Assembly (NCBI RefSeq): GCF_900637955.1
Contig: NZ_LR134476.1
Location: 806,001-870,000, forward strand
Direction of reading: 5' to 3'
Length of the DNA: 64,000 nucleotides
Origin: Trueperella bialowiezensis
GTDB lineage: Bacteria > Actinomycetota > Actinomycetes > Actinomycetales > Actinomycetaceae
Made by a program: the position numbers and the translations under genes. Below are positions 1 through 64,000 of this stretch, piece by piece; positions within the stretch are counted from its first letter, which is position 1; every line of letters starts with the position of its first letter. The notes below the pieces were generated by a model that was given only the letters and a program-made list of their open reading frames with translations, was not told the origin of the DNA and ran no database searches.

Positions 1-429
1 AAGATGGCATCCTCGCTGGGTGGCGCTCTCGGTCTGGCGATTTCGCTGGCCGTGTTCAACGCGCTCAAGGCTGGCGAACCGATGGCTGTTGGCGTGGAGT
101 ACGTGGGCGTTCAGGATAACGTCTCGCTACGCTTCGCCGGCATGGTCGTCATGATCATTAATGCAGTGATGGCGCTCGCCGCGATCCTGTCGATCGTGAT
201 GACCGTTCCGAAGGGTGGCGGCAGCCGCGACGGCGGCAAGATGGCCGAGTCCGCAGCTCCGGCACCACAGCCGACCCTCGACGAGTCGAAGCAGCAGATC
301 ATCGATCACCTGTCTGCGTTGCCGCTCAAGGATCTGCAACGGATCGAGAAGCAAATCTTGGTCAACGAGCTCGCAGATCTCGACGACGACGTGCTACGCG
401 ACATGGTTCGCACCAAGCGCGGCGGCTAA
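1..429 (+). CDS. MFS transporter, C-terminal part (cut by window start)
   Basis: This is the last 142 codons of a major facilitator superfamily efflux pump. Reading is open from base 1, and the first visible residues (KMASSLGGALGLAIS) match the ILKMASSLGSAIGLAIA stretch near the end of the complete DHA2-type pump at 7176-8642, so the rest of the gene lies upstream. Two hydrophobic segments are followed by a cytoplasmic tail of about 70 residues, rich in charged residues (ESKQQIIDHLSALPLKDLQ), which the second pump lacks. Substrate cannot be told. It ends just before a strong terminator. The two pumps are probably paralogues. Confidence 0.85.
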   Translation, partial: KMASSLGGALGLAISLAVFNALKAGEPMAVGVEYVGVQDNVSLRFAGMVVMIINAVMALAAILSIVMTVPKGGGSRDGGKMAESAAPAPQPTLDESKQQIIDHLSALPLKDLQRIEKQILVNELADLDDDVLRDMVRTKRGG

Positions 430-461
430 GTCCTCCGCTCAAGCTGACTACAGCTAACAGG

Positions 462-495
462 GGTGGGCAGACCTTCGGGTCTGCCCACCTTTTTT
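462..495 (+). terminator. Rho-independent terminator after the MFS gene
   Basis: A perfect 12-bp stem (GGTGGGCAGACC with its complement) closes on a TTCG tetraloop and is followed by six T residues. It lies 32 bp after the stop codon of the upstream pump. Confidence 0.95.
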
Positions 496-544
496 CGAGT
501 CTTGTTATCGGGCCTGGGAGCTCGAAGGCCGGCCTGTTCTCTCG

Positions 545-613
545 TTTCTGCTTATATAGCAGTTTTGGCGGACTCGAGCGCTCCGAACCTCTCCATTTCT
601 GCTTATATAGCAA
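545..613. repeat. Paired small-hairpin element, copy 1
   Basis: Two copies of TTTCTGCTTATATAGCA lie with CTGCT starts at 548 and 599, exactly 51 bp apart. The first is a perfect 5-bp hairpin (CTGCT, TATAT, AGCAG). The intervening 33 bp share the GGACTCGA core with the copy at 42512. It sits in the convergent gap between the MFS pump and the methyltransferase. Related elements with the same 51-bp phase are at 25412 and 42512. Confidence 0.8.
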
Positions 614-630
614 TAACGCAGAGGCGGCGG

Positions 631-1929
631 CTAGGCCTGGGCACGCAACACCGTGAACTTCGGGTTGCGGGCCACTTGCTCGACGTTGGCGAAGCGCGCC
701 TCCACCTCTGGCCGGTAGCGCAGATGGTTGTTGTGCACCATGAAAAGCAGGCCGCCGGGCGCGAGGAGTCGCCGCGCGGCATCCAGCAGACCGTGCACCA
801 ACGTGGCATCAATAGCATTGCCCGCATGGAAGGGCGGATTCAGCAGAACTGCGTGCGCGCTCGCTTCCGGTTCTTGGCCGGCCGCATCGTCCCACGTCAC
901 CCGAGCACGCCCAGCATCCACAAACTCACGCAAGGTCAACGACGCCGATACCACGGCATCCGCATGTGAATCGGTGGCCAACACGTGAGCGGCTGGCAAC
1001 GCATCGAGCACCGCGAGCGCTACCGAGCCGTTACCGCAACCGAGATCGACGACGTTGAAAGCACTCAAGCCTGAATTTCCCAACGCCGAGTCCTCCGGCC
1101 GTTCCCAAGAATCCCACGGATTACTCGCTGCCCGATGGTCGCGTACTGCGGCCTCAAGTTCAGGCAGTGCTGCATCGACGAGCAGCCGCCCGCCATGATC
1201 TTCGGTAGCGCCGCTAAACACTCCACCTACGCCAAAGATCGGACCGGCGTCAGCGTTTCCGACAGCGGGAGCATAGGTGCGGCCGGTCGGTTTACCGCCC
1301 GCGACGAGTGCGCGGAACTTGCCACGGCCCCTGCTCGCCCGCACGTCAGAAAAGTACTCGGCAAGCGTGGCGTTATGACCACGATCCATGTGTTTGTTGT
1401 TCGCGCCGAGTACGAGGACGGCAGACTGATCCGGCTCGGAAGCGCCGGTAGTCTCACCGCTCGGGGTTCGGCTTGCGGCGGCACCAGCCACCGCGGCGGC
1501 AAGATAGGCCACCTCCTCGAGGGACTTTGGAGTATGGCCAAGGGCCAGGTCAATGCCTGGTGCGCTGTCGGCAGGTTCGCCGAGCTCACTACTTGCGGTC
1601 TCGCCGAGCTCACTACCAGCAGGATTGCCGGCGTTCGCCCCGGCGCGCTCACCCGCAAGCGTCTCAGCGAAGAAATCTCCGAGGCGTAGCGGCCCGTCAA
1701 CACCCGCCACACGCACATTGTCAGCACCGGCCTGGTCGGCGATCTGCCGCGCAGCCCGCGCCTGGTCGATGGTTCGCGAGCCGACCAACACGGCGTCGAC
1801 GCCATCCCACGACAGCACGGACCTTAGCAACGCACCGTGTGGGTCGTCGATGATAGCCACCCGCGCGGGCCGGGGCACCTCGTGTCGTGCGACGTCCAAA
1901 ATTAACTGGTCCAAGGTTGAAATATTCAC
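631..1929 (-). CDS. RsmC/RlmG-like class I methyltransferase
   Basis: This is a SAM-dependent methyltransferase of the RsmC/RlmG type, enzymes that methylate guanine N2 in ribosomal RNA. The C-terminal catalytic half carries the SAM loop DLGCGNGSVAL near residues 295-305 and the substrate-base motif NPPFHAG near 363. The N-terminal half resembles the degenerate MTS_N domain of RsmC. A low-complexity stretch around residues 100-125 repeats SELGE and probably forms a linker. The start is GTG (first residues NISTLDQL). It converges with the MFS gene upstream in the window and is monocistronic as far as can be seen. The exact rRNA target is unknown, so no symbol is given. Confidence 0.8.
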   Translation of the reverse strand: MNISTLDQLILDVARHEVPRPARVAIIDDPHGALLRSVLSWDGVDAVLVGSRTIDQARAARQIADQAGADNVRVAGVDGPLRLGDFFAETLAGERAGANAGNPAGSELGETASSELGEPADSAPGIDLALGHTPKSLEEVAYLAAAVAGAAASRTPSGETTGASEPDQSAVLVLGANNKHMDRGHNATLAEYFSDVRASRGRGKFRALVAGGKPTGRTYAPAVGNADAGPIFGVGGVFSGATEDHGGRLLVDAALPELEAAVRDHRAASNPWDSWERPEDSALGNSGLSAFNVVDLGCGNGSVALAVLDALPAAHVLATDSHADAVVSASLTLREFVDAGRARVTWDDAAGQEPEASAHAVLLNPPFHAGNAIDATLVHGLLDAARRLLAPGGLLFMVHNNHLRYRPEVEARFANVEQVARNPKFTVLRAQA

Positions 1930-2045
1930 GGAGCCTCCTGTTTAACCCCACGTGTGCCTTTGTCCACGCACGCTTCTTTGTCCACACGCGCGTTTATGAT
2001 CACATGCGTTTTGCCCGAGCTTGCGCGTCTTTGCCCGAGCCTGTT

Positions 2046-3122
2046 TTACGCCCGCGACTGGGTGGCACCCCACCAGCTGTTAATACCAGAGTCGACGGCG
2101 TGTTCGTCGATCTGCGCTAGCTCCTCAGCTGAAAACTCGGTGTTCTCCACGGCTCCGAGCGAGTCGGCGAGCTGGTCAACCGACGAGGCTCCCACCAGCG
2201 CGGTCGTCACGGTCCGCTCTCCCTGGTCGCGCAAAATCCACGCGATCGCCATCTGCGCTAGGGTCTGCCCGCGGCCAGCAGCAATCTCGTTGAGCGCCCG
2301 CACGTGCCCGAGCACCTCGTCGGTGAAATAGTCGCGCGTGACTTTGCCCTGGTCGAGGCGTGATCCCTCGGGCACGCCGTTTAAATACTTGTCGGTGAGC
2401 ATGCCCTGCGCGAGCGGCGAAAACGCGATCACGCCCATGCCCTCGGCTGCAGCCGAGTCAAGCAGCGACGGTTCGCCGTCTTCCACCCACCGGTTGAGCA
2501 TCGAATACGACGGCTGGTGAATCACCAGTGGCGTGCCCAGCTCGCGCATGATCGCCTGAGCCTCCTTCGTGGCACTGGCCGAGTACGACGAAATCCCAGC
2601 GTACCGCGCCTTGCCGGAGCGGACGGCGTCGTGCAGAGCAAGCATCGTTTCGGCAAGTGGGACGTCGGGGTCTGGCCGATGGTGATAGAAAATGTCCACG
2701 TAGTCGACGCCCATGCGAGCCAGTGATTCGTCGAGCGAAGTCAACAGATAGTTTCGTGAACCGCCGAAGCCCATCGGCCCGCGCCACATGTTCCAGCCCG
2801 CTTTCGTGGAAATCACGATCTCATGACGATACGGGCGCAGATCCTTGGCAATGATTCGCCCGAAGTTCTCCTCGGCAGAGCCTGCAGGCGGCCCATAGTT
2901 GTTCGCCAAGTCGAAGTGGATCACGCCGCGGTCGAAGGCGTAGCGCACGATATCCCGCTGGGTTTGGAACGGGCGGTCATCACCGAAGTTGTGCCACAGG
3001 CCAAGCGCAATTCGTGGCAGGTGCAGGCCGGAGTTCCCGCAGGGGACGATCGGCACGTCGTCGTAACGGGAGGCCGCGGGCGTCCAAAAATCATCCGAGG
3101 GCTGGAAGTTCTGAGGTTTCAT
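2046..3122 (-). CDS. Aldo/keto reductase, YghZ-like
   Basis: This is a 358-residue NADPH-dependent aldo/keto reductase of the YghZ/Gpr group, members of which reduce L-glyceraldehyde 3-phosphate and methylglyoxal. The catalytic tetrad is visible: Asp and Tyr in HFDLANNYGPPAG, Lys in STKAGW, and His in IFYHHRPD. The segment RGPMGFGGSRNYLL is typical of this group, and the N-terminal Y...VPCGNSGLHLP strand fits it too. Length is normal for the family. It lies alone between the methyltransferase and the BCCT carrier on the same strand. The physiological substrate is not determinable here. Confidence 0.88.
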   Translation of the reverse strand: MKPQNFQPSDDFWTPAASRYDDVPIVPCGNSGLHLPRIALGLWHNFGDDRPFQTQRDIVRYAFDRGVIHFDLANNYGPPAGSAEENFGRIIAKDLRPYRHEIVISTKAGWNMWRGPMGFGGSRNYLLTSLDESLARMGVDYVDIFYHHRPDPDVPLAETMLALHDAVRSGKARYAGISSYSASATKEAQAIMRELGTPLVIHQPSYSMLNRWVEDGEPSLLDSAAAEGMGVIAFSPLAQGMLTDKYLNGVPEGSRLDQGKVTRDYFTDEVLGHVRALNEIAAGRGQTLAQMAIAWILRDQGERTVTTALVGASSVDQLADSLGAVENTEFSAEELAQIDEHAVDSGINSWWGATQSRA

Positions 3123-3202
3123 ACCCTCATTGTTTCACGGATAGCTCGCCGACGACGTTCGGCTCGGCTTGCGACGTTCAGCCCGGCTTTCAACGCCGGC
3201 CA

Positions 3203-5056
3203 TCACCGTTGTTCGGCGCCCGCTGCACGCTTATGGTGCCCCGCTCGCCCACCGCGTTTGCGGCCTCGGGAACGGACCTCGCGCCGTCGTCGTCGTTCTT
3301 CTCGTTCTCGGCGATGCCTGCGTTCGATAGCCAGTTGGCGGCTGAACGCTTCTTGTTCGCGTTGGTCGAGGTAGACGACGTCGTTACGCAAATCCCGCAC
3401 GATTGCGAACATGAGCGCTCCGATAATGAAAAGGAAGGGCGTGGCCGCCACGATCGTCACGTTTTGGATGTTGGACAGTGCGCGGTCGCCTCCTGAAATC
3501 AGCAGGGTAAGGCCGATCGCTGCCGTGAGCACGCCCCACATGCCGGTCAGCCACGGGGATGCTGTAGCGCGCCCACCCTGCGAAATTGAGCCCATCACGG
3601 TAGAAGCTGAATCGGCAGACGTAATAAAGAACGTGCCCAGCAAGATCACCGCGAAAATACTGAAGAACAAACCGGCCGGGAGCTGGTGGAGCAGGTTGAA
3701 CAATTGCGATTCAGTACTGCCATCACCGTAAATCGAATTCCCGCTGTGCTCCATGCGGATCGCGGTGCCACCGAAAATGGTGAACCACACGAGCGAGAGC
3801 CCCGACGGGATCAGCATCACTCCGAGCGTGAACTCGCGGATCGTACGGCCACGCGAAATACGGGCGATGAACATACCCACGAATGGCGACCATGACACCC
3901 ACCATGCCCAGTAGAAGATCGTCCAGCCAGACAGCCACACGCCTGCCGTGCCGTTTGCTGAGGCGGCCGTACGCCCGGCCATTTCGAAGAAGTTCGCTGC
4001 ATACGTGCCAATCGCTTCGGGCAGGATGTTGAGCTGTGCGATCGTGGGGCCGAAAATGAACACGACGATCGCGAGCAGTGCCGCAATCGCCATGTTGAAG
4101 TTCGACAGGTAGCGAATGCCGCGGCCAACACCGGACATCGCAGAGATCAAGAAGGCTAGCGTGAGCACGAGCACGATGCCCAAGATCATTCCGTTACCGG
4201 GATTCTTCACCAGCCCGGAGGCTTCCAGACCTGCGCGGATTTGTAGTGCGCCAAGGCCGAGCGAACAGGCGGTTCCGAACACGGTGGCAAAAATAGACAG
4301 CGAATCGATCATTTTGCCGAGCAGCCCGTTCGCGCGTTTTTCGCCAATGAGCGGGGTGAACGCGGACGAAATGAGTTGACGGCGGCCGAGCCGGTAGGTG
4401 GAATAACCAATTGCTAGGCCAACAATGGCGTACATCGCCCACGGGTGTAACGTCCAGTGGAACATGGCTTGGGCCATCGCGGTGCCCACTTCTCCGGGTT
4501 CGTGGCCGGGCACGCCCTCGCGATAGAACGCCAGAGGTTCGGAGGCGCCGTAGAACATGAGGCCGATTCCCATGCCGGCTGCGAACATCATGGAAATCCA
4601 CGATCCAGTGGAAAACTCGGGCGCTTCGTCTGGACTGCCAAGTTTAATTTTGCCGAACTTGGAGGCCGCGATGATGATCATAAACACCACGAACACGGTG
4701 GATAGCAGCACGAACGACCAGCCAAAGTTGGTGAGCACCCAGCCGAAGGCGTAGTTCGCGGCGGTTTCGAACTGGTCTGGCCACCCTAGGCCCCACACGG
4801 CAACAGCCAAAATAAGTGCGAGAGCCGGAAGTACAACGGCCCACGAAATCCGCTTATCGTCGGTCTCTGCTGCAAGTTCGATTGGTTCTTCAACGAGGTC
4901 TGCTGCGTTAATGGATTGCTCTTCGGCGAGCAGTGCGGCAAGCTCTGACGTAGCCGACGACGTCGCGTCTAAAGGTTCGCTGATCGCCGGTGACTTATCT
5001 CCCCCTGTAGCTTTCGTGTCGGACGTTGGTTCTGCAAGGTCACTTTTGTCAGCCAT
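3203..5056 (-). CDS. BCCT family glycine betaine/choline/carnitine transporter
   Basis: This is a secondary transporter of the betaine-choline-carnitine family, probably importing a quaternary ammonium osmoprotectant with sodium. The diagnostic tryptophan-rich helix is present ([25 protein letters not shown]), as is the glycine-rich unwound helix [14 protein letters not shown]. About twelve membrane helices lie between residues 75 and 540. The first 70 residues are acidic and soluble, and the last 60 are very basic ([17 protein letters not shown], ending in [15 protein letters not shown]). Such charged tails act as osmosensors in BetP of Corynebacterium; that role here is inference. Divergent from the AI-2E permease across an AT-rich gap of 140 bp that should hold both promoters. 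Confidence 0.9.
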
Positions 5057-5196
5057 AAGGCCAGTCTTCGCGAAATTTAAAAATATTCCAGTTAAGGGCT
5101 GTTTTTTCGGCGGATTTCCTTATAATCTCACATTCGTTTTAAAAGCGCACGGATTCTTTGCCTTCATGATAAAAGGTTACTGTAGGCTGTTTCATT

Positions 5197-6501
5197 ATGG
5201 GAATATTTGCGAGATTTCGGCGAAGCACTACACGCGACGACGACGCCCTGCTAGCTAAGCGGCAGGCTGAGCGGGATCGTGAGAAAGCTGGTATTCGCAG
5301 GATTACGACGGCGGACGTGGAGGCGATCGCCCAAGATAAAGAGCGTGGCACGTGGGGTGGCATGGTGGCACCGCCGAATGCTCGTGTGCATGCGCTTGGA
5401 ATCCCGCACTGGCTAGCAAAATACGGGCTGGGCGCGTGGATGCTCATCGGAATGGCGATCGCACTGATCGGGATCACGACGGCGCTGTCTGCCGTGACCG
5501 AAGTGTTCCTGGCCGTGTTCCTCGGCTTCGTGTTGACCTCCGTGTTGCACCCGATGGTGGATTGGCTAAGCCGATACATGCCGCGCGCACTATCAACCGC
5601 GCTGGCTTTGGTTTTCGGCTTTTTAGTGTTCGGCGGCATGCTCACCTACGTGGTCTACTCGGTGGCGAACGAGTGGAATGCGCTGGCAGGCCAGTTCGAA
5701 GAGGGTGTGGAAAGTATTCTCGCATTCCTCACCGACGGCCCGCTTCCGATTGAGCTGACCCGCGAGGAGATCAATTCGGCGGTGTCGAACGCCGTCCAGG
5801 CTGGCACGCAATGGGTGCAAAGTAACGCGGGTACGATCGCGTCGACTGTGGCAACGAACGCCGGCCAGTTCGCCGTCATCGTCACCGTTCTAGCTCTCGC
5901 ACTGTTCATAGCAGCGGTGCTGCTTGCGCAGGGTCCGAAAATGTGGCTGTGGGTGCTCAACCTACTGCCAGCGCGTAATCGCGAGCGTTTCAACCTTGGT
6001 GCGTTTGCTGCGTGGACAGCATTTTCTGGCTATTCGCGTGGCACGGTGATTATCTCGCTCATCAATGGCGTGCTGTCGTTTATTTTCCTCACGATCGTAG
6101 GCGTTCCGCTTGCTGCTCCCCTGGCGGTGCTCGTGCTCATTGGTACGTTCATTCCGCTGGTGGGTGCGCCTGCCGCGATGGTGGTGGCGATGGTCGTGGC
6201 ACTGGCCTCCGGTGGAATCGTTGACTGCCTGATCGTCGGCGCCGGTATCGCTATCATCGGCCAGCTCGAGGGCGATCTGTTCCAGCCGCTCGTCATGGGC
6301 AAACAGGTCTCGCTACACCCTGTGGTCATCGCGGTGGGCGTGGCCGCAGGTGGTTTTGCTGGCGGGCTCATCGGCGCGGTCATCACCATTCCGATCATGG
6401 CGATTTGCTGGGCGGTTTTCCGCACGCTCAACGAGCCAGAAGAACCACTCACCGAGATTCCTTACGTGCCTAAAGAACGCGTGCTTCCCGAGGACGACTA
6501 G
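5197..6501 (+). CDS. AI-2E family transporter (PerM/YdiK-like)
   Basis: This is a 434-residue membrane protein of the AI-2E/PerM family, homotrimeric or pentameric transporters linked in different species to autoinducer export or sodium-proton antiport. Two N-terminal helices (MLIGMAIALIGITTALSAV and following), a long soluble segment with repeated A/G residues, and a C-terminal bundle with the conserved loop GTFIPLVGAPAAMVVAM, then IIGQLEGDLFQPLVMGK, fit the family. The N-terminal 70 residues are charged and cytoplasmic. The ATG start is taken from the longest reading frame; the ribosome site is weak. The substrate is unknown. Confidence 0.88.
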   Translation: MGIFARFRRSTTRDDDALLAKRQAERDREKAGIRRITTADVEAIAQDKERGTWGGMVAPPNARVHALGIPHWLAKYGLGAWMLIGMAIALIGITTALSAVTEVFLAVFLGFVLTSVLHPMVDWLSRYMPRALSTALALVFGFLVFGGMLTYVVYSVANEWNALAGQFEEGVESILAFLTDGPLPIELTREEINSAVSNAVQAGTQWVQSNAGTIASTVATNAGQFAVIVTVLALALFIAAVLLAQGPKMWLWVLNLLPARNRERFNLGAFAAWTAFSGYSRGTVIISLINGVLSFIFLTIVGVPLAAPLAVLVLIGTFIPLVGAPAAMVVAMVVALASGGIVDCLIVGAGIAIIGQLEGDLFQPLVMGKQVSLHPVVIAVGVAAGGFAGGLIGAVITIPIMAICWAVFRTLNEPEEPLTEIPYVPKERVLPEDD

Positions 6502-6543
6502 TTTTCCCGACGGCGACCAAGCGGCGTCGCCAGTTGGCCGCGG

Positions 6544-6990
6544 CTAGCCGTTGGCTATCGAAATCCGGTTGAACGCGTTGATGAGGATCGTCGTCCACTC
6601 AATCGCAGCGATTTGGTCGTCGGTGAAATAGTCGCGGGCTTCGTCGATGATCATGTCGCGATCCGTGGCATGATCCATGATTGTGAATGCTTCAGCCAGC
6701 CCTAACGCAACCCGTTGCTCGGGCGTGAACGGGGCTTCGACGTCGCGCCACGCCGGAATCAGATCGATGAGCTCGTCGGCCATGCCGGCCTCACGAAGTG
6801 CGGGAACGTGCGAGCGTAAGCAGGCCACGCAACCGTTAATCTGCGAAACCCGTACGTTGATCAGCTCGCGTAGCTCGTCGGAGATCCCATTGGCACGGCT
6901 TACTTTCGCTGATTCCATCGCCGCCTTATTGAGTGGCTTTTGCAGTTCGGGGAACTTTTTACTGATGTTAAAACGCGTCACTTTTATCAC
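6544..6990 (-). CDS. AhpD-like carboxymuconolactone decarboxylase family protein
   Basis: This 148-residue protein belongs to the AhpD/CMD family. It has the CxxCxxxH redox motif at Cys54, Cys57 and His61 (NGCVACLRSH), as found in AhpD-type peroxidase partners, and the usual all-helical pattern. Proteins like this usually help to detoxify peroxides, often with a peroxiredoxin; no ahpC neighbour is visible, so the partner is unknown. The start is GTG. It is convergent with the AI-2E gene, separated by 42 bp that hold a small GGCGAC/GTCGCC hairpin. Confidence 0.85.
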   Translation of the reverse strand: MIKVTRFNISKKFPELQKPLNKAAMESAKVSRANGISDELRELINVRVSQINGCVACLRSHVPALREAGMADELIDLIPAWRDVEAPFTPEQRVALGLAEAFTIMDHATDRDMIIDEARDYFTDDQIAAIEWTTILINAFNRISIANG

Positions 6991-7175
6991 CCGCCCTCAT
7001 CCTATCGAGCCGGGCAGGCCGTGGCAGCTCCGGCTTCAAGCACAGTCAGATCCGACTTGAAACGCCCGCAGATCCGCCGGTAAACACTGGCAACAACTTG
7101 AAAACCGGCCAAAAACGCTGGCAGATATGACAAAATAGAAATGTTATCTGGCACACTCACTTGATTGGAACTCGT

Positions 7176-8642
7176 ATGTCTGATGTAAAGGACTATCAAG
7201 GCACTAAGTCAGACCTGCTCGCTCTTGTTCTCGCAGTTCTCACATTTTGGCTTTTCGGTCAATCGATGCTCAACGTTGGGCTCACGGTTGGCAATGATCT
7301 CGGCATGGCCCCAGGCCTGACCAATCTCGCCGTATCCATGGGCTCGCTCGTGTGCGGCATGTTGATCGTCATGTGGGGTTCGCTTGGCGATTCCCACGGG
7401 CGTCTCAAGATGCTTCGCCTGGGCTCGGTTCTCAACATTATTGGCTGTTTGCTCATGGTGTTCGCAGCCGGCGCGCTTGGCGGCTGGATGGTTCTCCTCG
7501 GCCGCGTCCTGCATGGGCTCGCCGGTGGTGCGATCACTCCGGCGGCGCTCGCGCTCGTGAATTCCTACTGGCATGGAGACAAGCGGGCACGTGCGATTTC
7601 CTACGTGTCGATGGGTACGTTCGGCGGTATGGCGCTGTCGTCGATCGTGGGCGGCCTCATCGCGGGCAGCCCGCTCACGTGGCGCGGTATTTTCGCGATC
7701 TCTGCCGTCTTCTCTGTGTTGGCCATCCTCATGTTGCGCAACACTCCCGACGTCGCACCGCTTGCCAACTCGGGCAAGAAACTCGACGTCGTCGGCATTC
7801 TTTCTCTTGCCGTGGCCATGCTGTCCCTACAACTGTTCATCACCCAAGGTCCAAGCTTGGGTTGGACGTCGCCTGCCACCATCGGGCTTGCCGCGGTGCT
7901 CGTCGTCGCTCTGATCGTGTTCATTCACAACGGGCGTACCGCCGCCGATCCGCTCATCAACTTTGCAGTGTTCAAGAATCGTACGTTCACCGGCGCCATC
8001 GTGGCTAACTTCTTGATCACGACGACAGCCGGCATGATCACGATCGCCCTGTGGGTGATGCAAGGCTCCGGCCAGGGTTACGACGCCACTCGGGCATCCT
8101 ACTTGACGATCGGCTACGCGATCTGCGTGCTCGCCTTCATCACCACGGGTGAACGCATGATGAAAACGCTCGGCTTCCGCATTCCGATGCTGACCGGCGC
8201 TATACTTGTGGCGATCTCGGTTCTCATGCTCATGTTCACCAACTTGATGGTTGAACAGTACGTCGTTGTTGCGATCATTGCGTTCTCGCTGTACGGCGTT
8301 GGTTTGGCACTGTTTGCTACCCCGACGACGACCGCCGCCCTCAACTCGCTCCCCCAAGATATCGTTGGTGCGGGCTCGGGTATTTTGAAGATGGCCTCCT
8401 CGCTCGGCTCGGCCATCGGCCTTGCGATCGCGTCCACGGTGTTCACCATGTTCTCCCAGCGCGGTAGCGGTTCGGAGATCGTGGGCCGGATTATCGAGTA
8501 CACGGGCGAACAGTCGAACGTGGCCGTTCGTGAGGCAGGAACGATCTCGCTATCGACCCTGCTGGTCGGCGCGATCATCGCAATCATCGCGATCTGGTTT
8601 CTCATTCCATCGCGCAAACAGCAGTTTTCCACGGACTCGTAA
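7176..8642 (+). CDS. MFS drug efflux transporter, DHA2 (EmrB/QacA) type
   Basis: This 488-residue pump belongs to the drug:proton antiporter DHA2 group with about fourteen membrane helices. The conserved loop between helices 2 and 3 (LGDSHGRLKMLRLG) and the motif C-like GRVLHGLAGGAITPAALALV are visible. I chose the ATG at 7176 because GGAA lies five bases upstream; a TTG five codons earlier is also open. Its C-terminus aligns with the truncated pump at the window start. Likely exports toxic compounds, but the substrate cannot be told. Expression may come from the AT-rich stretch just upstream (TTGAAA near 7100). Confidence 0.88.
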   Translation: MSDVKDYQGTKSDLLALVLAVLTFWLFGQSMLNVGLTVGNDLGMAPGLTNLAVSMGSLVCGMLIVMWGSLGDSHGRLKMLRLGSVLNIIGCLLMVFAAGALGGWMVLLGRVLHGLAGGAITPAALALVNSYWHGDKRARAISYVSMGTFGGMALSSIVGGLIAGSPLTWRGIFAISAVFSVLAILMLRNTPDVAPLANSGKKLDVVGILSLAVAMLSLQLFITQGPSLGWTSPATIGLAAVLVVALIVFIHNGRTAADPLINFAVFKNRTFTGAIVANFLITTTAGMITIALWVMQGSGQGYDATRASYLTIGYAICVLAFITTGERMMKTLGFRIPMLTGAILVAISVLMLMFTNLMVEQYVVVAIIAFSLYGVGLALFATPTTTAALNSLPQDIVGAGSGILKMASSLGSAIGLAIASTVFTMFSQRGSGSEIVGRIIEYTGEQSNVAVREAGTISLSTLLVGAIIAIIAIWFLIPSRKQQFSTDS

Positions 8643-8686
8643 ATTGCCCTACCTTTTCGGCCGCAGACGGTTTACAGTTGTAGCCG

Positions 8687-9454
8687 ATGGCAGTTGAAGT
8701 GGTAGGTGTACGGCGTAGCGTGCAACGTGAAGCAAAACGTGGCGTGCCGTGTGAGCCAAAGCGCGGTGGGCGGCGGCGCGTCGTCCTCGTCGTTGTGGGG
8801 CTGTTGCTTGCCCTTAACTTGGTGTCCAAACTGACCCCGCTGTCCAGCTGGTTTTTTACCGTGCCGCTCGGAGTTGGCGTGCTCGTGTTCGTGGCACGGC
8901 GCATGGGCATGACCTGGCACGACATCGGGCTGTCCCGCGAAACGCTGAAAAAGGGACTGTGGTATGGAGCCGTCGCTTCCATACTCGTACTGCTGGGCGT
9001 GACGATCGGCCTGCTCATTCCGCTCACCCGGCCGCTGTTCTTAGACGAAGGATTCTCTTCAGTTCGTACCGCCCTGTTGAGCGCCTTCGTCATCATCCCG
9101 CTACAAACAGCACTTCCCGAAGAGCTCGCATTCCGCGGCGTGCTCCACAGCTCCCTACAGGAACTTGGCGGAATCAAAGCCGCCGTCCTCGTTGGGTCCG
9201 GCCTGTTTGGGTTATGGCACGTGACGTCGTCGTTCGGCCTGACCGCCGGCAACCAAGGACTCACCGCCATCCTTGGATCTGGCACATTCGCTCAACTCGC
9301 CGGCATCGGGCTCGCCGTGTTAGCGACATCGCTGGCCGGACTCGCATTCACCTGGCTGCGGCACCGTACCGGCTCGGTGCTCGCCCCGCTCGGCCTGCAC
9401 TGCGCATTCAACGGGTTCGGCGCGCTCGCGGCCGCGGCTGCTTTCCATCTCTAA
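8687..9454 (+). CDS. CPBP family intramembrane glutamic protease
   Basis: This is a CPBP (Abi) family membrane protease related to Rce1 and to bacteriocin self-immunity proteins. The catalytic EExxxR is at Glu145, Glu146 and Arg150 (PEELAFRGVL), the FxxxH motif at 174-178 (FGLWH), and the third HxxxN motif near 238 (HCAFN). Six to eight membrane segments follow a basic N-terminal stretch of 30 residues. It starts 44 bp after the MFS pump on the same strand and may be co-transcribed. The target protein is not known. Confidence 0.85.
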   Translation: MAVEVVGVRRSVQREAKRGVPCEPKRGGRRRVVLVVVGLLLALNLVSKLTPLSSWFFTVPLGVGVLVFVARRMGMTWHDIGLSRETLKKGLWYGAVASILVLLGVTIGLLIPLTRPLFLDEGFSSVRTALLSAFVIIPLQTALPEELAFRGVLHSSLQELGGIKAAVLVGSGLFGLWHVTSSFGLTAGNQGLTAILGSGTFAQLAGIGLAVLATSLAGLAFTWLRHRTGSVLAPLGLHCAFNGFGALAAAAAFHL

Positions 9455-9520
9455 GTTCGCCGTCACCTCTAGGTGCCGAAACGACGCCGTGCGCCGAAGC
9501 GACAGCGGATATGTGCCGAC

Positions 9521-10867
9521 CTACCTGCCGCGCGGGTTACGCGCACGGATCATCGCACCGGCCGGGATCTTGTGCTCGCACGGTAGCGAGAACACGCGTG
9601 CCGGATGGTTGATCTCGCTCACGGGCGCTCCGGCGTCGTCGAGAATTCCCTCGCTTGGAACCGTGAACGTGACGGGCGCCTGCCCAGGGAATAAAAACTC
9701 GATGTCCATGCCGGGCAATATTTTGTTTTTGGCGTGGAGGTAGAGCCGGCCGTCGGGGTCTTGCTGATCCACGACGCCGACCAGCAGCCAGTCGTTGATA
9801 TAGCCGCCCACTTTGGTCTCCTCGCCTGCCGGCGATTCGGGATAGTAAAAACCTGTGGAGTACGCGCGGTGGGTGACCTTGTACGGTTCGTCTGCGAGCC
9901 ACACGGGGAACGTAACCTCGGTAGCCGGGCGAGCCTGATCGCCTGCCGGCACGTGTACCTGATCGTGGAACGGTACGAGCTGGGCTCCGGCGTCGTCTTC
10001 AAACCCGCGCTGGACCATGTACTCGTTGACGGCGGTCTTGTAGGCGTTCGTCATTGCGGCCACATAGTAGGCGCTCTTCGCGCGACCCTCGATTTTGAGG
10101 CTGGTGACGCCGGCGTCGAGGATGTCGGCTACGTGCTCGACTGTGTTCATGTCGTGCGAATTGAACAGGAACGTGCCCTGGTCGGTGATTTCTACGGGGA
10201 TGAACTCGTTTGGGCGGCGCTGTTCCACCACGTGATACTTGTACCGGCACGGCTGCGAGCAATCGCCCTGGTTGGCGTCCCGGCCCACGGTGTGCTGCGA
10301 AATCAGACACCGGCCCGAGAACGCCATGCACATGGAGCCGTGTACGAAAGCTTCGATCTCCAGATCTGCGGGAACGTTGGCGCGCAGCTCGCGAATGTCG
10401 GTGAGGGTGAGTTCGCGGGCGAGCACCACGCGGCTTGCGCCCAGCTGGGCGAGCGCGTTGGCTGCCTGATAGTTCGTCACCCCTGCTTGCGTGGAGATGT
10501 GGATTTCCGCGTTCGGCGCCACTTGCCGGGCAGCCATGAGTACACCAATATCGGAGACGATGAGCGCATCCACCCCGATGTCACCCAGTTGGCCCATGTA
10601 GCGGTTCATCTCGGCTACATCCTGCGACGACGGCAAAATATTGCACGTGACGAACACGCGAGCCCCGCGGGCGTGAGCGTAGTTCTTCGCTTCTTCGATC
10701 TGGTCAAGAGAAAAGTTCTTCGGCGCAGTCCGCATGCCGAATGCCTGCCCGCCGAAGTAGACGGCGTCGGCACCAAAATCGACAGCCGTCTTGAGAGTGT
10801 CCAGGCTTCCCGCGGGAGCGAGCACTTCCGGTTTTTGACGACGCCGCACGCCAGCAAATCTTTCCAT
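9521..10867 (-). CDS. Peptidase U32 family protein (TrhP/RlhA-like)
   Basis: This is a U32 family protein. Characterised members are not peptidases but hydroxylate RNA bases (TrhP on tRNA, RlhA on 23S rRNA) using a prephenate-derived substrate and an iron-sulfur site. The start region QKPEVLAPAGSLDTLKTAVDFGADAVYFGG and the cysteine signature CLISQHTVGRDANQGDCSQPCRYKY (read in two pieces, around residues 180-205) are typical. I chose the ATG at 10867 because the family alignment begins there; the frame is open for another 30 codons upstream from a TTG. Convergent with the CPBP gene. Which RNA it acts on is unresolved. Confidence 0.85.
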   Translation of the reverse strand: MERFAGVRRRQKPEVLAPAGSLDTLKTAVDFGADAVYFGGQAFGMRTAPKNFSLDQIEEAKNYAHARGARVFVTCNILPSSQDVAEMNRYMGQLGDIGVDALIVSDIGVLMAARQVAPNAEIHISTQAGVTNYQAANALAQLGASRVVLARELTLTDIRELRANVPADLEIEAFVHGSMCMAFSGRCLISQHTVGRDANQGDCSQPCRYKYHVVEQRRPNEFIPVEITDQGTFLFNSHDMNTVEHVADILDAGVTSLKIEGRAKSAYYVAAMTNAYKTAVNEYMVQRGFEDDAGAQLVPFHDQVHVPAGDQARPATEVTFPVWLADEPYKVTHRAYSTGFYYPESPAGEETKVGGYINDWLLVGVVDQQDPDGRLYLHAKNKILPGMDIEFLFPGQAPVTFTVPSEGILDDAGAPVSEINHPARVFSLPCEHKIPAGAMIRARNPRGR

Positions 10868-11044
10868 CACGAAGGGTATTGTACGCGGTGGTGCACGGCG
10901 GTTGAGAAGTGATGGCGGCTTCAGATATGGCCACATGTTAAGACGACTCGTGGACAAGTTTGGGCTGAACTCAACAGCGAATTAGACTCGTAGTGGAACC
11001 ACGCTATCCACATGCACTGTGGTCTTTCCGAGTGGAGGATAACC

Positions 11045-11848
11045 ATGAGCGACGGCACGAACAACAACCCGTACGGTCCGGGAAACGGTGGCGGCTCAGC
11101 GCCACAACCCCAAGGCGGGCAAGGCGGTTATCCGCCGCAAAGCTATCCGCCGCAAGGCCAGAATCCTTACGGCCAGCCCGGCCAACAGGGGCAAGGTTAC
11201 CCGCCACAGGGTCAGGCACCCTACGGGCAGCCAGGCTACCAGCAACAGGGTTACCCACCGCAGGGATATCCGCAACAGGGCTACGGGCAGCCAGGCTATC
11301 CGGGCCCGTATGGTCAGCCGCCTAAGAAGAAGGTGCCCACCGCGGCGATCGTCATTATTGCGATCATCGTGGTGGCCGCGATCGTCGTTGGCATTCTGTT
11401 CGCAACCGGTACGATCGGTGGGAAGGATGATCCGGATCCGTCGCCCACAGGAACGCATCAAACCGGCCAGCCGCTACCGACCGATGGTCCGCAGCCAACA
11501 GTTGGCCCGCTGCCAACGGTTGGTCCACTGCCGACCGATGGCCCGAATCCCTACCCAACTACGAATCCTTTCGGCGACCCGAAGGAACTACGCGATAAGT
11601 GTGGAGCCGGCGACTGGGTTGCTTGCGACCAGCTGTTCATCGTCGCCCCGTACGGTTCAGAGGATTCCAAGTTCGCAAGCACCTGCGGCAACACCGAAGC
11701 AGAAGAACAATTCGGCACCTGCCAGTTCATTAAAAATGGCTTTGGCGGCGATGATCCCGGCAACTACATTCCTGGTTTTGACGAAGAACTATGGGACAAG
11801 TGCATTAACGGCGACGTCGAGGCCTGCGACAAGATGTTCGAGAACTAA
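11045..11848 (+). CDS. Pro/Gln/Gly/Tyr-rich membrane protein with duplicated Cys motif
   Basis: The protein has three parts: a cytoplasmic tail of about 95 residues built from degenerate YPPQG/YGQPGYP repeats, one membrane helix near residues 98-120 (AAIVIIAIIVVAAIVVGILF), and an external region. The external part has a Pro/Gly/Thr linker in which PLPTDGP and PLPTVGP repeat, then a domain of 90 residues with six cysteines. That domain contains the same motif twice: LRDKCGAGDWVACDQLF and LWDKCINGDVEACDKMF. Similar single motifs followed by a SpyGS...TCG segment occur in many actinobacterial envelope proteins of unknown function. A GGAGG site nine bases upstream supports the ATG at 11045. Confidence 0.8.
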   Translation: MSDGTNNNPYGPGNGGGSAPQPQGGQGGYPPQSYPPQGQNPYGQPGQQGQGYPPQGQAPYGQPGYQQQGYPPQGYPQQGYGQPGYPGPYGQPPKKKVPTAAIVIIAIIVVAAIVVGILFATGTIGGKDDPDPSPTGTHQTGQPLPTDGPQPTVGPLPTVGPLPTDGPNPYPTTNPFGDPKELRDKCGAGDWVACDQLFIVAPYGSEDSKFASTCGNTEAEEQFGTCQFIKNGFGGDDPGNYIPGFDEELWDKCINGDVEACDKMFEN

Positions 11849-11858
11849 CGGCAGACTC

Positions 11859-11950
11859 GGGTTGCTGTGGCAGCGCGCCGGCGCGGGCCTCACCGGCGTT
11901 GGCGCGGTGCGCGGGGCGCCCTTGGCGCGTTCCTGCTACCACAGCAACCC
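11859..11950. repeat. Long inverted repeat with GGGTTGCTGTGG ends
   Basis: The ends GGGTTGCTGTGGCAGC and GCTACCACAGCAACCC are inverted copies with one mismatch, enclosing about 60 bp of very GC-rich sequence. The right end holds the hairpin CTGCT-ACCAC-AGCAA, the complement of the TTGCT-GTGGT-AGCAA unit found at 25463, so it may be a variant of the paired small-hairpin family, although the spacing here is 71 bp. It lies eleven bases after a stop codon in a convergent gap and could terminate both genes. Confidence 0.65.
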
Positions 11951-12033
11951 AATTGGCTTCGAGGCGTCCGAGGTCGGGTTATTTCGTAACCTCAGCAAGG
12001 ATGCTCATACGATGCCGAATGCGGATCATGGCT

Positions 12034-12270
12034 TTACCCATTGTCTATCAGTACTTTATCGGCCTGCTCATTTTTTGCCTTGACTACGAGTCCCACGATC
12101 AGGCAGAGAACAGAGATGAGTACTGGGATGATGAAATATCCCTTATGCAAGTCTGCATCGGCGATGAGAATTCCCAGTACCGCTCCCAGACACATCGCAG
12201 CAAAAAGACCTGAGGTGTTCAGCCAGAAGCGGTACTTGCGCCAAAAACGTCTCTCGCGAAACATGATCAC
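12034..12270 (-). CDS. Small two-helix membrane protein, possible immunity protein
   Basis: This 78-residue protein has a basic N-terminus (FRERRFWRKYRFW), two hydrophobic helices (TSGLFAAMCLGAVLGILIA and GYFIIPVLISVLCLIVGLVV) and a short charged tail. It starts with GTG overlapping the stop codon of the upstream secreted protein by four bases (GTGA), so translation is coupled; an ATG two codons later is also possible. I recognise no family. Small basic two-helix membrane proteins translationally coupled to a secreted hydrophobic peptide are often bacteriocin immunity proteins; that role is inference from layout only. Base composition is more AT-rich than its neighbours. Confidence 0.65.
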   Translation of the reverse strand: MIMFRERRFWRKYRFWLNTSGLFAAMCLGAVLGILIADADLHKGYFIIPVLISVLCLIVGLVVKAKNEQADKVLIDNG

Positions 12271-12845
12271 TTCAGCTCACTACAAGGCCGGTTAATTATC
12301 TTATATCCTGCAGGCGTGAAAGCTCCCCAGATGAGTTTCAATTCGCCGCATTGTCCAGCACTTGGACTCGCCTCGTAAGCTAGATAGCTGTAGATCGCCC
12401 CTACAATTACTGCGCACGCAGCTGCTCCCACACCCGACGGAGCGAGGAGAGCACACAAGCCATAACCGCTGGCACCCAAAGCACCGCCTGCAAAGACTGC
12501 AAAATCACTGGGATTCATATAAATATAAAGAAATTTCCCAGCTCCCACATGAAGGTTAGGACGAATTTCCCCAAAGCGACCGTTTTCAGAACTAATCCTG
12601 TAACGCAATCCATGTGATTCACGGATGCTATCTTGGGGTTTTATTTCTTCAAATCGAGTTTGCAGAGCTGTGTCGGCCACGAGGAAGTCATCACCTAAAC
12701 TGCCCTCCTGCCATCGAGTAGGCTGGTTCTCATCTGAGCCTACTACGCCCGATAAATTGTTGGATTCAGCAGCGTGCACAACATTAGTGCTGGCAAAAAA
12801 CATACCCAATGATACGAACAAACACAGTAGCATTTTCTTTTTCAT
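12267..12845 (-). CDS. Secreted protein with Gly/Ala-rich hydrophobic core, bacteriocin-like
   Basis: The 192-residue product starts with a clear signal peptide (MKKKMLLCLFVSLGMFF, then ASTNVVHAAES, cleavage likely after HAA). A perfect GGAGGAC ribosome site lies before the ATG at 12845. The mature part is polar for about 90 residues, then has a hydrophobic Gly/Ala-rich stretch (FAVFAGGALGASGYGLCALL and GVGAAACAVIVGAIYSYLAY) and a C-terminal domain with Cys, Trp and a final Cys near the end. I do not recognise the family. Hydrophobic glycine-zipper stretches of this kind occur in pore-forming bacteriocins. The gene is clearly more AT-rich than its surroundings, suggesting transfer. Confidence 0.7.
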   Translation of the reverse strand: MKKKMLLCLFVSLGMFFASTNVVHAAESNNLSGVVGSDENQPTRWQEGSLGDDFLVADTALQTRFEEIKPQDSIRESHGLRYRISSENGRFGEIRPNLHVGAGKFLYIYMNPSDFAVFAGGALGASGYGLCALLAPSGVGAAACAVIVGAIYSYLAYEASPSAGQCGELKLIWGAFTPAGYKIINRPCSELK

Positions 12846-13208
12846 TTTGTCCTCCTTGACAGATATGCAATGTGATTTCGTAAAGGTGTTGCACACGTTA
12901 CATTCCTCAGGCGCGCCAGTCAATAGTTATGACTCATTCCAGAAAGACTTTCTTCTGTGCACGGATATTCTGCGCGACTAGCGGGCGGGCACGTTTTCCC
13001 ACGATCGGCATCCGCCTTCTAAGCGTTGAGGCCTCCAAATCGGCAAAAGGGCAGGTCACGCCCCTACCTACAGCGCAGTGAAGGTTTGGCAGGCCGCCAA
13101 AAGTTCCGTCGTCTTGTAGTAGATTTAAGAAAGCCGCATCTTTTGTAAAACGTGCGCCTTTCGTAAATTAACACTGTTATTCCTACCAATGGAGCGAGGA
13201 GATACAAC
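12846..13208. other. Gap holding the bacteriocin-like leader and glpD promoter
   Basis: These 363 bases contain no gene I can support. The left part is the AT-rich leader of the secreted protein on the minus strand. The right part, from about 13120, is AT-rich and should carry the glpD promoter; TTTGTAAAAC near 13142 and TAAATTAACA near 13162 are candidate elements. The last 20 bases hold the glpD ribosome site GAGGAGA. Confidence 0.5.
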
Positions 13209-14954
13209 ATGTACAGTGCAACACTCTCGGCTGAAACCCGAGAAGCGTCACTGAAGAAAATGGCCGACGCCGAACTAGACATTCTCGTCATCGGCGGCGG
13301 CGTGACCGGCGCTGGTATAGCGTTCGACGCCGCAACACGCGGACTGAAAACCGGGATCGTGGAAGCTCAAGACTGGGCGTCCGGAACGTCGTCGCGCTCG
13401 TCAAAGCTCGTCCACGGCGGCCTGCGCTACCTTTACCAGCTGAACTTCGCGCTCGTCGCCGAATCACTGCGGGAGCGCGGTTTGCTCCTCACAAAGACGG
13501 CGCCGCACCTCGTGAAGGCACAGCCGTTCCTGTGGCCGCTCAAGATGCGCCTCATTGAACGTACGTACTCGGCGGTCGGCGTCGGCATGTATGACGCCAT
13601 CGCACAAACCGCCCACCGTGGCTCAGTGCCGATCCAAAAGCATCACTCGAAGAAGGGCTCGCTGGAACTTGCCCCGGCGCTCGATCCGAAGTCACTCATC
13701 GGTTCGCTCGTGTACTACGACGCGCGGGTCGACGACGCCCGCCTCGTCGTCAACCTTGTCCGGTCTGCCGCAGAATACGGCGCTCTTGCCGCTAACCGAA
13801 CCCAGGTTGTTGAGCTAATCAACGAAGGTGGGCGCGTGCGCGGGGCCAAAGTGAAAGACCTGGAAGACGGCACGATCTACGAGGTGCGTGCCAAGTCGGT
13901 CATCAATGCGACGGGTGTATGGACGGAGAAGTCGCAGTCGCTGGCCGGAACCGGCGGGGGCCTGAAAGTGCTCGCATCAAAGGGCATTCACATCGTCATC
14001 CCGAAGGATCGGATCCGCTCCAAGGTCGGTATCTTCCTGCGTACTGAAAAGTCCGTGCTTTTCATTATTCCGTGGAAGCGCTACTGGGTGATTGGCACGA
14101 CGGACACGGCCTACCACGAAAACCGGCTCGAGCCCGTTGCCAACCGGGAAGATATCGAATACATCCTGGATCAGGCGAACTCGGTGCTGCGTGACAAGCT
14201 GACGAAGGACGACATCATTGGCACGTTCGCGGGGCTCCGCCCGCTGCTGCAACCCGGCACGCTCGACGGCGATGAGTCGAAGTCGACGAAGGTCTCGCGT
14301 GAACACACGGTGACGGAAGCAGCGCCCGGTCTCACGGTGATCGCTGGCGGCAAGCTGACCTCTTACAGGCAGATGGCCGAAGACGCCGTCGATTTCGCGA
14401 TCAAGACCTGCCGCCTGCCCGAGCGCGAGTGCCAGACGAAGAACACGCCTCTGACGGGTGGGGCCGGCTACCACGCGATGTGGGACAACCGGGCGAACCT
14501 GGCAAAGCTGTCTGGGCTGTCGGTTGACCAGGTCGAAGACCTTCTGGATCGCTACGGCACGGAGACGGTGAAGATTCTTGACATGATCAAGGAAGATCCC
14601 GAGCTCGCTCAGCCGGTCAAGGGCATCGAACCGTACCTTCGTGCGGAGATCGTATTCGGCGTCAAGGAAGAAGGCGCCCTGCACCTTGAAGACCTGCTGG
14701 CACGCCGCACGCGCGCACAGTACGAGTTCCGGGACCGTGGCCTATCCGCCGCCGAGGAAGTTGCGGCGATTGCCGGTGACATCCTGGGCTGGGACGAGGA
14801 AACCCGCAAGGCCGAAGTTGATCAGTACCGTGCTCGCTGCGAGGCGGAAGAAGAAGCTGAAGGTATCTTCTCTGAGGCTGAAGCGCAGAAGGTGCGTGAA
14901 AAGGTTGAACCGATCACCGAGTTCGTGGATGTAGCACCAGACATCGAAGGCTAA
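13209..14954 (+). CDS. glpD: Aerobic glycerol-3-phosphate dehydrogenase
   Basis: This FAD-dependent enzyme oxidises sn-glycerol 3-phosphate to dihydroxyacetone phosphate at the membrane and passes electrons to quinone. The dinucleotide-binding motif VIGGGVTGAGIAFDAATRG is near residues 28-46, followed by the family signature SGTSSRSSKLVHGGLRYL, and the C-terminal part holds the conserved GGKLTSYRQMAEDAVD segment. The 581-residue length is normal for actinobacterial GlpD. A GAGGAGA site seven bases upstream supports the ATG. No glpF or glpK is adjacent, so it appears monocistronic; a strong terminator follows. Confidence 0.95.
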   Translation: MYSATLSAETREASLKKMADAELDILVIGGGVTGAGIAFDAATRGLKTGIVEAQDWASGTSSRSSKLVHGGLRYLYQLNFALVAESLRERGLLLTKTAPHLVKAQPFLWPLKMRLIERTYSAVGVGMYDAIAQTAHRGSVPIQKHHSKKGSLELAPALDPKSLIGSLVYYDARVDDARLVVNLVRSAAEYGALAANRTQVVELINEGGRVRGAKVKDLEDGTIYEVRAKSVINATGVWTEKSQSLAGTGGGLKVLASKGIHIVIPKDRIRSKVGIFLRTEKSVLFIIPWKRYWVIGTTDTAYHENRLEPVANREDIEYILDQANSVLRDKLTKDDIIGTFAGLRPLLQPGTLDGDESKSTKVSREHTVTEAAPGLTVIAGGKLTSYRQMAEDAVDFAIKTCRLPERECQTKNTPLTGGAGYHAMWDNRANLAKLSGLSVDQVEDLLDRYGTETVKILDMIKEDPELAQPVKGIEPYLRAEIVFGVKEEGALHLEDLLARRTRAQYEFRDRGLSAAEEVAAIAGDILGWDEETRKAEVDQYRARCEAEEEAEGIFSEAEAQKVREKVEPITEFVDVAPDIEG

Positions 14955-15011
14955 TCAAGTCGGTGCACGGCGGCGGGGCTGCTGAAGCCTTGCCGCTGAC
15001 GAACTGCGAAG

Positions 15012-15049
15012 CGGGCGGGGGAGTTCTCTGGACTCCCCCGCCCGTTTGG
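15012..15049 (+). terminator. Rho-independent terminator after glpD
   Basis: A 13-bp GC-rich stem (CGGGCGGGGGAGT with its complement at 15032-15044) has a seven-base loop and is followed by TTTGGGTTT. It lies 57 bp past the glpD stop codon. Confidence 0.85.
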
Positions 15050-15109
15050 GTTTCACTTTCCGTTTGGTTTTACCTTCCGCACCGTTTTCGCGGGCCGCTC
15101 AAGCTCCAT

Positions 15110-15718
15110 TCACTCCTTAATCGGGTTGAACTGTTTTTGGAATTTGTTCTGGCCCACGGTGAAAGTGTTTCCGGTGACTGGCTGGAGAAGCTCTTGAGAT
15201 TCCACCGCCTCACGCGAAACGCGTGCAAGGAACTGGCGGTCTTTTTCTTCCACAAGATAATAGGCATCCCTATTCGAAAACGCGTCTATCGATTGAAACG
15301 TGCCGAAGATGGTTCCCTCGAGCAGGAAAGCGACCCATTCAAACAAGTTCTCTGCTTTCGTCTTTACCTTCGTCCGGTTGAGCGGGTGAATCGTGGTGGC
15401 ACGGGGATGGGCGGCGAGCACCGCAGCGTGAGTCTTTCTCTTTAGGATCTTCCCCTTTGGTCGAACCGGGGTTAATGAGTCGACGTCGATGGGAACACGG
15501 ACCTTGGGGGTCGGCGAGACCTCTATGTTGCCGAGGAGATAGTCGACTGACACGTCGAACAGTGCAGCCATCGCCTGAATATTGACAATATCTGGGGTTC
15601 CCCGCCCTGACTCCCATTTGGACACCGCTTGGCGTGACACCGAGAGCTTTTCAGCAAGCTCGGTTTGTGACAGCCCCGCCTTAGTGCGGAGCTCTTTGAT
15701 TCTTGCGCTAATCTCCAT
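15110..15718 (-). CDS. XRE family transcriptional regulator
   Basis: The first 65 residues are a classic Cro/CI helix-turn-helix (IKELRTKAGLSQTELAEKLSVSRQAVSKWESGRG, in two overlapping pieces) with the DVSVDYLLGN end common in this group. The remaining 135 residues form a different domain with a basic middle (KGKILKRKTHAAVLAAHPRA) and a beta-rich end containing YYLVEEKDRQFLARV; I do not recognise it, though it has the look of a small PH-like or membrane-stress sensing fold. It converges with glpD. No adjacent target gene is obvious, and it marks the left edge of the accessory island. Confidence 0.8.
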   Translation of the reverse strand: MEISARIKELRTKAGLSQTELAEKLSVSRQAVSKWESGRGTPDIVNIQAMAALFDVSVDYLLGNIEVSPTPKVRVPIDVDSLTPVRPKGKILKRKTHAAVLAAHPRATTIHPLNRTKVKTKAENLFEWVAFLLEGTIFGTFQSIDAFSNRDAYYLVEEKDRQFLARVSREAVESQELLQPVTGNTFTVGQNKFQKQFNPIKE

Positions 15719-15875
15719 GATCTTTCACTTCCTCGGCTCATGTACTCTGCTGACGTGCTGATACGTCCAGTTAAGCAACGCCAGCCGTATGAACCAAGCT
15801 TTTTCACGACACCAATCGGCACTACCCCGCTACTCTTCGTTGACGACCAACTCTTCGGCGAAATGACGGCCTCTA

Positions 15876-16091
15876 CTAGCAGAAGTCGCCGGCAAGAACC
15901 CACAAGTTTTCGCGGTTGGGCGTGCCAACCAACGCGATCTGGTAGTCAGGATCAAGTTTGAGCACCCAATAGTCTCCGCTGGTGAACGGAATCCACCGAA
16001 TAAATTTGGGCAGGAAGTCCACTTTGAGCTTGCCGACTTCGCCGTCCACCGGGGTAGCTTCGCCGATCGCTTGTTCGGGCGCGCCGTCAAT
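15876..16091 (-). pseudogene. Lipocalin (Blc-like) fragment
   Basis: Reading the minus strand from 16091 to a TAG at 15876 gives 71 residues containing IGEATPVDGEVGKLKVDFLP, FIRWIPFTSGDYWVLKLDPD and YQIALVGTPNRENLWVL. This is the central barrel of a bacterial outer-layer lipocalin of the Blc type. There is no start codon: a TGA lies directly upstream in frame, so the N-terminal signal peptide and first strands are missing. The C-terminus stops after LWVLAGDFC, where intact lipocalins continue with a conserved helix. It is therefore a remnant broken at both ends, next to the DUF4143 ATPase repeat array. Confidence 0.75.
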
Positions 16092-16160
16092 TCAGCGTAT
16101 CAGTCACGTGAGTTGGATATCGACGACGGCGGAGCACCGGCAAGCGACGAGCGAGCCTGC

Positions 16161-16252
16161 GTGAAAGTGACGAGTGAAACCACTTGAAATTGACGAGTGG
16201 AATCGCTTGAAAGTGACGAGTAGAATGGTTTGAAATTGACGAGTGGAGGTGT
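16161..16252 (+). repeat. Four 23-bp tandem repeats upstream of ATPase 1
   Basis: Four head-to-tail units of exactly 23 bp begin at 16161, 16184, 16207 and 16230. The shared core is GAAAnTGACGAGT followed by a variable GAA(T/C) end. The last unit runs into the GGAGGT ribosome site of the ATPase gene that starts at 16257, so a protein bound here would cover both promoter and translation signals. ATPase 2 has an array of the same number, period and position at 24289-24380 but with a different sequence. Confidence 0.9.
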
Positions 16253-16256
16253 CAAA

Positions 16257-17498
16257 GTGCAGAATCCTCAGGAAAAAGAGACTTTCAAGTATCTTCCGAG
16301 GGTGGCAGATCGCGCGCTTTCAGAAGCTCTGCAGCGCGCTGGCGCTGTTCTTATTGAAGGTCCTAAAGGGTGCGGCAAAACTGAAACCGCTAGGCGAGTT
16401 GCCGCCTCTGAGGTGCGAGTGGATACTGACCCAAATGTCGCAACTGTCATTAATCTCGACCCAAATCTCGTCTTGAATGGATCCACCCCTCGATTACTCG
16501 ATGAATGGCAAGCGTACCCCGTGCTGTGGAACACCGTTCGCAGAGCGGTTGACGACCGTCGCGAGAAGGGCCAATTCATTCTTACCGGATCGACAGCTCC
16601 GGCGGAAAGCGCTGGAAGACACTCGGGAGCGGGCAGATTCGCACGCATAACCATGCAGACAATGAGCTTGTGGGAGACAGGGCACTCCAGCGGAGAAGTA
16701 TCAGTAGCTGCACTACTTCAGGGAGAACCCGCCGCGGCAGAACCTTCCAGTCTGAGTGTGGAGGAATTGGCAGAACGGATAAGTCGGGGCGGCTGGCCAC
16801 ACTATCAGTCCCTTACCGTGTCACAGGCGTTGGCAACCAACAGGGACTATATCCGTACTATTGCCGAGGTCGATATCGCCACGCCCGATGGCCGCACTCG
16901 AAATCCAATCCGAGTCCAAGCATTGTTAAGATCGTTGGCGCGAGGCGTGGGAACAGAAATGGCAGTGACAACAATCGCCGCCGATGCAGATCTCAGCCGT
17001 GACACTGTCCGGGACTATCTTGATGCTCTGGCCAGAATATATATCGCGCAAGATCAGCCCGCATGGTCATTAAGCATGCGATCCAGAACCCCTCTACGAA
17101 AAGCTCCGAAACGCCATCTCGCGGATCCTGCGCTAGCGTTGGCTGCGCTCAACAAGGGGCCAGCTGATCTGCTGCAAAATTTCGAGTATTTCGGGCAGCT
17201 ATTTGAATCGCAAGTCGTCCATGACTTGGGCGTTCTTTCCGGCGAGCAGGTTAGCCATGCCCGCTTGCAGAACGGGTTGGAGGTTGACGCAATCATTGAC
17301 CACCCGGATCAACGCGGACTTTTTGAAATAAAACTGGGCGCCAGCATGGAAGTCGTGAATCGGGCAGCTGATAACTTGAAAGCTTTTTCCGCAGAGATGG
17401 GCGGCAGTAATCGACTCATCGTCGTCACCGCGGGCGGCTACTCGTATTTGCGACCAGACGGTGTGCAAGTCGTTTCGATTGGAGCGCTGGGGCCCTGA
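16257..17498 (+). CDS. AAA ATPase with DUF4143 domain (ATPase 1)
   Basis: This 413-residue protein is of the AAA_14/DUF4143 type. The Walker A motif GPKGCGKTE is near residues 33-42, Walker B is LLDEWQ near 75, and a sensor strand FILTGSTAP follows. The C-terminal DUF4143 part has a PD-(D/E)xK-like arrangement (LEVDAIID, then FEIKLG near residues 355), so a nuclease-like fold is likely; activity is not shown. I chose the GTG at 16257 because GGAGGT lies six bases upstream inside the last 23-bp repeat. These ATPases are widespread in bacteria with unknown role. It is about 35 percent similar by eye to ATPase 2. Confidence 0.88.
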   Translation: MQNPQEKETFKYLPRVADRALSEALQRAGAVLIEGPKGCGKTETARRVAASEVRVDTDPNVATVINLDPNLVLNGSTPRLLDEWQAYPVLWNTVRRAVDDRREKGQFILTGSTAPAESAGRHSGAGRFARITMQTMSLWETGHSSGEVSVAALLQGEPAAAEPSSLSVEELAERISRGGWPHYQSLTVSQALATNRDYIRTIAEVDIATPDGRTRNPIRVQALLRSLARGVGTEMAVTTIAADADLSRDTVRDYLDALARIYIAQDQPAWSLSMRSRTPLRKAPKRHLADPALALAALNKGPADLLQNFEYFGQLFESQVVHDLGVLSGEQVSHARLQNGLEVDAIIDHPDQRGLFEIKLGASMEVVNRAADNLKAFSAEMGGSNRLIVVTAGGYSYLRPDGVQVVSIGALGP

Positions 17499-17556
17499 GA
17501 CCAACACTCAGCTTCCCAGATTCAGAGCTGGTCTTCATATTTCTAAGGTAAACAGT

Positions 17557-17575
17557 AAAACGATCTCGTGAAGAC
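17557..17575. repeat. Single copy of the tRNA-Ala-side repeat motif
   Basis: AAAACGATCTCGTGAAGAC here matches the decayed repeat unit at 25573 (AAACGATCTCGTGAGAC) apart from one inserted base. It lies 58 bp after the ATPase 1 stop codon in a 265-bp gap that otherwise holds nothing I can recognise. It may be a remnant of a third array. Confidence 0.45.
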
Positions 17576-17763
17576 CTGATCTTGCGGTTACTTCATCGGC
17601 AGGGTATGTTCGGTGCTGATAGCCCCGGATAGGTCAATGTCGCGAAACATCGATATACCCCCGGGGCTAGCGCATTTCTTTAGGTTCACTATCCAATCGA
17701 AAATTCCCATTGTGTGCGGCGCTCCTCTTCTTTCGTGATGGTATATACGGCGTTGGTACAGTG

Positions 17764-20628
17764 CTACTCTTCTGCGGCCTGGGCGTAGAGCTCGAAGAGA
17801 TGGGCAACGATGGCGGCTTCACGTGCGGAATCATCCATTTCTGAATAGTCGACGCCGTAGGCGGCTTCCACAGCGCGGTCCAGCTGTTCGTGGGCTCGCG
17901 TGAGCTCCGGATACAGCCAGCTATTATCCGGATCGTACAGATCAGCAAGCGTAGCCTCCGGATATTCCTCGCGGGCATCCAATACTGCCTGCGCTGCGTT
18001 CTCGATTGCTTCCCGCTGCTCGGCTGTGGGATCCGGGAACACGAAATTGTTGTAAACAATCGTGTTGGCATAGCGGTAACGAAGTTCAAGACGGCCGGCT
18101 ACTGCCCTCATGAAAGAGTTATGAAATTGGGAGCACATTACTCCAAAAATAAACAGGGAGTTCGAAGGAATGAAATAGAGCTGGTTTCCCGGAATCATGC
18201 CATTAGCTACAAATCCAAGTGGGATATATCGCCGGCGTTCTGAGGACACCGCGGGCACTGCGATATATGGTTCACTGCCGGCATAGCGGATCTCGTCAAA
18301 TAACCACGGTGTTTCAGCTTTCTTCTGGGTGGCTTTCTTGGTAGATGCAAGTCGCATATCTCGTACGCCTTGGACACGTTCACGGAGAATAGGTGATTTA
18401 GCTATAACGGATCGCGGAGTATCAACAAGCCAGAAGCAATAACGGTCTTTGCCATTAATGAATTCCTGACCCATAGAAAAGGGACGAATCCATTCTTCAA
18501 GATCGGGTTCTGCAGCGAGTACTTGAGCTTTTTCGTCCGGGCTAAGAAGCAGAAAATTGCCTTCGGTCGGTTTTCCGCCCGCTTTCATTTCTGGAACATC
18601 ACTGAGCGGTTTACCCCGGCGTTGGATAAAAACGTCAGGAGCATCGGCGAGATAGGCATTAATATGATCCACCGCGCGGCGAGTGCCAATTTCACGCGCA
18701 GAACCCGCTGCACGCTCTTCCGCCGTCGCTCGCCGGTAATCCCAAAGGTATTTTTCTGTTCGTTCCTTATGAGAGAAACCGATAATGACACAGGTTACCT
18801 GCGCTTGGTCCGTTGCTTCATTCGCCCAGGAAAACGATCGATGCGCGAAGTTGATGGAAATACCCATCTCGAAGAGCGGTTCCCACAGCGGCGCAACCTG
18901 CTGGCCTTGGCAAATCGAGTTGGTGGATACCAGTGCGGCCTCGCACTCTGTACCTTCCATGTATTCCGCGGCTTTCCGATGCCAGCAGGCCACATAATCA
19001 AGTACGCTTCCACCTTTACCGAAGATTGCGAGGCGTTCTTCTTTCTGATCTGCATTCAGCCGTGAGTATCCCAAAAACGGCGGGTTGCCAATAATGTAGT
19101 CGCATTTTTCGGGCGGAAGAATCTCAGCCCAGTCAGTACGCAGGGCATTTCCTTGAACGATATGGGCGGAATCGGATAACGGTAAATCGTCAATCAGCTG
19201 GGTCACGATCGTCTGTGCCTCGATATTCGCCTGCAGTTCGGCAATCCACATGGCCGTTGAGGCGACCGATACCGCGAAGTCGTTAATTTCGATGCCGTAG
19301 AACTGATCGAGCGAGACTTTGAGCGGCGTGATATCACCAAAAGCTAGCTCGGTCTGATCGGTGAGTTCGGAGAGCACTTTGTTTTCCAGCCGACGCAGCG
19401 AGATGTAGGTTTCCGTCAAAAAATTTCCGGAGCCGCAAGCTGGATCAAAGAAAGTAAGGCCTGCGATTTTATCGTGGAAAGCACGCAGCCGATTCTTGCG
19501 TTTCACATCCTGCCCAGCGAATTCAGTGAGGATACTTTGCAGCTCGGCGGTGAGATCATCGAGGAACAACGGATCGATCACCTTGTGAATATTTTCCGGG
19601 CTTGTGTAGTGCATCCCGCCGCTGGCACGCGTTTCCGGGTTCAGTGTGGATTCAAAAACGCCGCCAAAAATCGTGGGCGAAATTTCCGCCCAGTTCGTAT
19701 CCCGCGACACCCGATTGACCAAGAGATCATAGAGTTCTTCGGTGAACAGCGGAATCTCAATCGGGCCAGATGTTCGCGAATCGAACAGCCCACCGTTGAC
19801 ATAGGGGAAGGCTTTCAGATCCGCACTCAGATATGGATCGCGTTCATCTTCCGGGGTGTCGAGCACCTGGAAAAGTTCAAGAAGGCGGGTGCGAACCTGA
19901 TCGTGCGGGGTATTGGCAAGGAAGTAGTGGAAAGAATCTTTGGCGAAAATTCCGGCGTCTTCCGCAAACAAGCAAAACACGAGCCGCACGCACAACACGT
20001 TGAGAGAGTGTTGACTGCGTTCACTATCCGGATCGATGTACTGCTCGCGCAAACCGTGATACAGCTCGCCGATAAGAACACCGGCATCCATCGAGACCTG
20101 TTCTTCCCGGTAGCGCCGCGTGTTAGCCGGGTTGATAAGAAAATCGAGGAGATGGTACTGCTCCGGGAGCTCCTCAAGCCGGAAAGAAAGATAGTTCTCT
20201 TCCGGTTTCACCTGATCCAGATTGTGGATGCGGAATTCCTCAAAATTACAGACGATAATGTAATCCGGCCGCTGCGAATTAGGAAGCGAATTCGCATAGT
20301 TCAAAGCCTGCTCAAAAGGTGTGACCATCTGGCCCTGGCGCATTTCTGGACGGTCAAGATCGACGCCGATCGATTTCTGTTCGATCAGAGTCTTCGCATC
20401 GGGGATGATCACGTCAATAAAACCGCGCCGGGAGGTTCCTTCCTCGTAGCGCACGCCCGTGACAGTTTGATCTTCCGGCACGCCCATCACTGAACGCAGC
20501 AGATTGCCCCAGAACTGCTGAGTATCGCCCTTCTCATAGCCGCGACCACGCCACGTTTGCGCAAATGCTTGCGCATTGTGGCGCCGCTGAGTTTCGGTGA
20601 GCGTTGAACCTGTAGCCTGTGCACTCAT
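17764..20628 (-). CDS. MmeI-like type IIL restriction-modification enzyme
   Basis: One polypeptide of 954 residues that should both cut and methylate DNA. The N-terminal 150 residues carry a PD-(D/E)xK pattern (FIDVIIPDAKTLIEQK, ExK near residue 84). A helical spacer follows. The adenine methyltransferase domain has motif I FFDPACGSGNFL near 394 and motif IV IGNPPFLGYS near 514. The C-terminal 350 residues should be the target recognition domain and helper region, which set specificity for both activities. Length is normal for MmeI relatives, and no frameshift is seen. It stands alone, with no separate restriction gene, in the island between the two DUF4143 ATPases. Confidence 0.85.
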   Translation of the reverse strand: MSAQATGSTLTETQRRHNAQAFAQTWRGRGYEKGDTQQFWGNLLRSVMGVPEDQTVTGVRYEEGTSRRGFIDVIIPDAKTLIEQKSIGVDLDRPEMRQGQMVTPFEQALNYANSLPNSQRPDYIIVCNFEEFRIHNLDQVKPEENYLSFRLEELPEQYHLLDFLINPANTRRYREEQVSMDAGVLIGELYHGLREQYIDPDSERSQHSLNVLCVRLVFCLFAEDAGIFAKDSFHYFLANTPHDQVRTRLLELFQVLDTPEDERDPYLSADLKAFPYVNGGLFDSRTSGPIEIPLFTEELYDLLVNRVSRDTNWAEISPTIFGGVFESTLNPETRASGGMHYTSPENIHKVIDPLFLDDLTAELQSILTEFAGQDVKRKNRLRAFHDKIAGLTFFDPACGSGNFLTETYISLRRLENKVLSELTDQTELAFGDITPLKVSLDQFYGIEINDFAVSVASTAMWIAELQANIEAQTIVTQLIDDLPLSDSAHIVQGNALRTDWAEILPPEKCDYIIGNPPFLGYSRLNADQKEERLAIFGKGGSVLDYVACWHRKAAEYMEGTECEAALVSTNSICQGQQVAPLWEPLFEMGISINFAHRSFSWANEATDQAQVTCVIIGFSHKERTEKYLWDYRRATAEERAAGSAREIGTRRAVDHINAYLADAPDVFIQRRGKPLSDVPEMKAGGKPTEGNFLLLSPDEKAQVLAAEPDLEEWIRPFSMGQEFINGKDRYCFWLVDTPRSVIAKSPILRERVQGVRDMRLASTKKATQKKAETPWLFDEIRYAGSEPYIAVPAVSSERRRYIPLGFVANGMIPGNQLYFIPSNSLFIFGVMCSQFHNSFMRAVAGRLELRYRYANTIVYNNFVFPDPTAEQREAIENAAQAVLDAREEYPEATLADLYDPDNSWLYPELTRAHEQLDRAVEAAYGVDYSEMDDSAREAAIVAHLFELYAQAAEE

Positions 20629-20777
20629 AGCCCCATGTTAACCGCAGGCTCCGACATTAATGTGCACCGCAGGACAACGTCGTTGTACTTTATCTGCTCT
20701 CAGTGGCGGATATCCTCACCGACATCGACGTCGAAAACACCTACCGCTATGACTAGCGCGGACATCAAATATTTGCC

Positions 20778-21698
20778 CTAGCTTTCCTCAACGATCTCAA
20801 ACACATCGGGGTCGCTTGGCAGATACAGCACATCAACCGGGCCGCGGCGCAACTTATGCATATCAACCAGTGGCACAACCTCCCGCAGGGAGCGCTGCTT
20901 AATCTCCCCGCGCTGATCTAGGAACTGAACCGTCACGTTAACTTGCGGGTTTTCGTTTTTGTACACGCCCGTCTGGCGGTAATCAACAATCTCACCCGGA
21001 CTCGCCACCCCATACAGCGTGAGCTCGTGGGCTTGGCGAGCGTTCTTCACGCTGGAAAGGCCGTTGCCGCCACTAAGGATAAGGATAAATAATACGAAGA
21101 CCAAGAAAATGACCGGCGGCATGAGCCAATTCGATAGCGGACACAAAAAGCGCAGCCCGACCCCCTGTCCATAAAGGTGATACTCAACCAGGAACAGGCC
21201 CACGGAATAGGCAATGTTAAACACGGCCCACCTAAGGTAGCCGACCGAGAATTTAGGCGTAAATTCAGCGGTATCTACGACGTAGGGCGGATTGTATCCG
21301 TTTTGATTAAGCCGAAGATTAATCCGGTTTCCCCGGGCGTATCTGCGCAGTTGAGGTTGCTCATCGACGACGTCGAGATCCCGCTCTATCTTGGAGCCCG
21401 CAAGGTTCTGAAAGCGCACACGCAACCTGAACTTAGGCTTGCCCTTTTCATCACCGGCCTGTATAGATCTGATAATTTCCCCGATCACGGGAACGCCCGT
21501 TTCACGCAGCTTGCGATGAGCCTTGGCCTTCCTATACGGATCGAATCCCAACATCACGAGAAACACCGTGAAAATCGTCCACATCACCACCCCGATCACG
21601 AAAAGGACAACCGCGAATTCGGTGGTGGAATACGGCCGGTCATCCATCAGGAGAAAAAATAGCGGGAATATGTAGAGGAAAAAGAAGACGAGTAACAC
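20778..21698 (-). CDS. DUF3592-like membrane protein with two repeats
   Basis: This 306-residue protein has two pairs of membrane helices (residues about 1-55 and 165-215). Each pair is followed by a beta-rich cytoplasmic or external module: GVPVIGEIIRSIQAGDEKGK...VRFQN and GVASPGEIVDYRQTGVYKNE...VQFLD. Both modules end with a run like LRRYARGNRINLRL or LRRGPVDVLYLPSDP, the pattern seen in DUF3592 proteins, so the protein is an internal duplication. Function is unknown for the family. It lies 149 bp upstream of the restriction enzyme on the same strand. Confidence 0.7.
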   Translation of the reverse strand: MLLVFFFLYIFPLFFLLMDDRPYSTTEFAVVLFVIGVVMWTIFTVFLVMLGFDPYRKAKAHRKLRETGVPVIGEIIRSIQAGDEKGKPKFRLRVRFQNLAGSKIERDLDVVDEQPQLRRYARGNRINLRLNQNGYNPPYVVDTAEFTPKFSVGYLRWAVFNIAYSVGLFLVEYHLYGQGVGLRFLCPLSNWLMPPVIFLVFVLFILILSGGNGLSSVKNARQAHELTLYGVASPGEIVDYRQTGVYKNENPQVNVTVQFLDQRGEIKQRSLREVVPLVDMHKLRRGPVDVLYLPSDPDVFEIVEES

Positions 21699-21897
21699 CT
21701 CAGTGAGCCCTTCCTCTCCTCGTATCTGCGCGATGCTGTTCGCGCCGATGCGGGGAGTCTTCTGTTCATACGCGCCATACGCGCCCCTTTGGGTGACGAG
21801 CTATTTGCCCATTCTCCACTTTGTAGTACTTCCAGTTTACTCGAGCGTTCACGCTAGGACTAGACCTCGGTTCACAACTCAGCGCAGAGCGTGCAGA

Positions 21898-22905
21898 CTA
21901 CTGTTCGTAGGGCAGGAAGTCATGCTCAGTAAACTCGAGAGGCCGGCCGGTGGCGTTATCAACGGTGAGGATCTCGCCGCTTTCGGTGCCGACGATCTGC
22001 ACGTCCATACCCACCGGCTTGTCGATCAGTGGCATAACGGCTGGCTCGATGAGAATGATGCTCTCCCAAGCCACTACGGCAGAATTTCGCGGATCAGCTA
22101 AGTACGCGTCCGTGTCTCGCGAAGAAAGGAAGCGCCAACCGTTATCAGCCGAATTCATGGGTTCTTCCCGGAAACACCATTTCATGCGCGCATGTCCATC
22201 AAGAATGCTTTGCGAGATAATCGAAGCGCCCAGTTTAGCGATGTTCTGCCCGCGCATCGTGGCCTGATAGCGCTGGGCTTGCGAAGCGACTGGAACGCCG
22301 TCGTCGGAAAGCTGGTCCGCAGACCGACAGCCGTTGGCTGCCGGCTGTTGCGTGCCGCTCCCAAGTTCAGGATGGTACTTGTTGAGCGCAACTCGCAGTG
22401 CCTCTCCACCGCGATCTTCAATCACCTCTCGCACTGTCAGCCCTGCCGAGTTGGGCGTATCAACATCGGTCGCCGAGGCGATCGCCTGACCAAGAAAATC
22501 CATCACAGACCCGCCCGGCGCTGAAAGACCCCGGCTAACAAGCGAAAACAGCGCAGAATTATTCCATCGACTCTCGCGGTGTTCGAGTGATGTGCCTCGT
22601 TTCATCAAGGCGAGTCCGAGGTCACCGGCTTCTGGCGCGTCCATGAGTCGAGGTGCCAGGAGGTGAAACTCGTTATTGCCGGCATAATCAACGACGTTAA
22701 CCGGCGCGCCGGCGTCGAGCATGTCGCAGGCCAGTTCAAAGTGGCGCCCGGCAATGGCATAGCGAAGGATGCTCGACCCACCACTTGTGCGAGCGGCAGC
22801 AATCTGCTCGAAATTCTTCCCCTCGCTGGCAAGCTTGGCCTCAAAATCAACGCGGCTACCCTCTGTGAGCACCGTGTAGTAATCAGCATTATGAATGTCG
22901 ACCAT
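21898..22905 (-). CDS. Ankyrin-repeat protein with C-terminal DUF2185 (immunity-like) domain
   Basis: Residues 35-160 show ankyrin-type repeats (SSILRYAIAGRHFELACDML and DAGAPVNVVDYAGNNEFHLL). After a linker near residues 185-210, the last 110 residues (MKWCFREEPMNSADNGWRFL, then DPRNSAVVAWESIILIEPAV and KPVGMDVQIV) match the DUF2185 pattern found in immunity proteins of polymorphic toxin systems. This suggests an antidote that binds a toxin or partner through its ankyrin half. No toxin gene with a matching layout is next to it. An AAAGAG site precedes the ATG. The function is inferred from family patterns only. Confidence 0.72.
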   Translation of the reverse strand: MVDIHNADYYTVLTEGSRVDFEAKLASEGKNFEQIAAARTSGGSSILRYAIAGRHFELACDMLDAGAPVNVVDYAGNNEFHLLAPRLMDAPEAGDLGLALMKRGTSLEHRESRWNNSALFSLVSRGLSAPGGSVMDFLGQAIASATDVDTPNSAGLTVREVIEDRGGEALRVALNKYHPELGSGTQQPAANGCRSADQLSDDGVPVASQAQRYQATMRGQNIAKLGASIISQSILDGHARMKWCFREEPMNSADNGWRFLSSRDTDAYLADPRNSAVVAWESIILIEPAVMPLIDKPVGMDVQIVGTESGEILTVDNATGRPLEFTEHDFLPYEQ

Positions 22906-22988
22906 CGTTTTGCTCTTTCGTTGCTACCACGGACTGAAGATTCGGATAAGTTCACATACGAGACTCAGTAGTGTGTAATTGAAGGCAG

Positions 22989-24233
22989 TTAGAGCCCCAG
23001 TGCCGATAGTGGGAAAGTGACGCATCCTGATCCCAAGTTCGCGATCGGACCGGTTCCGGTGATAACGGCACTGAATGCGGGAGCGGGACGGTCGATCTGC
23101 TTGATCGCCTTCTGGAGACTTTCGTAGCCAGTCTGAATCTGGCCGGCACCAAGTTTGACTTCGATCGCTGCCCAGCTATCGCCCGGCAGCTCAATGACGA
23201 CGTCGATCTCGTGCCCATTAGAGTCGCGGTAGTGGGATACCTGGCCGTTGACTTCCTGCGCATAAACACGCAGATCATGGGTTACGGCCGATTCAAACAG
23301 AAACCCTAACGTTCTCGTGTCAGCTAACAAGTCAGCGCTTTCAGCACCAAGCAGTCGAGCCGCCAGACTTGGGTCAGCTAGATGATATTTCGCTGATTGC
23401 CTCAGCCTAGCCTTCGAACGTAAAGCAGTTGCCATTGCTGGTTGACGCTCAACAACAAATAGCCTTTCAAACAACTGCAAGAAATGACTGATTGTTTCGG
23501 GGGCTGGGCTCGACAATGTGGCGCTAATGTCTTTGCGTAACGTTGGGACGCTGACCTCGGTAGAAATATTACGCGCCAATGAAATCAGCAGGGTCTTCAG
23601 CACAATCGGTTCGCGTCGGATCTCCGCCAACCGGTGAACATCAACTTCGATGATGTTATTGATGTACTCGTCAAGAAGAGCATTTGTGGCTTCTCGAGGC
23701 ATCGAAATTAAACCCGGAAAACCTGGAGTCAGCAACAGATCGACCACATCATCCAACGTGGGTCTGGCCAAATCTGCGGCCACTTCGGGTTCAGAAAGCA
23801 GATTCCGAAACGAGACCTGAGGCTGCAGCCCTGCCTTTTCTGCCCACGTCATGGTGTACTGGCGAATGCGAGCAAATCTGCCAGCGCCCGTGTGCCGCCG
23901 CACGTCGTCGGTTGGAGTTGCAGATCCGGCTAAAATGAATTGACCAGGCGTTCGGCCAAAGTCAACTTCTCTACGGACCATATTCCAAATCTGAGGGTAT
24001 AACTGCCACTCGTCCAATAACCGAGGCCGTTCACCATTCAATAATTGCCGGAGGTCAATCTCGGCCAGAAGCGCGGTATCTGGGTCGTCAAAAAACACGG
24101 TGGACTGGGCAAATTGCATCCCCGTCGTCGTCTTCCCACTGGCGCGCGGCCCCTCAATGACCACTGCTCCCACGGATTTCAGCAGCCGACTGAGCCGCTG
24201 ATCTATAACTCTAGGTAAGTAATCATCACTCAT
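22989..24233 (-). CDS. AAA ATPase with DUF4143 domain (ATPase 2)
   Basis: This 414-residue protein has the same layout as ATPase 1: Walker A GPRASGKTT near residues 27-35, Walker B LLDEWQ near 72, sensor strand FILAGSATPTDD, and a DUF4143 C-terminal part with HLADPSLAARLL, FLFESAVTHDLRVYA and a nuclease-like pair IDVVIE and AIEVKLG. The ATG at 24233 is chosen by alignment with ATPase 1; a GTG six codons upstream is also open. Four 23-bp repeats lie 55 bp upstream. It points towards the ankyrin-DUF2185 gene. The two ATPases differ enough to be separate acquisitions rather than a recent duplication. Confidence 0.88.
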   Translation of the reverse strand: MSDDYLPRVIDQRLSRLLKSVGAVVIEGPRASGKTTTGMQFAQSTVFFDDPDTALLAEIDLRQLLNGERPRLLDEWQLYPQIWNMVRREVDFGRTPGQFILAGSATPTDDVRRHTGAGRFARIRQYTMTWAEKAGLQPQVSFRNLLSEPEVAADLARPTLDDVVDLLLTPGFPGLISMPREATNALLDEYINNIIEVDVHRLAEIRREPIVLKTLLISLARNISTEVSVPTLRKDISATLSSPAPETISHFLQLFERLFVVERQPAMATALRSKARLRQSAKYHLADPSLAARLLGAESADLLADTRTLGFLFESAVTHDLRVYAQEVNGQVSHYRDSNGHEIDVVIELPGDSWAAIEVKLGAGQIQTGYESLQKAIKQIDRPAPAFSAVITGTGPIANLGSGCVTFPLSALGL

Positions 24234-24288
24234 TGGTTGACGGACTTCCACATCCCGACCGTATCAAGTAAAACGGCTGGCAACAAGC

Positions 24289-24380
24289 TCTAGACCGTGA
24301 TTTGCAGCGTGTCTAGACCGTGATTTGCAGCGTGTCTAGACCGTGATTTGCAGGATACCTAGACTGCATTTTGCAGGCAC
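24289..24380 (-). repeat. Four 23-bp tandem repeats upstream of ATPase 2
   Basis: Units start at 24289, 24312, 24335 and 24358 on the plus strand. Units 1 and 2 are identical, unit 3 differs only in its last bases, and unit 4 is more decayed. The core is TCTAGACCGTGATTTGCAG on the plus strand, which reads CTGCAAATCACGGTCTAGA towards the gene. The number of units, their 23-bp period and their place upstream of a DUF4143 gene equal those at 16161-16252, while the sequence is different. Confidence 0.9.
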
Positions 24381-24453
24381 TTGCTGCGTCCAGAGCTTTC
24401 TTCCAGCCCAAAACCAACACCAAATAACCTATAGTCCCTGATTGAGAGGTTGT

Positions 24454-24741
24454 TTAACGGTTGTAGATCGCATCTCTTCGACCGATTGAGAAGACTTCAA
24501 TCGTGATGATGTCGTCGTGGATGAGTGCAAGGATTCGATACGAGCCAACGCGGTAACGCCACTCGCCCGAGCGATTAGCGGTCAACCCTTTGCCGAAGGC
24601 ACGCGGATCAGCGCATCCATCGAGGTTGTTCTTAATCCATGTTGCAAGAATCCTCGCATCGAACCGATGCATCTTCTTCAATTGTTTGCGCGCACGCGCA
24701 GTAAGCTCAACACGCCACACAACGTTCCGCGATTCCGTCAT
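24454..24741 (-). CDS. RelE/ParE family toxin
   Basis: This 95-residue protein has the RelE fold pattern: WRVELTARARKQLKKMHRF at the N-terminus, the central GLTANRSGEWRYRVGSYRIL with the Arg residues that position mRNA in the ribosomal A site, and IEVFSIGRRDAIYNR at the end. RelE-type toxins cleave mRNA at the ribosome; ParE-type relatives poison gyrase, and the GEWRYRVGSYRI segment with the final Y favours RelE. Its start overlaps the antitoxin stop by four bases (ATGA). Confidence 0.9.
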   Translation of the reverse strand: MTESRNVVWRVELTARARKQLKKMHRFDARILATWIKNNLDGCADPRAFGKGLTANRSGEWRYRVGSYRILALIHDDIITIEVFSIGRRDAIYNR

Positions 24742-24950
24742 GAAAGCTCAGACAGGACCTCGTCAATGCTGAATCGTTCACCATTATCTTGAGCGATTGC
24801 CTCACGTAGCTCTTGAAGATCGTAGGCGTCCTCAATTTTCTCCAAAATCGCATTACGAACGAAGTCGGAAATCGTCACACCCTCGAACTGTGCGAACCTG
24901 CGCACTAGTTCCGCATCCTGCTCGCTCATACGGACAGTCATCGTGGCCAT
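24738..24950 (-). CDS. RelB-type antitoxin (ribbon-helix-helix)
   Basis: This 70-residue protein begins MATMTVRMSEQDAELVRRFA, a ribbon-helix-helix DNA-binding domain that usually represses its own operon. The acidic C-terminal part (EDAYDLQELREAIAQDNGER) should wrap the toxin. The ATG at 24950 is chosen for the GGGGAGG site seven bases upstream; five further upstream codons are open. It precedes the toxin with a four-base overlap, the usual order for RelBE. Such pairs often stabilise genomic islands. Confidence 0.9.
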   Translation of the reverse strand: MATMTVRMSEQDAELVRRFAQFEGVTISDFVRNAILEKIEDAYDLQELREAIAQDNGERFSIDEVLSELS

Positions 24951-25021
24951 AACGTTCCTCCCCAACCTCTCCGCTTGAATACATCGTATTCACCAGCTAG
25001 TTGCTTCGCAAGAGAGAAAAC

Positions 25022-25055
25022 AAAAAGACGCCCACCGTACATCAAAGTGAGCGTC
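25022..25055 (-). terminator. Terminator facing away from tRNA-Ala
   Basis: On the minus strand a 9-bp stem (GACGCTCAC with GTGGGCGTC, one mismatch) is followed by TTTTTGTTTT. It lies directly after the partial tRNA 3' end at 25060 and probably was the original terminator of tRNA-Ala before something was inserted between them; it would also block read-through into RelBE. Confidence 0.75.
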
Positions 25056-25059
25056 CTAG

Positions 25060-25074
25060 TGGTGGAGCTAAGGG
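25060..25074 (-). repeat. Direct repeat of the tRNA-Ala 3' end (att-like)
   Basis: The 15 bases TGGTGGAGCTAAGGG repeat the 3' end of tRNA-Ala including the encoded CCA (25621-25635). Duplication of a tRNA 3' end is the usual scar of integrase-mediated insertion. The two copies are 561 bp apart. Confidence 0.6.
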
Positions 25075-25094
25075 TGTGTGATTTCACGACATCG

Positions 25095-25175
25095 TTCCGG
25101 GGGTACACGTTCACTTCCTGGGGTACCAAATCCGGCGAATTGTCTACCCCAGGAACGAAACAGGTACCCCGGGAA
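25095..25175 (-). repeat. 81-bp GGGGTAC palindromic element, copy 1
   Basis: An 81-bp sequence with four GGGGTA(C) or TACCCC blocks. Its two ends are about 31-bp imperfect inverted copies of each other around a short centre. It equals the element at 36868-36948 in inverse orientation with about five differences in 81 by eye. Confidence 0.85.
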
Positions 25176-25411
25176 TACGTTGTACTGCTCCCCGTTTGTC
25201 CCTTAACCCTCAGCATCTCGTGGTGGGAGGGCTCGGGTCTTGGTTGCGGGGATACTTCACCGAGTCCGCGTAAGACATGACCTAGCGTAATCTCATTGCC
25301 AAAACAGCCGAAAACGGCCCTTTTCTCATGTGCTACACGGAGTGGGCCGAGTATAGGTCCTGCCGCAGGCACTCCTGCCTACTCGTCACGGTTAAGCTTC
25401 ATGGCGCGTTC

Positions 25412-25478
25412 TTGCTTTTATAGCAACGAAAACGGATGCGGCAGCCCTCGAGTCTGGATTTATTGCTGTGGTAGCAAT
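25412..25478. repeat. Paired small-hairpin element, copy 2 (variant)
   Basis: Two small hairpins, TTGCT-TTTAT-AGCAA at 25412 and ATTGCT-GTGGT-AGCAAT at 25462, have TTGCT starts at 25412 and 25463, exactly 51 bp apart, as in the copies at 545 and 42512. The arms have changed together so that pairing is kept, which argues that the hairpins matter. Confidence 0.75.
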
Positions 25479-25572
25479 AGTGCGTGGAAAGAACTGTTAG
25501 AAGGGTCGGATAAGCGTTCTTTGTACGTGAGATCGGGCGAGCCATCACCGTGTCGGCTCGCCAGCCCGAAGC

Positions 25573-25620
25573 GAAACGATCTCGTGAGACTTCACCGGAA
25601 CGATGTCGCGAGACATCACA
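25573..25620. repeat. Two decayed 24-bp repeats abutting tRNA-Ala
   Basis: Two 24-bp units start at 25573 and 25597 with the core (G/A)AACGAT(C/G)TCG(T/C)GAGAC. The second contains a perfect GATGTC-GCGA-GACATC hairpin and ends exactly at the base before the tRNA CCA. The period and look are close to the arrays upstream of the two DUF4143 ATPases, but no such gene follows. Confidence 0.6.
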
Positions 25621-25696
25621 TGGTGGAGCTAAGGGGATTCGAACCCCTGACCTTTTCATTGCGAACGAAACGCGCTACCAACTGCGCCATAGCCCC
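25621..25696 (-). tRNA. tRNA-Ala (anticodon CGC)
   Basis: A complete cloverleaf reads on the minus strand from 25696, with acceptor GGGGCTA/TAGCTCC holding the G3:U70 pair that identifies alanine tRNAs. The anticodon loop is TTCGCAA (CGC), the T arm is GGGGTTCGAATCCCC, and A73 is followed by an encoded CCA. It reads GCG codons. It bounds the accessory island. Confidence 0.96.
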
Positions 25697-25823
25697 AATG
25701 CGTACGATCTTAACAAACAGATCCCCACGAATACCCACTTAGTTTTCGTCTACTGCGTCACGATCACTCACACGGCAGATCGTCGCAACGCCAGCATGAC
25801 GAACGGGCACATACACTACCCGC

Positions 25824-26474
25824 CTAGAGTTCGTGCTCCCCAACAAATCGCGTGATGTGAGCAGCAAACGCCGCCGGGGCGTATGTGAACCAGTCCCACT
25901 CAGCTTCGGGCACCAACGTAAAATCCCATCCGGCAGCACGCAACTGCCGTGAATCCGCGCGGCTCGGCCGATCATTCTCTGCGGCCAGTACTCGTTTCGG
26001 AACGGTCACCTCAGCAGCTTGCTCACGCACATCCACGCCCTTAAGTGCTGCCAGATAATCTCGCGTTTGCTCGCGGGTCGCTCCGCCATTCTTTCCAAAA
26101 CGGCTCGCAGCCCGCATCGCGACGACATCAGCACCACGCAAATAGAGCCGCGGCCCAGAGACCACGAGGCCACCAACACGTTCCGGAAAGTCCAGCGCAT
26201 AACGAATCGCCACAATCGCACCGGCACCCTCGGCCACCACAACAACCGGCTCCCCGATCCCGAGCTGGGCAAGGTCCTGATTGATCTGAGCAGCCAATTC
26301 ACCAGCAGGTATACCCTCAACACCAGGCGAGCCCGCGCCGCTCACCCCACCACCAGCAGCACGCGCAAAGAAATTCGGGGCCACAACTGCCCAGTGCGCA
26401 GGTCGGTTATCGGCCACGTCCCGCCATGATTGCGGGCTGGTCGCATGCCCGTGCACGAACGCAACGGTAGTCAT
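25824..26474 (-). CDS. Alpha/beta hydrolase-fold protein lacking the nucleophile
   Basis: The 216-residue protein has the alpha/beta hydrolase layout: FVHGHATSPQSW at the N-terminus (HGxx oxyanion loop), the nucleophile elbow strand VVVVAEGAGAIVAIRYALDF near residues 76-95, and a short C-terminal lid. In the elbow the usual GxSxG reads AEGAG, with Gly at the serine position, and no candidate His follows at the expected place near the end (WDWFTYAPAAFAAHITRF has one His further on). It may be non-catalytic. Its ATG shares one base with the sepX stop codon (TAATG), so translation is coupled to SepX. Confidence 0.72.
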   Translation of the reverse strand: MTTVAFVHGHATSPQSWRDVADNRPAHWAVVAPNFFARAAGGGVSGAGSPGVEGIPAGELAAQINQDLAQLGIGEPVVVVAEGAGAIVAIRYALDFPERVGGLVVSGPRLYLRGADVVAMRAASRFGKNGGATREQTRDYLAALKGVDVREQAAEVTVPKRVLAAENDRPSRADSRQLRAAGWDFTLVPEAEWDWFTYAPAAFAAHITRFVGEHEL

Positions 26475-27550
26475 TAGGCGCGACGACGATCCAGCAGCGC
26501 ATCCAAGGTCGAACCGCCACCAAGCACGTCCTGCCGCAGTTCTTCCGCACCAGTCATCTCGGATGCAGAATGCGCGGCCTGCACCGGTTCGCCGCCCATA
26601 CGTTCGCCAACTCGTTTCGGCCGGTAGGGCACGTCGGCTTCCGCGGCTGCGGGCGCCTCGTATGGCTTCACCACACGGCGTTGGATTTCGGGCTTCAGGG
26701 TGTACGACGGCGCCTGCGCGCGGCTATCCGTATCAACACTCGCCGCGGGAACATGCGCGGCGGGCCGCACCTTCGGCTCTTCGCGTTCAACTTGCTTGTG
26801 CCTGACCTGCGTACGCTCCTGGCTAGCCTGCACGTTATCCACATCGGCCTGCACGCCCGCGGGTTCCACCTGCTTGTTCTTCAGATCGCTCGGCGCCTCA
26901 ACACGTTGTTCACCGGATTCCACACCACGATCACGGCTCTCCACACGCTCAGCTTTCCGCGCGACCACTGCACGTTCGGCGTCGTCGGCCTTGAAACGCT
27001 TGCGCTGACGCGCCTTGACAGAACGGAGCGCCTGGTTAGCGCGCGAGATCCGCTGGGAATCTTCCTCGTCGAGTTTCGACCATTGAGAAACCGCCATACC
27101 AGCCCCCACGAGGTACAGGCCATCCAGGGCGGTCAGCGCGATCGCGAATCCCGCCGGGAAGGACGTCGCCACAGCCAAGATCCACACCACGACAGTAATG
27201 GCGATGAGCACCGCAGCACCAAACAGCACCCGCTGCCGGGCCGCGTTGCGCTGTGCGATTCGCGCCCGAGCCCGCGCACGATCTCGAGCAACGGCACGCA
27301 TCTTCGCGGCGTCAGGGCCACGTTTGCCACGCTGTTGAGGTGTGCTCATCGTTCGCTCCATCGTAAAAATTCTTCCGTGTTCGCCGCTCGTCTTGCGTAG
27401 CGTGCGCCCGGTGATGATCCGCATGTCTTCGGAGTATTTGTCACCGATCGGCGCGTCCGCGAGAACGGCGCGACTGCGGGCTATATGAGGGATGACGTAT
27501 GCCAAAAGGAGAAGTACGCCTATGGCAAGAACCGCCCCCTCAATTCCCAT
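26474..27550 (-). CDS. sepX: SepX/GlpR-like divisome protein
   Basis: The first 50 residues match the actinobacterial SepX (formerly GlpR) pattern: one membrane helix (AVLAIGVLLLLAYVIPHIA), then RSRAVLADAPIGDKYSEDMRI. Two more helices lie near residues 110-155, between basic Arg-rich (ARDRARARARIAQRNAARQR) and charged segments. The C-terminal 190 residues are low-complexity and likely disordered. In Streptomyces SepX supports Z-ring formation and cell envelope integrity; that role is carried over by family. Position next to moeA and formyl-THF cyclo-ligase agrees with the conserved actinobacterial neighbourhood of this gene. Confidence 0.75.
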   Translation of the reverse strand: MGIEGAVLAIGVLLLLAYVIPHIARSRAVLADAPIGDKYSEDMRIITGRTLRKTSGEHGRIFTMERTMSTPQQRGKRGPDAAKMRAVARDRARARARIAQRNAARQRVLFGAAVLIAITVVVWILAVATSFPAGFAIALTALDGLYLVGAGMAVSQWSKLDEEDSQRISRANQALRSVKARQRKRFKADDAERAVVARKAERVESRDRGVESGEQRVEAPSDLKNKQVEPAGVQADVDNVQASQERTQVRHKQVEREEPKVRPAAHVPAASVDTDSRAQAPSYTLKPEIQRRVVKPYEAPAAAEADVPYRPKRVGERMGGEPVQAAHSASEMTGAEELRQDVLGGGSTLDALLDRRRA

Positions 27551-27728
27551 ACCTCCAAGTTACGACGACGGCGGGGTTTCGCGAAGATTTACCGCTGGCG
27601 TGTTGCCGTTTTCCGCGTGTTTACGCGGATTGCCGCGAAAGAAATTCCGGCATTAGTCACAGCGTTCACGCCGTTAACATGTGATGTTGCAAACGACGCC
27701 TCCGACCGCACGCAGCTGTTACTCGCAA

Positions 27729-28943
27729 CTACGCGTTGAGCACGATGCACTCAAGCGTATCGCCGACTTGCACGGCTCGTTGCTGTTCGGGAACCACCGC
27801 CAAGCAGTTCGCCTCCGCGAGCGCCTTGAGCAATGGCCGCCCGGGGTCTCCGAGGGCTTCTACTCTGTAGCCCTCGTGCGGATTTCCCACTACCCGCCCG
27901 CGCACGAACTCCCGCGTATCCGCAGGCGATTCCCACTTGTTTTGCACGGCAGCCGTGATCGATCGGCGATGAATGGTGGAGTATCCGGCCATGTGGCGTA
28001 GTGCTGGGCGGATGAAGACTTCGAAGGCTGTCATCGCTGCAACTGGGGATCCGGGCAGGCAGAACACCGTGGTGTCTTCTTCAATTTTGCCGACGCCGAG
28101 CTGGCGGCCTGGCGCCATCGCCACGTTGTCGAACCGTACAGTGCCCAGCGGTGAGAGGACTTCTTTGAGGGTGTCTCCCCCGCCGTATGAGAGTCCGCCG
28201 GTGGTGATGATGATGTCGGCGCGTACCAGTTGGTCTTCGAGCATTTCGCGTAGTTCGCGCTTGTCGTCGGACACCGCGCCTACTCGGAATACTTGCCCTC
28301 CGGCGTCGCGAACGGCGCTGGCGAGCGCGTGCGAGTTGGCGTCGTAAATTTTGCCGACGGCGGCGGGCATGCCGGGTTCTTGAATTTCGTCGCCGATTGA
28401 CATGATGACCACTCGCGGCGCCGGATGCACCAAGACTGTGGAGTGGCCGGCAGATGCCAGCACCGCGATTTGGCGAGATCCGATACGTACGCCGGCGCGC
28501 AACAGTACCTCGCCGGCAGCAAAATCTTCGGCCTGCGCCCGCACGTTCTCCCCAGCTTCCGCACCAGCAAAAATTTTTACCTTGGCTCGGCCTTGGTCGG
28601 TGTCTTCGATGGGGATCACGGCCTCCGTGTCGGTCGGCAGCGTAGCACCCGACGAGATCCGCACAGTCGCCCCGGCCACGAGGCTGGAGGGATCAACCGT
28701 GTCAGCACGCACTTCCTCAACCACCGGCAGTTCTACCGGGGTGTCCCGGCTGGCTCCAGCGACGTCGGCGATCCGCACCGCATAGCCGTCGCGCGCTGCA
28801 AGATTGCCTTGCGGCACGTCAACGAGCGAGCGGACGTCTTCTGCGAGCACGCATCCTACGGCGTCCGAGAGTGCCACGGTGAACGGCGGTAATGGCTTGG
28901 CCACGGCCAGGCACTCTTCGAGGTGTTCGGCTACAGACTTCAT
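27729..28943 (-). CDS. moeA: Molybdopterin molybdotransferase MoeA
   Basis: This enzyme inserts molybdate into adenylated molybdopterin, the last common step of molybdenum cofactor synthesis. The 404-residue protein has all usual pieces: the N-terminal VPQGNLAARDGYAVR segment, the MogA-like domain with the PSIGDEIQ-type MSIGDEIQEPG, the TTGGLSYGGGDTLKEVL loop near residue 240, and CLPGSPVAAMTAFEVFIRPAL near 300. No other moa or moe gene is in the window. Oddly, an organism of this group has few molybdoenzymes; the gene sits here by conserved synteny. Confidence 0.93.
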   Translation of the reverse strand: MKSVAEHLEECLAVAKPLPPFTVALSDAVGCVLAEDVRSLVDVPQGNLAARDGYAVRIADVAGASRDTPVELPVVEEVRADTVDPSSLVAGATVRISSGATLPTDTEAVIPIEDTDQGRAKVKIFAGAEAGENVRAQAEDFAAGEVLLRAGVRIGSRQIAVLASAGHSTVLVHPAPRVVIMSIGDEIQEPGMPAAVGKIYDANSHALASAVRDAGGQVFRVGAVSDDKRELREMLEDQLVRADIIITTGGLSYGGGDTLKEVLSPLGTVRFDNVAMAPGRQLGVGKIEEDTTVFCLPGSPVAAMTAFEVFIRPALRHMAGYSTIHRRSITAAVQNKWESPADTREFVRGRVVGNPHEGYRVEALGDPGRPLLKALAEANCLAVVPEQQRAVQVGDTLECIVLNA

Positions 28944-29026
28944 TGGGCCTCCCTAGACTTGCAAGCTAGTTTACTAGCTGTGAAAGGTGGAGGCATTGAG
29001 CAACGGTTACATGAGAGAATGGCACC

Positions 29027-29674
29027 ATGACAATTTCTTCGTTGACCCTTCCCGATATCTCCCAGTTGGAGGTTGAGGAAGGCAAGCAGGTGCTTCGTTC
29101 CGCGATCCGCGCTCACCGCAAACAGCGGGGACGGAAGATGCTGCACACGTATTCGCAGCAGTGGGTGGACACGGTTCTTCGTTTTGTTGGCGATCGCACG
29201 ATTGTTGCCTGCTATGTGTCCGTGAATCAGGAGCCGCCGACTCGCGAGGTCATTGACGCCCTGTGCCGTGCCGGAAAGCGCGTGTTGCTTCCCAAGCTTG
29301 GGCCGGGGCTGACTCGCGCATGGGGTTTTTATGGTTTGGGTGACGAGCTTGTGGAGTTGGCGCCCGGTCGGCCGCCGGAGCCTGCGAGTGCGGCGTTGCA
29401 GTCGAACGTGTTGGATACCGTGGAGGCGCTGGTGATTCCGGCGTTGGCGGTTTCCTGGCGCGGAGCCCGGCTTGGCCAGGGCGGGGGCTGGTACGATCGC
29501 GCGCTCAAGCAAGTCAGCCCGGACGCGCTGATTGGCGCGATGGTCTATCCGGAAGAGTACATTTCTGAAAATATTCCGCAGGACGAAATGGACGTCTCTA
29601 TCCCCTACGTCATTCATCCGACGCGCATTGAGATGACCGCCGCGGCCGACGAAAGTTGTCCACAGTTCGATTAA
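29027..29674 (+). CDS. 5-formyltetrahydrofolate cyclo-ligase
   Basis: This ATP-dependent enzyme turns 5-formyl-THF into 5,10-methenyl-THF, returning stored folate to one-carbon metabolism. Visible signatures are KQVLRSAIRAHRKQRG at the N-terminus, VACYVSVNQEPPTREVI, and the diagnostic loop RLGQGGGWYDRAL near residues 150-162. Length (215) is normal. It is divergent from moeA, the usual actinobacterial arrangement, and is followed on the same strand by a SAF-domain gene. Confidence 0.92.
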   Translation: MTISSLTLPDISQLEVEEGKQVLRSAIRAHRKQRGRKMLHTYSQQWVDTVLRFVGDRTIVACYVSVNQEPPTREVIDALCRAGKRVLLPKLGPGLTRAWGFYGLGDELVELAPGRPPEPASAALQSNVLDTVEALVIPALAVSWRGARLGQGGGWYDRALKQVSPDALIGAMVYPEEYISENIPQDEMDVSIPYVIHPTRIEMTAAADESCPQFD

Positions 29675-29742
29675 CGACGCCGTCTTCCACAGCCCACGTT
29701 CGACGCTCGCCTGGCGTGTAGTGTGCGTTTCATAATCGGAGC

Positions 29743-30531
29743 ATGACACTTTTAACCCGATCCTCAGCACGAACTGGTCACAACCTGAAAGGTAATTCTG
29801 ACCCGCCGGCTACCTCGGCGCCTGCAGATTCTTCGCAGCGGCGAGGCAAGGCACGAGTCTTTGGGAGGCGGTCCCCCGAGTCGCGCACAGCACCTCGCAC
29901 GGCCCGTTCCACCGCGTTGCGCGCCGTGTTGTGGCGGTGGCGGTGGGTTGGTGTGGCACTGTTCGCCGTCGTCGTGATTCACATGCTCATGCCAACACCG
30001 GCCGAGGCGCCGTCGTTTCCGATGGTGGTCACAACCCGGCAGATTGAGAGCGGTGAACGGTTAGAGGCAGACGACGTGGCGTTGCGCCACAATGTTGATG
30101 AACTTCCCGGGGCCGTGCCGGATCCGGGCGATGTGATTGGCGAATACCTTGTGGGGCCGTTGCCGGAAGGTGCACCCGTGTTGAGTACCCACTTGTTGAC
30201 CTCCGAGTTTTTGGAAAACTCGCCGGCAGGCACGGTGATCGCACCCGTGACGATCGTGGACACCGGCGGTAACGCGCTCCTCCAACCCGGAGTCCACGTC
30301 GACTTGTACGCCATGCCCGACGAATTCACTGACAGCCACGACGCCGTTCTGCTTGCACCTGCCGTCCGAGTCGCTGGGATAGCGACGGAGAAGGGAACGT
30401 CCAACCTGCTTGCCACAACGGAAGACGTCCACGTGTTCTACCTCGAGATTCCCGACTCGGCGATCGACCAAGTGCTGGGAGCCAGCGCGCGTTCGCCGCT
30501 ATACGCGGTGCTGTCCGGGCCGCGCTCCTAG
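29743..30531 (+). CDS. SAF domain protein (CpaB/FlgA-like)
   Basis: After a polar N-terminal 65 residues and one membrane helix (WRWVGVALFAVVVIHMLMP) the protein has a SAF beta-clip domain: VVTTRQIESGERLEADDVAL, GEYLVGPLPEGAPVLSTHLL. A second region (TVIAPVTIVDTGGNALLQPG) resembles the RcpC/CpaB extension. Homologues lie at this site in many actinobacteria, next to formyl-THF cyclo-ligase and often before mscL, which is absent here. Its exact role is unknown; CpaB relatives assist pilus assembly but no pilus genes are nearby. Confidence 0.8.
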   Translation: MTLLTRSSARTGHNLKGNSDPPATSAPADSSQRRGKARVFGRRSPESRTAPRTARSTALRAVLWRWRWVGVALFAVVVIHMLMPTPAEAPSFPMVVTTRQIESGERLEADDVALRHNVDELPGAVPDPGDVIGEYLVGPLPEGAPVLSTHLLTSEFLENSPAGTVIAPVTIVDTGGNALLQPGVHVDLYAMPDEFTDSHDAVLLAPAVRVAGIATEKGTSNLLATTEDVHVFYLEIPDSAIDQVLGASARSPLYAVLSGPRS

Positions 30532-30534
30532 CCG

Positions 30535-30813
30535 TTACAGATTGCCGAAATGTGGCGGGACCTCGTCGAGAATGTCGCGGTCGCGAGCACTCAACGTGCT
30601 ACTCGACCGGCTGCGGCGTTTCTGGGAACTTGTGGGCTGCGCACCTCGGCCTTTAGCGCTTGGTGCGGGTGCGTCGCTCGCGTGCAAGACTTCCTCCACC
30701 GACTCGAACTCACCCGACTCGATGCGCCGCGCATCCACATCCGACACCATGACAACCCTGCGCGATCCTCGCCTTCGCACCGGTTTTCCAACAGCACGCA
30801 CGGCCTCGTCCAT
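30535..30813 (-). CDS. Small conserved-looking protein of unknown function
   Basis: The ATG at 30813 gives 92 residues, 16 bp after the stop of the giant gene upstream, so it is probably the second gene of that transcript. It is basic in the middle (SSQKRRSRSSSTLSARDRD) and ends in ILDEVPPHFGNL. A longer frame reaches back to 30909 but overlaps the giant gene. I do not recognise a family; the C-terminal DxxILDEVPPHF segment looks conserved-type rather than random. Confidence 0.55.
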   Translation of the reverse strand: MDEAVRAVGKPVRRRGSRRVVMVSDVDARRIESGEFESVEEVLHASDAPAPSAKGRGAQPTSSQKRRSRSSSTLSARDRDILDEVPPHFGNL

Positions 30814-30829
30814 CGCGCCGCCAGGCTTA

Positions 30830-33800
30830 CTATCGCTCAAGGTCGCCCTCAATAAACGGATCATCGTCCCCCAGATCAAGCCCGTCCTCGACCTCAGCAA
30901 CGATCTCATAGTCGACTTCCTCGGGCTGAGACTCGGGTTCTGGAGCTGGCTCCGGCTCTGGCTCAGCGATCAGCTCGGGTGCCGGTTCTGGATCTGGGTC
31001 AGCAGCGGGTTCAGGCTCAGCTTCCGGTTCAGCAACAGGCTCCGGCTCCGGTTCAAGCACAGACTCCGACTCGGGCTCCGGTTCGGCCACAGGATCAGGC
31101 TCAGCAATGGGCTCCGGCGCCTGCTTTGGCTCCGGTTCAGGTTCAGCCACAGGCTCTGGCTCTGCAACCGGAACGGCTGCTGTTTGCTCCGGAGTCGGGG
31201 CTACGGACACGCCAATCAAACCGGTACGCCGTGCCACGTTCCGCAAGATCACATCAATTTGTTCACCTCGGCGCTCGATGCCCAGCTCTGCGCGCAAGGC
31301 GGAAACTAGCTCGTCTTCGTCGCGCACCTGACCATCCGAAGCGATCCACGCGATCATGTCATCCAACTGGTCATCGGTATAAGCTGCCAGGCTCAACCCG
31401 GGCACGATCTGCGGACGCTCACCGCGCGGGCGCAGCTGATTGCCCACCCGACCAGTCGCATCAGGCTCTTGAGCCGGCACCGAATCAGCCCACTCGTCGG
31501 CGCTAAGGATCGGCACCTTCACCTCATCGCGCTGCGGCGCAAACCGCTCCTCCAACAGCTTCTCGATGGCAGCCGCTTCACCGGCAGGATCAATAAACAA
31601 CGAACTGGAGAAGGTCTGGAACACAGACCAGCCACGAGCCTCCAACGCTTGAACCCAGAACCGATCCCTGCGCCGCAGCGACCGTTCGGCCACATAGTCG
31701 GCGTCATCAAGCAGCACGGCCACGGCATATTCATCATCACGGCCCGCAACAAGAGAGATCGCCGGGGAATCCTCATAGCCGTACGAGGCGCGCGTCGACC
31801 ATCCCTTCGCCTCCAACCGCTGCGCGATATCAGCGAGAAGCGGGGCGACGTCGTCGTCGAAACGAACCCGCACGTCATCACCGCCACCCGCGCCCTCAAT
31901 AAGCCTGGACAGCAGGCGCGGACCAGGAGTCGACACCCGGCGCATGTCAATATCGCCCGGGCCAAGCGCGGAAATAATCGTCAACTCCGAACCGGCCGCC
32001 GAAATCGCGTCGATCAAACCGGCAAGGCCGGCATCGGTGGCAAGCTCGCCAAACGAATGCAACACGCGCCCGTGAACCGTCTTACCGTAGCCAACCGAAA
32101 GGATCACGTGGTCGCGCTTCAAACCGGCAGCACGCGTAATATCCGTGATCACAAAATTCGCCAGCCGCTCGATATCCGACGACTGCGCCGCATTAATCGC
32201 CTCCCGCACGCGCTGCGCATGCGTGACCGACAGCGTGACCACGGCGAGCGTCTCATCCGGACGGTTCATCGCATGCTCAAGTACGGCGTCAACGACGGCG
32301 TCAACCTCAACCTGCGTCGACTCCACCGTGCCAGCCCGGAAACTACCGGGCACCCCGCGCCCATCAACATAAATCAGCCTCGACTGGCGCGACTCACGCA
32401 CCGGCACAATCGCGGCCAAGTCGTAGCCGATTTCCTTCAACGCCGCAGTCGACAACGCGTCATGCTCCGCCTGGAACGTTGGAAGCTCGGCCACAGGCAA
32501 CACCTGCTCGAACTCATTGATCGCCTGGGCGCCCGGGCGGCGCAAATCGCCCACCACAACCGCCTGCCGGCCACGCATCATCGGCGAAATCACGCTCGCC
32601 ACACAATCCGTTGGCTCAACGATCACCAAGTCCGCCCACGGCATCGGGGGCACAAACTTCGCCAACACTGTTGGAGGCACCACCCACACCGGGCGGGCCG
32701 TCTGCACCAGACGCGGATGAGTAGCAATCGCGTCACGAAGCCCGCTCGTCGTATTGTGAGCAAGCGCAGAATCAAGATTCAACGTATCCTGCCGGCGCGC
32801 CTGCATCGCCAGCCGCGAATTATTCACCACCGCACGCAACACGGGCCCTGCCAACGACTCCGTATGTGCCTCGTCAAGCCTGCGCAGATCCGCGAGCAAC
32901 TCAGCCAGATCACGCGGCCCACACGCCGCGAGAGTCGGCGACTTACTAATCATCCGCTCAAACAGCGCCGAACTATAGGCGAGCTCCAGTTCAGCAGAAA
33001 TACGCTCGGGTGCGACGCCGCGCGCAACGACGTCGTCAAGGAACTCCCCAAAACCACGGTCACGCAGGCTTCCCAACACCTTGTTACGCGCCGGGAGCCG
33101 ATCCATGTGATCGGCGTCGGCTGCAAGGGCTGCCAGCCGCTGCTCCAGCTCGTCAAACTCCATGTCGAAGAACGGCTCACCCGCCAAATGGCCCATGAGC
33201 GACTCGAGGTCACGCTGAACCTCGGCGCGCGTCGACCGGATCTGCGCCATACCATCCGGCAGAGTCGGCCAGCCGCCCTCCTGCGAATACCGTTTCCAAA
33301 TCTCCCGGCGCTTTTGCACCTTGAGCAGCTCTTCATGCAAATTCGCAGTCGACTCCCCCGGACGCACCAGATCAAGAGCCTGCTTCTTGTAACGACGCCG
33401 ATCCGACATCTTCATCGTATGCCCATGCGAATCACGCCACTCCCGCGGCGCACACGCAATCGCCATGTTCATCGGCGAACTTTCAAACACGCGTGGCAAG
33501 AACGTGTCAAGCGACTCGGCAATCCCGTCCAACACGTCAATCTGCTCAAACCACTGCGCGAGCGTGGTCGGCTGCTTCATCGACGTCTCACCGGCAGACC
33601 GCGACGACTGACTAATCGCCGCGGGAACCGTGATGTCCTTCAAACGGTTCACAGCCTCAAGCGCCTGCACACCCTCATCCGCGTCCGCAATAGTTGAACG
33701 TGCCCACGCAGACGTAGAAATACCCGGATCAAAAGCACCCAACTGGGCGGCTTCAGCGAAATCGGCACGGACGACGTCGTAGCCCTCACCTTTCATCGCC

Positions 33801-35389
33801 TCGATCGCCCGCGCTTCCAGACGCACGCGCGTACGCGGCGGTTCTTCCTGACTGGTCAGCTCCGCCAACTTCTCCAACAACCCGTGAACGGACACGCCCC
33901 ACTCGTCGTCCTGCGTATGCAAGTCATCAACAAACGTTTCGAGCATGCGGCGGGTGTCCACCAGTTTCCCGCGCAACGCCAACGTTTCCTCTTCAGGCAA
34001 CTCCGGACGCTCCAAACGCATGCCCGTCCGCAGGCGGCGCGCCACCTCGTCCACCCTCGAAAAATCGAGCACGAGATCGCCCAAGCCCAAGCGCTCGAGC
34101 TCATCAATAAGCTGCCGGCCGGCCGACAACCGCGGTGGCACCACAATAACCGACCTGTTCGACGCGGCCGCATCAGCACAAATCGACGCGATCGTCTGAA
34201 CCTTATGCGACCCCGGCGGGCAATCCAACACGATCGACCGGCCCGACGCCACCGCCTCCACAGCATTCAATTCTTGGACGTCAAGATCACCCGCGCCGCG
34301 CTCCACTTCCGGCGCGCGATCCTCATCCCCACCCGGAGGCAACGGCGCCGCCGACAGCTTGCGCGTCTGCTCGTCTCTCGCGAGCGCCATCATAATCCCC
34401 GACGTGCGAATATAAGGCTCCATCGCCTCCAAATCGGCAAGCATGACCCGTTCGGCACGCTCAAAACACCCGAGCTGCACGGAATACTCGTGCGCAAAAC
34501 CCGGCAGGTGCGTGCGAGCCAACGCAACGACGGCGGCATACACGTCTTCCACACGTTGCGCACTTTGCGCGTCCTGGCGTAGCTGCGCAAGCTCGTCGGC
34601 TGTAGCGCCGCTTTCCCGCAACGCGTTCAGCACCACCGGATTAATCTCGGTGCCACTGCCCTGCTGGATGACGGCGTCGTCATCAGCAAACTTAATCGTG
34701 ACCGCACGGAAAATCGCGTAATCGGTCACCTCGGTGGCTTGACGCAACTCGCGTTCCGATGTCGTGCCACCACCCTGTTCGGCTGCGCTGGTTTCACTTG
34801 GCGCGGGCTCGCTGGAAGCCGGTGGCGCATCATCAGCCAAATCCACCATCGGGATCTCGCTCGTCATCTGCGTAGAATCAACATTCGCAGGCAGCGTTGC
34901 CCCGTCTTCATCAGGCAACTGCGTCCACGTCAACCGGCCAATCGCGAGCGACGCCGGAGCATGACCATGCGCCTCCGCGATCCGCTGCATCGTTAAACGA
35001 AGTCGGCGCACGTTCGTCAACGCACGCTGCTGAGCAAACTGCTCCCGCACAAGCGACGTAATCCGCACCGGCGAACCTGCCGCCAACTGGGCAGAACCAG
35101 TCGGATGCGGATGAGTAAGATCAATAATTCCGCGAGCCGCATCATCGACGTCGTCGTCAGCCTCACGAACCTTACGAGCCAACTCCCTATGCCATCCCTG
35201 GTAGGCGTCGCTAATCAGATCCTCCCTGGACCGCGACGGTTCAGGAGCTGGCACAGACTGCTCCTCCACGTGTGAACCGTTCGCACCATTTTCCGTATCG
35301 ACGGCGTTCGCGGGCGACGGCGCAACCTCCGGCGAATCCGCTGAGACCGGAGGCGAGGACTGTTTTCTGCGTCTAAAGAAAGGGCTCAC
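30830..35389 (-). CDS. Giant helicase-like protein with degenerate ATPase motifs and REase-like domain
   Basis: The 1519-residue protein has the layout of bacterial superfamily 1 helicases with a C-terminal Vsr/DUF559-type nuclease fold (the MTES_1575 type). Key ATPase motifs are broken: Walker A reads [10 protein letters not shown] near residue 390 (usual GPPGTGKSQT), the Walker B region reads [10 protein letters not shown] near 925 (usual DEA), and motif III reads GDLRRPG (usual GDxxQL). The nuclease-like part near residues 1215-1275 has [20 protein letters not shown] and [16 protein letters not shown]. The last 110 residues are a Pro/Glu tail (repeats of AEPEP and AEPEPEP). It is probably a non-ATPase scaffold. 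The N-terminal 60 residues are disordered. Confidence 0.72.
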
Positions 35390-35484
35390 GTCTTAACCGT
35401 ACCGAGAACCGGACGCCGAAAGGTGCAAGCGCGCCGCACACAATCACACCCAATCGTTCCGCTCTCGCGTGAGACAATGGAGAC

Positions 35485-36441
35485 ATGATTGCTCGCGAAG
35501 GATCCAAAGTATCAATCATCGGCGCGGGAGCAGTGGGCTCATCACTGGCCTACGCCTCGCTCATTCGCGGGGTCACCCGCCACCTCGTCCTCCAAGACAT
35601 CAACGAAGCAAAAGTTAAAGCCGAAGCTCTCGACCTCATGCACGGCGGACAATTCATGCCCGAAGCTATCGTGCAAGGAACTGCCGACGTCGCCGTCACA
35701 GAAAATTCCGACGTCATCGTCATCACCGCAGGAGCCAAACAAAAACCCGGCCAAACCCGGCTCGACCTCGCCCAATCAACCGTGCGGCTCATGTCGACGA
35801 TGCTACCGCCGTTAGCAGAGCGCTCCCCCGACGCCATTTTCCTCATGGTTACTAACCCGGTGGACGTTACTACGATGGCCGCCATCGACATCCTCGGCCT
35901 CCCGCCCGAGCGGGTATTCGGCTCGGGCACCGTGCTCGACTCAGCGCGGCTGCGGCAGCTGGTCGCTTCTCGGGTGGGCGTCTCGGTGTCGAACGTGCAC
36001 GCCTATGTTGCCGGCGAACACGGCGATTCCGAAACACCCTTGTGGAGCACCGCCACCATCGGCGGCGTTCCGATCGAAGAGTGGGAATCACAGACCGGCC
36101 AGCTCGGATTCGACGAACGTGAAGACATCGCCAACCGGGTCATCAACGCCGCCTATGAAGTGATCGCCGGAAAGGGGGCCACGAACTATGCGATCGGCGT
36201 GGTGGGCGCACATATTTTGCGCACGATCCTCCGCGACGAGCAGGCCATTCTGCCCGTGAGCCGCCAGCTCAACAACTGGCACGGCATGTCCGACACGTGC
36301 ATATCAGTGCCCACCTTGGTGGGAGCTTCGGGAGCCACCCGTCAGCTTGAACTGCCGCTGTCCGAGCACGAGAAGGCAGCGCTCGAGTACAGTGCGGACC
36401 AAGTGCACTCCACATACGACGATCTGAAGCATCTCCTCTAA
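35485..36441 (+). CDS. ldh: L-lactate dehydrogenase
   Basis: This NAD-dependent enzyme reduces pyruvate to L-lactate, regenerating NAD in fermentation. The nucleotide loop IIGAGAVGSSLAYASLIRG is near residues 10-28, TNPVDV near 124, the substrate Arg in GTVLDSARLR near 155, and the catalytic His in GEHGDSE near 178. Length of 318 is typical. It is divergent from the giant helicase-like gene across 95 bp and alone in its transcript. Confidence 0.95.
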   Translation: MIAREGSKVSIIGAGAVGSSLAYASLIRGVTRHLVLQDINEAKVKAEALDLMHGGQFMPEAIVQGTADVAVTENSDVIVITAGAKQKPGQTRLDLAQSTVRLMSTMLPPLAERSPDAIFLMVTNPVDVTTMAAIDILGLPPERVFGSGTVLDSARLRQLVASRVGVSVSNVHAYVAGEHGDSETPLWSTATIGGVPIEEWESQTGQLGFDEREDIANRVINAAYEVIAGKGATNYAIGVVGAHILRTILRDEQAILPVSRQLNNWHGMSDTCISVPTLVGASGATRQLELPLSEHEKAALEYSADQVHSTYDDLKHLL

Positions 36442-36489
36442 GCCCTAGGCGGAAGACCCTCGCCACTGTCGGGGCTCAACCAGTTTGCT

Positions 36490-36786
36490 CTACGTATGAG
36501 GTGCTACAGTTTTCACTTCAATTTTCAACCCGAGCGCCGTGAGCACCTTTGTGATGGTCTGCCAGGACGGATTTCCGTTTTCGGACAGTGACTTATAAAG
36601 GGAAGCTCGACCAACATTAATTTCCCGCGCGATGTGCGTCATGCCTCGCGCCTTGGCGACATCACCGAGCGCTGCTTGCAGCAAAGCGGGGTCGCCATCC
36701 TCAAGTGCCGCATTCAGGTAAGCGGCAATGTCCTCATCCGTTTCCAGATAGTCACTGGCATCCCACGTGCTGACTTCTATGCCCAT
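36490..36786 (-). CDS. HigA-like addiction module antidote, without toxin
   Basis: The 98-residue protein is an XRE-type helix-turn-helix of the addiction-module antidote group: TWDASDYLETDEDIAAYLNA at the N-terminus, then AALGDVAKARGMTHIAREIN and RASLYKSLSENGNPSWQTIT, ending in TALGLKIEVKT. The ATG at 36786 has GGGGGAGGG just upstream. In this group a RelE-like killer gene normally sits directly upstream, but here the upstream 195 bp hold only an 81-bp repeat and then tRNA-Arg. It is an orphan antidote, perhaps left after toxin loss, or used as an ordinary regulator. Confidence 0.82.
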   Translation of the reverse strand: MGIEVSTWDASDYLETDEDIAAYLNAALEDGDPALLQAALGDVAKARGMTHIAREINVGRASLYKSLSENGNPSWQTITKVLTALGLKIEVKTVAPHT

Positions 36787-36867
36787 GTTCCCTCCCCCTT
36801 TGACGTCCACACCCAATTGTGTCCCACCGGATACAGCTGGGCAATACCCGAGCGCTGACACTAACCG

Positions 36868-36948
36868 TTCCCGGGGTACCTGTTTCGTTCCTGGGGTAGA
36901 CAAATCGCCGGATTCGGTACCCCGGGAAGCGAACGTGTACCCCGGGAA
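36868..36948 (+). repeat. 81-bp GGGGTAC palindromic element, copy 2
   Basis: Four GGGGTA(C)/TACCCC blocks in an 81-bp imperfect inverted repeat, the inverse-oriented match of 25095-25175. It lies 32 bp past the 3' end of tRNA-Arg, between the tRNA and the orphan antidote. Confidence 0.85.
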
Positions 36949-36980
36949 GCGCCAATAGACACTGGCACGCCAACAAAAAG

Positions 36981-37053
36981 TGCCCTCGATAGGAATCGAA
37001 CCTACGACACCGGCTTTAGGAGAGCCGTGCTCTATCCACTGAGCTACGAGGGC
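36981..37053 (-). tRNA. tRNA-Arg (anticodon CCT)
   Basis: A full cloverleaf reads from 37053 downward: acceptor GCCCTCG/CGAGGGC, D arm GCTCAGTGGATAGAGC, anticodon arm CGGCT-CTCCTAA-AGCCG giving CCT, T arm GTAGGTTCGATTCCTAT, and discriminator A. CCA is not encoded. It reads AGG codons. A run of five T residues follows within a few bases. Confidence 0.95.
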
Positions 37054-37058
37054 ATGGA

Positions 37059-37081
37059 GGCTACCAGCTATAGCGGTAGCC
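37059..37081. promoter_or_regulatory. Inverted repeat just upstream of tRNA-Arg
   Basis: A perfect 7-bp inverted repeat, GGCTACC and GGTAGCC, flanks AGCTATAGC directly before the tRNA gene. A plausible -10 hexamer (TATGAT on the minus strand, near 37094) lies just upstream, so this hairpin would be in the 5' leader of the tRNA precursor. Confidence 0.5.
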
Positions 37082-37163
37082 AGCCTGTAAATCATACCTA
37101 ATACTTGCCCGCTTACGAAAAGCACAGCACAGTTAGCCGACCACTTAGTCTGGCTGACCGAAA

Positions 37164-37226
37164 GCTGCTCTCGGCTCACTAGCAGCTACTCTCGGCTCAC
37201 CGGCAGCTGCCGTGGCTCACCAACAT
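37164..37226. repeat. Three 21-bp imperfect tandem repeats
   Basis: Units start at 37164, 37185 and 37206 with the shared core GCTnCTCTCGGCTCACnnGCA; the third has decayed. They fill the gap between tRNA-Arg and the universal stress gene and have no clear function. Confidence 0.6.
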
Positions 37227-37251
37227 TAGGGCAGCACTCGCAGAATTTGCG

Positions 37252-38205
37252 CTATTGCTCCCCGTCGGCGACGATACCTGGTTCGCCTTCGTCTACGAAT
37301 TGCACGGGCTCGGGGCCGACGTCATCACCGATCCGCACTCGCCTAGGCACCACCATTGTGGGGCATGCGGAGTATCCAAGGAGGGTCTGCGACGTCGATC
37401 CGAGCAGCAATCCGGTGAAGCCGCCGCGTCCGCGAGTGCCGAGGACTATCAGGTCGGCGTCTTCGGATTCGGTGGCGAGAATGTGTGCGGGGCTACCTTC
37501 AACGGCGACGATCTCGACGTCGATCTTGCGGCCCTCGTCAACTTCAGCGAGTGCTTTTGCCATGGATTCTTCCATGTCCCGAAGGTGCTCTTCGCGGAAT
37601 GCGTGCGCGGGCACCCAGCCGGCTGCGGCAGGGTTGACGGCGGTGATCACTTTGAGCTTTGCACCCCAACGGTCGGCCTCCCACACTGCGCGTTGCAGTG
37701 CCATCTTCGAGTGCCGTGAGCCATCCACGCCTACCACAACTCGTTTGATCGGCAGGTTCTCATCAGCGCTGCCCGTCGGTACTACGACGGTGGGGCAGTA
37801 TGCGTTCGCCGGTACGGCAGAGGACACTGTGCGAAGGAGCCGATCTGCGAGCCTGTTCGTGTGCTGGGCCCGGCCGCCCACCACCATGAGCGCGGCACGC
37901 TTCGACAATTCCACGAGCACTTCGGTAGGATCCCCAAATTCGAGCGCGGAGGTCACTTCCACGCCTTGGCCTTCGTAGGATTTCACGGCGTCGTCAACGA
38001 TCTTCTTCGCCGAATCAAACAGATGGTTCGTGTTGCCCTGCCCGGCTTGAAACTCCGGGGTCATATACTGCGAGGGCAATTCGTAGCCGCACACGATGTG
38101 CAGCCGTGCCTGCCGTGCTCGAGCTTGGGCATGCGCCCACTGCAAGGCGGTCTGCCCCGCCTCAGATCCATCAATTCCAACTACAACAATATTTTCGTGC
38201 GCCAT
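37252..38205 (-). CDS. Universal stress protein, two tandem UspA domains
   Basis: The 317-residue protein contains two UspA domains in a row. Each begins with a VVVGIDGS-type strand (IVVVGIDGSEAGQTALQWAH and RVVVGVDGSRHSKMALQRAV) and ends with the ATP-binding pattern GxRG/GxxGxS (VLGTRGRGGFTGLLLGSTS in the second; LMVVGGRAQHTNRL in the first, which is less conserved). Such tandem Usp proteins bind ATP or cAMP in actinobacteria and help survival during hypoxia or stasis. A GGGAGG site precedes the ATG. Confidence 0.9.
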   Translation of the reverse strand: MAHENIVVVGIDGSEAGQTALQWAHAQARARQARLHIVCGYELPSQYMTPEFQAGQGNTNHLFDSAKKIVDDAVKSYEGQGVEVTSALEFGDPTEVLVELSKRAALMVVGGRAQHTNRLADRLLRTVSSAVPANAYCPTVVVPTGSADENLPIKRVVVGVDGSRHSKMALQRAVWEADRWGAKLKVITAVNPAAAGWVPAHAFREEHLRDMEESMAKALAEVDEGRKIDVEIVAVEGSPAHILATESEDADLIVLGTRGRGGFTGLLLGSTSQTLLGYSACPTMVVPRRVRIGDDVGPEPVQFVDEGEPGIVADGEQ

Positions 38206-38300
38206 TGCAACCTCCCAGCTTTATTATCGCACTACACGGCTTCGCGCGCACCAGCTTTTTTCGAGCCGGGGCACACGCCGAGGCGTTGGTTGACTGATGG

Positions 38301-39575
38301 CTAGTCGACTGCCGCGGCGAGGCGTGCCAGCGAAGGTGGGAGCGAAATTTCGTACGTGCCCACGTATTCTTCCACGTCCCCCACGAATTGGCGTTTGAAA
38401 TGGACCACGCCGGCATCCGACGCATCCTCCGAAAAGTCGCCGGTCATCCCGTAGAAGTTGTACCAGCGAATCCCGTTTTCGGCCGCCCACTCGAACATTG
38501 CTCGGTGGATGAGGTAAATCCCGTAGTAACTGTTGAACTCGGCGTAGGCGCCAGAGACGAGGTAGGTCAGCTCGTTTGGCGAAGCCACAAAGAATGACGC
38601 CGCTAACACGACTTCGTCGCCATGTTCGGCACGCACTTGCTCGGTTTCCGCCGCGCGTTTGGCGAGCACCTCTAGCCGTGATTCCATTTCTTTGCCACGG
38701 TTGCGCTGCTTTTTACTGAGCTGCTTGCCCTCGGCCACAAGTTCTTCTTCGCGACATTTCAGATCGGCAAGGTCCTGGTGGATCTGGTCTTGTTCGGTGG
38801 CAATCTGACGCAAATATTCGGGCGCGTTCAACACGGCGACGGGAAAGAACGCCGCGTCTTCGCCCATGTTCGTCGCAAGCTGGCGATAGTACTCGATCTC
38901 GGCTGCTGACGGGGGAGGCTGTCCAGTACGCTCGGCGGTATGCTGCAGCACGTCCTCGAGCACGCCGATCTTATCCGGGGTGAGGAACTCGACGCTCACC
39001 CCGTTGGTTCCCCACCTATTGAACGCGGTGCGCACTTGTTGCGACACGCTCTTGGTAATCGCAGGGAAGTCCATGCCGGTGATGTCTTTGACGTAGACGA
39101 ACTTCATCTGGATGTCGCTCGCATCGTTGAAGTCTTTGTCGAGGCGGTGGGCACCCAGCTCCTCTAGTAGGCCAGCCACGAACTGGCCGTGCTCGGTGGG
39201 GCCCTGACGCGTCACGTCGTCGTACGTGGCAGCGACAACCGGAGGGACGAAACGTGCCTCAACCACCCGCTTATCGCGGCGAAGGAAATCGAGTAGCCCC
39301 TCATAGAAGCATCGCTCAGCTTGTTGCGAATACGTCGTAAAAGTCGGCCCGAAAATCAAGTTAGCTTTCCGGAACACTTTCTTCCACGGTTGGAAGACGA
39401 CGGCGCCCGCGGCTACGATCTGTTCCGGATCGCCGTCAACCACCCCGACTAGCTCAATCTGCAGTCCGTCTTGCCTCCGAGTAGTGACATAGGCGGGAAG
39501 CTGAGTGAACGACATCCGTTCTACCTGCGCTGCAAAGCGCGCATAGGAATCATCATCTAGCCGAACAAATCGCAT
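38301..39575 (-). CDS. FemAB-type peptidoglycan bridge aminoacyltransferase
   Basis: This 424-residue protein belongs to the FemX/FemAB/MurM family, which transfers an amino acid from tRNA to the lysine of lipid II to start the interpeptide bridge. Two GNAT-like halves are separated by the coiled-coil arm (LADLKCREEELVAEGKQLSK and MESRLEVLAKRAAETEQVRA, residues 265-315) that marks this family. FYGMTGDFSEDASDAGVVHF near residue 380 is the conserved C-terminal loop. The length is normal. The amino acid added is not predictable from sequence alone. Confidence 0.9.
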   Translation of the reverse strand: MRFVRLDDDSYARFAAQVERMSFTQLPAYVTTRRQDGLQIELVGVVDGDPEQIVAAGAVVFQPWKKVFRKANLIFGPTFTTYSQQAERCFYEGLLDFLRRDKRVVEARFVPPVVAATYDDVTRQGPTEHGQFVAGLLEELGAHRLDKDFNDASDIQMKFVYVKDITGMDFPAITKSVSQQVRTAFNRWGTNGVSVEFLTPDKIGVLEDVLQHTAERTGQPPPSAAEIEYYRQLATNMGEDAAFFPVAVLNAPEYLRQIATEQDQIHQDLADLKCREEELVAEGKQLSKKQRNRGKEMESRLEVLAKRAAETEQVRAEHGDEVVLAASFFVASPNELTYLVSGAYAEFNSYYGIYLIHRAMFEWAAENGIRWYNFYGMTGDFSEDASDAGVVHFKRQFVGDVEEYVGTYEISLPPSLARLAAAVD

Positions 39576-39636
39576 TTTCCCTCACTTGCGTATCTCGCCA
39601 CTCCACCCTATCGTGAGCTTCTTGAAGAAATAGTGA

Positions 39637-39673
39637 AAGGGAGCCGATTCTGTGAGAACCCGCTCCCTTCCCG
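39637..39673 (-). terminator. Terminator after the NlpC/P60 gene
   Basis: On the minus strand an 8-bp stem (AAGGGAGC with GCTCCCTT) encloses a 17-base loop and is followed by TTTC, 19 bp past the NlpC/P60 stop codon. Confidence 0.55.
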
Positions 39674-39687
39674 CTATGTTTATGCGA

Positions 39688-40446
39688 TTAGCCGAATACT
39701 CGGATGACGGTAGGCGTACCTCCGCCCCATGAATCTGGGCCGATCCTCGTGCCCATATTCGGATTCCACGAGCCAACATTCTGGCCGCCACCTACAGAAA
39801 TCGCCACGTGGCCGGGCCAGTAGAGGATGTCGCCAGGCTGCGCCTGCGAGTACGGCACCTGACGGCCAACCGAGAGCACCGAAGTGGTGTATCCGCCGAT
39901 GTGCACGCCGTGCTGGGCGTACACGTAGCGCACGAAACCGATGCAGTCCCAGCCGGACGGCGTGGTGCCACCCCAGCGGTACGGTGAACCAATGTAGGCC
40001 ATTGCCGTGTTAGCTACCGAGCTGGACGACCCCGAGTAGACGGGCGCAGGCTCGGCCTCTTCGGTGTAGCTGGCTTCCGCGTTGGTTGCAGTGCCGGCGT
40101 CGTTGGATGCAGTTTGCTCGTAGCCGGTATCAGCCTGGGTTTCCTGCTCTTCCACCACGGGTTCTGGAGCCGCTTCGGCTTCCACAACCACGCGCTGCAT
40201 TTCCCATTCGCCACCCGATACCGTGTTCAGCTCGAGCGACGTGGGCTCGGCCGACTCAGCCGCGGGCGTCTGAAGCGCCACAGCAGCAGCTTTCCGGGAA
40301 TCAATGCTTTCGTTGTCCGGTGAGGCAAACGCGATCGGCGCACTCAGACCCACCAGCATACCTGCTGCTGATGCGGTGGCCGCTGTCGTCATGGTCTGCT
40401 TCGAGAAGGTCGCCCGAGGCTTGACCATTTCGTGACGTCCCGCCAT
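39688..40446 (-). CDS. Secreted NlpC/P60 (C40) peptidoglycan hydrolase
   Basis: The N-terminus has a basic stretch followed by a hydrophobic signal (TTAATASAAGMLVGLSAPIAFA, cleavage likely near residue 41), then a disordered Glu/Ala-rich linker of about 90 residues, then an NlpC/P60 domain. The catalytic Cys is in GWDCIGFVRYVY near residue 180 and His in GHVAISVGGG near 224. The enzyme should cleave D-glutamyl-diaminopimelate or equivalent stem-peptide bonds during division. The 127 bp upstream contain a good promoter but no recognisable cyclic-di-AMP riboswitch, which often controls such genes. Confidence 0.9.
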   Translation of the reverse strand: MAGRHEMVKPRATFSKQTMTTAATASAAGMLVGLSAPIAFASPDNESIDSRKAAAVALQTPAAESAEPTSLELNTVSGGEWEMQRVVVEAEAAPEPVVEEQETQADTGYEQTASNDAGTATNAEASYTEEAEPAPVYSGSSSSVANTAMAYIGSPYRWGGTTPSGWDCIGFVRYVYAQHGVHIGGYTTSVLSVGRQVPYSQAQPGDILYWPGHVAISVGGGQNVGSWNPNMGTRIGPDSWGGGTPTVIRVFG

Positions 40447-40522
40447 AAAAATTCTCCGTAGTTATGCTTGACTGCCTGCTTGTTAGACACGCAGTTTCCT
40501 GTGCGTTTTTCGTACAGGGTTC

Positions 40523-40551
40523 ATCGTAACGGAAGAATAACAATTTGTCAC
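40523..40551 (-). promoter_or_regulatory. Candidate promoter of the NlpC/P60 gene
   Basis: On the minus strand GTGACA and TACGAT are separated by exactly 17 bases, close to the vegetative consensus. The leader to the ATG is about 70 bases. Confidence 0.6.
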
Positions 40552-40573
40552 GATTTGATAACGATGGGGTTCG

Positions 40574-41260
40574 TCACTGTGATTCGTTCACGAAAATTCC
40601 GCGTGCCACTTCAGCTGACAGGCGTACAGAGTACCCCTCGCGACTCACCAGAGCGCTATCGGCGTCGATTGCGTCCACGGAGATATTAACACCGGGGCGC
40701 AGTTCTTCATAATCCAGCATGGCGAGCACGTCTTCGTGTAACTGCGCAATCTCCGCAAGACGGATGATCTCGTATTCAGTGCCGTCGCCTACCCGGCTCA
40801 CATCCATCACTGACACCAGGCCGGCTTGCGCCACAGTCGCGATCTCCGTGGCGTCGGCGGCCGGAATCGGGTTGCCGAACGGATCGGTTTCCGGGTTGTC
40901 CAACAGTTCGGCGATCTTATCGGCGACGACGTCGGACACCACGTGCTCCCAACGGCACGCCTCCTCGTGAACGGCAGCCCAATCTAGTTTGATGACGTCG
41001 AACAGCAGCCGTTCCGCAAGACGGTGCCGACGCATGACCTGGATAGCCGCATTCTTCCCGGTCTCAGTCAACACAATCTGGCGGTTTGGTGCCATGGTCA
41101 CAAGGCCGTCGCGCTCCAACCGGCCGACTGTTTCCGACACGGTCGGCCCCGACTGGCCGAGCCGCTCCACAATACGCGCCCGCAATGCCGGCACGCCTTC
41201 CTCATACAACTCGTAGATTGTCTTGAGATACATCTCAGTAGTATCGATTAACTGACTCAC
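40574..41260 (-). CDS. DtxR/IdeR family metal-dependent repressor
   Basis: This 228-residue regulator should bind Fe(II) or Mn(II) and repress metal uptake genes. The N-terminal winged helix includes LIDTTEMYLKTIYELYEEGV, RIVERLGQSGPTVSETVGRL and LERDGLVTM. The metal and dimer domain has HRLAERLLFDVIKLDW and EEACRWEHVVSDVVADKI, with the site residues Cys, Glu and His in place, followed by a C-terminal SH3-like domain. I take the GTG at 41260, because GGAGGAG lies about seven bases upstream; another GTG five codons earlier overlaps that site. Which metal it senses is not clear from sequence. Confidence 0.92.
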   Translation of the reverse strand: MSQLIDTTEMYLKTIYELYEEGVPALRARIVERLGQSGPTVSETVGRLERDGLVTMAPNRQIVLTETGKNAAIQVMRRHRLAERLLFDVIKLDWAAVHEEACRWEHVVSDVVADKIAELLDNPETDPFGNPIPAADATEIATVAQAGLVSVMDVSRVGDGTEYEIIRLAEIAQLHEDVLAMLDYEELRPGVNISVDAIDADSALVSREGYSVRLSAEVARGIFVNESQ

Positions 41261-41351
41261 GCTGAACTCCTCCACCCTCTATTTCGATAATAATAACCGA
41301 GTTGCGAGAACCATATGGATACGACCGCGGTCTATTTGAGACGATGGGGGC

Positions 41352-42458
41352 ATGACGAACACACACTCCGATCTTGACCAGCAGTTCCCCGCTCCTCGTG
41401 ATGGCCGTTTTGGTTCTGGCCCGTCGAAAGTTCGCAGCCAGCAGCTCGCCGCGATTCAAAGTCCGCCGATGGGCACCTCGCATCGGCAGGCTGGCGTGCG
41501 TGACGTCGTCGGCTCTATTCAAGCGGGGCTCGCCGAGCTTTTCCGCCTGCCTGACGGCTACGAAGTGTTGCTTGGCAATGGCGGGGCGAGCGCGTTGTGG
41601 GATGCGATCACGTTCGCGCTCATTGAGGACCGCGCCCAGGCGGCTGTGATCGGTGAGTTCTCGGGCAAAGCGGCTCGTGCAGTGGAGCGCGCCCCATGGC
41701 TTGCTGACCCGGATATGCGCCGCGTGGAGCCCGGGCAAGTTATCGAGTGCGCCACCGTGCCGGGTATTGACACCTATATATACGCACACAACGAGACCTC
41801 GACGGGCGCGGCCGTGCCGCTCGTACGCTATGGAGACGACGGGGCGCTGACGGTAGTGGACGGCACGTCGATTGCCGGCGGAGTAAACGCGGACGTGTCT
41901 GCCGCCGACTTCTACTACTTCTCGCCACAAAAGTGTTTTGGGGCCGACGGCGGACTCTGGCTCGCCTTCGCATCTCCGGCAGCGTTGGAGCGTATTGAAC
42001 GGCTGGCGGCCGAGCGGTGGATCCCCGATTTCCTTAATCTCCAACTGGCGGTCAACAACTCGCGCAAGTCGCAAACGCTCAACACTCCAGCGATCGCCAC
42101 GCTCCTCATGTTGGATAACCAGGTTTCGTGGATGCTAGACAGCGGCGGGCTCGATGCTATGGAAGCCCGCTCGCGCGCCAGCTCGGATGCGGTCTACCAG
42201 TTGGCAGAGCAGCGCGAGTTTGCCAGCCCGTTTATTGCGCCCGAGTTCCGTTCGCCGGTGGTGTGCACGATTGATTTCACCGACGACGTCGATGCCGCCG
42301 GTATCGCCAAAGCACTACGGGCACGCGGGATCGTGGACATCGAACCCTACCGGTCGCTCGGGCGTAACCAGTTGCGGATCGCCACGTTCCCCGCGATCGA
42401 CACGGAGGACGTGCGCGCACTCCTGGCCGCGATCGACCACGTCATAGCCGCACGTTAA
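41352..42458 (+). CDS. serC: Phosphoserine transaminase
   Basis: This PLP enzyme converts 3-phosphohydroxypyruvate and glutamate to phosphoserine in serine synthesis. The N-terminal GRFGSGPSKVRSQQLAAI with the MGTSHRQAGVRDVV segment is the actinobacterial SerC form, and the PLP lysine is in DFYYFSPQKCFGADGG near residue 195. The 368-residue length matches. It is divergent from the DtxR gene and convergent with the purine permease. No serA or serB is adjacent. Confidence 0.93.
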   Translation: MTNTHSDLDQQFPAPRDGRFGSGPSKVRSQQLAAIQSPPMGTSHRQAGVRDVVGSIQAGLAELFRLPDGYEVLLGNGGASALWDAITFALIEDRAQAAVIGEFSGKAARAVERAPWLADPDMRRVEPGQVIECATVPGIDTYIYAHNETSTGAAVPLVRYGDDGALTVVDGTSIAGGVNADVSAADFYYFSPQKCFGADGGLWLAFASPAALERIERLAAERWIPDFLNLQLAVNNSRKSQTLNTPAIATLLMLDNQVSWMLDSGGLDAMEARSRASSDAVYQLAEQREFASPFIAPEFRSPVVCTIDFTDDVDAAGIAKALRARGIVDIEPYRSLGRNQLRIATFPAIDTEDVRALLAAIDHVIAAR

Positions 42459-42511
42459 CGCCCCAGGAGCCGGGCTCGAGGGCGCCTCGAGGGCGCTAAA
42501 CCTCCCCGTTT

Positions 42512-42577
42512 CTCCTTATATAGCAGTTCTGCCGGACTCGACGCCGCCCAACCCCGCCATTTCTGCTTATATAGCAA
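42512..42577. repeat. Paired small-hairpin element, copy 3
   Basis: CTCCT-TATAT-AGCAG at 42512 and CTGCT-TATAT-AGCAA at 42563 are exactly 51 bp apart. About three quarters of the bases match copy 1 at 545-613, including the GGACTCGA centre. It lies in the convergent gap between serC and the purine permease. Confidence 0.8.
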
Positions 42578-42613
42578 TTCTGGCGCGGTATGGGCGGCGT
42601 GCAAGCAGGATTC

Positions 42614-44059
42614 CTAGGCGATTCCTAGCGCCCGCGTGATGGGATCCATGAGGAAGTAGATGACGAATAGCCCGGCGGTGATCCACATGAGTGGGTGCAC
42701 GTTCTTGGCTTTGCCGATCACGGTTTGCATGAACGCGTAGGCAATGAAGCCCACACCAATACCTACGGTGATTGAGTAACCGAAGGGCATGAAGATGATC
42801 GTGATGAAAGCCGGGATAGCCACGGAGAGGTCTTCCCAGTCGATGTCCACCACTTGTTGCATCATCATGAATCCGACGACGACGAGCGCAGGCGCCGCAG
42901 CCTGCGAGGGCACGACGGCGAACAGCGGCGCGAGGAAGGTTGAGGCTAAGAATAGGATTCCGGTGAAGATCGCGGACAGGCCGGTGCGTGCGCCTTCACC
43001 CACGCCTGTTGCGGATTCCACGAAGGACGTGTTGGATGAGACGCCGCCCATACCGCCTGCGATGGCGCCGACAGAGTCGACGAGCAGGATTGCTTGGGTG
43101 CGCGGCGGGTTGCCGTCGTCGTCGAGGAGGTCACCTTCGGAGGCAACGGCCACCATGGTGCCCATCGTGTCGAAGAAGTCGGCGAGCATGACGGAAAAGG
43201 CGAGTACGGCGACGGCGAGCACGCCGAGTTTCTGGAAGGGCCCGACGATGGAGAACTCGCCGAGCGTGGAGAACTCGGGGATGTTGATGGGTGATCCGGT
43301 GAGTTTAGGTTCGGTGAGTCCCCAGCCGCCTACCTTGCCGACGGCTTCGACGACAACGGCGAGCACCGTGGAGATAACAATCGACCACAAGATTGCGCCC
43401 TTCACCCTGCGAGCTAGTAGCGCGATCGCGAGGAACAGACCGAAGATGAACACGACGAGCGGCCAGGTTGAAATCGAGCCGTTAACGCCGAACACGAGCG
43501 GGGTGCCTTCACCGCTGGAGACGATGCCGGCGTTGACGAGGCCCACCAGCGCAATGAACAGGCCGATGCCTACGGAGATGGCGGTGCGTAGCACTTGGGG
43601 GACGGCGCGGAAGATCGCTTCGCGCAGGCCCGTGATCACGAGCAGCACGATGACGATGCCTTCGATGACGATGATGCCCATGCCGTCGGCCCACGTCATC
43701 CCCGGCAACTGGACAACCGTGTAGGCGATGATCGAGTTCAGGCCGAGCCCGGCCGCGAGCGCGAGCGGGAAGTTGGCCACGGCGCCCATGAGGATCGTCA
43801 TGATGCCGGCCACGAGAGCAGTGCCGGCCGCGATGGCTGCCACGTTGGGTTCGTTGCCGCCGCCGAGGAACGCGCCTGTTGAATCCGGGCCAGACAGGAT
43901 GAGGGGGTTGAGGACGAGGATGTAGACCATGGAGAAGAACGTGACGAGGCCGCCGCGTAGTTCTTGGCCGATGGTTGAGCCACGTTCGGTGATGTGGAAC
44001 GTGCGGTCGAGCCAGCCGGTGGGCGTGGACGTGCGTGTGGATGTCTGTTGTGTATTCAC
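42614..44059 (-). CDS. NCS2 family purine permease (AzgA-like)
   Basis: This membrane protein of the AzgA branch imports hypoxanthine, guanine or adenine with a proton. TM signatures include GLVTFFSMVYILVLNPLILS, VATIAAGTALVAGIMTILMG in the form NVAAIAAGTALVAGIMTILM, and the substrate loop FFDTMGTMVAVASEGDLLDD. About fourteen helices fill 480 residues. The frame is open back to the manA stop (44167), but homologues start near LDRTFHITERGST, so I take the GTG at 44059; its ribosome site is weak. It is the last gene of the csp-DUF3027-manA run. No purine riboswitch is visible. Confidence 0.88.
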   Translation of the reverse strand: MNTQQTSTRTSTPTGWLDRTFHITERGSTIGQELRGGLVTFFSMVYILVLNPLILSGPDSTGAFLGGGNEPNVAAIAAGTALVAGIMTILMGAVANFPLALAAGLGLNSIIAYTVVQLPGMTWADGMGIIVIEGIVIVLLVITGLREAIFRAVPQVLRTAISVGIGLFIALVGLVNAGIVSSGEGTPLVFGVNGSISTWPLVVFIFGLFLAIALLARRVKGAILWSIVISTVLAVVVEAVGKVGGWGLTEPKLTGSPINIPEFSTLGEFSIVGPFQKLGVLAVAVLAFSVMLADFFDTMGTMVAVASEGDLLDDDGNPPRTQAILLVDSVGAIAGGMGGVSSNTSFVESATGVGEGARTGLSAIFTGILFLASTFLAPLFAVVPSQAAAPALVVVGFMMMQQVVDIDWEDLSVAIPAFITIIFMPFGYSITVGIGVGFIAYAFMQTVIGKAKNVHPLMWITAGLFVIYFLMDPITRALGIA

Positions 44060-44169
44060 CTCTTGAGTCTCACACAGGAGAACAACCGGAGCAAATTTTG
44101 TCTCACCATTCGACCAAAAATACGCCGCCCCCATCTCGCCTTTTGGGATTCGTGGTCGACGGCTCATTA

Positions 44170-45435
44170 TCAGGGCACGTCAGCTTGGACGAAGCGGCCA
44201 AACCCGCGGGCGCGGACTTTGCCGTCGTCGGCCCGCACGAACACTGCTTGGCCAGTGTTGAGAACGTGCTGCTGCCCGGACTCAGTCCACAGTTCACATG
44301 CCCCTTCGAGAGCGAGGATGATTCGCGGCCCGGCTCCACGTATCGACGCCGTCCGGTTGGCATGCCGCAGTTCGATGATGGACAGTTCGAAGTCGTCGAC
44401 TGGCGCATAGTGGGTCGATTGGATGGGCGAGATGCGTTCGGGGGCGATCCTGATCGGTGGGGCGGCCACGGTTTCTACAATGTTAAGCAGTTCTGGCACG
44501 TTGACGTATTTGCTTGTGAGTCCGGCGCGCAGCACGTTGTCTGAATTGGCCATGATCTCCAGGCCAAGCCCGGAAGTGTAGGCATGGACGGTGCCGGCCG
44601 GGGTGAACATGGCTTCCCCCGGTTGCAGCGTGACGGGATTGAGTAGCAACGACGCCACGGCTCCCGGATCACCCGGATAGTTTGCGGCGAGTTTGGCGAT
44701 GATCGCATCTGCACGAGGCGAGGGAGAATCATCCGCGGGCCGGTTCTGGCATGCGGCGACGACGTCGGCAACCGCCTGCGCGTCGGGGCGCGTGTCTTCT
44801 TGGAGGAGGGAAGCAAAGGCGTCGCGTACGCCACGGGCATCAGGCTGGGCTCGAATGCAGGCCGCGAGCGCGTCTGTCAGCTCGGTGTTCAGCCCTTCCA
44901 GCACGCCGAGGATCCGGCGCGGAGTACGGAAACCGACGAGCGCTTCGAATTGGGTCATCGCATAGACGAGTTCTGGTTTGTGGTTGCGGTCCTTGTAGGA
45001 CCGCTCGGCCGCGTCGACGTCGATACCTGCCGCTTCTTCCCGGTCAAACCCGATGCGTGCCTGCTCCAGGGACGGATGGACTTGCAGTGATAGCGGCTTG
45101 GCCGGGGCGATCAGTTTGAGCAGATAGGGCAGTTGGCCACCGTGGTGATTAACGACGTCGGCGCCCAGGGTTCCTTCTGGGTCCGCGGCAATATATCCTC
45201 GCAAGTCGCTAGCCGCGCGCTCGCGTGCGTGCCTGCCTGCCTCGCCAGCAGCGAGATCGGCGTCGTTGAGCGCGATTGCACGAGAGTCGACGTCGCAACG
45301 CGCCGGGCCTGCCGGATGGGCGCCGAGCCACAGTTCAGCAACCGGGAAACTGGCGGCGGGTTTGCCGAACGTGCCCGGGATGAGGTGGGCGGCTCCCCAG
45401 TCGTAGTCCTTAACGCGCCCTTGGATGACGTGCAT
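44170..45435 (-). CDS. manA: Mannose-6-phosphate isomerase, class I
   Basis: This zinc enzyme interconverts mannose 6-phosphate and fructose 6-phosphate, feeding mannose into glycolysis and supplying GDP-mannose synthesis. Zinc ligands and the active-site strand are visible in LPYLLKLIAPAKPLSLQVHP (residues about 105-125), HKPELVYAMTQFEALVGFR and AGTVHAYTSGLGLEIMANSD. Length of 421 suits the actinobacterial form. It starts eight bases after the DUF3027 stop codon and is probably co-transcribed with it. Confidence 0.93.
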   Translation of the reverse strand: MHVIQGRVKDYDWGAAHLIPGTFGKPAASFPVAELWLGAHPAGPARCDVDSRAIALNDADLAAGEAGRHARERAASDLRGYIAADPEGTLGADVVNHHGGQLPYLLKLIAPAKPLSLQVHPSLEQARIGFDREEAAGIDVDAAERSYKDRNHKPELVYAMTQFEALVGFRTPRRILGVLEGLNTELTDALAACIRAQPDARGVRDAFASLLQEDTRPDAQAVADVVAACQNRPADDSPSPRADAIIAKLAANYPGDPGAVASLLLNPVTLQPGEAMFTPAGTVHAYTSGLGLEIMANSDNVLRAGLTSKYVNVPELLNIVETVAAPPIRIAPERISPIQSTHYAPVDDFELSIIELRHANRTASIRGAGPRIILALEGACELWTESGQQHVLNTGQAVFVRADDGKVRARGFGRFVQADVP

Positions 45436-45443
45436 TGTTTCGG

Positions 45444-46235
45444 TTAGCTTTCGACGACGTCCATACTGATGTCGTTAACCACCGGCTCGGACTGGTCCCA
45501 GATTTTTTCTGGGGCGCGCACATCCGTTTCCGAGTGAGCGCCGCAGCCGTGATCGAGTGAGACCACGCGCCCGTCAAATTCCGACCATTCATTCGCACAC
45601 ACGCCGAAGAGTTGCCGGGCCGACCCGCCCATGTGCATGAGATACCCACACGCCGAACAGGTGGCTTTCGCAGCGCGAGTGGACCTGTTTTTTGGTCCGC
45701 CCGGACCTTCATACCAGCGTTGAAAAGCTGCGCTACGGCCCTGGTCCGATAGGACACGCGCCCTACCCAAGCCCATGTCATAGCCGGCGAGCTGATCGGC
45801 GTCAGCCCCCGTTTCTGAAAAACCCGGCATCAACTCTTCCGGGTCGTCATTGGGTTGAAGGTTCGCGTCGTCGGGATTGTAGGGAAGCCGGTCGGTACCG
45901 GACACGTCGTCGGGGCGCAGCCGATCCGCCCACGGCACCCAGTCGGGGGCGAGCAGGGCGTCGGGCCCGGGAAGGAGCGTCACCTCGTCAACTTTCGGGG
46001 TGCGCCCGCGAGGAACCCGCGATAGCGTCACAGTCCAGAACCAGCCGCGATATCCAGGCAGCTGGCACACGAACGCGTGAGTGATCACCCGCTCAGCTTC
46101 GTAGACGACGCCCGCATGCTCACCGATCGACGATTCGTGCGTAAGTTCAACGAGCGCTTGGCGAGCCACGTCAACAGTGCCCACGAGCGTTTTTTCTTTT
46201 GTGATGTTGTGGCTTGGGTTAATACGGTTAGACAT
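45444..46235 (-). CDS. DUF3027 family protein
   Basis: The 263-residue protein belongs to DUF3027, an actinobacterial family of unknown function. Recognisable parts are VVYEAERVITHAFVCQLPGY, RGWFWTVTLSRVPRGRTPKV, VDEVTLLPGPDALLAPDWVP and a C-terminal treble-clef-like zinc region (ATCSACGYLMHMGGSARQLF, then CANEWS and GCGAHSE) with four Cys and two His. The ATG at 46235 overlaps the cold-shock gene's stop codon by eight bases. The conserved pairing with a cold-shock gene suggests a role in RNA handling; this is inference. Confidence 0.88.
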   Translation of the reverse strand: MSNRINPSHNITKEKTLVGTVDVARQALVELTHESSIGEHAGVVYEAERVITHAFVCQLPGYRGWFWTVTLSRVPRGRTPKVDEVTLLPGPDALLAPDWVPWADRLRPDDVSGTDRLPYNPDDANLQPNDDPEELMPGFSETGADADQLAGYDMGLGRARVLSDQGRSAAFQRWYEGPGGPKNRSTRAAKATCSACGYLMHMGGSARQLFGVCANEWSEFDGRVVSLDHGCGAHSETDVRAPEKIWDQSEPVVNDISMDVVES

Positions 46236-46602
46236 CAAAATCCTCGGCGAGAGTGCGCAAGGCTCGTGCGATCCGCGGCCCGCCATCCGGGTAACGCCCG
46301 CGGCGAAGCGAATTTGAGGCGGAATCCAAAATCTTAATGAGATCTTCGATGATGGGCACCATATCTTCTGGCGAACGGCGGTTCGCCGCTGCCAACGACG
46401 GCGTCTTTTCCAGCACCGTCACTTGCAAGGCTGCCGGCCCGCGGCGCGTTTCTCCAACGCCATATTCCACGCGGGTTCCAGAGCGAAGCCGGGCACCGAT
46501 CGGCACGGCGCTAGCAGGCAGGTAGACTTCCTGCCCGTCGTCGCCTGTAATGAATCCGAAGCCCTTCTTGTCGTCGAAGAACTTTACCCGTCCTGTAGGC
46601 AC
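46228..46602 (-). CDS. Cold-shock domain protein with C-terminal extension
   Basis: Residues 1-65 form a cold-shock domain (GRVKFFDDKKGFGFITGDDG, with the RNP1 GFGFI and degenerate RNP2 region YLPASAV). The usual VFVH of RNP2 reads VYLPAS, so nucleic acid binding may be weaker. An extra helical domain of 60 residues follows (EDMVPIIEDLIKILDSASNS). This length and the pairing with DUF3027 are typical of actinobacteria. It starts with GTG. Confidence 0.88.
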   Translation of the reverse strand: MPTGRVKFFDDKKGFGFITGDDGQEVYLPASAVPIGARLRSGTRVEYGVGETRRGPAALQVTVLEKTPSLAAANRRSPEDMVPIIEDLIKILDSASNSLRRGRYPDGGPRIARALRTLAEDFDV

Positions 46603-46825
46603 CTAGCGCTCTCTTTCGTCTGTTGATAATACTTTCCCCTATTATGGCACTTTCTTAGCGTCGCGGCCTACCATGCGTGCTTTACAGCATTTCTCACACG
46701 GTTGCCCTGCGATCTCAGGGGATACGCCCAGCGCGCAGAAATTATGCCGTGCCACCTGCATACCTGATATCTTGGTGGTGCGCGCCACACGTGCCGTTGT
46801 GGGTGGTTCGTAGGAGGAGGACGAC

Positions 46826-48913
46826 GTGACATCGCACCGGTTTGTAGCCAGCCTGTTCACGCTCGGGATCGTGTGCACACCGGTCATCTTAGCTCCTGCG
46901 GCTCTCGCCAGCCCGGCTGGATCGAGCCTTTCGGCTGCTTCGGGTCTTTCGGTTGCCTCATCAGAGTTGCACACCGCGAACGGGGATAGCGTGGATCCGA
47001 TGCGCTTGGATTCGCTGCTGACTGACGACGCCGGAGTGCTCGACAACGCGGGCGAAATCGAGGCGGTCTTGGAGGCGATTCCGAACGGGGAGCTACGGAT
47101 CGCGATAGTTACTGATACCGGCCCTCATAACAGGCGAAAGTGGGCGTGGGATACTCACGATCTCAATAATTTTCCACGTACGACCGGCGTGATTGTTGTC
47201 AGCATTGACGATGAGGAGGTCGGCTGGTATGCGCCTGGCCCCGAACCCGGTGTGACTGACGCGGCGATCGACAAGGCGCTCACCGACGAGGTCCTTGACA
47301 TGCTTGCCGCTGGCGATTGGAGCGGTGGAACTCTGGCGATCGCACAGAACGTGTCCTCAATCGCGGATGGTGGTAAGCCCGTGGTGGGCGGCCCGCCGGA
47401 TATCCCGTGGCTTGCGATTGGTGGAGGCGTGTTCGTAGCCACCGGCGCAGTTGTTGGCGTGTCCGTGCTACGTAAGCGCCGGCGCGAAAGCAATCAGGAA
47501 TCGGATGCCGACGACCGCGTGTCAGGCGCTTCTGCAGCGCTCATCAAGACCGACGACGAGCTGCGTTCTGCCACCGAAGAGCTCGAGTTTGCCCGCGCCG
47601 AGTTTGGGTTGGAAGCCACCCAGGATTTCCAAGAGACGCTTGCTACGGCCCGCGAGGCGATCAGTGAGGCTTTCCAGATTCACGGCGTGCTTCATGACGA
47701 GCATCCGGAAAGCGCGCAAGAAAAGATGCAACTGGCCGGGCGGATCGACGAGCTTGTCACGCAGGCCCGGCATGCGCTAACTGAGCACACGAAGAAGTTT
47801 TCGCAGCTGCGCGAACTGGCCTCGCGGGTGGAAGAGGTCATCGGCGAGATCACGATTCGTTGCGATGAGATCGCCGAACGCCTCGAGATTGGCGAACGCA
47901 CGCTTGCCAATCTCGAGTTGAACTTCCCCGAATCGGCGCTTGGCACCCTGCGTACTTATCCGGGGCAGGTGTCTCGCCTCTTGACGGCTACGAAGGAATC
48001 GATTGCGACCGCTCGGGACAAGCTCGGGGCAGGCGACCGCAACGGTGCCGTTCCCTACGTCCGGATGGCCGAGGGCACGCTCAACCAGGCCTCCCAGCTT
48101 ACCGATACCCTTGTTGAGGCTCCGCAGGCGCTCGCCGCTAAACAGGAGGAAGTGGCCCGGCAGATTGAATCGTTGCAGGCCGACGTCGCAGACGCCGCCC
48201 GGCTCGGAGCCAATGACCCCGCCGTCGAACCTCACCGTTCCCGTGCCGAGGACGTGCTACGGCGCGCCGTGACCGGCATGGCTGATCCGTACCTTATTTC
48301 TGCAGAGCTTCACGACGCCGAAACGGCACTCGACCTCGCGCTCGCACCGCAGCGCAAAGCCGAGGACGTCCGCAAGAGGTTGAACTCTGACGTGAGCAAG
48401 GCTGAAGAGCTTGCAGCCCACGCGATCCGGGAGGCCGACGCGGCCCTTACCCGTTACCGGTACGTGGTCAATATTGGAGCGCGCATCCAGCTCTCGCGCG
48501 CAGAAAATGATTTCACCCGGGCACGCCAGGAAGATGATCCTCGCGAAAAGCTTCGCCTGTTTGAATCTGCGCGCAACGCCGCCGAGCGTACGAAGCAGGC
48601 GATCCTCAACGACGTCGACCCGCACCTGCACCAGCGCCGTTCAACATCGGCCGACGCGTTCGCTGGGGCACTATCGGGTTCGATCATCTCGAGTATTTTC
48701 GAGGAGGTCTTCGAACCTCGCAACATTCAGATCAACAACCGCGGCCGGCGCAGGTCTGGCCGGAGCTCCTCGGGCTTTGACGGTTCGTTTGGCGGCGGCG
48801 GTGGCAGCCGCGGTTTCGGAGGCAGCTCGGGAGGTAGCCGCAGCTTCGGCGGTGGCGGTGGCGGCAGCCGCAGCTTTGGTGGCGGCGGTAGCAAGAGTTT
48901 CGGAGGCCGGTAG
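46826..48913 (+). CDS. TPM-domain envelope protein with coiled coil and Gly-rich tail
   Basis: The GTG start follows GGAGGAGG. A signal peptide (HRFVASLFTLGIVCTPVILA, cleavage near residue 29) precedes a TPM_phosphatase (Psb32/MOLO-1) domain: LLTDDAGVLDNAGEIEAVLE, NNFPRTTGVIVVSIDDEEVG. A membrane helix near residues 195-212 (IGGGVFVATGAVVGVSVL) places the next 430 residues, a long coiled coil, inside the cell. The tail is glycine/serine-rich (RSFGGGGGGSRSFGGGGSKS). Its place before pspA, a conserved actinobacterial pairing, suggests a membrane stress role. The TPM activity itself is unproven. Confidence 0.85.
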   Translation: MTSHRFVASLFTLGIVCTPVILAPAALASPAGSSLSAASGLSVASSELHTANGDSVDPMRLDSLLTDDAGVLDNAGEIEAVLEAIPNGELRIAIVTDTGPHNRRKWAWDTHDLNNFPRTTGVIVVSIDDEEVGWYAPGPEPGVTDAAIDKALTDEVLDMLAAGDWSGGTLAIAQNVSSIADGGKPVVGGPPDIPWLAIGGGVFVATGAVVGVSVLRKRRRESNQESDADDRVSGASAALIKTDDELRSATEELEFARAEFGLEATQDFQETLATAREAISEAFQIHGVLHDEHPESAQEKMQLAGRIDELVTQARHALTEHTKKFSQLRELASRVEEVIGEITIRCDEIAERLEIGERTLANLELNFPESALGTLRTYPGQVSRLLTATKESIATARDKLGAGDRNGAVPYVRMAEGTLNQASQLTDTLVEAPQALAAKQEEVARQIESLQADVADAARLGANDPAVEPHRSRAEDVLRRAVTGMADPYLISAELHDAETALDLALAPQRKAEDVRKRLNSDVSKAEELAAHAIREADAALTRYRYVVNIGARIQLSRAENDFTRARQEDDPREKLRLFESARNAAERTKQAILNDVDPHLHQRRSTSADAFAGALSGSIISSIFEEVFEPRNIQINNRGRRRSGRSSSGFDGSFGGGGGSRGFGGSSGGSRSFGGGGGGSRSFGGGGSKSFGGR

Positions 48914-48966
48914 CCGGCAACAAGCATTCCAGACAACAACTATAAAACCCAGAAAGGTCACAACTC

Positions 48967-49722
48967 ATGGCAGAAAAGCAGTCGATCCTCGGGCGGATTT
49001 CCCAGCTCGCGCGGGCCAACATTAACGCACTTCTTGACCGGGCGGAAGACCCGCAAAAGATGCTCGATCAGATGGTTCGCGACTACACGAACTCCATCGC
49101 CGAGGCCGAAGACGCGGTGGCGGTCACGGTCGGCAACCTTCGGCTTGCTGAAGCTGACTACAACGAAGACATCCGCTCGGCTCGCGAATGGGGTCAGAAG
49201 GCCCAAGCCGCTGTCACCAAGGCCAAGCAGATGCGCGAGGCCGGCGATGAGAAGGGCGCCGAAAAGTTTGACAACCTCGCCCGCGTCGCCCTGGAGAGGC
49301 AGATCCAGTACGAGGGCGAAGCGCGTACCGCCGAGCCGATGATCACTTCCCAGCAGGAGGTCGTTGACAAGCTCAAGGACGGCCTGAACACGATGCGCAA
49401 CAAGCTCGAAGAGCTCAAGACCAAGCGTGATCACCTGGTCGCCCGGCAAAAGACCGCGGAAGCACAAAACCGGGTCCAGGACGCGATCGGCTCGATCAAC
49501 GTCCTCGATCCGACCTCCGAGCTGTCGCGCTTCGAAGACAAGGTGCGCCGCCAAGAAGCTATCGCTGCTGGCAAGGCCGAGGTGGCGGCGTCGTCGCTCG
49601 AAGACCAGTTTGCTGCACTGGAGTCGACCACGAACAGTGCCGAAGTCGAGGCACGCCTCGCAGCTTTGCAGGCTGGCGACGAGCCGAAGGAGATCGAAGG
49701 CAAGGAGTTCACCTCCTACTAA
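48967..49722 (+). CDS. pspA: PspA/IM30 membrane stress protein
   Basis: This 251-residue, nearly all-helical protein fits the PspA/Vipp1 ESCRT-III-like family, which coats and repairs the cytoplasmic membrane. The N-terminal segment ILGRISQLARANINALLDRA and the EDPQKMLDQMVRDYTNSIAE helix are characteristic. Two long coiled-coil helices run through residues 30-190. It lies 53 bp after the TPM gene and is probably in the same transcript. No pspF-like or ClgR regulator is visible here. Confidence 0.92.
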   Translation: MAEKQSILGRISQLARANINALLDRAEDPQKMLDQMVRDYTNSIAEAEDAVAVTVGNLRLAEADYNEDIRSAREWGQKAQAAVTKAKQMREAGDEKGAEKFDNLARVALERQIQYEGEARTAEPMITSQQEVVDKLKDGLNTMRNKLEELKTKRDHLVARQKTAEAQNRVQDAIGSINVLDPTSELSRFEDKVRRQEAIAAGKAEVAASSLEDQFAALESTTNSAEVEARLAALQAGDEPKEIEGKEFTSY

Positions 49723-49746
49723 GCGTCTCGCGATCTGAGCGCAAGC

Positions 49747-49806
49747 GCCCCGCTTTTGGAACAAAACGTCTCGCAGTTCAAGACTTTTCTGAAGCGGGGC
49801 TGCTTT
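49747..49806 (+). terminator. Possible terminator after pspA
   Basis: A perfect 9-bp stem (GCCCCGCTT with AAGCGGGGC) encloses a 36-base loop and is followed by TGCTTT and the next gene's ATG. The large loop is unusual, and the structure overlaps the NYN gene's ribosome site, so it may instead control that gene's translation. Confidence 0.4.
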
Positions 49807-50421
49807 ATGTCCGAATCGCGATATGCTTTCGGTATGTATTTACTTATTGACGGTGAAAATATTGACGCGACCCTGGGGGTCAACATCCTCAAACGTGCCC
49901 CGCACCCGGAGGAGCGGCCGCGGTGGGATCGCGTACTCAACTACAACCCGTGGGCACGCGGCGATTCGTCTGACGGCAGCGATTCGCAGCAGGATACGCC
50001 AGCGCCAGTGGGCCTGTTCTTCATGAACGCCAGCCAGCGCACTGCCATGACTTTCGTGCAAGCCCTCCTCGCGATCGGTTGGCAGCCCATCCTTCTTACC
50101 TCTGACGATCCGAACATTAAGATCGTGGACGCGGGCATCCAAAAAACGCTCACCGCGATCGGCACGCATCGGCCCGGCGCTGACATCATCATCGCTTCCC
50201 ACGACGCCGACTACCTGCCCTACGTCTCCGACCTGCTCGCCGCCGGACACCGTGTGGCGATCATGTGTTTCCGCGAATACCTCTCCGTCCAGCTCGCCGA
50301 ACTCGAAGACCGCGGTCTGCAGATCATCGACCTCGAATACGATGTGGGCGCATTCAACCAGACGCTCAATCGGATCTATCCGATCGAGATCGACGAGTTC
50401 GACCCGCTCCCCTACCTCTAA
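49807..50421 (+). CDS. NYN domain ribonuclease-like protein
   Basis: The 204-residue protein has a PIN-like NYN domain: YLLIDGENIDATLGVNILKR (first Asp), GLFFMNASQRTAMTFVQALL, TSDDPNIKIVDAGIQKTLTA and ADIIIASHDADYLPYVSDLL (second acidic group). These Asp residues would bind the metal for RNA cleavage. The start is the ATG at 49807; a second ATG nine codons later (MYLLIDG) also fits. The closest actinobacterial relatives are stand-alone proteins of unknown target. Confidence 0.8.
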   Translation: MSESRYAFGMYLLIDGENIDATLGVNILKRAPHPEERPRWDRVLNYNPWARGDSSDGSDSQQDTPAPVGLFFMNASQRTAMTFVQALLAIGWQPILLTSDDPNIKIVDAGIQKTLTAIGTHRPGADIIIASHDADYLPYVSDLLAAGHRVAIMCFREYLSVQLAELEDRGLQIIDLEYDVGAFNQTLNRIYPIEIDEFDPLPYL

Positions 50422-50521
50422 GCCACCGGCCTCCTGCTACCGGCCTTCTGCTACGGGCTCTAAGCCGCCGGTCGGAGCCGGTAGGCTATCGCGGCGGCAC
50501 TTTTTACGGCAAGATGAAGAT

Positions 50522-51271
50522 ATGGTCGCACAGGTAGATAACGATAAGCCCGAAGCAAAGATTTTAGTGGTCGACGACGAGCCCACGATCCGTGAGCTGC
50601 TGTCGGCGTCGCTGAAATTCGCCGGTTTCGACGTCGCCACCGCCCAAGATGGTGCGGAGGCGATGCGCACCGAACGCGAATTTGGAGCCGACCTCGTGGT
50701 TCTCGACATCATGCTTCCGGACATGGACGGTTTCGCCGTGCTCGAAGCGCTCCGCGAACGCGAACCGGACCTGCCTGTTCTCTTTCTTACTGCGAAAGAC
50801 GACGTCCGCGACCGGGTACACGGCCTGCAAATCGGGGCCGACGACTACGTGACCAAACCGTTCTCACTCGAAGAAGTCGTGGCTCGCATCCGAGCGATCT
50901 TGCGCCGCACCCAACCGGAGGACGACGCACCCGAAATCTTGCGCTATCACGACCTCGAGATCAACGAAGACTCGTACGAGGTGCGCCGAGCCGGGCGCGT
51001 CGTCGAACTCTCCCCCACCGAATACCAACTCCTGCGCTACCTGCTGATCAACGCCGAACGCGTGGTGTCGAAAATCCAGATCCTTGACCACGTGTGGGAC
51101 TACAACTGGGAAGGCGAAGCGTCGATCGTCGAATCGTACATCTCCTACCTGCGCCGCAAGATCGACAGCGCAGAGGCGCTCGGCATCACCGATCCGGACG
51201 AGGCCGCAGCCCTCGAACCGCTTATCCACACCAAGCGCGGCATCGGCTACGTGCTGCGGCGGCCGAAATGA
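50522..51271 (+). CDS. OmpR/PhoP-family response regulator
   Basis: The 249-residue regulator has a receiver domain with Asp18, Asp19, phospho-acceptor Asp62 (VLDIMLPDMDG), Thr in FLTAKDD and Lys in VTKPFSL. A winged-helix domain follows (ELSPTEYQLLRYLLINAERV, DHVWDYNWEGEASIVESYIS). It overlaps the sensor kinase by four bases (ATGA), so both proteins are made together. It resembles TcrX/TrcR-type regulators; its targets are not known. Confidence 0.92.
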   Translation: MVAQVDNDKPEAKILVVDDEPTIRELLSASLKFAGFDVATAQDGAEAMRTEREFGADLVVLDIMLPDMDGFAVLEALREREPDLPVLFLTAKDDVRDRVHGLQIGADDYVTKPFSLEEVVARIRAILRRTQPEDDAPEILRYHDLEINEDSYEVRRAGRVVELSPTEYQLLRYLLINAERVVSKIQILDHVWDYNWEGEASIVESYISYLRRKIDSAEALGITDPDEAAALEPLIHTKRGIGYVLRRPK

Positions 51272-52767
51272 CGCGCAACCACTTTGCAGATTCGCGGCCA
51301 GCGCCCAAACCGTGGCGCACCCTATCCGTGCGCATCGTGTTCGCATTCATGTTGCTCATGGCAGTGGTGCTCGTGGTCGTGTCCTGGCTGGCCACGGTCA
51401 CACTGCGCTCCTCGCTCATTGAGGAAACCGACCGCAGCCTGCGCTCGTCCGGCCGGACCATCGCCACAGTCACGATTGAACAACTCCTCGACGATTCACG
51501 TTCCCAAGTTTTCCCATCCGAGTTCTACCTCTACATCACTTATGACGATCCGTACCGAGGCGAGCCCGCCTCCGAATTTTCCGTGGTCAACCCGGTGATC
51601 GCAGAGAAGAACGGCACGCCAGCCAATCCGCGCCAGCTTGCCGCTCACCCGACGTCGGGCCCCATCACCGTACCGTCCACGCTGGACGGACAAGAGTGGC
51701 GGATCATCACCACGGATCTCACGTATTCGCCCACGAACCTCACCTCGGTTGGCTCGGTGGTGATCGGACTGCCGCTCGAACAGATCGAAGAGACCGTGCG
51801 CAACCTTGCTGGCGCACTGGTCACGCTCGTCCTCATTACCCTCGTGCTCGGTGCGCTCACCGCCTACCTCATCGTCGATCAATCACTGACCGGCCTGCGT
51901 GACATCGAACGCGCCACCCACGAAGTGGCCGCCCGCAACCTATCCGTACGCGTGCCCACCGGCACCGACGGCTCCGAAGTCGCCCTGCTCGGCCAGTCCA
52001 TCAACCGTATGCTCTCCCGCGTCGAAGAATCCTTCGAAGCCCAAGCCGCCTCCGAAAAGCGAATGCGCCAATTCGTCTCCGACGCCTCACACGAACTACG
52101 CACCCCACTGGCCACCATCCGCGGATACGCCGAACTGTACCGCCTCGGCGGCGTACCCGACGACGGCGTTGACCTCGCCATGTCCCGCATCGAATCTGAA
52201 TCCCAGCGCATGGCACACCTCGTCGACGACCTTTTGCAGCTCGCCCGACTCGACGAACGGCGCAAAATCAACATGCAACGCGTGGACCTCACCGCCACCG
52301 CGTTCAACACCATGCAAGATTTCCACGTGCGCGCCCCGGACTGGCCCGCCCGCGTCATCGGGCTCGACGGCGAAGAACCGGAGTCCGTCGTCGTCATCGC
52401 CGACCAAGAAAAAGTCACCCAAGTCATCACCAACCTGCTCTCCAACGTGCTCACCCATACGCCTCAGAACACGCCACTCGAGGTAGCCGTGGGGACGGGA
52501 GCTGGCGGAGCCGGGATCGTGGAAGTACGCGACCACGGGCCGGGCATTTCACCCGAAGATTCTGAGCGGATCTTCGAACGTTTCTACCGCACGGACGCCT
52601 CCCGCTCGCGTGTCTCCGGCGGTTCCGGGCTCGGGCTCGCCATCGTATCGGCCATCATGCACATTCACGACGGCGAAGCGCACGTACGCGAAACACCCGG
52701 CGGCGGGCTCACCGTACGGCTAGAATTCCCCGCCGAACAAGCCGAGCCGGAGGCAAGCAAAAACTAG
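51268..52767 (+). CDS. Sensor histidine kinase
   Basis: A 499-residue transmembrane kinase and partner of the upstream regulator. TM1 is VRIVFAFMLLMAVVLVVVSW, followed by an external sensor loop of about 140 residues and TM2 (LVTLVLITLVLGALTAYLIV), then a HAMP domain. The phospho-acceptor is in FVSDASHELRTPLATI, with the N box VITNLLSNVLTH and G1 box VRDHGPGIS, and a GSGLGLAIVS G2 box. The signal is not apparent. The start ATG lies inside the regulator stop codon. Confidence 0.92.
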   Translation: MTRNHFADSRPAPKPWRTLSVRIVFAFMLLMAVVLVVVSWLATVTLRSSLIEETDRSLRSSGRTIATVTIEQLLDDSRSQVFPSEFYLYITYDDPYRGEPASEFSVVNPVIAEKNGTPANPRQLAAHPTSGPITVPSTLDGQEWRIITTDLTYSPTNLTSVGSVVIGLPLEQIEETVRNLAGALVTLVLITLVLGALTAYLIVDQSLTGLRDIERATHEVAARNLSVRVPTGTDGSEVALLGQSINRMLSRVEESFEAQAASEKRMRQFVSDASHELRTPLATIRGYAELYRLGGVPDDGVDLAMSRIESESQRMAHLVDDLLQLARLDERRKINMQRVDLTATAFNTMQDFHVRAPDWPARVIGLDGEEPESVVVIADQEKVTQVITNLLSNVLTHTPQNTPLEVAVGTGAGGAGIVEVRDHGPGISPEDSERIFERFYRTDASRSRVSGGSGLGLAIVSAIMHIHDGEAHVRETPGGGLTVRLEFPAEQAEPEASKN

Positions 52768-52771
52768 CCGG

Positions 52772-52805
52772 CTTGGCAGCTGGCGGGTCTTGGCAGCTGG
52801 CGGGT
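52772..52805. repeat. Two exact 17-bp tandem repeats
   Basis: CTTGGCAGCTGGCGGGT occurs twice in a row in the convergent gap after the histidine kinase. It is a short local duplication with no further sign of function. Confidence 0.6.
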
Positions 52806-52814
52806 CTTGGTGTT

Positions 52815-53522
52815 CTAATCGCCGTTAGTCGGGTGAGCGGTACCCTGGTCGAGCATGGCAATAATGTGGTCGCGTACGCGCCCCATGAAATCCTCGGCGG
52901 TCTCGTCTTCCAGCGCCTTCATCGGCTTTCCAATGTACATGTCGATGGGTGGGCGGTTCGGGGTGGGCAAAACCGCACCCACCGGCATCGCCTCGTGCCC
53001 GCCACGCATCGCCAGCGGCACGATCGGAATATCGAACTTGATCGCGAGCGCCGCCGCACCCACCTTGAACTCCCCGATCTCGCCGGTGCGCGAACGGGTG
53101 CCCTCCGGGAAAATAAGAATCGGAATGCCATCTTTGAGCAGGCGGGACGTCATGCCTTTCGCCCGGCCCGCATTCGGATCGCGTGATTTGTGTTTGCGCT
53201 CGATCGGATACGTGTTGAAGAACACCGAGGTCAGCTTAGAGATTCCGGGGCGCCGATACCAGTAGTCGGCGGCCGCACCCGTGGCCAAGTTTTCCGTCAT
53301 GTGCTCAGGCAGCAGCGTGAACACCATCGGCGCATCAAGATGCGACGTATGATTACACACCACAATATACGCGCCCGTCAGACCCTCCACGTTCTCCTGG
53401 CCTGTCACGGACGTTTTCAACACTGCCTTGATCACCGGGCGCGTCAAAAACTTGCGCACATTCCTGCGCACGTTCTTCTTTGACTCGGAATGGTAGTCGT
53501 CCAGCGGCTGCAGGTTCGTCAT
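52815..53522 (-). CDS. plsC: 1-acyl-sn-glycerol-3-phosphate acyltransferase (PlsC family)
   Basis: This membrane-associated enzyme should add the second acyl chain in phosphatidic acid synthesis. Motif I NHTSHLDAPM has the His-x4-Asp catalytic pair, motif III FPEGTRSRTGEIGEFKVGAA is intact, and motif IV (DIPIVPLAMRGG) follows. Length of 235 is usual. It starts inside the stop codon of the SDR gene upstream (four-base overlap), so the two are made together. The acyl preference is not known. Confidence 0.9.
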   Translation of the reverse strand: MTNLQPLDDYHSESKKNVRRNVRKFLTRPVIKAVLKTSVTGQENVEGLTGAYIVVCNHTSHLDAPMVFTLLPEHMTENLATGAAADYWYRRPGISKLTSVFFNTYPIERKHKSRDPNAGRAKGMTSRLLKDGIPILIFPEGTRSRTGEIGEFKVGAAALAIKFDIPIVPLAMRGGHEAMPVGAVLPTPNRPPIDMYIGKPMKALEDETAEDFMGRVRDHIIAMLDQGTAHPTNGD

Positions 53523-54307
53523 CGGCGCCCTTTATTCAGCTTCTTGACCACAACCTTCACCAGCGACGCCGGCGCATGCTTCGCCAAAAAGCCAATCACT
53601 TTGAAACGCTTCGACGGCGTGGACGTGGTTTTCCCGGCGTCGACGTCGGAAAGGCACTCGGCGACCACACGTTCGGCGTCCAACCACAGCCAGTTCGGGA
53701 TCGACGACGTCGACACCCCCGAACGCTGGTGGAACTCGGTGCGCACCCAGCCCGGGATAAACGTGACCACGTGAACCCCGAACTTGCCGACCTCGATGGC
53801 CAGGGAATCAGACCACACCCGCACGAAAGCCTTAATCGCCGAATAGGCACCCATCGGAGCAGCACCCGCCATCGAGGAAGTATTAATAATCACGCCCGCG
53901 CCACGCTCCTTCATCGCCGCCGCGGCCGCCCCGCCGAGCACCATCGGCGCCCGCGCCATAAGCTGCGTGCCTTCAAGCAAGGCGGTCGGATCAGCGGTTG
54001 CCATCCGCGTGTAGAGTCCGGCACCAGCATTATTGACGAAAACGTTAATCGGAGACTCCTGCGAACCGAGCCGCTGCGCAACGCTGCGTACGCCGTCGTC
54101 GTCACCCAAATCGGCTGCCAGCACCTCGACGTCAACGCCACGGGCGCGCAAGTCGGTGGCCACCTCCTCAAGGCGCTGCTCGTTGCGAGCGACGAGGACC
54201 AGATCGAGGCCGCGGTCTGCAAGCTGGCGAGCAAAAGTAAGGCCAAGGCCAGACGACCCGCCTGTAATAAGTGCGCGTCCGTGTAACGGTGAGGGGTGAT
54301 CAGCCAT
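53519..54307 (-). CDS. Short-chain dehydrogenase/reductase
   Basis: The 262-residue protein has the SDR nucleotide motif ALITGGSSGLGLTFARQLAD near residues 11-30, NNAG near 95, the catalytic Ser in INTSSMAGAAPMG and YxxxK in GAYSAIKAF near 158, and the C-terminal FIPGWVRTEFHQ. It resembles short-chain reductases of lipid metabolism, and the four-base overlap with plsC supports a lipid role; the substrate is inferred, not seen. The ATG at 54307 has GTAGGT just upstream; another ATG at 54322 is possible. Confidence 0.87.
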   Translation of the reverse strand: MADHPSPLHGRALITGGSSGLGLTFARQLADRGLDLVLVARNEQRLEEVATDLRARGVDVEVLAADLGDDDGVRSVAQRLGSQESPINVFVNNAGAGLYTRMATADPTALLEGTQLMARAPMVLGGAAAAAMKERGAGVIINTSSMAGAAPMGAYSAIKAFVRVWSDSLAIEVGKFGVHVVTFIPGWVRTEFHQRSGVSTSSIPNWLWLDAERVVAECLSDVDAGKTTSTPSKRFKVIGFLAKHAPASLVKVVVKKLNKGRR

Positions 54308-54409
54308 AGTACCTACGTTCATTTGCCACGCGTGCGGGCCGCACGCCTTAGTATCTAGATAATGCCATTGTAGGTAGAATCTCGGTCGTCCTCGAAATGT
54401 TGGAGTGAG

Positions 54410-55519
54410 ATGTCTCGAATTGATGTTCCTTCGTGGGTCACGCGATCGTTCGCGCAGGCCGCAGTAGACGCGGGCGCCAGCGCCTCGCGCGCGGAACTCG
54501 ACGTCGCCTGCCTCGATTTCATTGACCTGTGGTCCACCCCCGGCCGCCACTTCCACGACACCCGCCACCTGTTCGACCTGCTCACCCGCGTGGACCAACT
54601 CGCATCCGAAGCGCAAAACGCCAACGAAGTACGGCTCGCCGCCTGGGGACACGGCTGCGTGTTTTCCACCGATGAGCTCACCAGGTATCGGCGCAACGCA
54701 GGAGAAGACCGCGAAGCCTCCGCACGCGTCAGCGCCGACATCTACCGCGGGCTCGGGATTCCGCCCGAGGTGATCGACGCCGTGTGCGCGCTGATCCTCG
54801 ACATGCGCCGCCACCCACTCCCCACCCCCGAATCAGGCAAGTTCGACTCCGCCGACATGGACCTACTCGTGCTCGCCGACGCCCACCTCGGCGTGCTCGC
54901 CAGCGAACCGCAAGCATACCGCTCCTACATGGCCGGCGTGCGCGCCGAATACGCCCACATACCTCCCGAAAAATTTGTGAGCGCACGGCTCGAAGTGGTC
55001 TCGCGGCTACTGGGGCGCCGCACGCTATTTTCCACTCCGCTTGCCGCCGACTGGGACGGGCCCGCCCGCCAAAATCTAGAATCCGAAAAAGCCCGGCTCA
55101 CCGCCGAGCTCGAAGACCTTTCGGGTGGTGGCGATGCTGGTGGCGAGGGGGCACGTGAAGCAAGCGCGGGCGATGTGAGCGCGGGCGCAAGGGATCCGGG
55201 CGAGGGCGACGCTACCCGTGGCGCGGGTGATACGGGCGGGCAGACCGGCAACGATGCGCATGCCAGGAACGATGCCGCTGCGGCTTCTGGTCCGGTGACT
55301 GCCGAAGTCAGGGAACCCGAGCCGGGGGCGGCACCATCGCAGATCACCTACGGCAGGTCGTCGCTTGAGGAGCCGGCGGAGCACATGGATCCGGGGTCGC
55401 CGAACCGGGTGCTCACCCCGGAAGAAGCAAAACAGGCTCGCAGGGACGAAATCGCTAAATTAGCGCGAGAAAAGTCCGAGCGTGCCCGCAACGAGGCCGA
55501 GAAAAACGCTTCCACCTGA
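54410..55519 (+). CDS. HD-superfamily phosphohydrolase-like protein, HD pair degenerate
   Basis: The first 200 residues match the small predicted metal-dependent HD phosphohydrolase family: RHFHDTRHLFDLLTRVDQLA, LAAWGHGCVFS, VIDAVCALILDMRRHP and DMDLLVLADAHLGVLASEPQ with YRSYMAGVRAEYAHIPPEKF. The diagnostic WxHDxVY pair reads WGHGCVF, so the Asp is Gly, and the DADL motif reads DAHL. The metal site may be lost. The remaining 160 residues are a low-complexity Gly/Ala/Glu tail and a basic end. No partner gene is nearby. Confidence 0.7.
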   Translation: MSRIDVPSWVTRSFAQAAVDAGASASRAELDVACLDFIDLWSTPGRHFHDTRHLFDLLTRVDQLASEAQNANEVRLAAWGHGCVFSTDELTRYRRNAGEDREASARVSADIYRGLGIPPEVIDAVCALILDMRRHPLPTPESGKFDSADMDLLVLADAHLGVLASEPQAYRSYMAGVRAEYAHIPPEKFVSARLEVVSRLLGRRTLFSTPLAADWDGPARQNLESEKARLTAELEDLSGGGDAGGEGAREASAGDVSAGARDPGEGDATRGAGDTGGQTGNDAHARNDAAAASGPVTAEVREPEPGAAPSQITYGRSSLEEPAEHMDPGSPNRVLTPEEAKQARRDEIAKLAREKSERARNEAEKNAST

Positions 55520-55526
55520 CATCTGG

Positions 55527-55598
55527 GGAAACTTTTCCCGCCCTAGCCGGAGATCTTCGTATATGCCAAGATCGGCCGCTATAGCGTGAAAAGTTTCC
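55527..55598 (-). repeat. 72-bp hairpin element, copy 1 (inverted)
   Basis: A 72-bp element bounded by perfect 11-bp inverted repeats (GGAAACTTTTC and GAAAAGTTTCC), with internal arms around GATCTT and AAGATC, forms a long imperfect hairpin. Its reverse complement matches the copy at 59549-59620 at 67 of 72 positions by eye. It lies in the gap between the HD gene and groEL, at a convergent gene end. Confidence 0.85.
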
Positions 55599-55630
55599 TG
55601 TCGGAGCAACACAAAAGGCGCCGAACCGAC

Positions 55631-55668
55631 TCAAAAAGGCGGGGAGCACCTTTTGGTGCTCCCCGCCT
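55631..55668 (-). terminator. Terminator of groEL
   Basis: On the minus strand, a perfect 14-bp stem (AGGCGGGGAGCACC with its complement) with an AAAA loop is followed by five T residues, 39 bp past the groEL stop codon. Confidence 0.93.
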
Positions 55669-55707
55669 CTGTTACGGTTGCTAGCGGATCATCCGCCAGC
55701 ACGCGCA

Positions 55708-57339
<1,632 letters not shown>

Positions 57340-57435
57340 CTAATTCCTTCATCTGTTTCCAGCCAATGCCCGCGACGGACGGCGTACCAGTGACCGCTCA
57401 TGTCTCGGCCACGTGCACCCCTCATTGACTGCACA

Positions 57436-57464
57436 ATTATCACTCTCACTGCAAGAGTGCCAAT
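57436..57464. promoter_or_regulatory. CIRCE-like operator, copy 1
   Basis: CACTC and GAGTG flank exactly nine bases (TCACTGCAA), an imperfect form of the HrcA-binding CIRCE element, next to a better copy and upstream of groEL. Confidence 0.7.
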
Positions 57465-57471
57465 AAAGATT

Positions 57472-57498
57472 CTGGCACTCTCGGCTTGAGAGTGCAAA
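57472..57498. promoter_or_regulatory. CIRCE operator, copy 2
   Basis: GGCACTC-TCGGCTTGA-GAGTGCA has the 9-base spacer of the CIRCE consensus and only small differences in the flanks. HrcA should bind here to repress groEL. Confidence 0.85.
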
Positions 57499-57604
57499 TC
57501 TATCCGCGGAATGTTTAGCTGAGTTTCACCATCGGCCAAAAGTTGAGCGAGAGGGTGTCAACTTTGCCGGCGTGACGCTAGCGCATGACGGCGACAAGGC
57601 GAAA

Positions 57605-58258
57605 CTAGCGCATGACGGCGACGATCGGCGCGCCATACGCGGCCGTCACCTCAGCATCGAGTTGCACGGCGTCAACGCCCAGCACTGCAGCGGCCGCCTG
57701 GGCGGTGCCGGCGTAGGCGTCGTCGCTGTAATAGATAGTGGACTGCGCGGGCTCGGCACCTCCACGATAGTCGGCTACATGGACGTTACCGTAGCCGTCG
57801 CCTTCCAAAATGGCCTGATTCTCAGCGGCAAAACCGGCTACCCCACGCCCGTTCAACACGAGAATCTGGTGGCTCTTGTCCGGCGCCGCCGGCTCTTCGG
57901 CAGGTTCTTCCTCCGGTGGCGTATTCGGATCAGGCTGGCCATCACCGGCATCAGGCGGCGTACTATCGGCGCCCTCTGATCCTGCCGCGCCCTCTCCGTC
58001 AGTGGGCTGCTCGGCGTCGGGTGCCTGCCCGTCGGTTGGCTCTTGGGAAACCTGCGTGGTCGCCGACGGCTCAGCGTTCGGCGCACGATCCCCCGACATG
58101 GCATTGCCGATGAGAAGACCTACCAATACCGCCACAAAGAGCACGCCTAGCAGAGTCCACAGCCACGTTCGCGATTTATGCGGGCGGCGGTGTGCGCCGA
58201 CCGTCTTACGCTTCGCAGCTAGCCGATCGAATTCATCTTCCGGATATTTCTGAGCCAC
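57605..58258 (-). CDS. LytR_C-domain envelope protein
   Basis: The N-terminal 50 residues are charged, then one membrane helix (WTLLGVLFVAVLVGLLIGNA, residues 31-50) leads to an outside linker rich in Pro, Glu, Asp and Gly, and a C-terminal LytR_C domain: HQILVLNGRGVAGFAAENQA, IYYSDDAYAGTAQAAAAVLG. The LytR_C fold is found at the end of LCP-type cell wall ligases and in stand-alone proteins of unknown role. The last 20 bases of the gene are copied again just after the stop codon (57581-57599). Confidence 0.85.
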   Translation of the reverse strand: MAQKYPEDEFDRLAAKRKTVGAHRRPHKSRTWLWTLLGVLFVAVLVGLLIGNAMSGDRAPNAEPSATTQVSQEPTDGQAPDAEQPTDGEGAAGSEGADSTPPDAGDGQPDPNTPPEEEPAEEPAAPDKSHQILVLNGRGVAGFAAENQAILEGDGYGNVHVADYRGGAEPAQSTIYYSDDAYAGTAQAAAAVLGVDAVQLDAEVTAAYGAPIVAVMR

Positions 58259-58340
58259 ACGTATACCCTACCGCGAATAATCGGCAACGGAAGTGCGCAA
58301 CTTCGCGTTTTCTGCCACGTGACGCCCGGCGGCACGGCGC

Positions 58341-58420
58341 CGGCTGGCAGTGTTCGGGTGCGGGTTGCAATCCCTGCCAGGCGGTTGCAATCCTTGCCAG
58401 CCGGATTGTAAGCCTACCGG
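58341..58420. repeat. Decaying 20-bp tandem repeats
   Basis: Units at 58361 and 58381 share GGTTGCAATCC(C/T)TGCCAG; units at 58341 and 58401 are weaker matches. The period is exactly 20 bp. It lies in the 195-bp gap between the DUF3263 and LytR_C genes, where a promoter for the latter would be expected. Confidence 0.6.
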
Positions 58421-58453
58421 TGGCGCTACTTGCTCTGCACTAATTGGCCGGCT

Positions 58454-58750
58454 TTACTCGCCGCGCCACTCTGCTAGTCGTGCGTCACGCAGACGGCGGA
58501 GCCGGTCAACAAGCGCAGGGTCGGCGTGCCACACCCGTTCTGAATCCAGCATGTGGGCGAGCATAAGGTGATAGCGCATCGGGGTCATGTTCATACGGTT
58601 GCGGATTGCGGCGTCACGAGTCTGGCCGTATTTCCACCAGCCGCGTTCAAACTCGAGGATAGACGCCTCCAGTTCAGACAGGCCCGCCGAAAGCTGTTCT
58701 TCAACTCCAGACTCTTCGCTCGCCGCCTGCTCGCCGTCGTTCACCTTCAT
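58454..58750 (-). CDS. DUF3263 family protein
   Basis: The 98-residue protein matches DUF3263 ([53 protein letters not shown]), a small actinobacterial family with a helix-turn-helix-like pattern, thought to be DNA-binding; no role is established. It is divergent from ung and typically found near LytR_C genes in actinobacteria, as here. Confidence 0.88.
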
Positions 58751-58854
58751 ACCCCTACTCTAGAACGCCACGCGGCGAGGCGCTCATCGCCGCTGTGGCT
58801 AAGCGCCGTCGCCGCTACAGCACTCGGTGCCGACCAGTACGATACCGTAGCCCT

Positions 58855-59526
58855 ATGAGCGACTTGCATTCGATCATCGACCCGGAATGGGCGGAGGCAC
58901 TGGAACCGGTAGCCGGCATCATCGCTGAGATGGGCGATTTCCTGCGCGCCGAAAACGCGGCAGGGCGCGGATACCTGCCTGCGGGGGTGAACGTGCTCCG
59001 CGCGTTCACCTATCCGCTGAGTGAGGTGCGGGTGCTGATCGTCGGGCAAGATCCTTACCCGACTCCCGGCCATCCGATTGGGCTGTCGTTTTCGGTGGAA
59101 GAGTCGGTGCGTCCGTTGCCGCGTTCCCTGAGCAATATTTATCGGGAGCTTCAGGACGACCTCGGCATTCCGCCCGCGCCTCACGGTGACCTGACCGCGT
59201 GGTCTGAGCGCGGGGTCATGCTGCTCAACCGGGTGCTGACGGTCCAGCCGGGTAAACCGGCATCCCACCGCGGAAAAGGTTGGGAGAAGGTGACCGACCA
59301 CGCGATCCGAGTGCTCGCGTGCCGCGACCAGCCGCTTGTTGGGATCCTGTGGGGGCGAATGGCGCAGGAGTTGCAGCCGCTGTTGGGTACAACGCCGGTG
59401 GTTAAGTCAGCGCATCCGTCGCCGTTGTCGGCGAGCTGCGGCTTCTTCGGATCCAAGCCGTTTTCGCGCACGAACGCGCTGTTGGTGGAGCAGGGCGCGG
59501 AGCCGATTGACTGGTCGCTGGCGTAG
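58855..59526 (+). CDS. ung: Uracil-DNA glycosylase, family 1
   Basis: This enzyme removes uracil from DNA. The catalytic water-activating Asp66 is in [16 protein letters not shown], and the HPSPLSA leucine loop is near residue 190. The 223-residue length is typical. The ATG at 58855 is set by alignment; the frame is open for 20 more codons upstream. Convergent with tRNA-Thr. Confidence 0.95.
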
Positions 59527-59548
59527 CTCGACCTTACCGCCGACCACC

Positions 59549-59620
59549 GGAAACTTTTCACGCTATACCGGCCGATCTTGGCATATACGAAGATAACCGG
59601 CTAGGGGGTGAAAAGTTTCC
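59549..59620 (+). repeat. 72-bp hairpin element, copy 2
   Basis: Same 11-bp ends and internal arms as the element at 55527-55598, in opposite orientation, with five differences by eye. It lies 22 bp after ung in a convergent gap. Confidence 0.85.
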
Positions 59621-59684
59621 GTTCGACCGGCCCGACTGAGGCAGCCGGCCCAAGCACACCCGCGCAAGCACACCCGCAAAAGGT

Positions 59685-59718
59685 GAAAGCTCCAGAACCT
59701 ACACGTTCTGGAGCTTTC
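59685..59718 (-). terminator. Terminator of tRNA-Thr
   Basis: On the minus strand a perfect 14-bp stem (GAAAGCTCCAGAAC with its complement) with a six-base loop is followed by ACCTTTTG, directly after the tRNA 3' end. Confidence 0.75.
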
Positions 59719-59722
59719 GCGG

Positions 59723-59795
59723 AGCCCCCTGTCAGACTCGAACTGACGACCTTCGCTTTACAAGAGCGGCGCTCTACCAACTGAGCTAAGGAGGC
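59723..59795 (-). tRNA. tRNA-Thr (anticodon TGT)
   Basis: The cloverleaf reads from 59795: acceptor GCCTCCT/AGGGGGC (one G:U pair), D arm GCTCAGTTGGTAGAGC, anticodon loop CTTGTAA (TGT), and T arm GTCAGTTCGAGTCTGAC. CCA is not encoded. It reads ACA codons. Confidence 0.93.
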
Positions 59796-59883
59796 CTGCC
59801 CCTTACCGGGGCTTTTCATAGTGTGCCAGATTTCGGGGCGATAGCCAAAACTCCGTTCACACTACAGACGCGGCCGACAGGCT

Positions 59884-60720
59884 CTACTTGCCGGGCGCTC
59901 CCTCATCAACCACGCGCTGGATCACGGCGTCCACGCTGCCGCCTTCTTCGGCCCACGAGTTGTCGGCTACGCCGTTGACTTCGAGGGTCGGGGTGTATTG
60001 GTGGCCCTTGGCACGGAAGGATTCGGTGGCGTCAACAGCGACCTTCTGCCAGGCCTCGGAGGTGATTGATGCGGGCATGTCGGCGACCACGTCTGCGGGC
60101 ACGCCCACCTTGGCAGCGATGTCCGCGATTCCTTTCGCGTCTGGCCCGCGGTTGCCGCCGAACACCACGCCGTTGGTCTCAGCGAAAAGCGCTTCGTTGA
60201 AGTCCAGGGCCTGGGCGGGCGCATAGGTGGCCACGTAATACATGGCGGCCGTCATGTTGTCAGAAATATGGTTACCGAGCGTTGCCACCGGGTAGAGCCG
60301 TAGCGAGAGTTTGCCCTCGTTCATCAGCGTACGGTACTGCTGTGAGTACTTGTTTTCGAGGTTGATGCACCCGCTACACGTGTAGTCGGAAAATACGGAC
60401 AGGACGCCCGCGTCTGCCACGGTTTCGCCGGCGGCGCCGCTCGCACCGATATTGATGCCGTAGTCATCTGCCACGTTGGCGAGTTCGGCGGGGCGTGCTG
60501 TGCCTTCGTATTCTTGTCCGCCGGAGTCTTTGCCGAGGATCTGCAGGACGGCGAACACGACAAGCGCGAGTACGACCACGCCACCTGCGATGGCGAGAAA
60601 CCTGTTCCGCTTCTTGCGCTTTTCTTCCTGTTCGCGCAGAATTCGCGCCTTTTCGCGCGCCATCTGCCGTTTTTCTTCTTTGGTGGCCGGGCGGCCTTTG
60701 GGCTTTCGATTGTTCGCCAT
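59884..60720 (-). CDS. DsbA-like thioredoxin-fold protein, membrane-anchored
   Basis: A charged N-terminus of 40 residues and one membrane helix (RFLAIAGGVVVLALVVFAVL, residues 40-60) anchor an external thioredoxin domain with a CSGC pair (Cys115, Cys118 in VFSDYTCSGCINLENKY). The rest, with ATLGNHISDNMTAAMYYVAT and YTPTLEVNGVADNSW (the cis-Pro region), fits the actinobacterial DsbA group that oxidises exported proteins. The partner VKOR or DsbB is not visible here. Confidence 0.87.
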   Translation of the reverse strand: MANNRKPKGRPATKEEKRQMAREKARILREQEEKRKKRNRFLAIAGGVVVLALVVFAVLQILGKDSGGQEYEGTARPAELANVADDYGINIGASGAAGETVADAGVLSVFSDYTCSGCINLENKYSQQYRTLMNEGKLSLRLYPVATLGNHISDNMTAAMYYVATYAPAQALDFNEALFAETNGVVFGGNRGPDAKGIADIAAKVGVPADVVADMPASITSEAWQKVAVDATESFRAKGHQYTPTLEVNGVADNSWAEEGGSVDAVIQRVVDEGAPGK

Positions 60721-60855
60721 TGTGTTCCCTTTGCTAGACCCTGCAAAAATTCAACCATAGGAGCGTGGTTTTATCTACGCTTAGATCGCCCACCGCCCGC
60801 GAGTGCGGCGTGCTATGGGTACTAGGATAAACCACCGCTCGCACCTTGTTGAAAT

Positions 60856-62730
60856 CTAAATTACTACGTGGCCGCTTTGTGCGACGACGACGAGCGCCGC
60901 CATCGCCACCACGAGCAAGATCGCACACCAGAAGAGCCGGTATCCCGCGGTTGGTGCGAGCGCGTCCACCACTACTCTTGCTCCTTCGCGCGCCCTCCGG
61001 CTCGTGCCTAGGAACCATGCGAGTATCATGCCGACCGCGAGCGCTATTGCGTCTACGAAGGGGATGGCTGGCGGATAGTAGTGGTTGATCGTGGTCTGTA
61101 CGAGCCATGCGCCGGCAGCGCCGAAGGCTATGGACACGGCACTGTTTGCCACCGCGCGCACGATCGCCACGGGCAGTGCAAGGACCGTGCGGAACACGTC
61201 GCCTTTGAAGGGGCCACCGTTGGCATAGCGGCGTTTTGTGAGGTCTGCTTTCGCTTCGCCGGTTACTGACATTGCAACGACGACGACGCCGAACGCCACC
61301 GCCGCTTGAACCGGCCAGACGACAGCGAAAGTTGCGATGATGATGCCAACCAAAAACACGTGGAGTCGCGCTTTGCGTGGCGGGATGAGCCACTGCGGTA
61401 GGCGCCCGGAGTGGTAGGCACCCGGATGTGGGTAAGCGTGCGCGGCGGGGGCCGCGATCGGGTAGCCCGCGGCCTGCGAATATCCGGGCTGCGGGTGTGC
61501 AGGCTGCGGGTGTGCAGGCTGCGCGACCGGGTCGTTTACTTGGTCGTAGATGGAGGTGCGGACCGGGCTTGGCGCCCTAGGCGCGGGAACTGCGAGCGGC
61601 ACGGTTGGCGCGGCCTCCGCAGTGTGCTCGTTCGCGGGTTCTTGCCAGGTCGCCGGCGCAGAATCCATGTTCGATCCGGAAACCACCGCCGTGTCCCCGT
61701 CTTCCGCGCCAACATTCGCAGACTCCCGCAGCCCAGATTCGTACAGGCCCGCCTCACGCAGGCCAGCATCGTACCCGCTGCTTTCTGGCGAACCATATCC
61801 CGCACCTGGCCCTGCACCGAGGTCCGCACCCGGTCCCGCATCTGGCATCGGCTCAGCACCGTGCGGCAGAGCCGCGCTGTCCTGCAAAGCCGCGCTCCCC
61901 TGTGACGCCGCGCTCCCCTGCGAAGCCGCGCTCCCCTGCGACGCCGCGCTTCCGGCGTCGTCGATAATGTCCACAAGCTCGTCGAACGAAATCCGAACGT
62001 CTTCGAGCGGGTCGAGTGCACGCTGGAAAGCGTCCTGGACAACGGGGGTGAGTCCGGGTAGGTTGGCGTCGCCGATGAGTACCCGGTGCATGACGGCCGG
62101 GCTGTTGCCGGTGCCGAAGGGTGCCTCGCCGGTGGCGGCGTAGGCGAGGACGGCGGCGAGCGCCCACCAGTCGGCGGTTTCGTCGGGTGGTTCGCCGCGG
62201 ATGACGCGCGGGTCGGCGAATCCGGGGGTGTGGGTGAGTGAGCCGGTTTGGGTGAGGCGTAGGTCGTCGCCGAGTTGGGCGATGCCGAAGTCGATGAGTA
62301 CCGGTCCGTCGGCGCCCATCATCACGTTGGACGGTTTCAAATCCCGGTGTAGCACGCCAACCGCGTGGATGGACCGCAGTGCGGCTGCTAGTTCGCGGCC
62401 GAGTTCCACCAGGTCGGCGCCTTTATATGGGCCGTTGTGGAGGACGTCCGCGTCGAGTGTGGGCCCGTCGATGAGCTGGGTGACGATGAAGATTTCTGGG
62501 TCTTCGGTTTCGGCGTCGAGAATCTGGGCCACGTACGGTCCGCTCACTCGCTGCAACATGCGCACCTCGCGGCGCAACCGTTCCCGCGATTTCGGGTCGG
62601 CCGCCAGTTCTGGGTGTAGCAGTTTGAGTGCGACGGCGCGCTGGTCGGCGTCGATAGCCTTGTAAACGGTCGACATGCCGCCCGAGCCGATACGTTCGAC
62701 GAGGCGGTATCCGCCGATCTCCGATCTCAC
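60856..62730 (-). CDS. Eukaryotic-type Ser/Thr protein kinase
   Basis: The 624-residue protein starts with GTG after AAAGGAGG. The kinase domain fills residues 1-270: GSGGMSTVYKAIDADQRAVA with the ATP loop and Lys, VLHRDLKPSNVMMGADGPVL with the catalytic Asp near 131, and DFGIAQLG. A low-complexity linker contains four to five 18-bp tandem repeats (QGSAASQGSAASQGSAA, around DNA 61860-61945). The C-terminal 200 residues carry three to four membrane helices and no PASTA domain, so this is not PknB. A signal input is not evident. Confidence 0.9.
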   Translation of the reverse strand: MRSEIGGYRLVERIGSGGMSTVYKAIDADQRAVALKLLHPELAADPKSRERLRREVRMLQRVSGPYVAQILDAETEDPEIFIVTQLIDGPTLDADVLHNGPYKGADLVELGRELAAALRSIHAVGVLHRDLKPSNVMMGADGPVLIDFGIAQLGDDLRLTQTGSLTHTPGFADPRVIRGEPPDETADWWALAAVLAYAATGEAPFGTGNSPAVMHRVLIGDANLPGLTPVVQDAFQRALDPLEDVRISFDELVDIIDDAGSAASQGSAASQGSAASQGSAALQDSAALPHGAEPMPDAGPGADLGAGPGAGYGSPESSGYDAGLREAGLYESGLRESANVGAEDGDTAVVSGSNMDSAPATWQEPANEHTAEAAPTVPLAVPAPRAPSPVRTSIYDQVNDPVAQPAHPQPAHPQPGYSQAAGYPIAAPAAHAYPHPGAYHSGRLPQWLIPPRKARLHVFLVGIIIATFAVVWPVQAAVAFGVVVVAMSVTGEAKADLTKRRYANGGPFKGDVFRTVLALPVAIVRAVANSAVSIAFGAAGAWLVQTTINHYYPPAIPFVDAIALAVGMILAWFLGTSRRAREGARVVVDALAPTAGYRLFWCAILLVVAMAALVVVAQSGHVVI

Positions 62731-62843
62731 GCCGCCTCCTTTGCAAGAATGTGGTGAACTCCGCTTTCAGGGTTTCTTAGCAACCATTGTAAATCGGGCG
62801 CAGTGTGTAAGAATACTAGGGATGCTCATACCTAGGCGGCATC

Positions 62844-62859
62844 GTGTCAGAGTTGACAC
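62844..62859. promoter_or_regulatory. Perfect inverted repeat upstream of the ABC gene, possible operator
   Basis: GTGTCA-GAGT-TGACAC is a perfect palindrome with a four-base centre, 62 bp before the sugar ABC gene, and the second arm is part of a TTGACA-like -35 box. A regulator that binds here would block transcription. Confidence 0.5.
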
Positions 62860-62921
62860 ACTCCGGCACCTTTCACAACGGATCGTCCGGCACGTACCTG
62901 CCGGTGGAGGGACCATTCATT

Positions 62922-64000
62922 ATGGCTACTGTTACATTTGAGAATGCTACGCGCATATACCCGGGGTCGACGACGCCCGCTGTTGACGCACTAAATCTGG
63001 AAATTGAGGACGGGGAGTTTCTTGTGCTCGTGGGCCCGTCAGGCTGTGGGAAGTCGACGTCGTTGCGTATGCTTGCCGGGCTTGAGGACGTGAACTCTGG
63101 GCGTATTTATATTGGCGACCGGGATGTCACCGACGTGACGCCGAAGGATCGCGATATTGCGATGGTGTTCCAGAACTATGCGCTCTACCCGCACATGACG
63201 GTTGCGGACAACATGGGTTTTGCGCTGAAGATCGCAGGTGAAAGCAAGGAAGTGATTCGCGAGCGCGTGGAGGAAGCGGCCCGGATCCTCGACCTGACGG
63301 AGTATTTGGATCGTAAGCCGAAGGCGCTGTCGGGTGGGCAGCGTCAGCGTGTCGCGATGGGCCGGGCTATTGTGCGTAAGCCGCAGGTGTTTCTCATGGA
63401 CGAGCCGCTGTCGAACCTAGATGCGAAGTTGCGTGTGCAGACACGTACGCAGATCGCGTCGTTGCAGCGTTCGCTTGGCGTGACCACGGTGTATGTGACG
63501 CACGATCAGACGGAGGCGCTCACAATGGGCGACCGTATTGCCGTGCTCAAGGATGGTGTGCTCCAGCAGGTGGCTTCACCGGCGGAGATGTTCTCGCGTC
63601 CGGCGAACGCGTTCGTGGCTGGCTTCATTGGTTCGCCGGCCATGAATCTTGGTGAGTGGCGGATCGATGGCGACGACGCCGTGTTCGGCGACGCCCGCTT
63701 CCCCCTCCCCGCCGACGTGCTGGCGGAGGCGAAGTCGGAGGGCAAGCTGATCGTGGGGTTGCGCCCGGAGGCGCTTGATATTTCCGACGACGAGGCGGCC
63801 GGCGACATCCCGGTCAAAGTGACGTTCGTGGAGTCGCTCGGCTCGGACGCCTACGTGTACGGCACGATCGTCGGCGCTGAGCGGGAGCCTGGCAACTTCG
63901 GCTCGGGCGATTCCTCGGACACGCTTGTTGTGCGGATCGAGCCGTATAGCGTGCCGGCGGCCGGGGAGATTATTCACGTGCGGCCGCGCGCGAAGCACAC
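62922..64000 (+). CDS. Sugar ABC transporter ATPase (MsmK/UgpC type), 3' end outside window
   Basis: The ATG at 62922 follows GGAGGG. Residues 38-46 are Walker A GPSGCGKST, LSGGQRQRVAMGRA is the ABC signature near 136, and LMDEPLSNLDAKLR is Walker B near 156, with a TOBE-type end beginning near 240 (FIGSPAMNLGEWRI). This is the shared ATPase of multi-sugar importers of the MsmK/UgpC/MalK group. Reading is open to the last base, so the stop lies outside. No permease gene is adjacent; such ATPases often serve several systems. Confidence 0.93.
   Translation, partial: MATVTFENATRIYPGSTTPAVDALNLEIEDGEFLVLVGPSGCGKSTSLRMLAGLEDVNSGRIYIGDRDVTDVTPKDRDIAMVFQNYALYPHMTVADNMGFALKIAGESKEVIRERVEEAARILDLTEYLDRKPKALSGGQRQRVAMGRAIVRKPQVFLMDEPLSNLDAKLRVQTRTQIASLQRSLGVTTVYVTHDQTEALTMGDRIAVLKDGVLQQVASPAEMFSRPANAFVAGFIGSPAMNLGEWRIDGDDAVFGDARFPLPADVLAEAKSEGKLIVGLRPEALDISDDEAAGDIPVKVTFVESLGSDAYVYGTIVGAEREPGNFGSGDSSDTLVVRIEPYSVPAAGEIIHVRPRAKH

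Follow-up and report, generated by a model that had tools for sequence, protein, structure and literature searches.

Private tandem arrays upstream of DUF4143 ATPase-nuclease genes and their covariation with the winged-helix recognition helix

Plasmid Rep proteins and archaeal Orc1/Cdc6 are winged-helix readers of DNA, Rep acting on iterons and Orc1/Cdc6 on ORB sites. Among defence genes, PDC-S01 is a phage defence candidate which, in the available part of PMC12988326, is described as still unvalidated and without a known mechanism. That paper ranks it fourth in frequency among the defence systems of prokaryotes and counts about 29,500 occurrences in bacteria and 10,000 in archaea (PMC12988326). 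Here we analyze genes matching this candidate in a 64-kb stretch of DNA (the window), together with the tandem arrays that precede them and their homologues in other bacteria.

Arrays and ATPase-nuclease genes in the window

An earlier note on this DNA had described two 23-bp arrays at two DUF4143 ATPases, and its coordinates, starts and strands were all correct. The features are the following.

16140 to 16162, plus strand: degenerate fifth, distal unit of array 1 (extent of the lag-23 segment)
16161 to 16252, plus strand: array 1, four 23-bp units with core GAAAnTGACGAGTnGAA (TRF, lag scan)
16163, 16186, 16209 and 16232, plus strand: core starts of array 1
16257 to 17498, plus strand: W1, ATPase-nuclease 1, with AAA_14, winged helix and DUF4143 PD-(D/E)xK domain (Pfam, AF2, PADLOC)
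16998 to 17036, plus strand: recognition helix of the W1 winged helix, residues 248-260 (DSSP of the AF2 model)
17082 to 17495, plus strand: PD-(D/E)xK nuclease domain of W1, with E317, D344, E357 and K359 (fold matches, conservation)
22989 to 24233, minus strand: W2, ATPase-nuclease 2, architecture as W1 (Pfam, PADLOC)
24289 to 24380, minus strand: array 2, four 23-bp units with core CAAATCACGGTCTAGA (TRF, lag scan)

Four units were indeed present in each array, as the note had counted, and array 1 has in addition the degenerate fifth at about 16140-16162. The last unit of array 1 reaches the ribosome-binding site of W1; in array 2, three units are identical and the distal one is degenerate. 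TRF called period 23 at 16162-16247 and 24289-24376, and a lag-23 scan of the whole window exceeded a score of 25 only at 16140-16252 (55.4) and 24289-24377 (52.8). The top lag-23 score in 100 shuffled windows was 17.6, which upholds the claim that the arrays are not due to chance. The remaining strong repeats of period 15-35 in the window were all multiples of three, as in coding sequence. When placed in one register, both arrays have [C/G]AAA at positions 1-4 and ACG at positions 8-10; the AAA tract followed by ACG is thus borne out, and the description of the two arrays as unrelated has to be corrected.

The genome contains exactly three DUF4143 genes and a 23-bp array was found at 3/3 of them, the third gene (W3, L003; G000:C1:1047015-1048271, outside the window) having an array that runs up to its start codon. 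The unit of array 2 has no copy elsewhere in the genome at up to 3 mismatches, and the W3 unit is absent from the genome outside its own array. A degenerate-pattern search with the W1 core gave one genomic match beyond array 1, and the backwards control also gave one.

W1 and W2 matched PF13173 (AAA_14) and PF13635 (DUF4143) above the curated cut-offs (46.6/41.3 and 95.8/109.2 bits), with no match to PF01637 at E 0.01 and no Rep family, Pfam giving AAA_14 and DUF4143 only. The PADLOC model of PDC-S01 covered the whole protein in both cases (W1, E 1.7e-65, residues 11-406; W2, E 9.7e-66, residues 1-412), and this model (PDLC04790) was matched by all three proteins of the genome and by 80/80 proteins of alignment A2. 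The AlphaFold2 model of W1 (pLDDT 90.6) comprises an AAA core, a winged helix at about residues 206-275 and a PD-(D/E)xK domain. Best fold matches of the AAA core plus winged helix were 2qen (Z 14.7) and 2fna (Z 12.8) over about 245 residues, followed by CED-4 and NLRs at Z 11-12, with Apaf-1 also near; this part of the model also resembles Orc1/Cdc6 on origin DNA (2qby). The C-terminal domain has the fold of Can2, Card1 and McrC (Z 8-9), with NucC and DdmD lower.

The surroundings of the two genes (15110-24741) look like a small defence-like island, in which a full-length MmeI-type IIG restriction-modification gene (17764-20628) and the gene of an Imm33 protein (21898-22905) lie between W1 and W2, and which a ParE-type toxin (24454-24741) closes after W2.

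Prevalence, period and anatomy of the array

The first survey comprised 80 loci drawn via an alignment of the genome's three DUF4143 proteins and covered Actinomycetota, Bacteroidota, Cyanobacteria, Bacillota, Pseudomonadota, Saccharimonadia, Gemmatimonadota and others. Within 200 bp upstream of these homologues, the best lag of 8-60 was 23 in 62 cases, 46 in 14 and another value in 4. At lag 23 the mean match was 0.45, compared with about 0.26, and the signal recurred at 46 and 69; the downstream regions of the same 80 homologues gave no lag-23 signal.

In the wider DUF4143 family the array has a period of 23, or of 22 in one set of clades. An array of period 22 or 23 bp with a score above 18 precedes 139/202 AAA_14-DUF4143 genes, against 0/286 neighbouring genes, the latter being other genes of the same loci cleaned of unrecognised family genes and divergent neighbours. 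The earlier note had named two outcomes that would make the pairing accidental, namely that most DUF4143 genes lack arrays or that arrays occur equally upstream of unrelated genes, and the pairing survived both. Among about 80 further genes, the array was present in 34/42 of the genes' own clade and in 11/37 of more distant members, and the members of the family that lack an array make up roughly one quarter to one third, a Thermus gene included. The latter is the T. thermophilus pTT27 DUF4143 gene, probably TT_P0211, which is listed as 6.6-fold up with a plasmid (PMC4406477); it was rejected as support because it has no upstream array. A few clear PF01637 ATPase genes were also checked, and they had no convincing 22/23-bp array, only one low-complexity stretch.

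On the protein tree, the period (22 or 23) changes 6 times, against 14.5 in shuffles (minimum 12); therefore, array period follows protein clade. One genome (G140) has at least 23 DUF4143 genes, and about 19/20 of those examined each possess a differently worded array. Numbers above 20 were also seen in G126, G428 and G429, and in G423 several DUF4143 genes stand in a row (C1:1761598-1767229).

In a registered unit, positions 2-4 form an A/T tract and positions 6-13 a specific core, while the spacer at about 14-20 is relaxed. Unit direction relative to the gene is constant (90:13 in 103 arrays, relatives left out), the number of units per array has its mode at 4 and ranges from 2 to 12 in the unit-count survey, and the end of the last unit lies at a median of 20 bp upstream of the start codon. 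A -10-like hexamer was found in the last spacer in 18% of cases against 2% expected, a modest enrichment, and it was not enriched upstream of the array; this difference weakly suggests that the promoter may lie within the array. Presence, period, position and direction of the array, as well as the privacy of the W2 and W3 units in their genome, were all computed here.

Some arrays depart from this plan. Prevotellaceae arrays (L028, L043, L081) have 10-15 units, far beyond the usual four, while in Corynebacterium and related genomes (L014, L015, L018, L005) two unit types alternate as ABAB, giving a 46-bp higher-order period. Two divergent DUF4143 genes (L120 and L125, G140:C3) have one 22-bp array common to both, which probably belongs to L125, since its direction matches other 22-bp arrays such as that of L103.

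Covariation between recognition helix and unit

We also ranked protein columns by how well residue identity foretells the similarity of units once overall identity is held constant, and D249 came 1st, R248 4th and S247 12th. These columns, which covary with unit bases, correspond to Ser-Arg-Asp (residues 247-249) in W1. Mutual information (MI), with units registered from DNA alone, gave R248 and unit position 6 as the top pair (z 7.1), R248 and position 7 as the third (z 6.6) and D249 and position 9 at z 5.8. Residue 248 is associated with G7 in 49/49 cases when it is Arg and in 11/11 when it is Lys (60/60 together), and with Pro, Asp or Asn at 248 position 7 is mostly C or A. As for residue 249, Glu or Asp goes with C9 (27/39), Arg with G9 (9/11) and Pro or Thr with A9 (20/22). 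The resulting residue-to-base table is chemically sensible.

The same relation was visible in single genes. An SRPT helix goes with TGTAAA in both Bacteroidota and Saccharimonadia (L076, 57% identity to L028), whereas L074, closer to L028 overall (66% identity) but with an SRNT helix, has the unit TGCACAA; new genes with SRPT (L260 and L300) again showed GTAAA. Across phyla, L180 (Actinomycetota, TRQT) and L223 (Bacteroidota, TRAA), at 56% identity, have a common GTCCAT unit core. Among new genes, G7 was present in 10/14 with Arg or Lys at 248 against 5/21 of the others (p=0.007), which is below the at least 90% predicted beforehand; in two of the four Arg/Lys genes without G7, the register was unreliable. 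Independent contrasts all pointed in the same direction but were few (median p 0.125), and phylogeny is not fully removable. Unregistered similarity measures returned noise, and a window-of-9 similarity measure without register gave a weak helix signal only.

E317, D344, E357 and K359 are kept in 132-134 of 135 array-bearing genes and the Walker residues are invariant or nearly so. Period-clade tie, helix-unit covariation and this catalytic invariance were computed here as well. The expectation that the repeat covaries with the C-terminal region held for the recognition helix of the winged helix and failed for the nuclease. The proposal that the ATPase recognizes its own iteron is well supported by comparison, through array prevalence and helix-unit covariation, and it would mean that an NB-ARC-like ATPase contains a winged helix able to read bases.

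Explanations for the array and comparison with known systems

The explanation that we favour, and hold to be likely from the sequence comparisons, is a stand-alone STAND-like ATPase-nuclease whose winged helix would read its own private array, with autorepression and a dormant store that would be freed on invasion. As recognition-helix changes go with repeat changes, the most likely reading is that every protein binds, and controls, the gene that encodes it. The gene would be a self-contained pair of an ATPase-nuclease and a cis array, in which some four like-oriented sites of 22 or 23 bp would span the promoter and leader and the first recognition-helix residues would meet unit bases 6-10. 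With several protomers bound next to one another on the array, the promoter would be shut; such autorepression is the simplest consequence, considering that the array probably covers promoter and leader. The array-bound protein may also be a dormant DNA-bound store, a natural corollary of a stand-alone gene with an intact nuclease. If invasion released the protein or altered its nucleotide state, expression would go up and the ATPase-nuclease would be free to act, and joint drift of helix and unit would keep the paralogues of one genome from cross-reacting. We infer physical binding, repression, release, nuclease action and an immune role.

Other readings were weighed against the same data. 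The array could mainly be a scaffold for DNA-templated activation, on which about four STAND-like protomers would assemble in a set order and at a set spacing and so turn the nuclease on, promoter control being a lesser role. The nearest folds (archaeal STAND-type ATPases, NLRs, CED-4, Apaf-1) act as oligomers, the unit mode of 4, constant direction and exact spacing would suit such an assembly, and catalytic residues are invariant in array-bearing genes; however, the array appears to lie at the promoter of its own gene, away from candidate target DNA, and NB-ARC winged helices are not usually base readers, and we consider this reading possible, if rather doubtful. A host regulator binding the array in place of the ATPase would be compatible with array presence alone, but paralogues within one genome have different arrays, and unit and period track the ATPase clade and recognition helix across phyla, which makes it improbable. 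We consider slightly less probable still that these are iterons of replication or maintenance, the AAA-winged-helix protein being an initiator or segregation factor of a former mobile element: the likeness to Orc1/Cdc6 on origin DNA (2qby) and an iteron-like 22-23 bp period adjoining the gene would fit, but the genes are mostly chromosomal, among mixed housekeeping genes and with no replication partner, are rare in viral contigs and phages, and keep an invariant nuclease site.

Functionless slippage repeats kept by chance were given a negligible weight. Some arrays are nearly perfect with at least 10 units, as slippage would produce, but the same exact period occurs in many phyla, and the lags of the homologues, the 0/286 controls and the far lower shuffled windows rule this reading out; moreover, single units of cyanobacterial arrays are conserved individually between species, and the arrays are therefore not merely fresh slippage. 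Coding repeats were rejected because neither 22 nor 23 is divisible by 3, unlike the periods of the other strong window repeats in the range 15-30. Foreign target sites were also rejected, the exact W2 unit being absent from viral contigs and array 2 unmatched in plasmids, as were a phage-borne gene (only 1 viral contig and 7 phage records) and a conserved partner gene (the 113 neighbours included none, though 6 of them are further DUF4143 genes).

More tentatively, a large share of PDC-S01 might consist of "self-addressed" STAND nucleases, in which a private array would both silence the gene and template the oligomer that arms the nuclease, with the residue-to-base code separating dozens of paralogues. 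The arrays behind this possibility are those of bacterial genes. Because the cis element is constant and comes with a residue-to-base code, it names a DNA site for many PDC-S01 genes at once. The array code lets paralogues be distinguished and puts binding, repression and activation within reach of simple assays, and the family is a natural set of protein-site pairs for studies of DNA recognition.

W1 and W2 resemble PDC-S01 as presented in the available part of PMC12988326, with AAA_14 and DUF4143, an ATPase fused to PD-(D/E)xK. An array for PDC-S01 is described neither in the available parts of PMC12988326 and PMC13356809 nor in the other open papers searched, preprints and subscription papers being outside the search. 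PABY2304 (2qen) and SSO1545 (2fna), both PF01637, have in common with W1 the arrangement of AAA core and winged helix; PF01637 STAND-type ATPases differ in that W1 and W2 do not match this family and that the few such genes checked lack a convincing array. Can2, Card1, McrC, NucC and DdmD are similar in the fold of the C-terminal PD-(D/E)xK domain, whereas control of the nuclease would here lie with a STAND-like AAA core and winged helix and, in defence nucleases, lies with CARF, McrB or cyclic nucleotides. Rep with its iterons and Orc1/Cdc6 with ORB sites are similar in having a winged-helix reader, a putative one in the DUF4143 proteins, directional tandem sites by the reader's own gene and plausible autoregulation, while the DUF4143 gene is chromosomal and stand-alone, carries a nuclease domain, has no replication partner and belongs to another family. 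In its working the DUF4143 pair would resemble autoregulated iterons, and by the features tested it is neither a Rep nor an ORB system.
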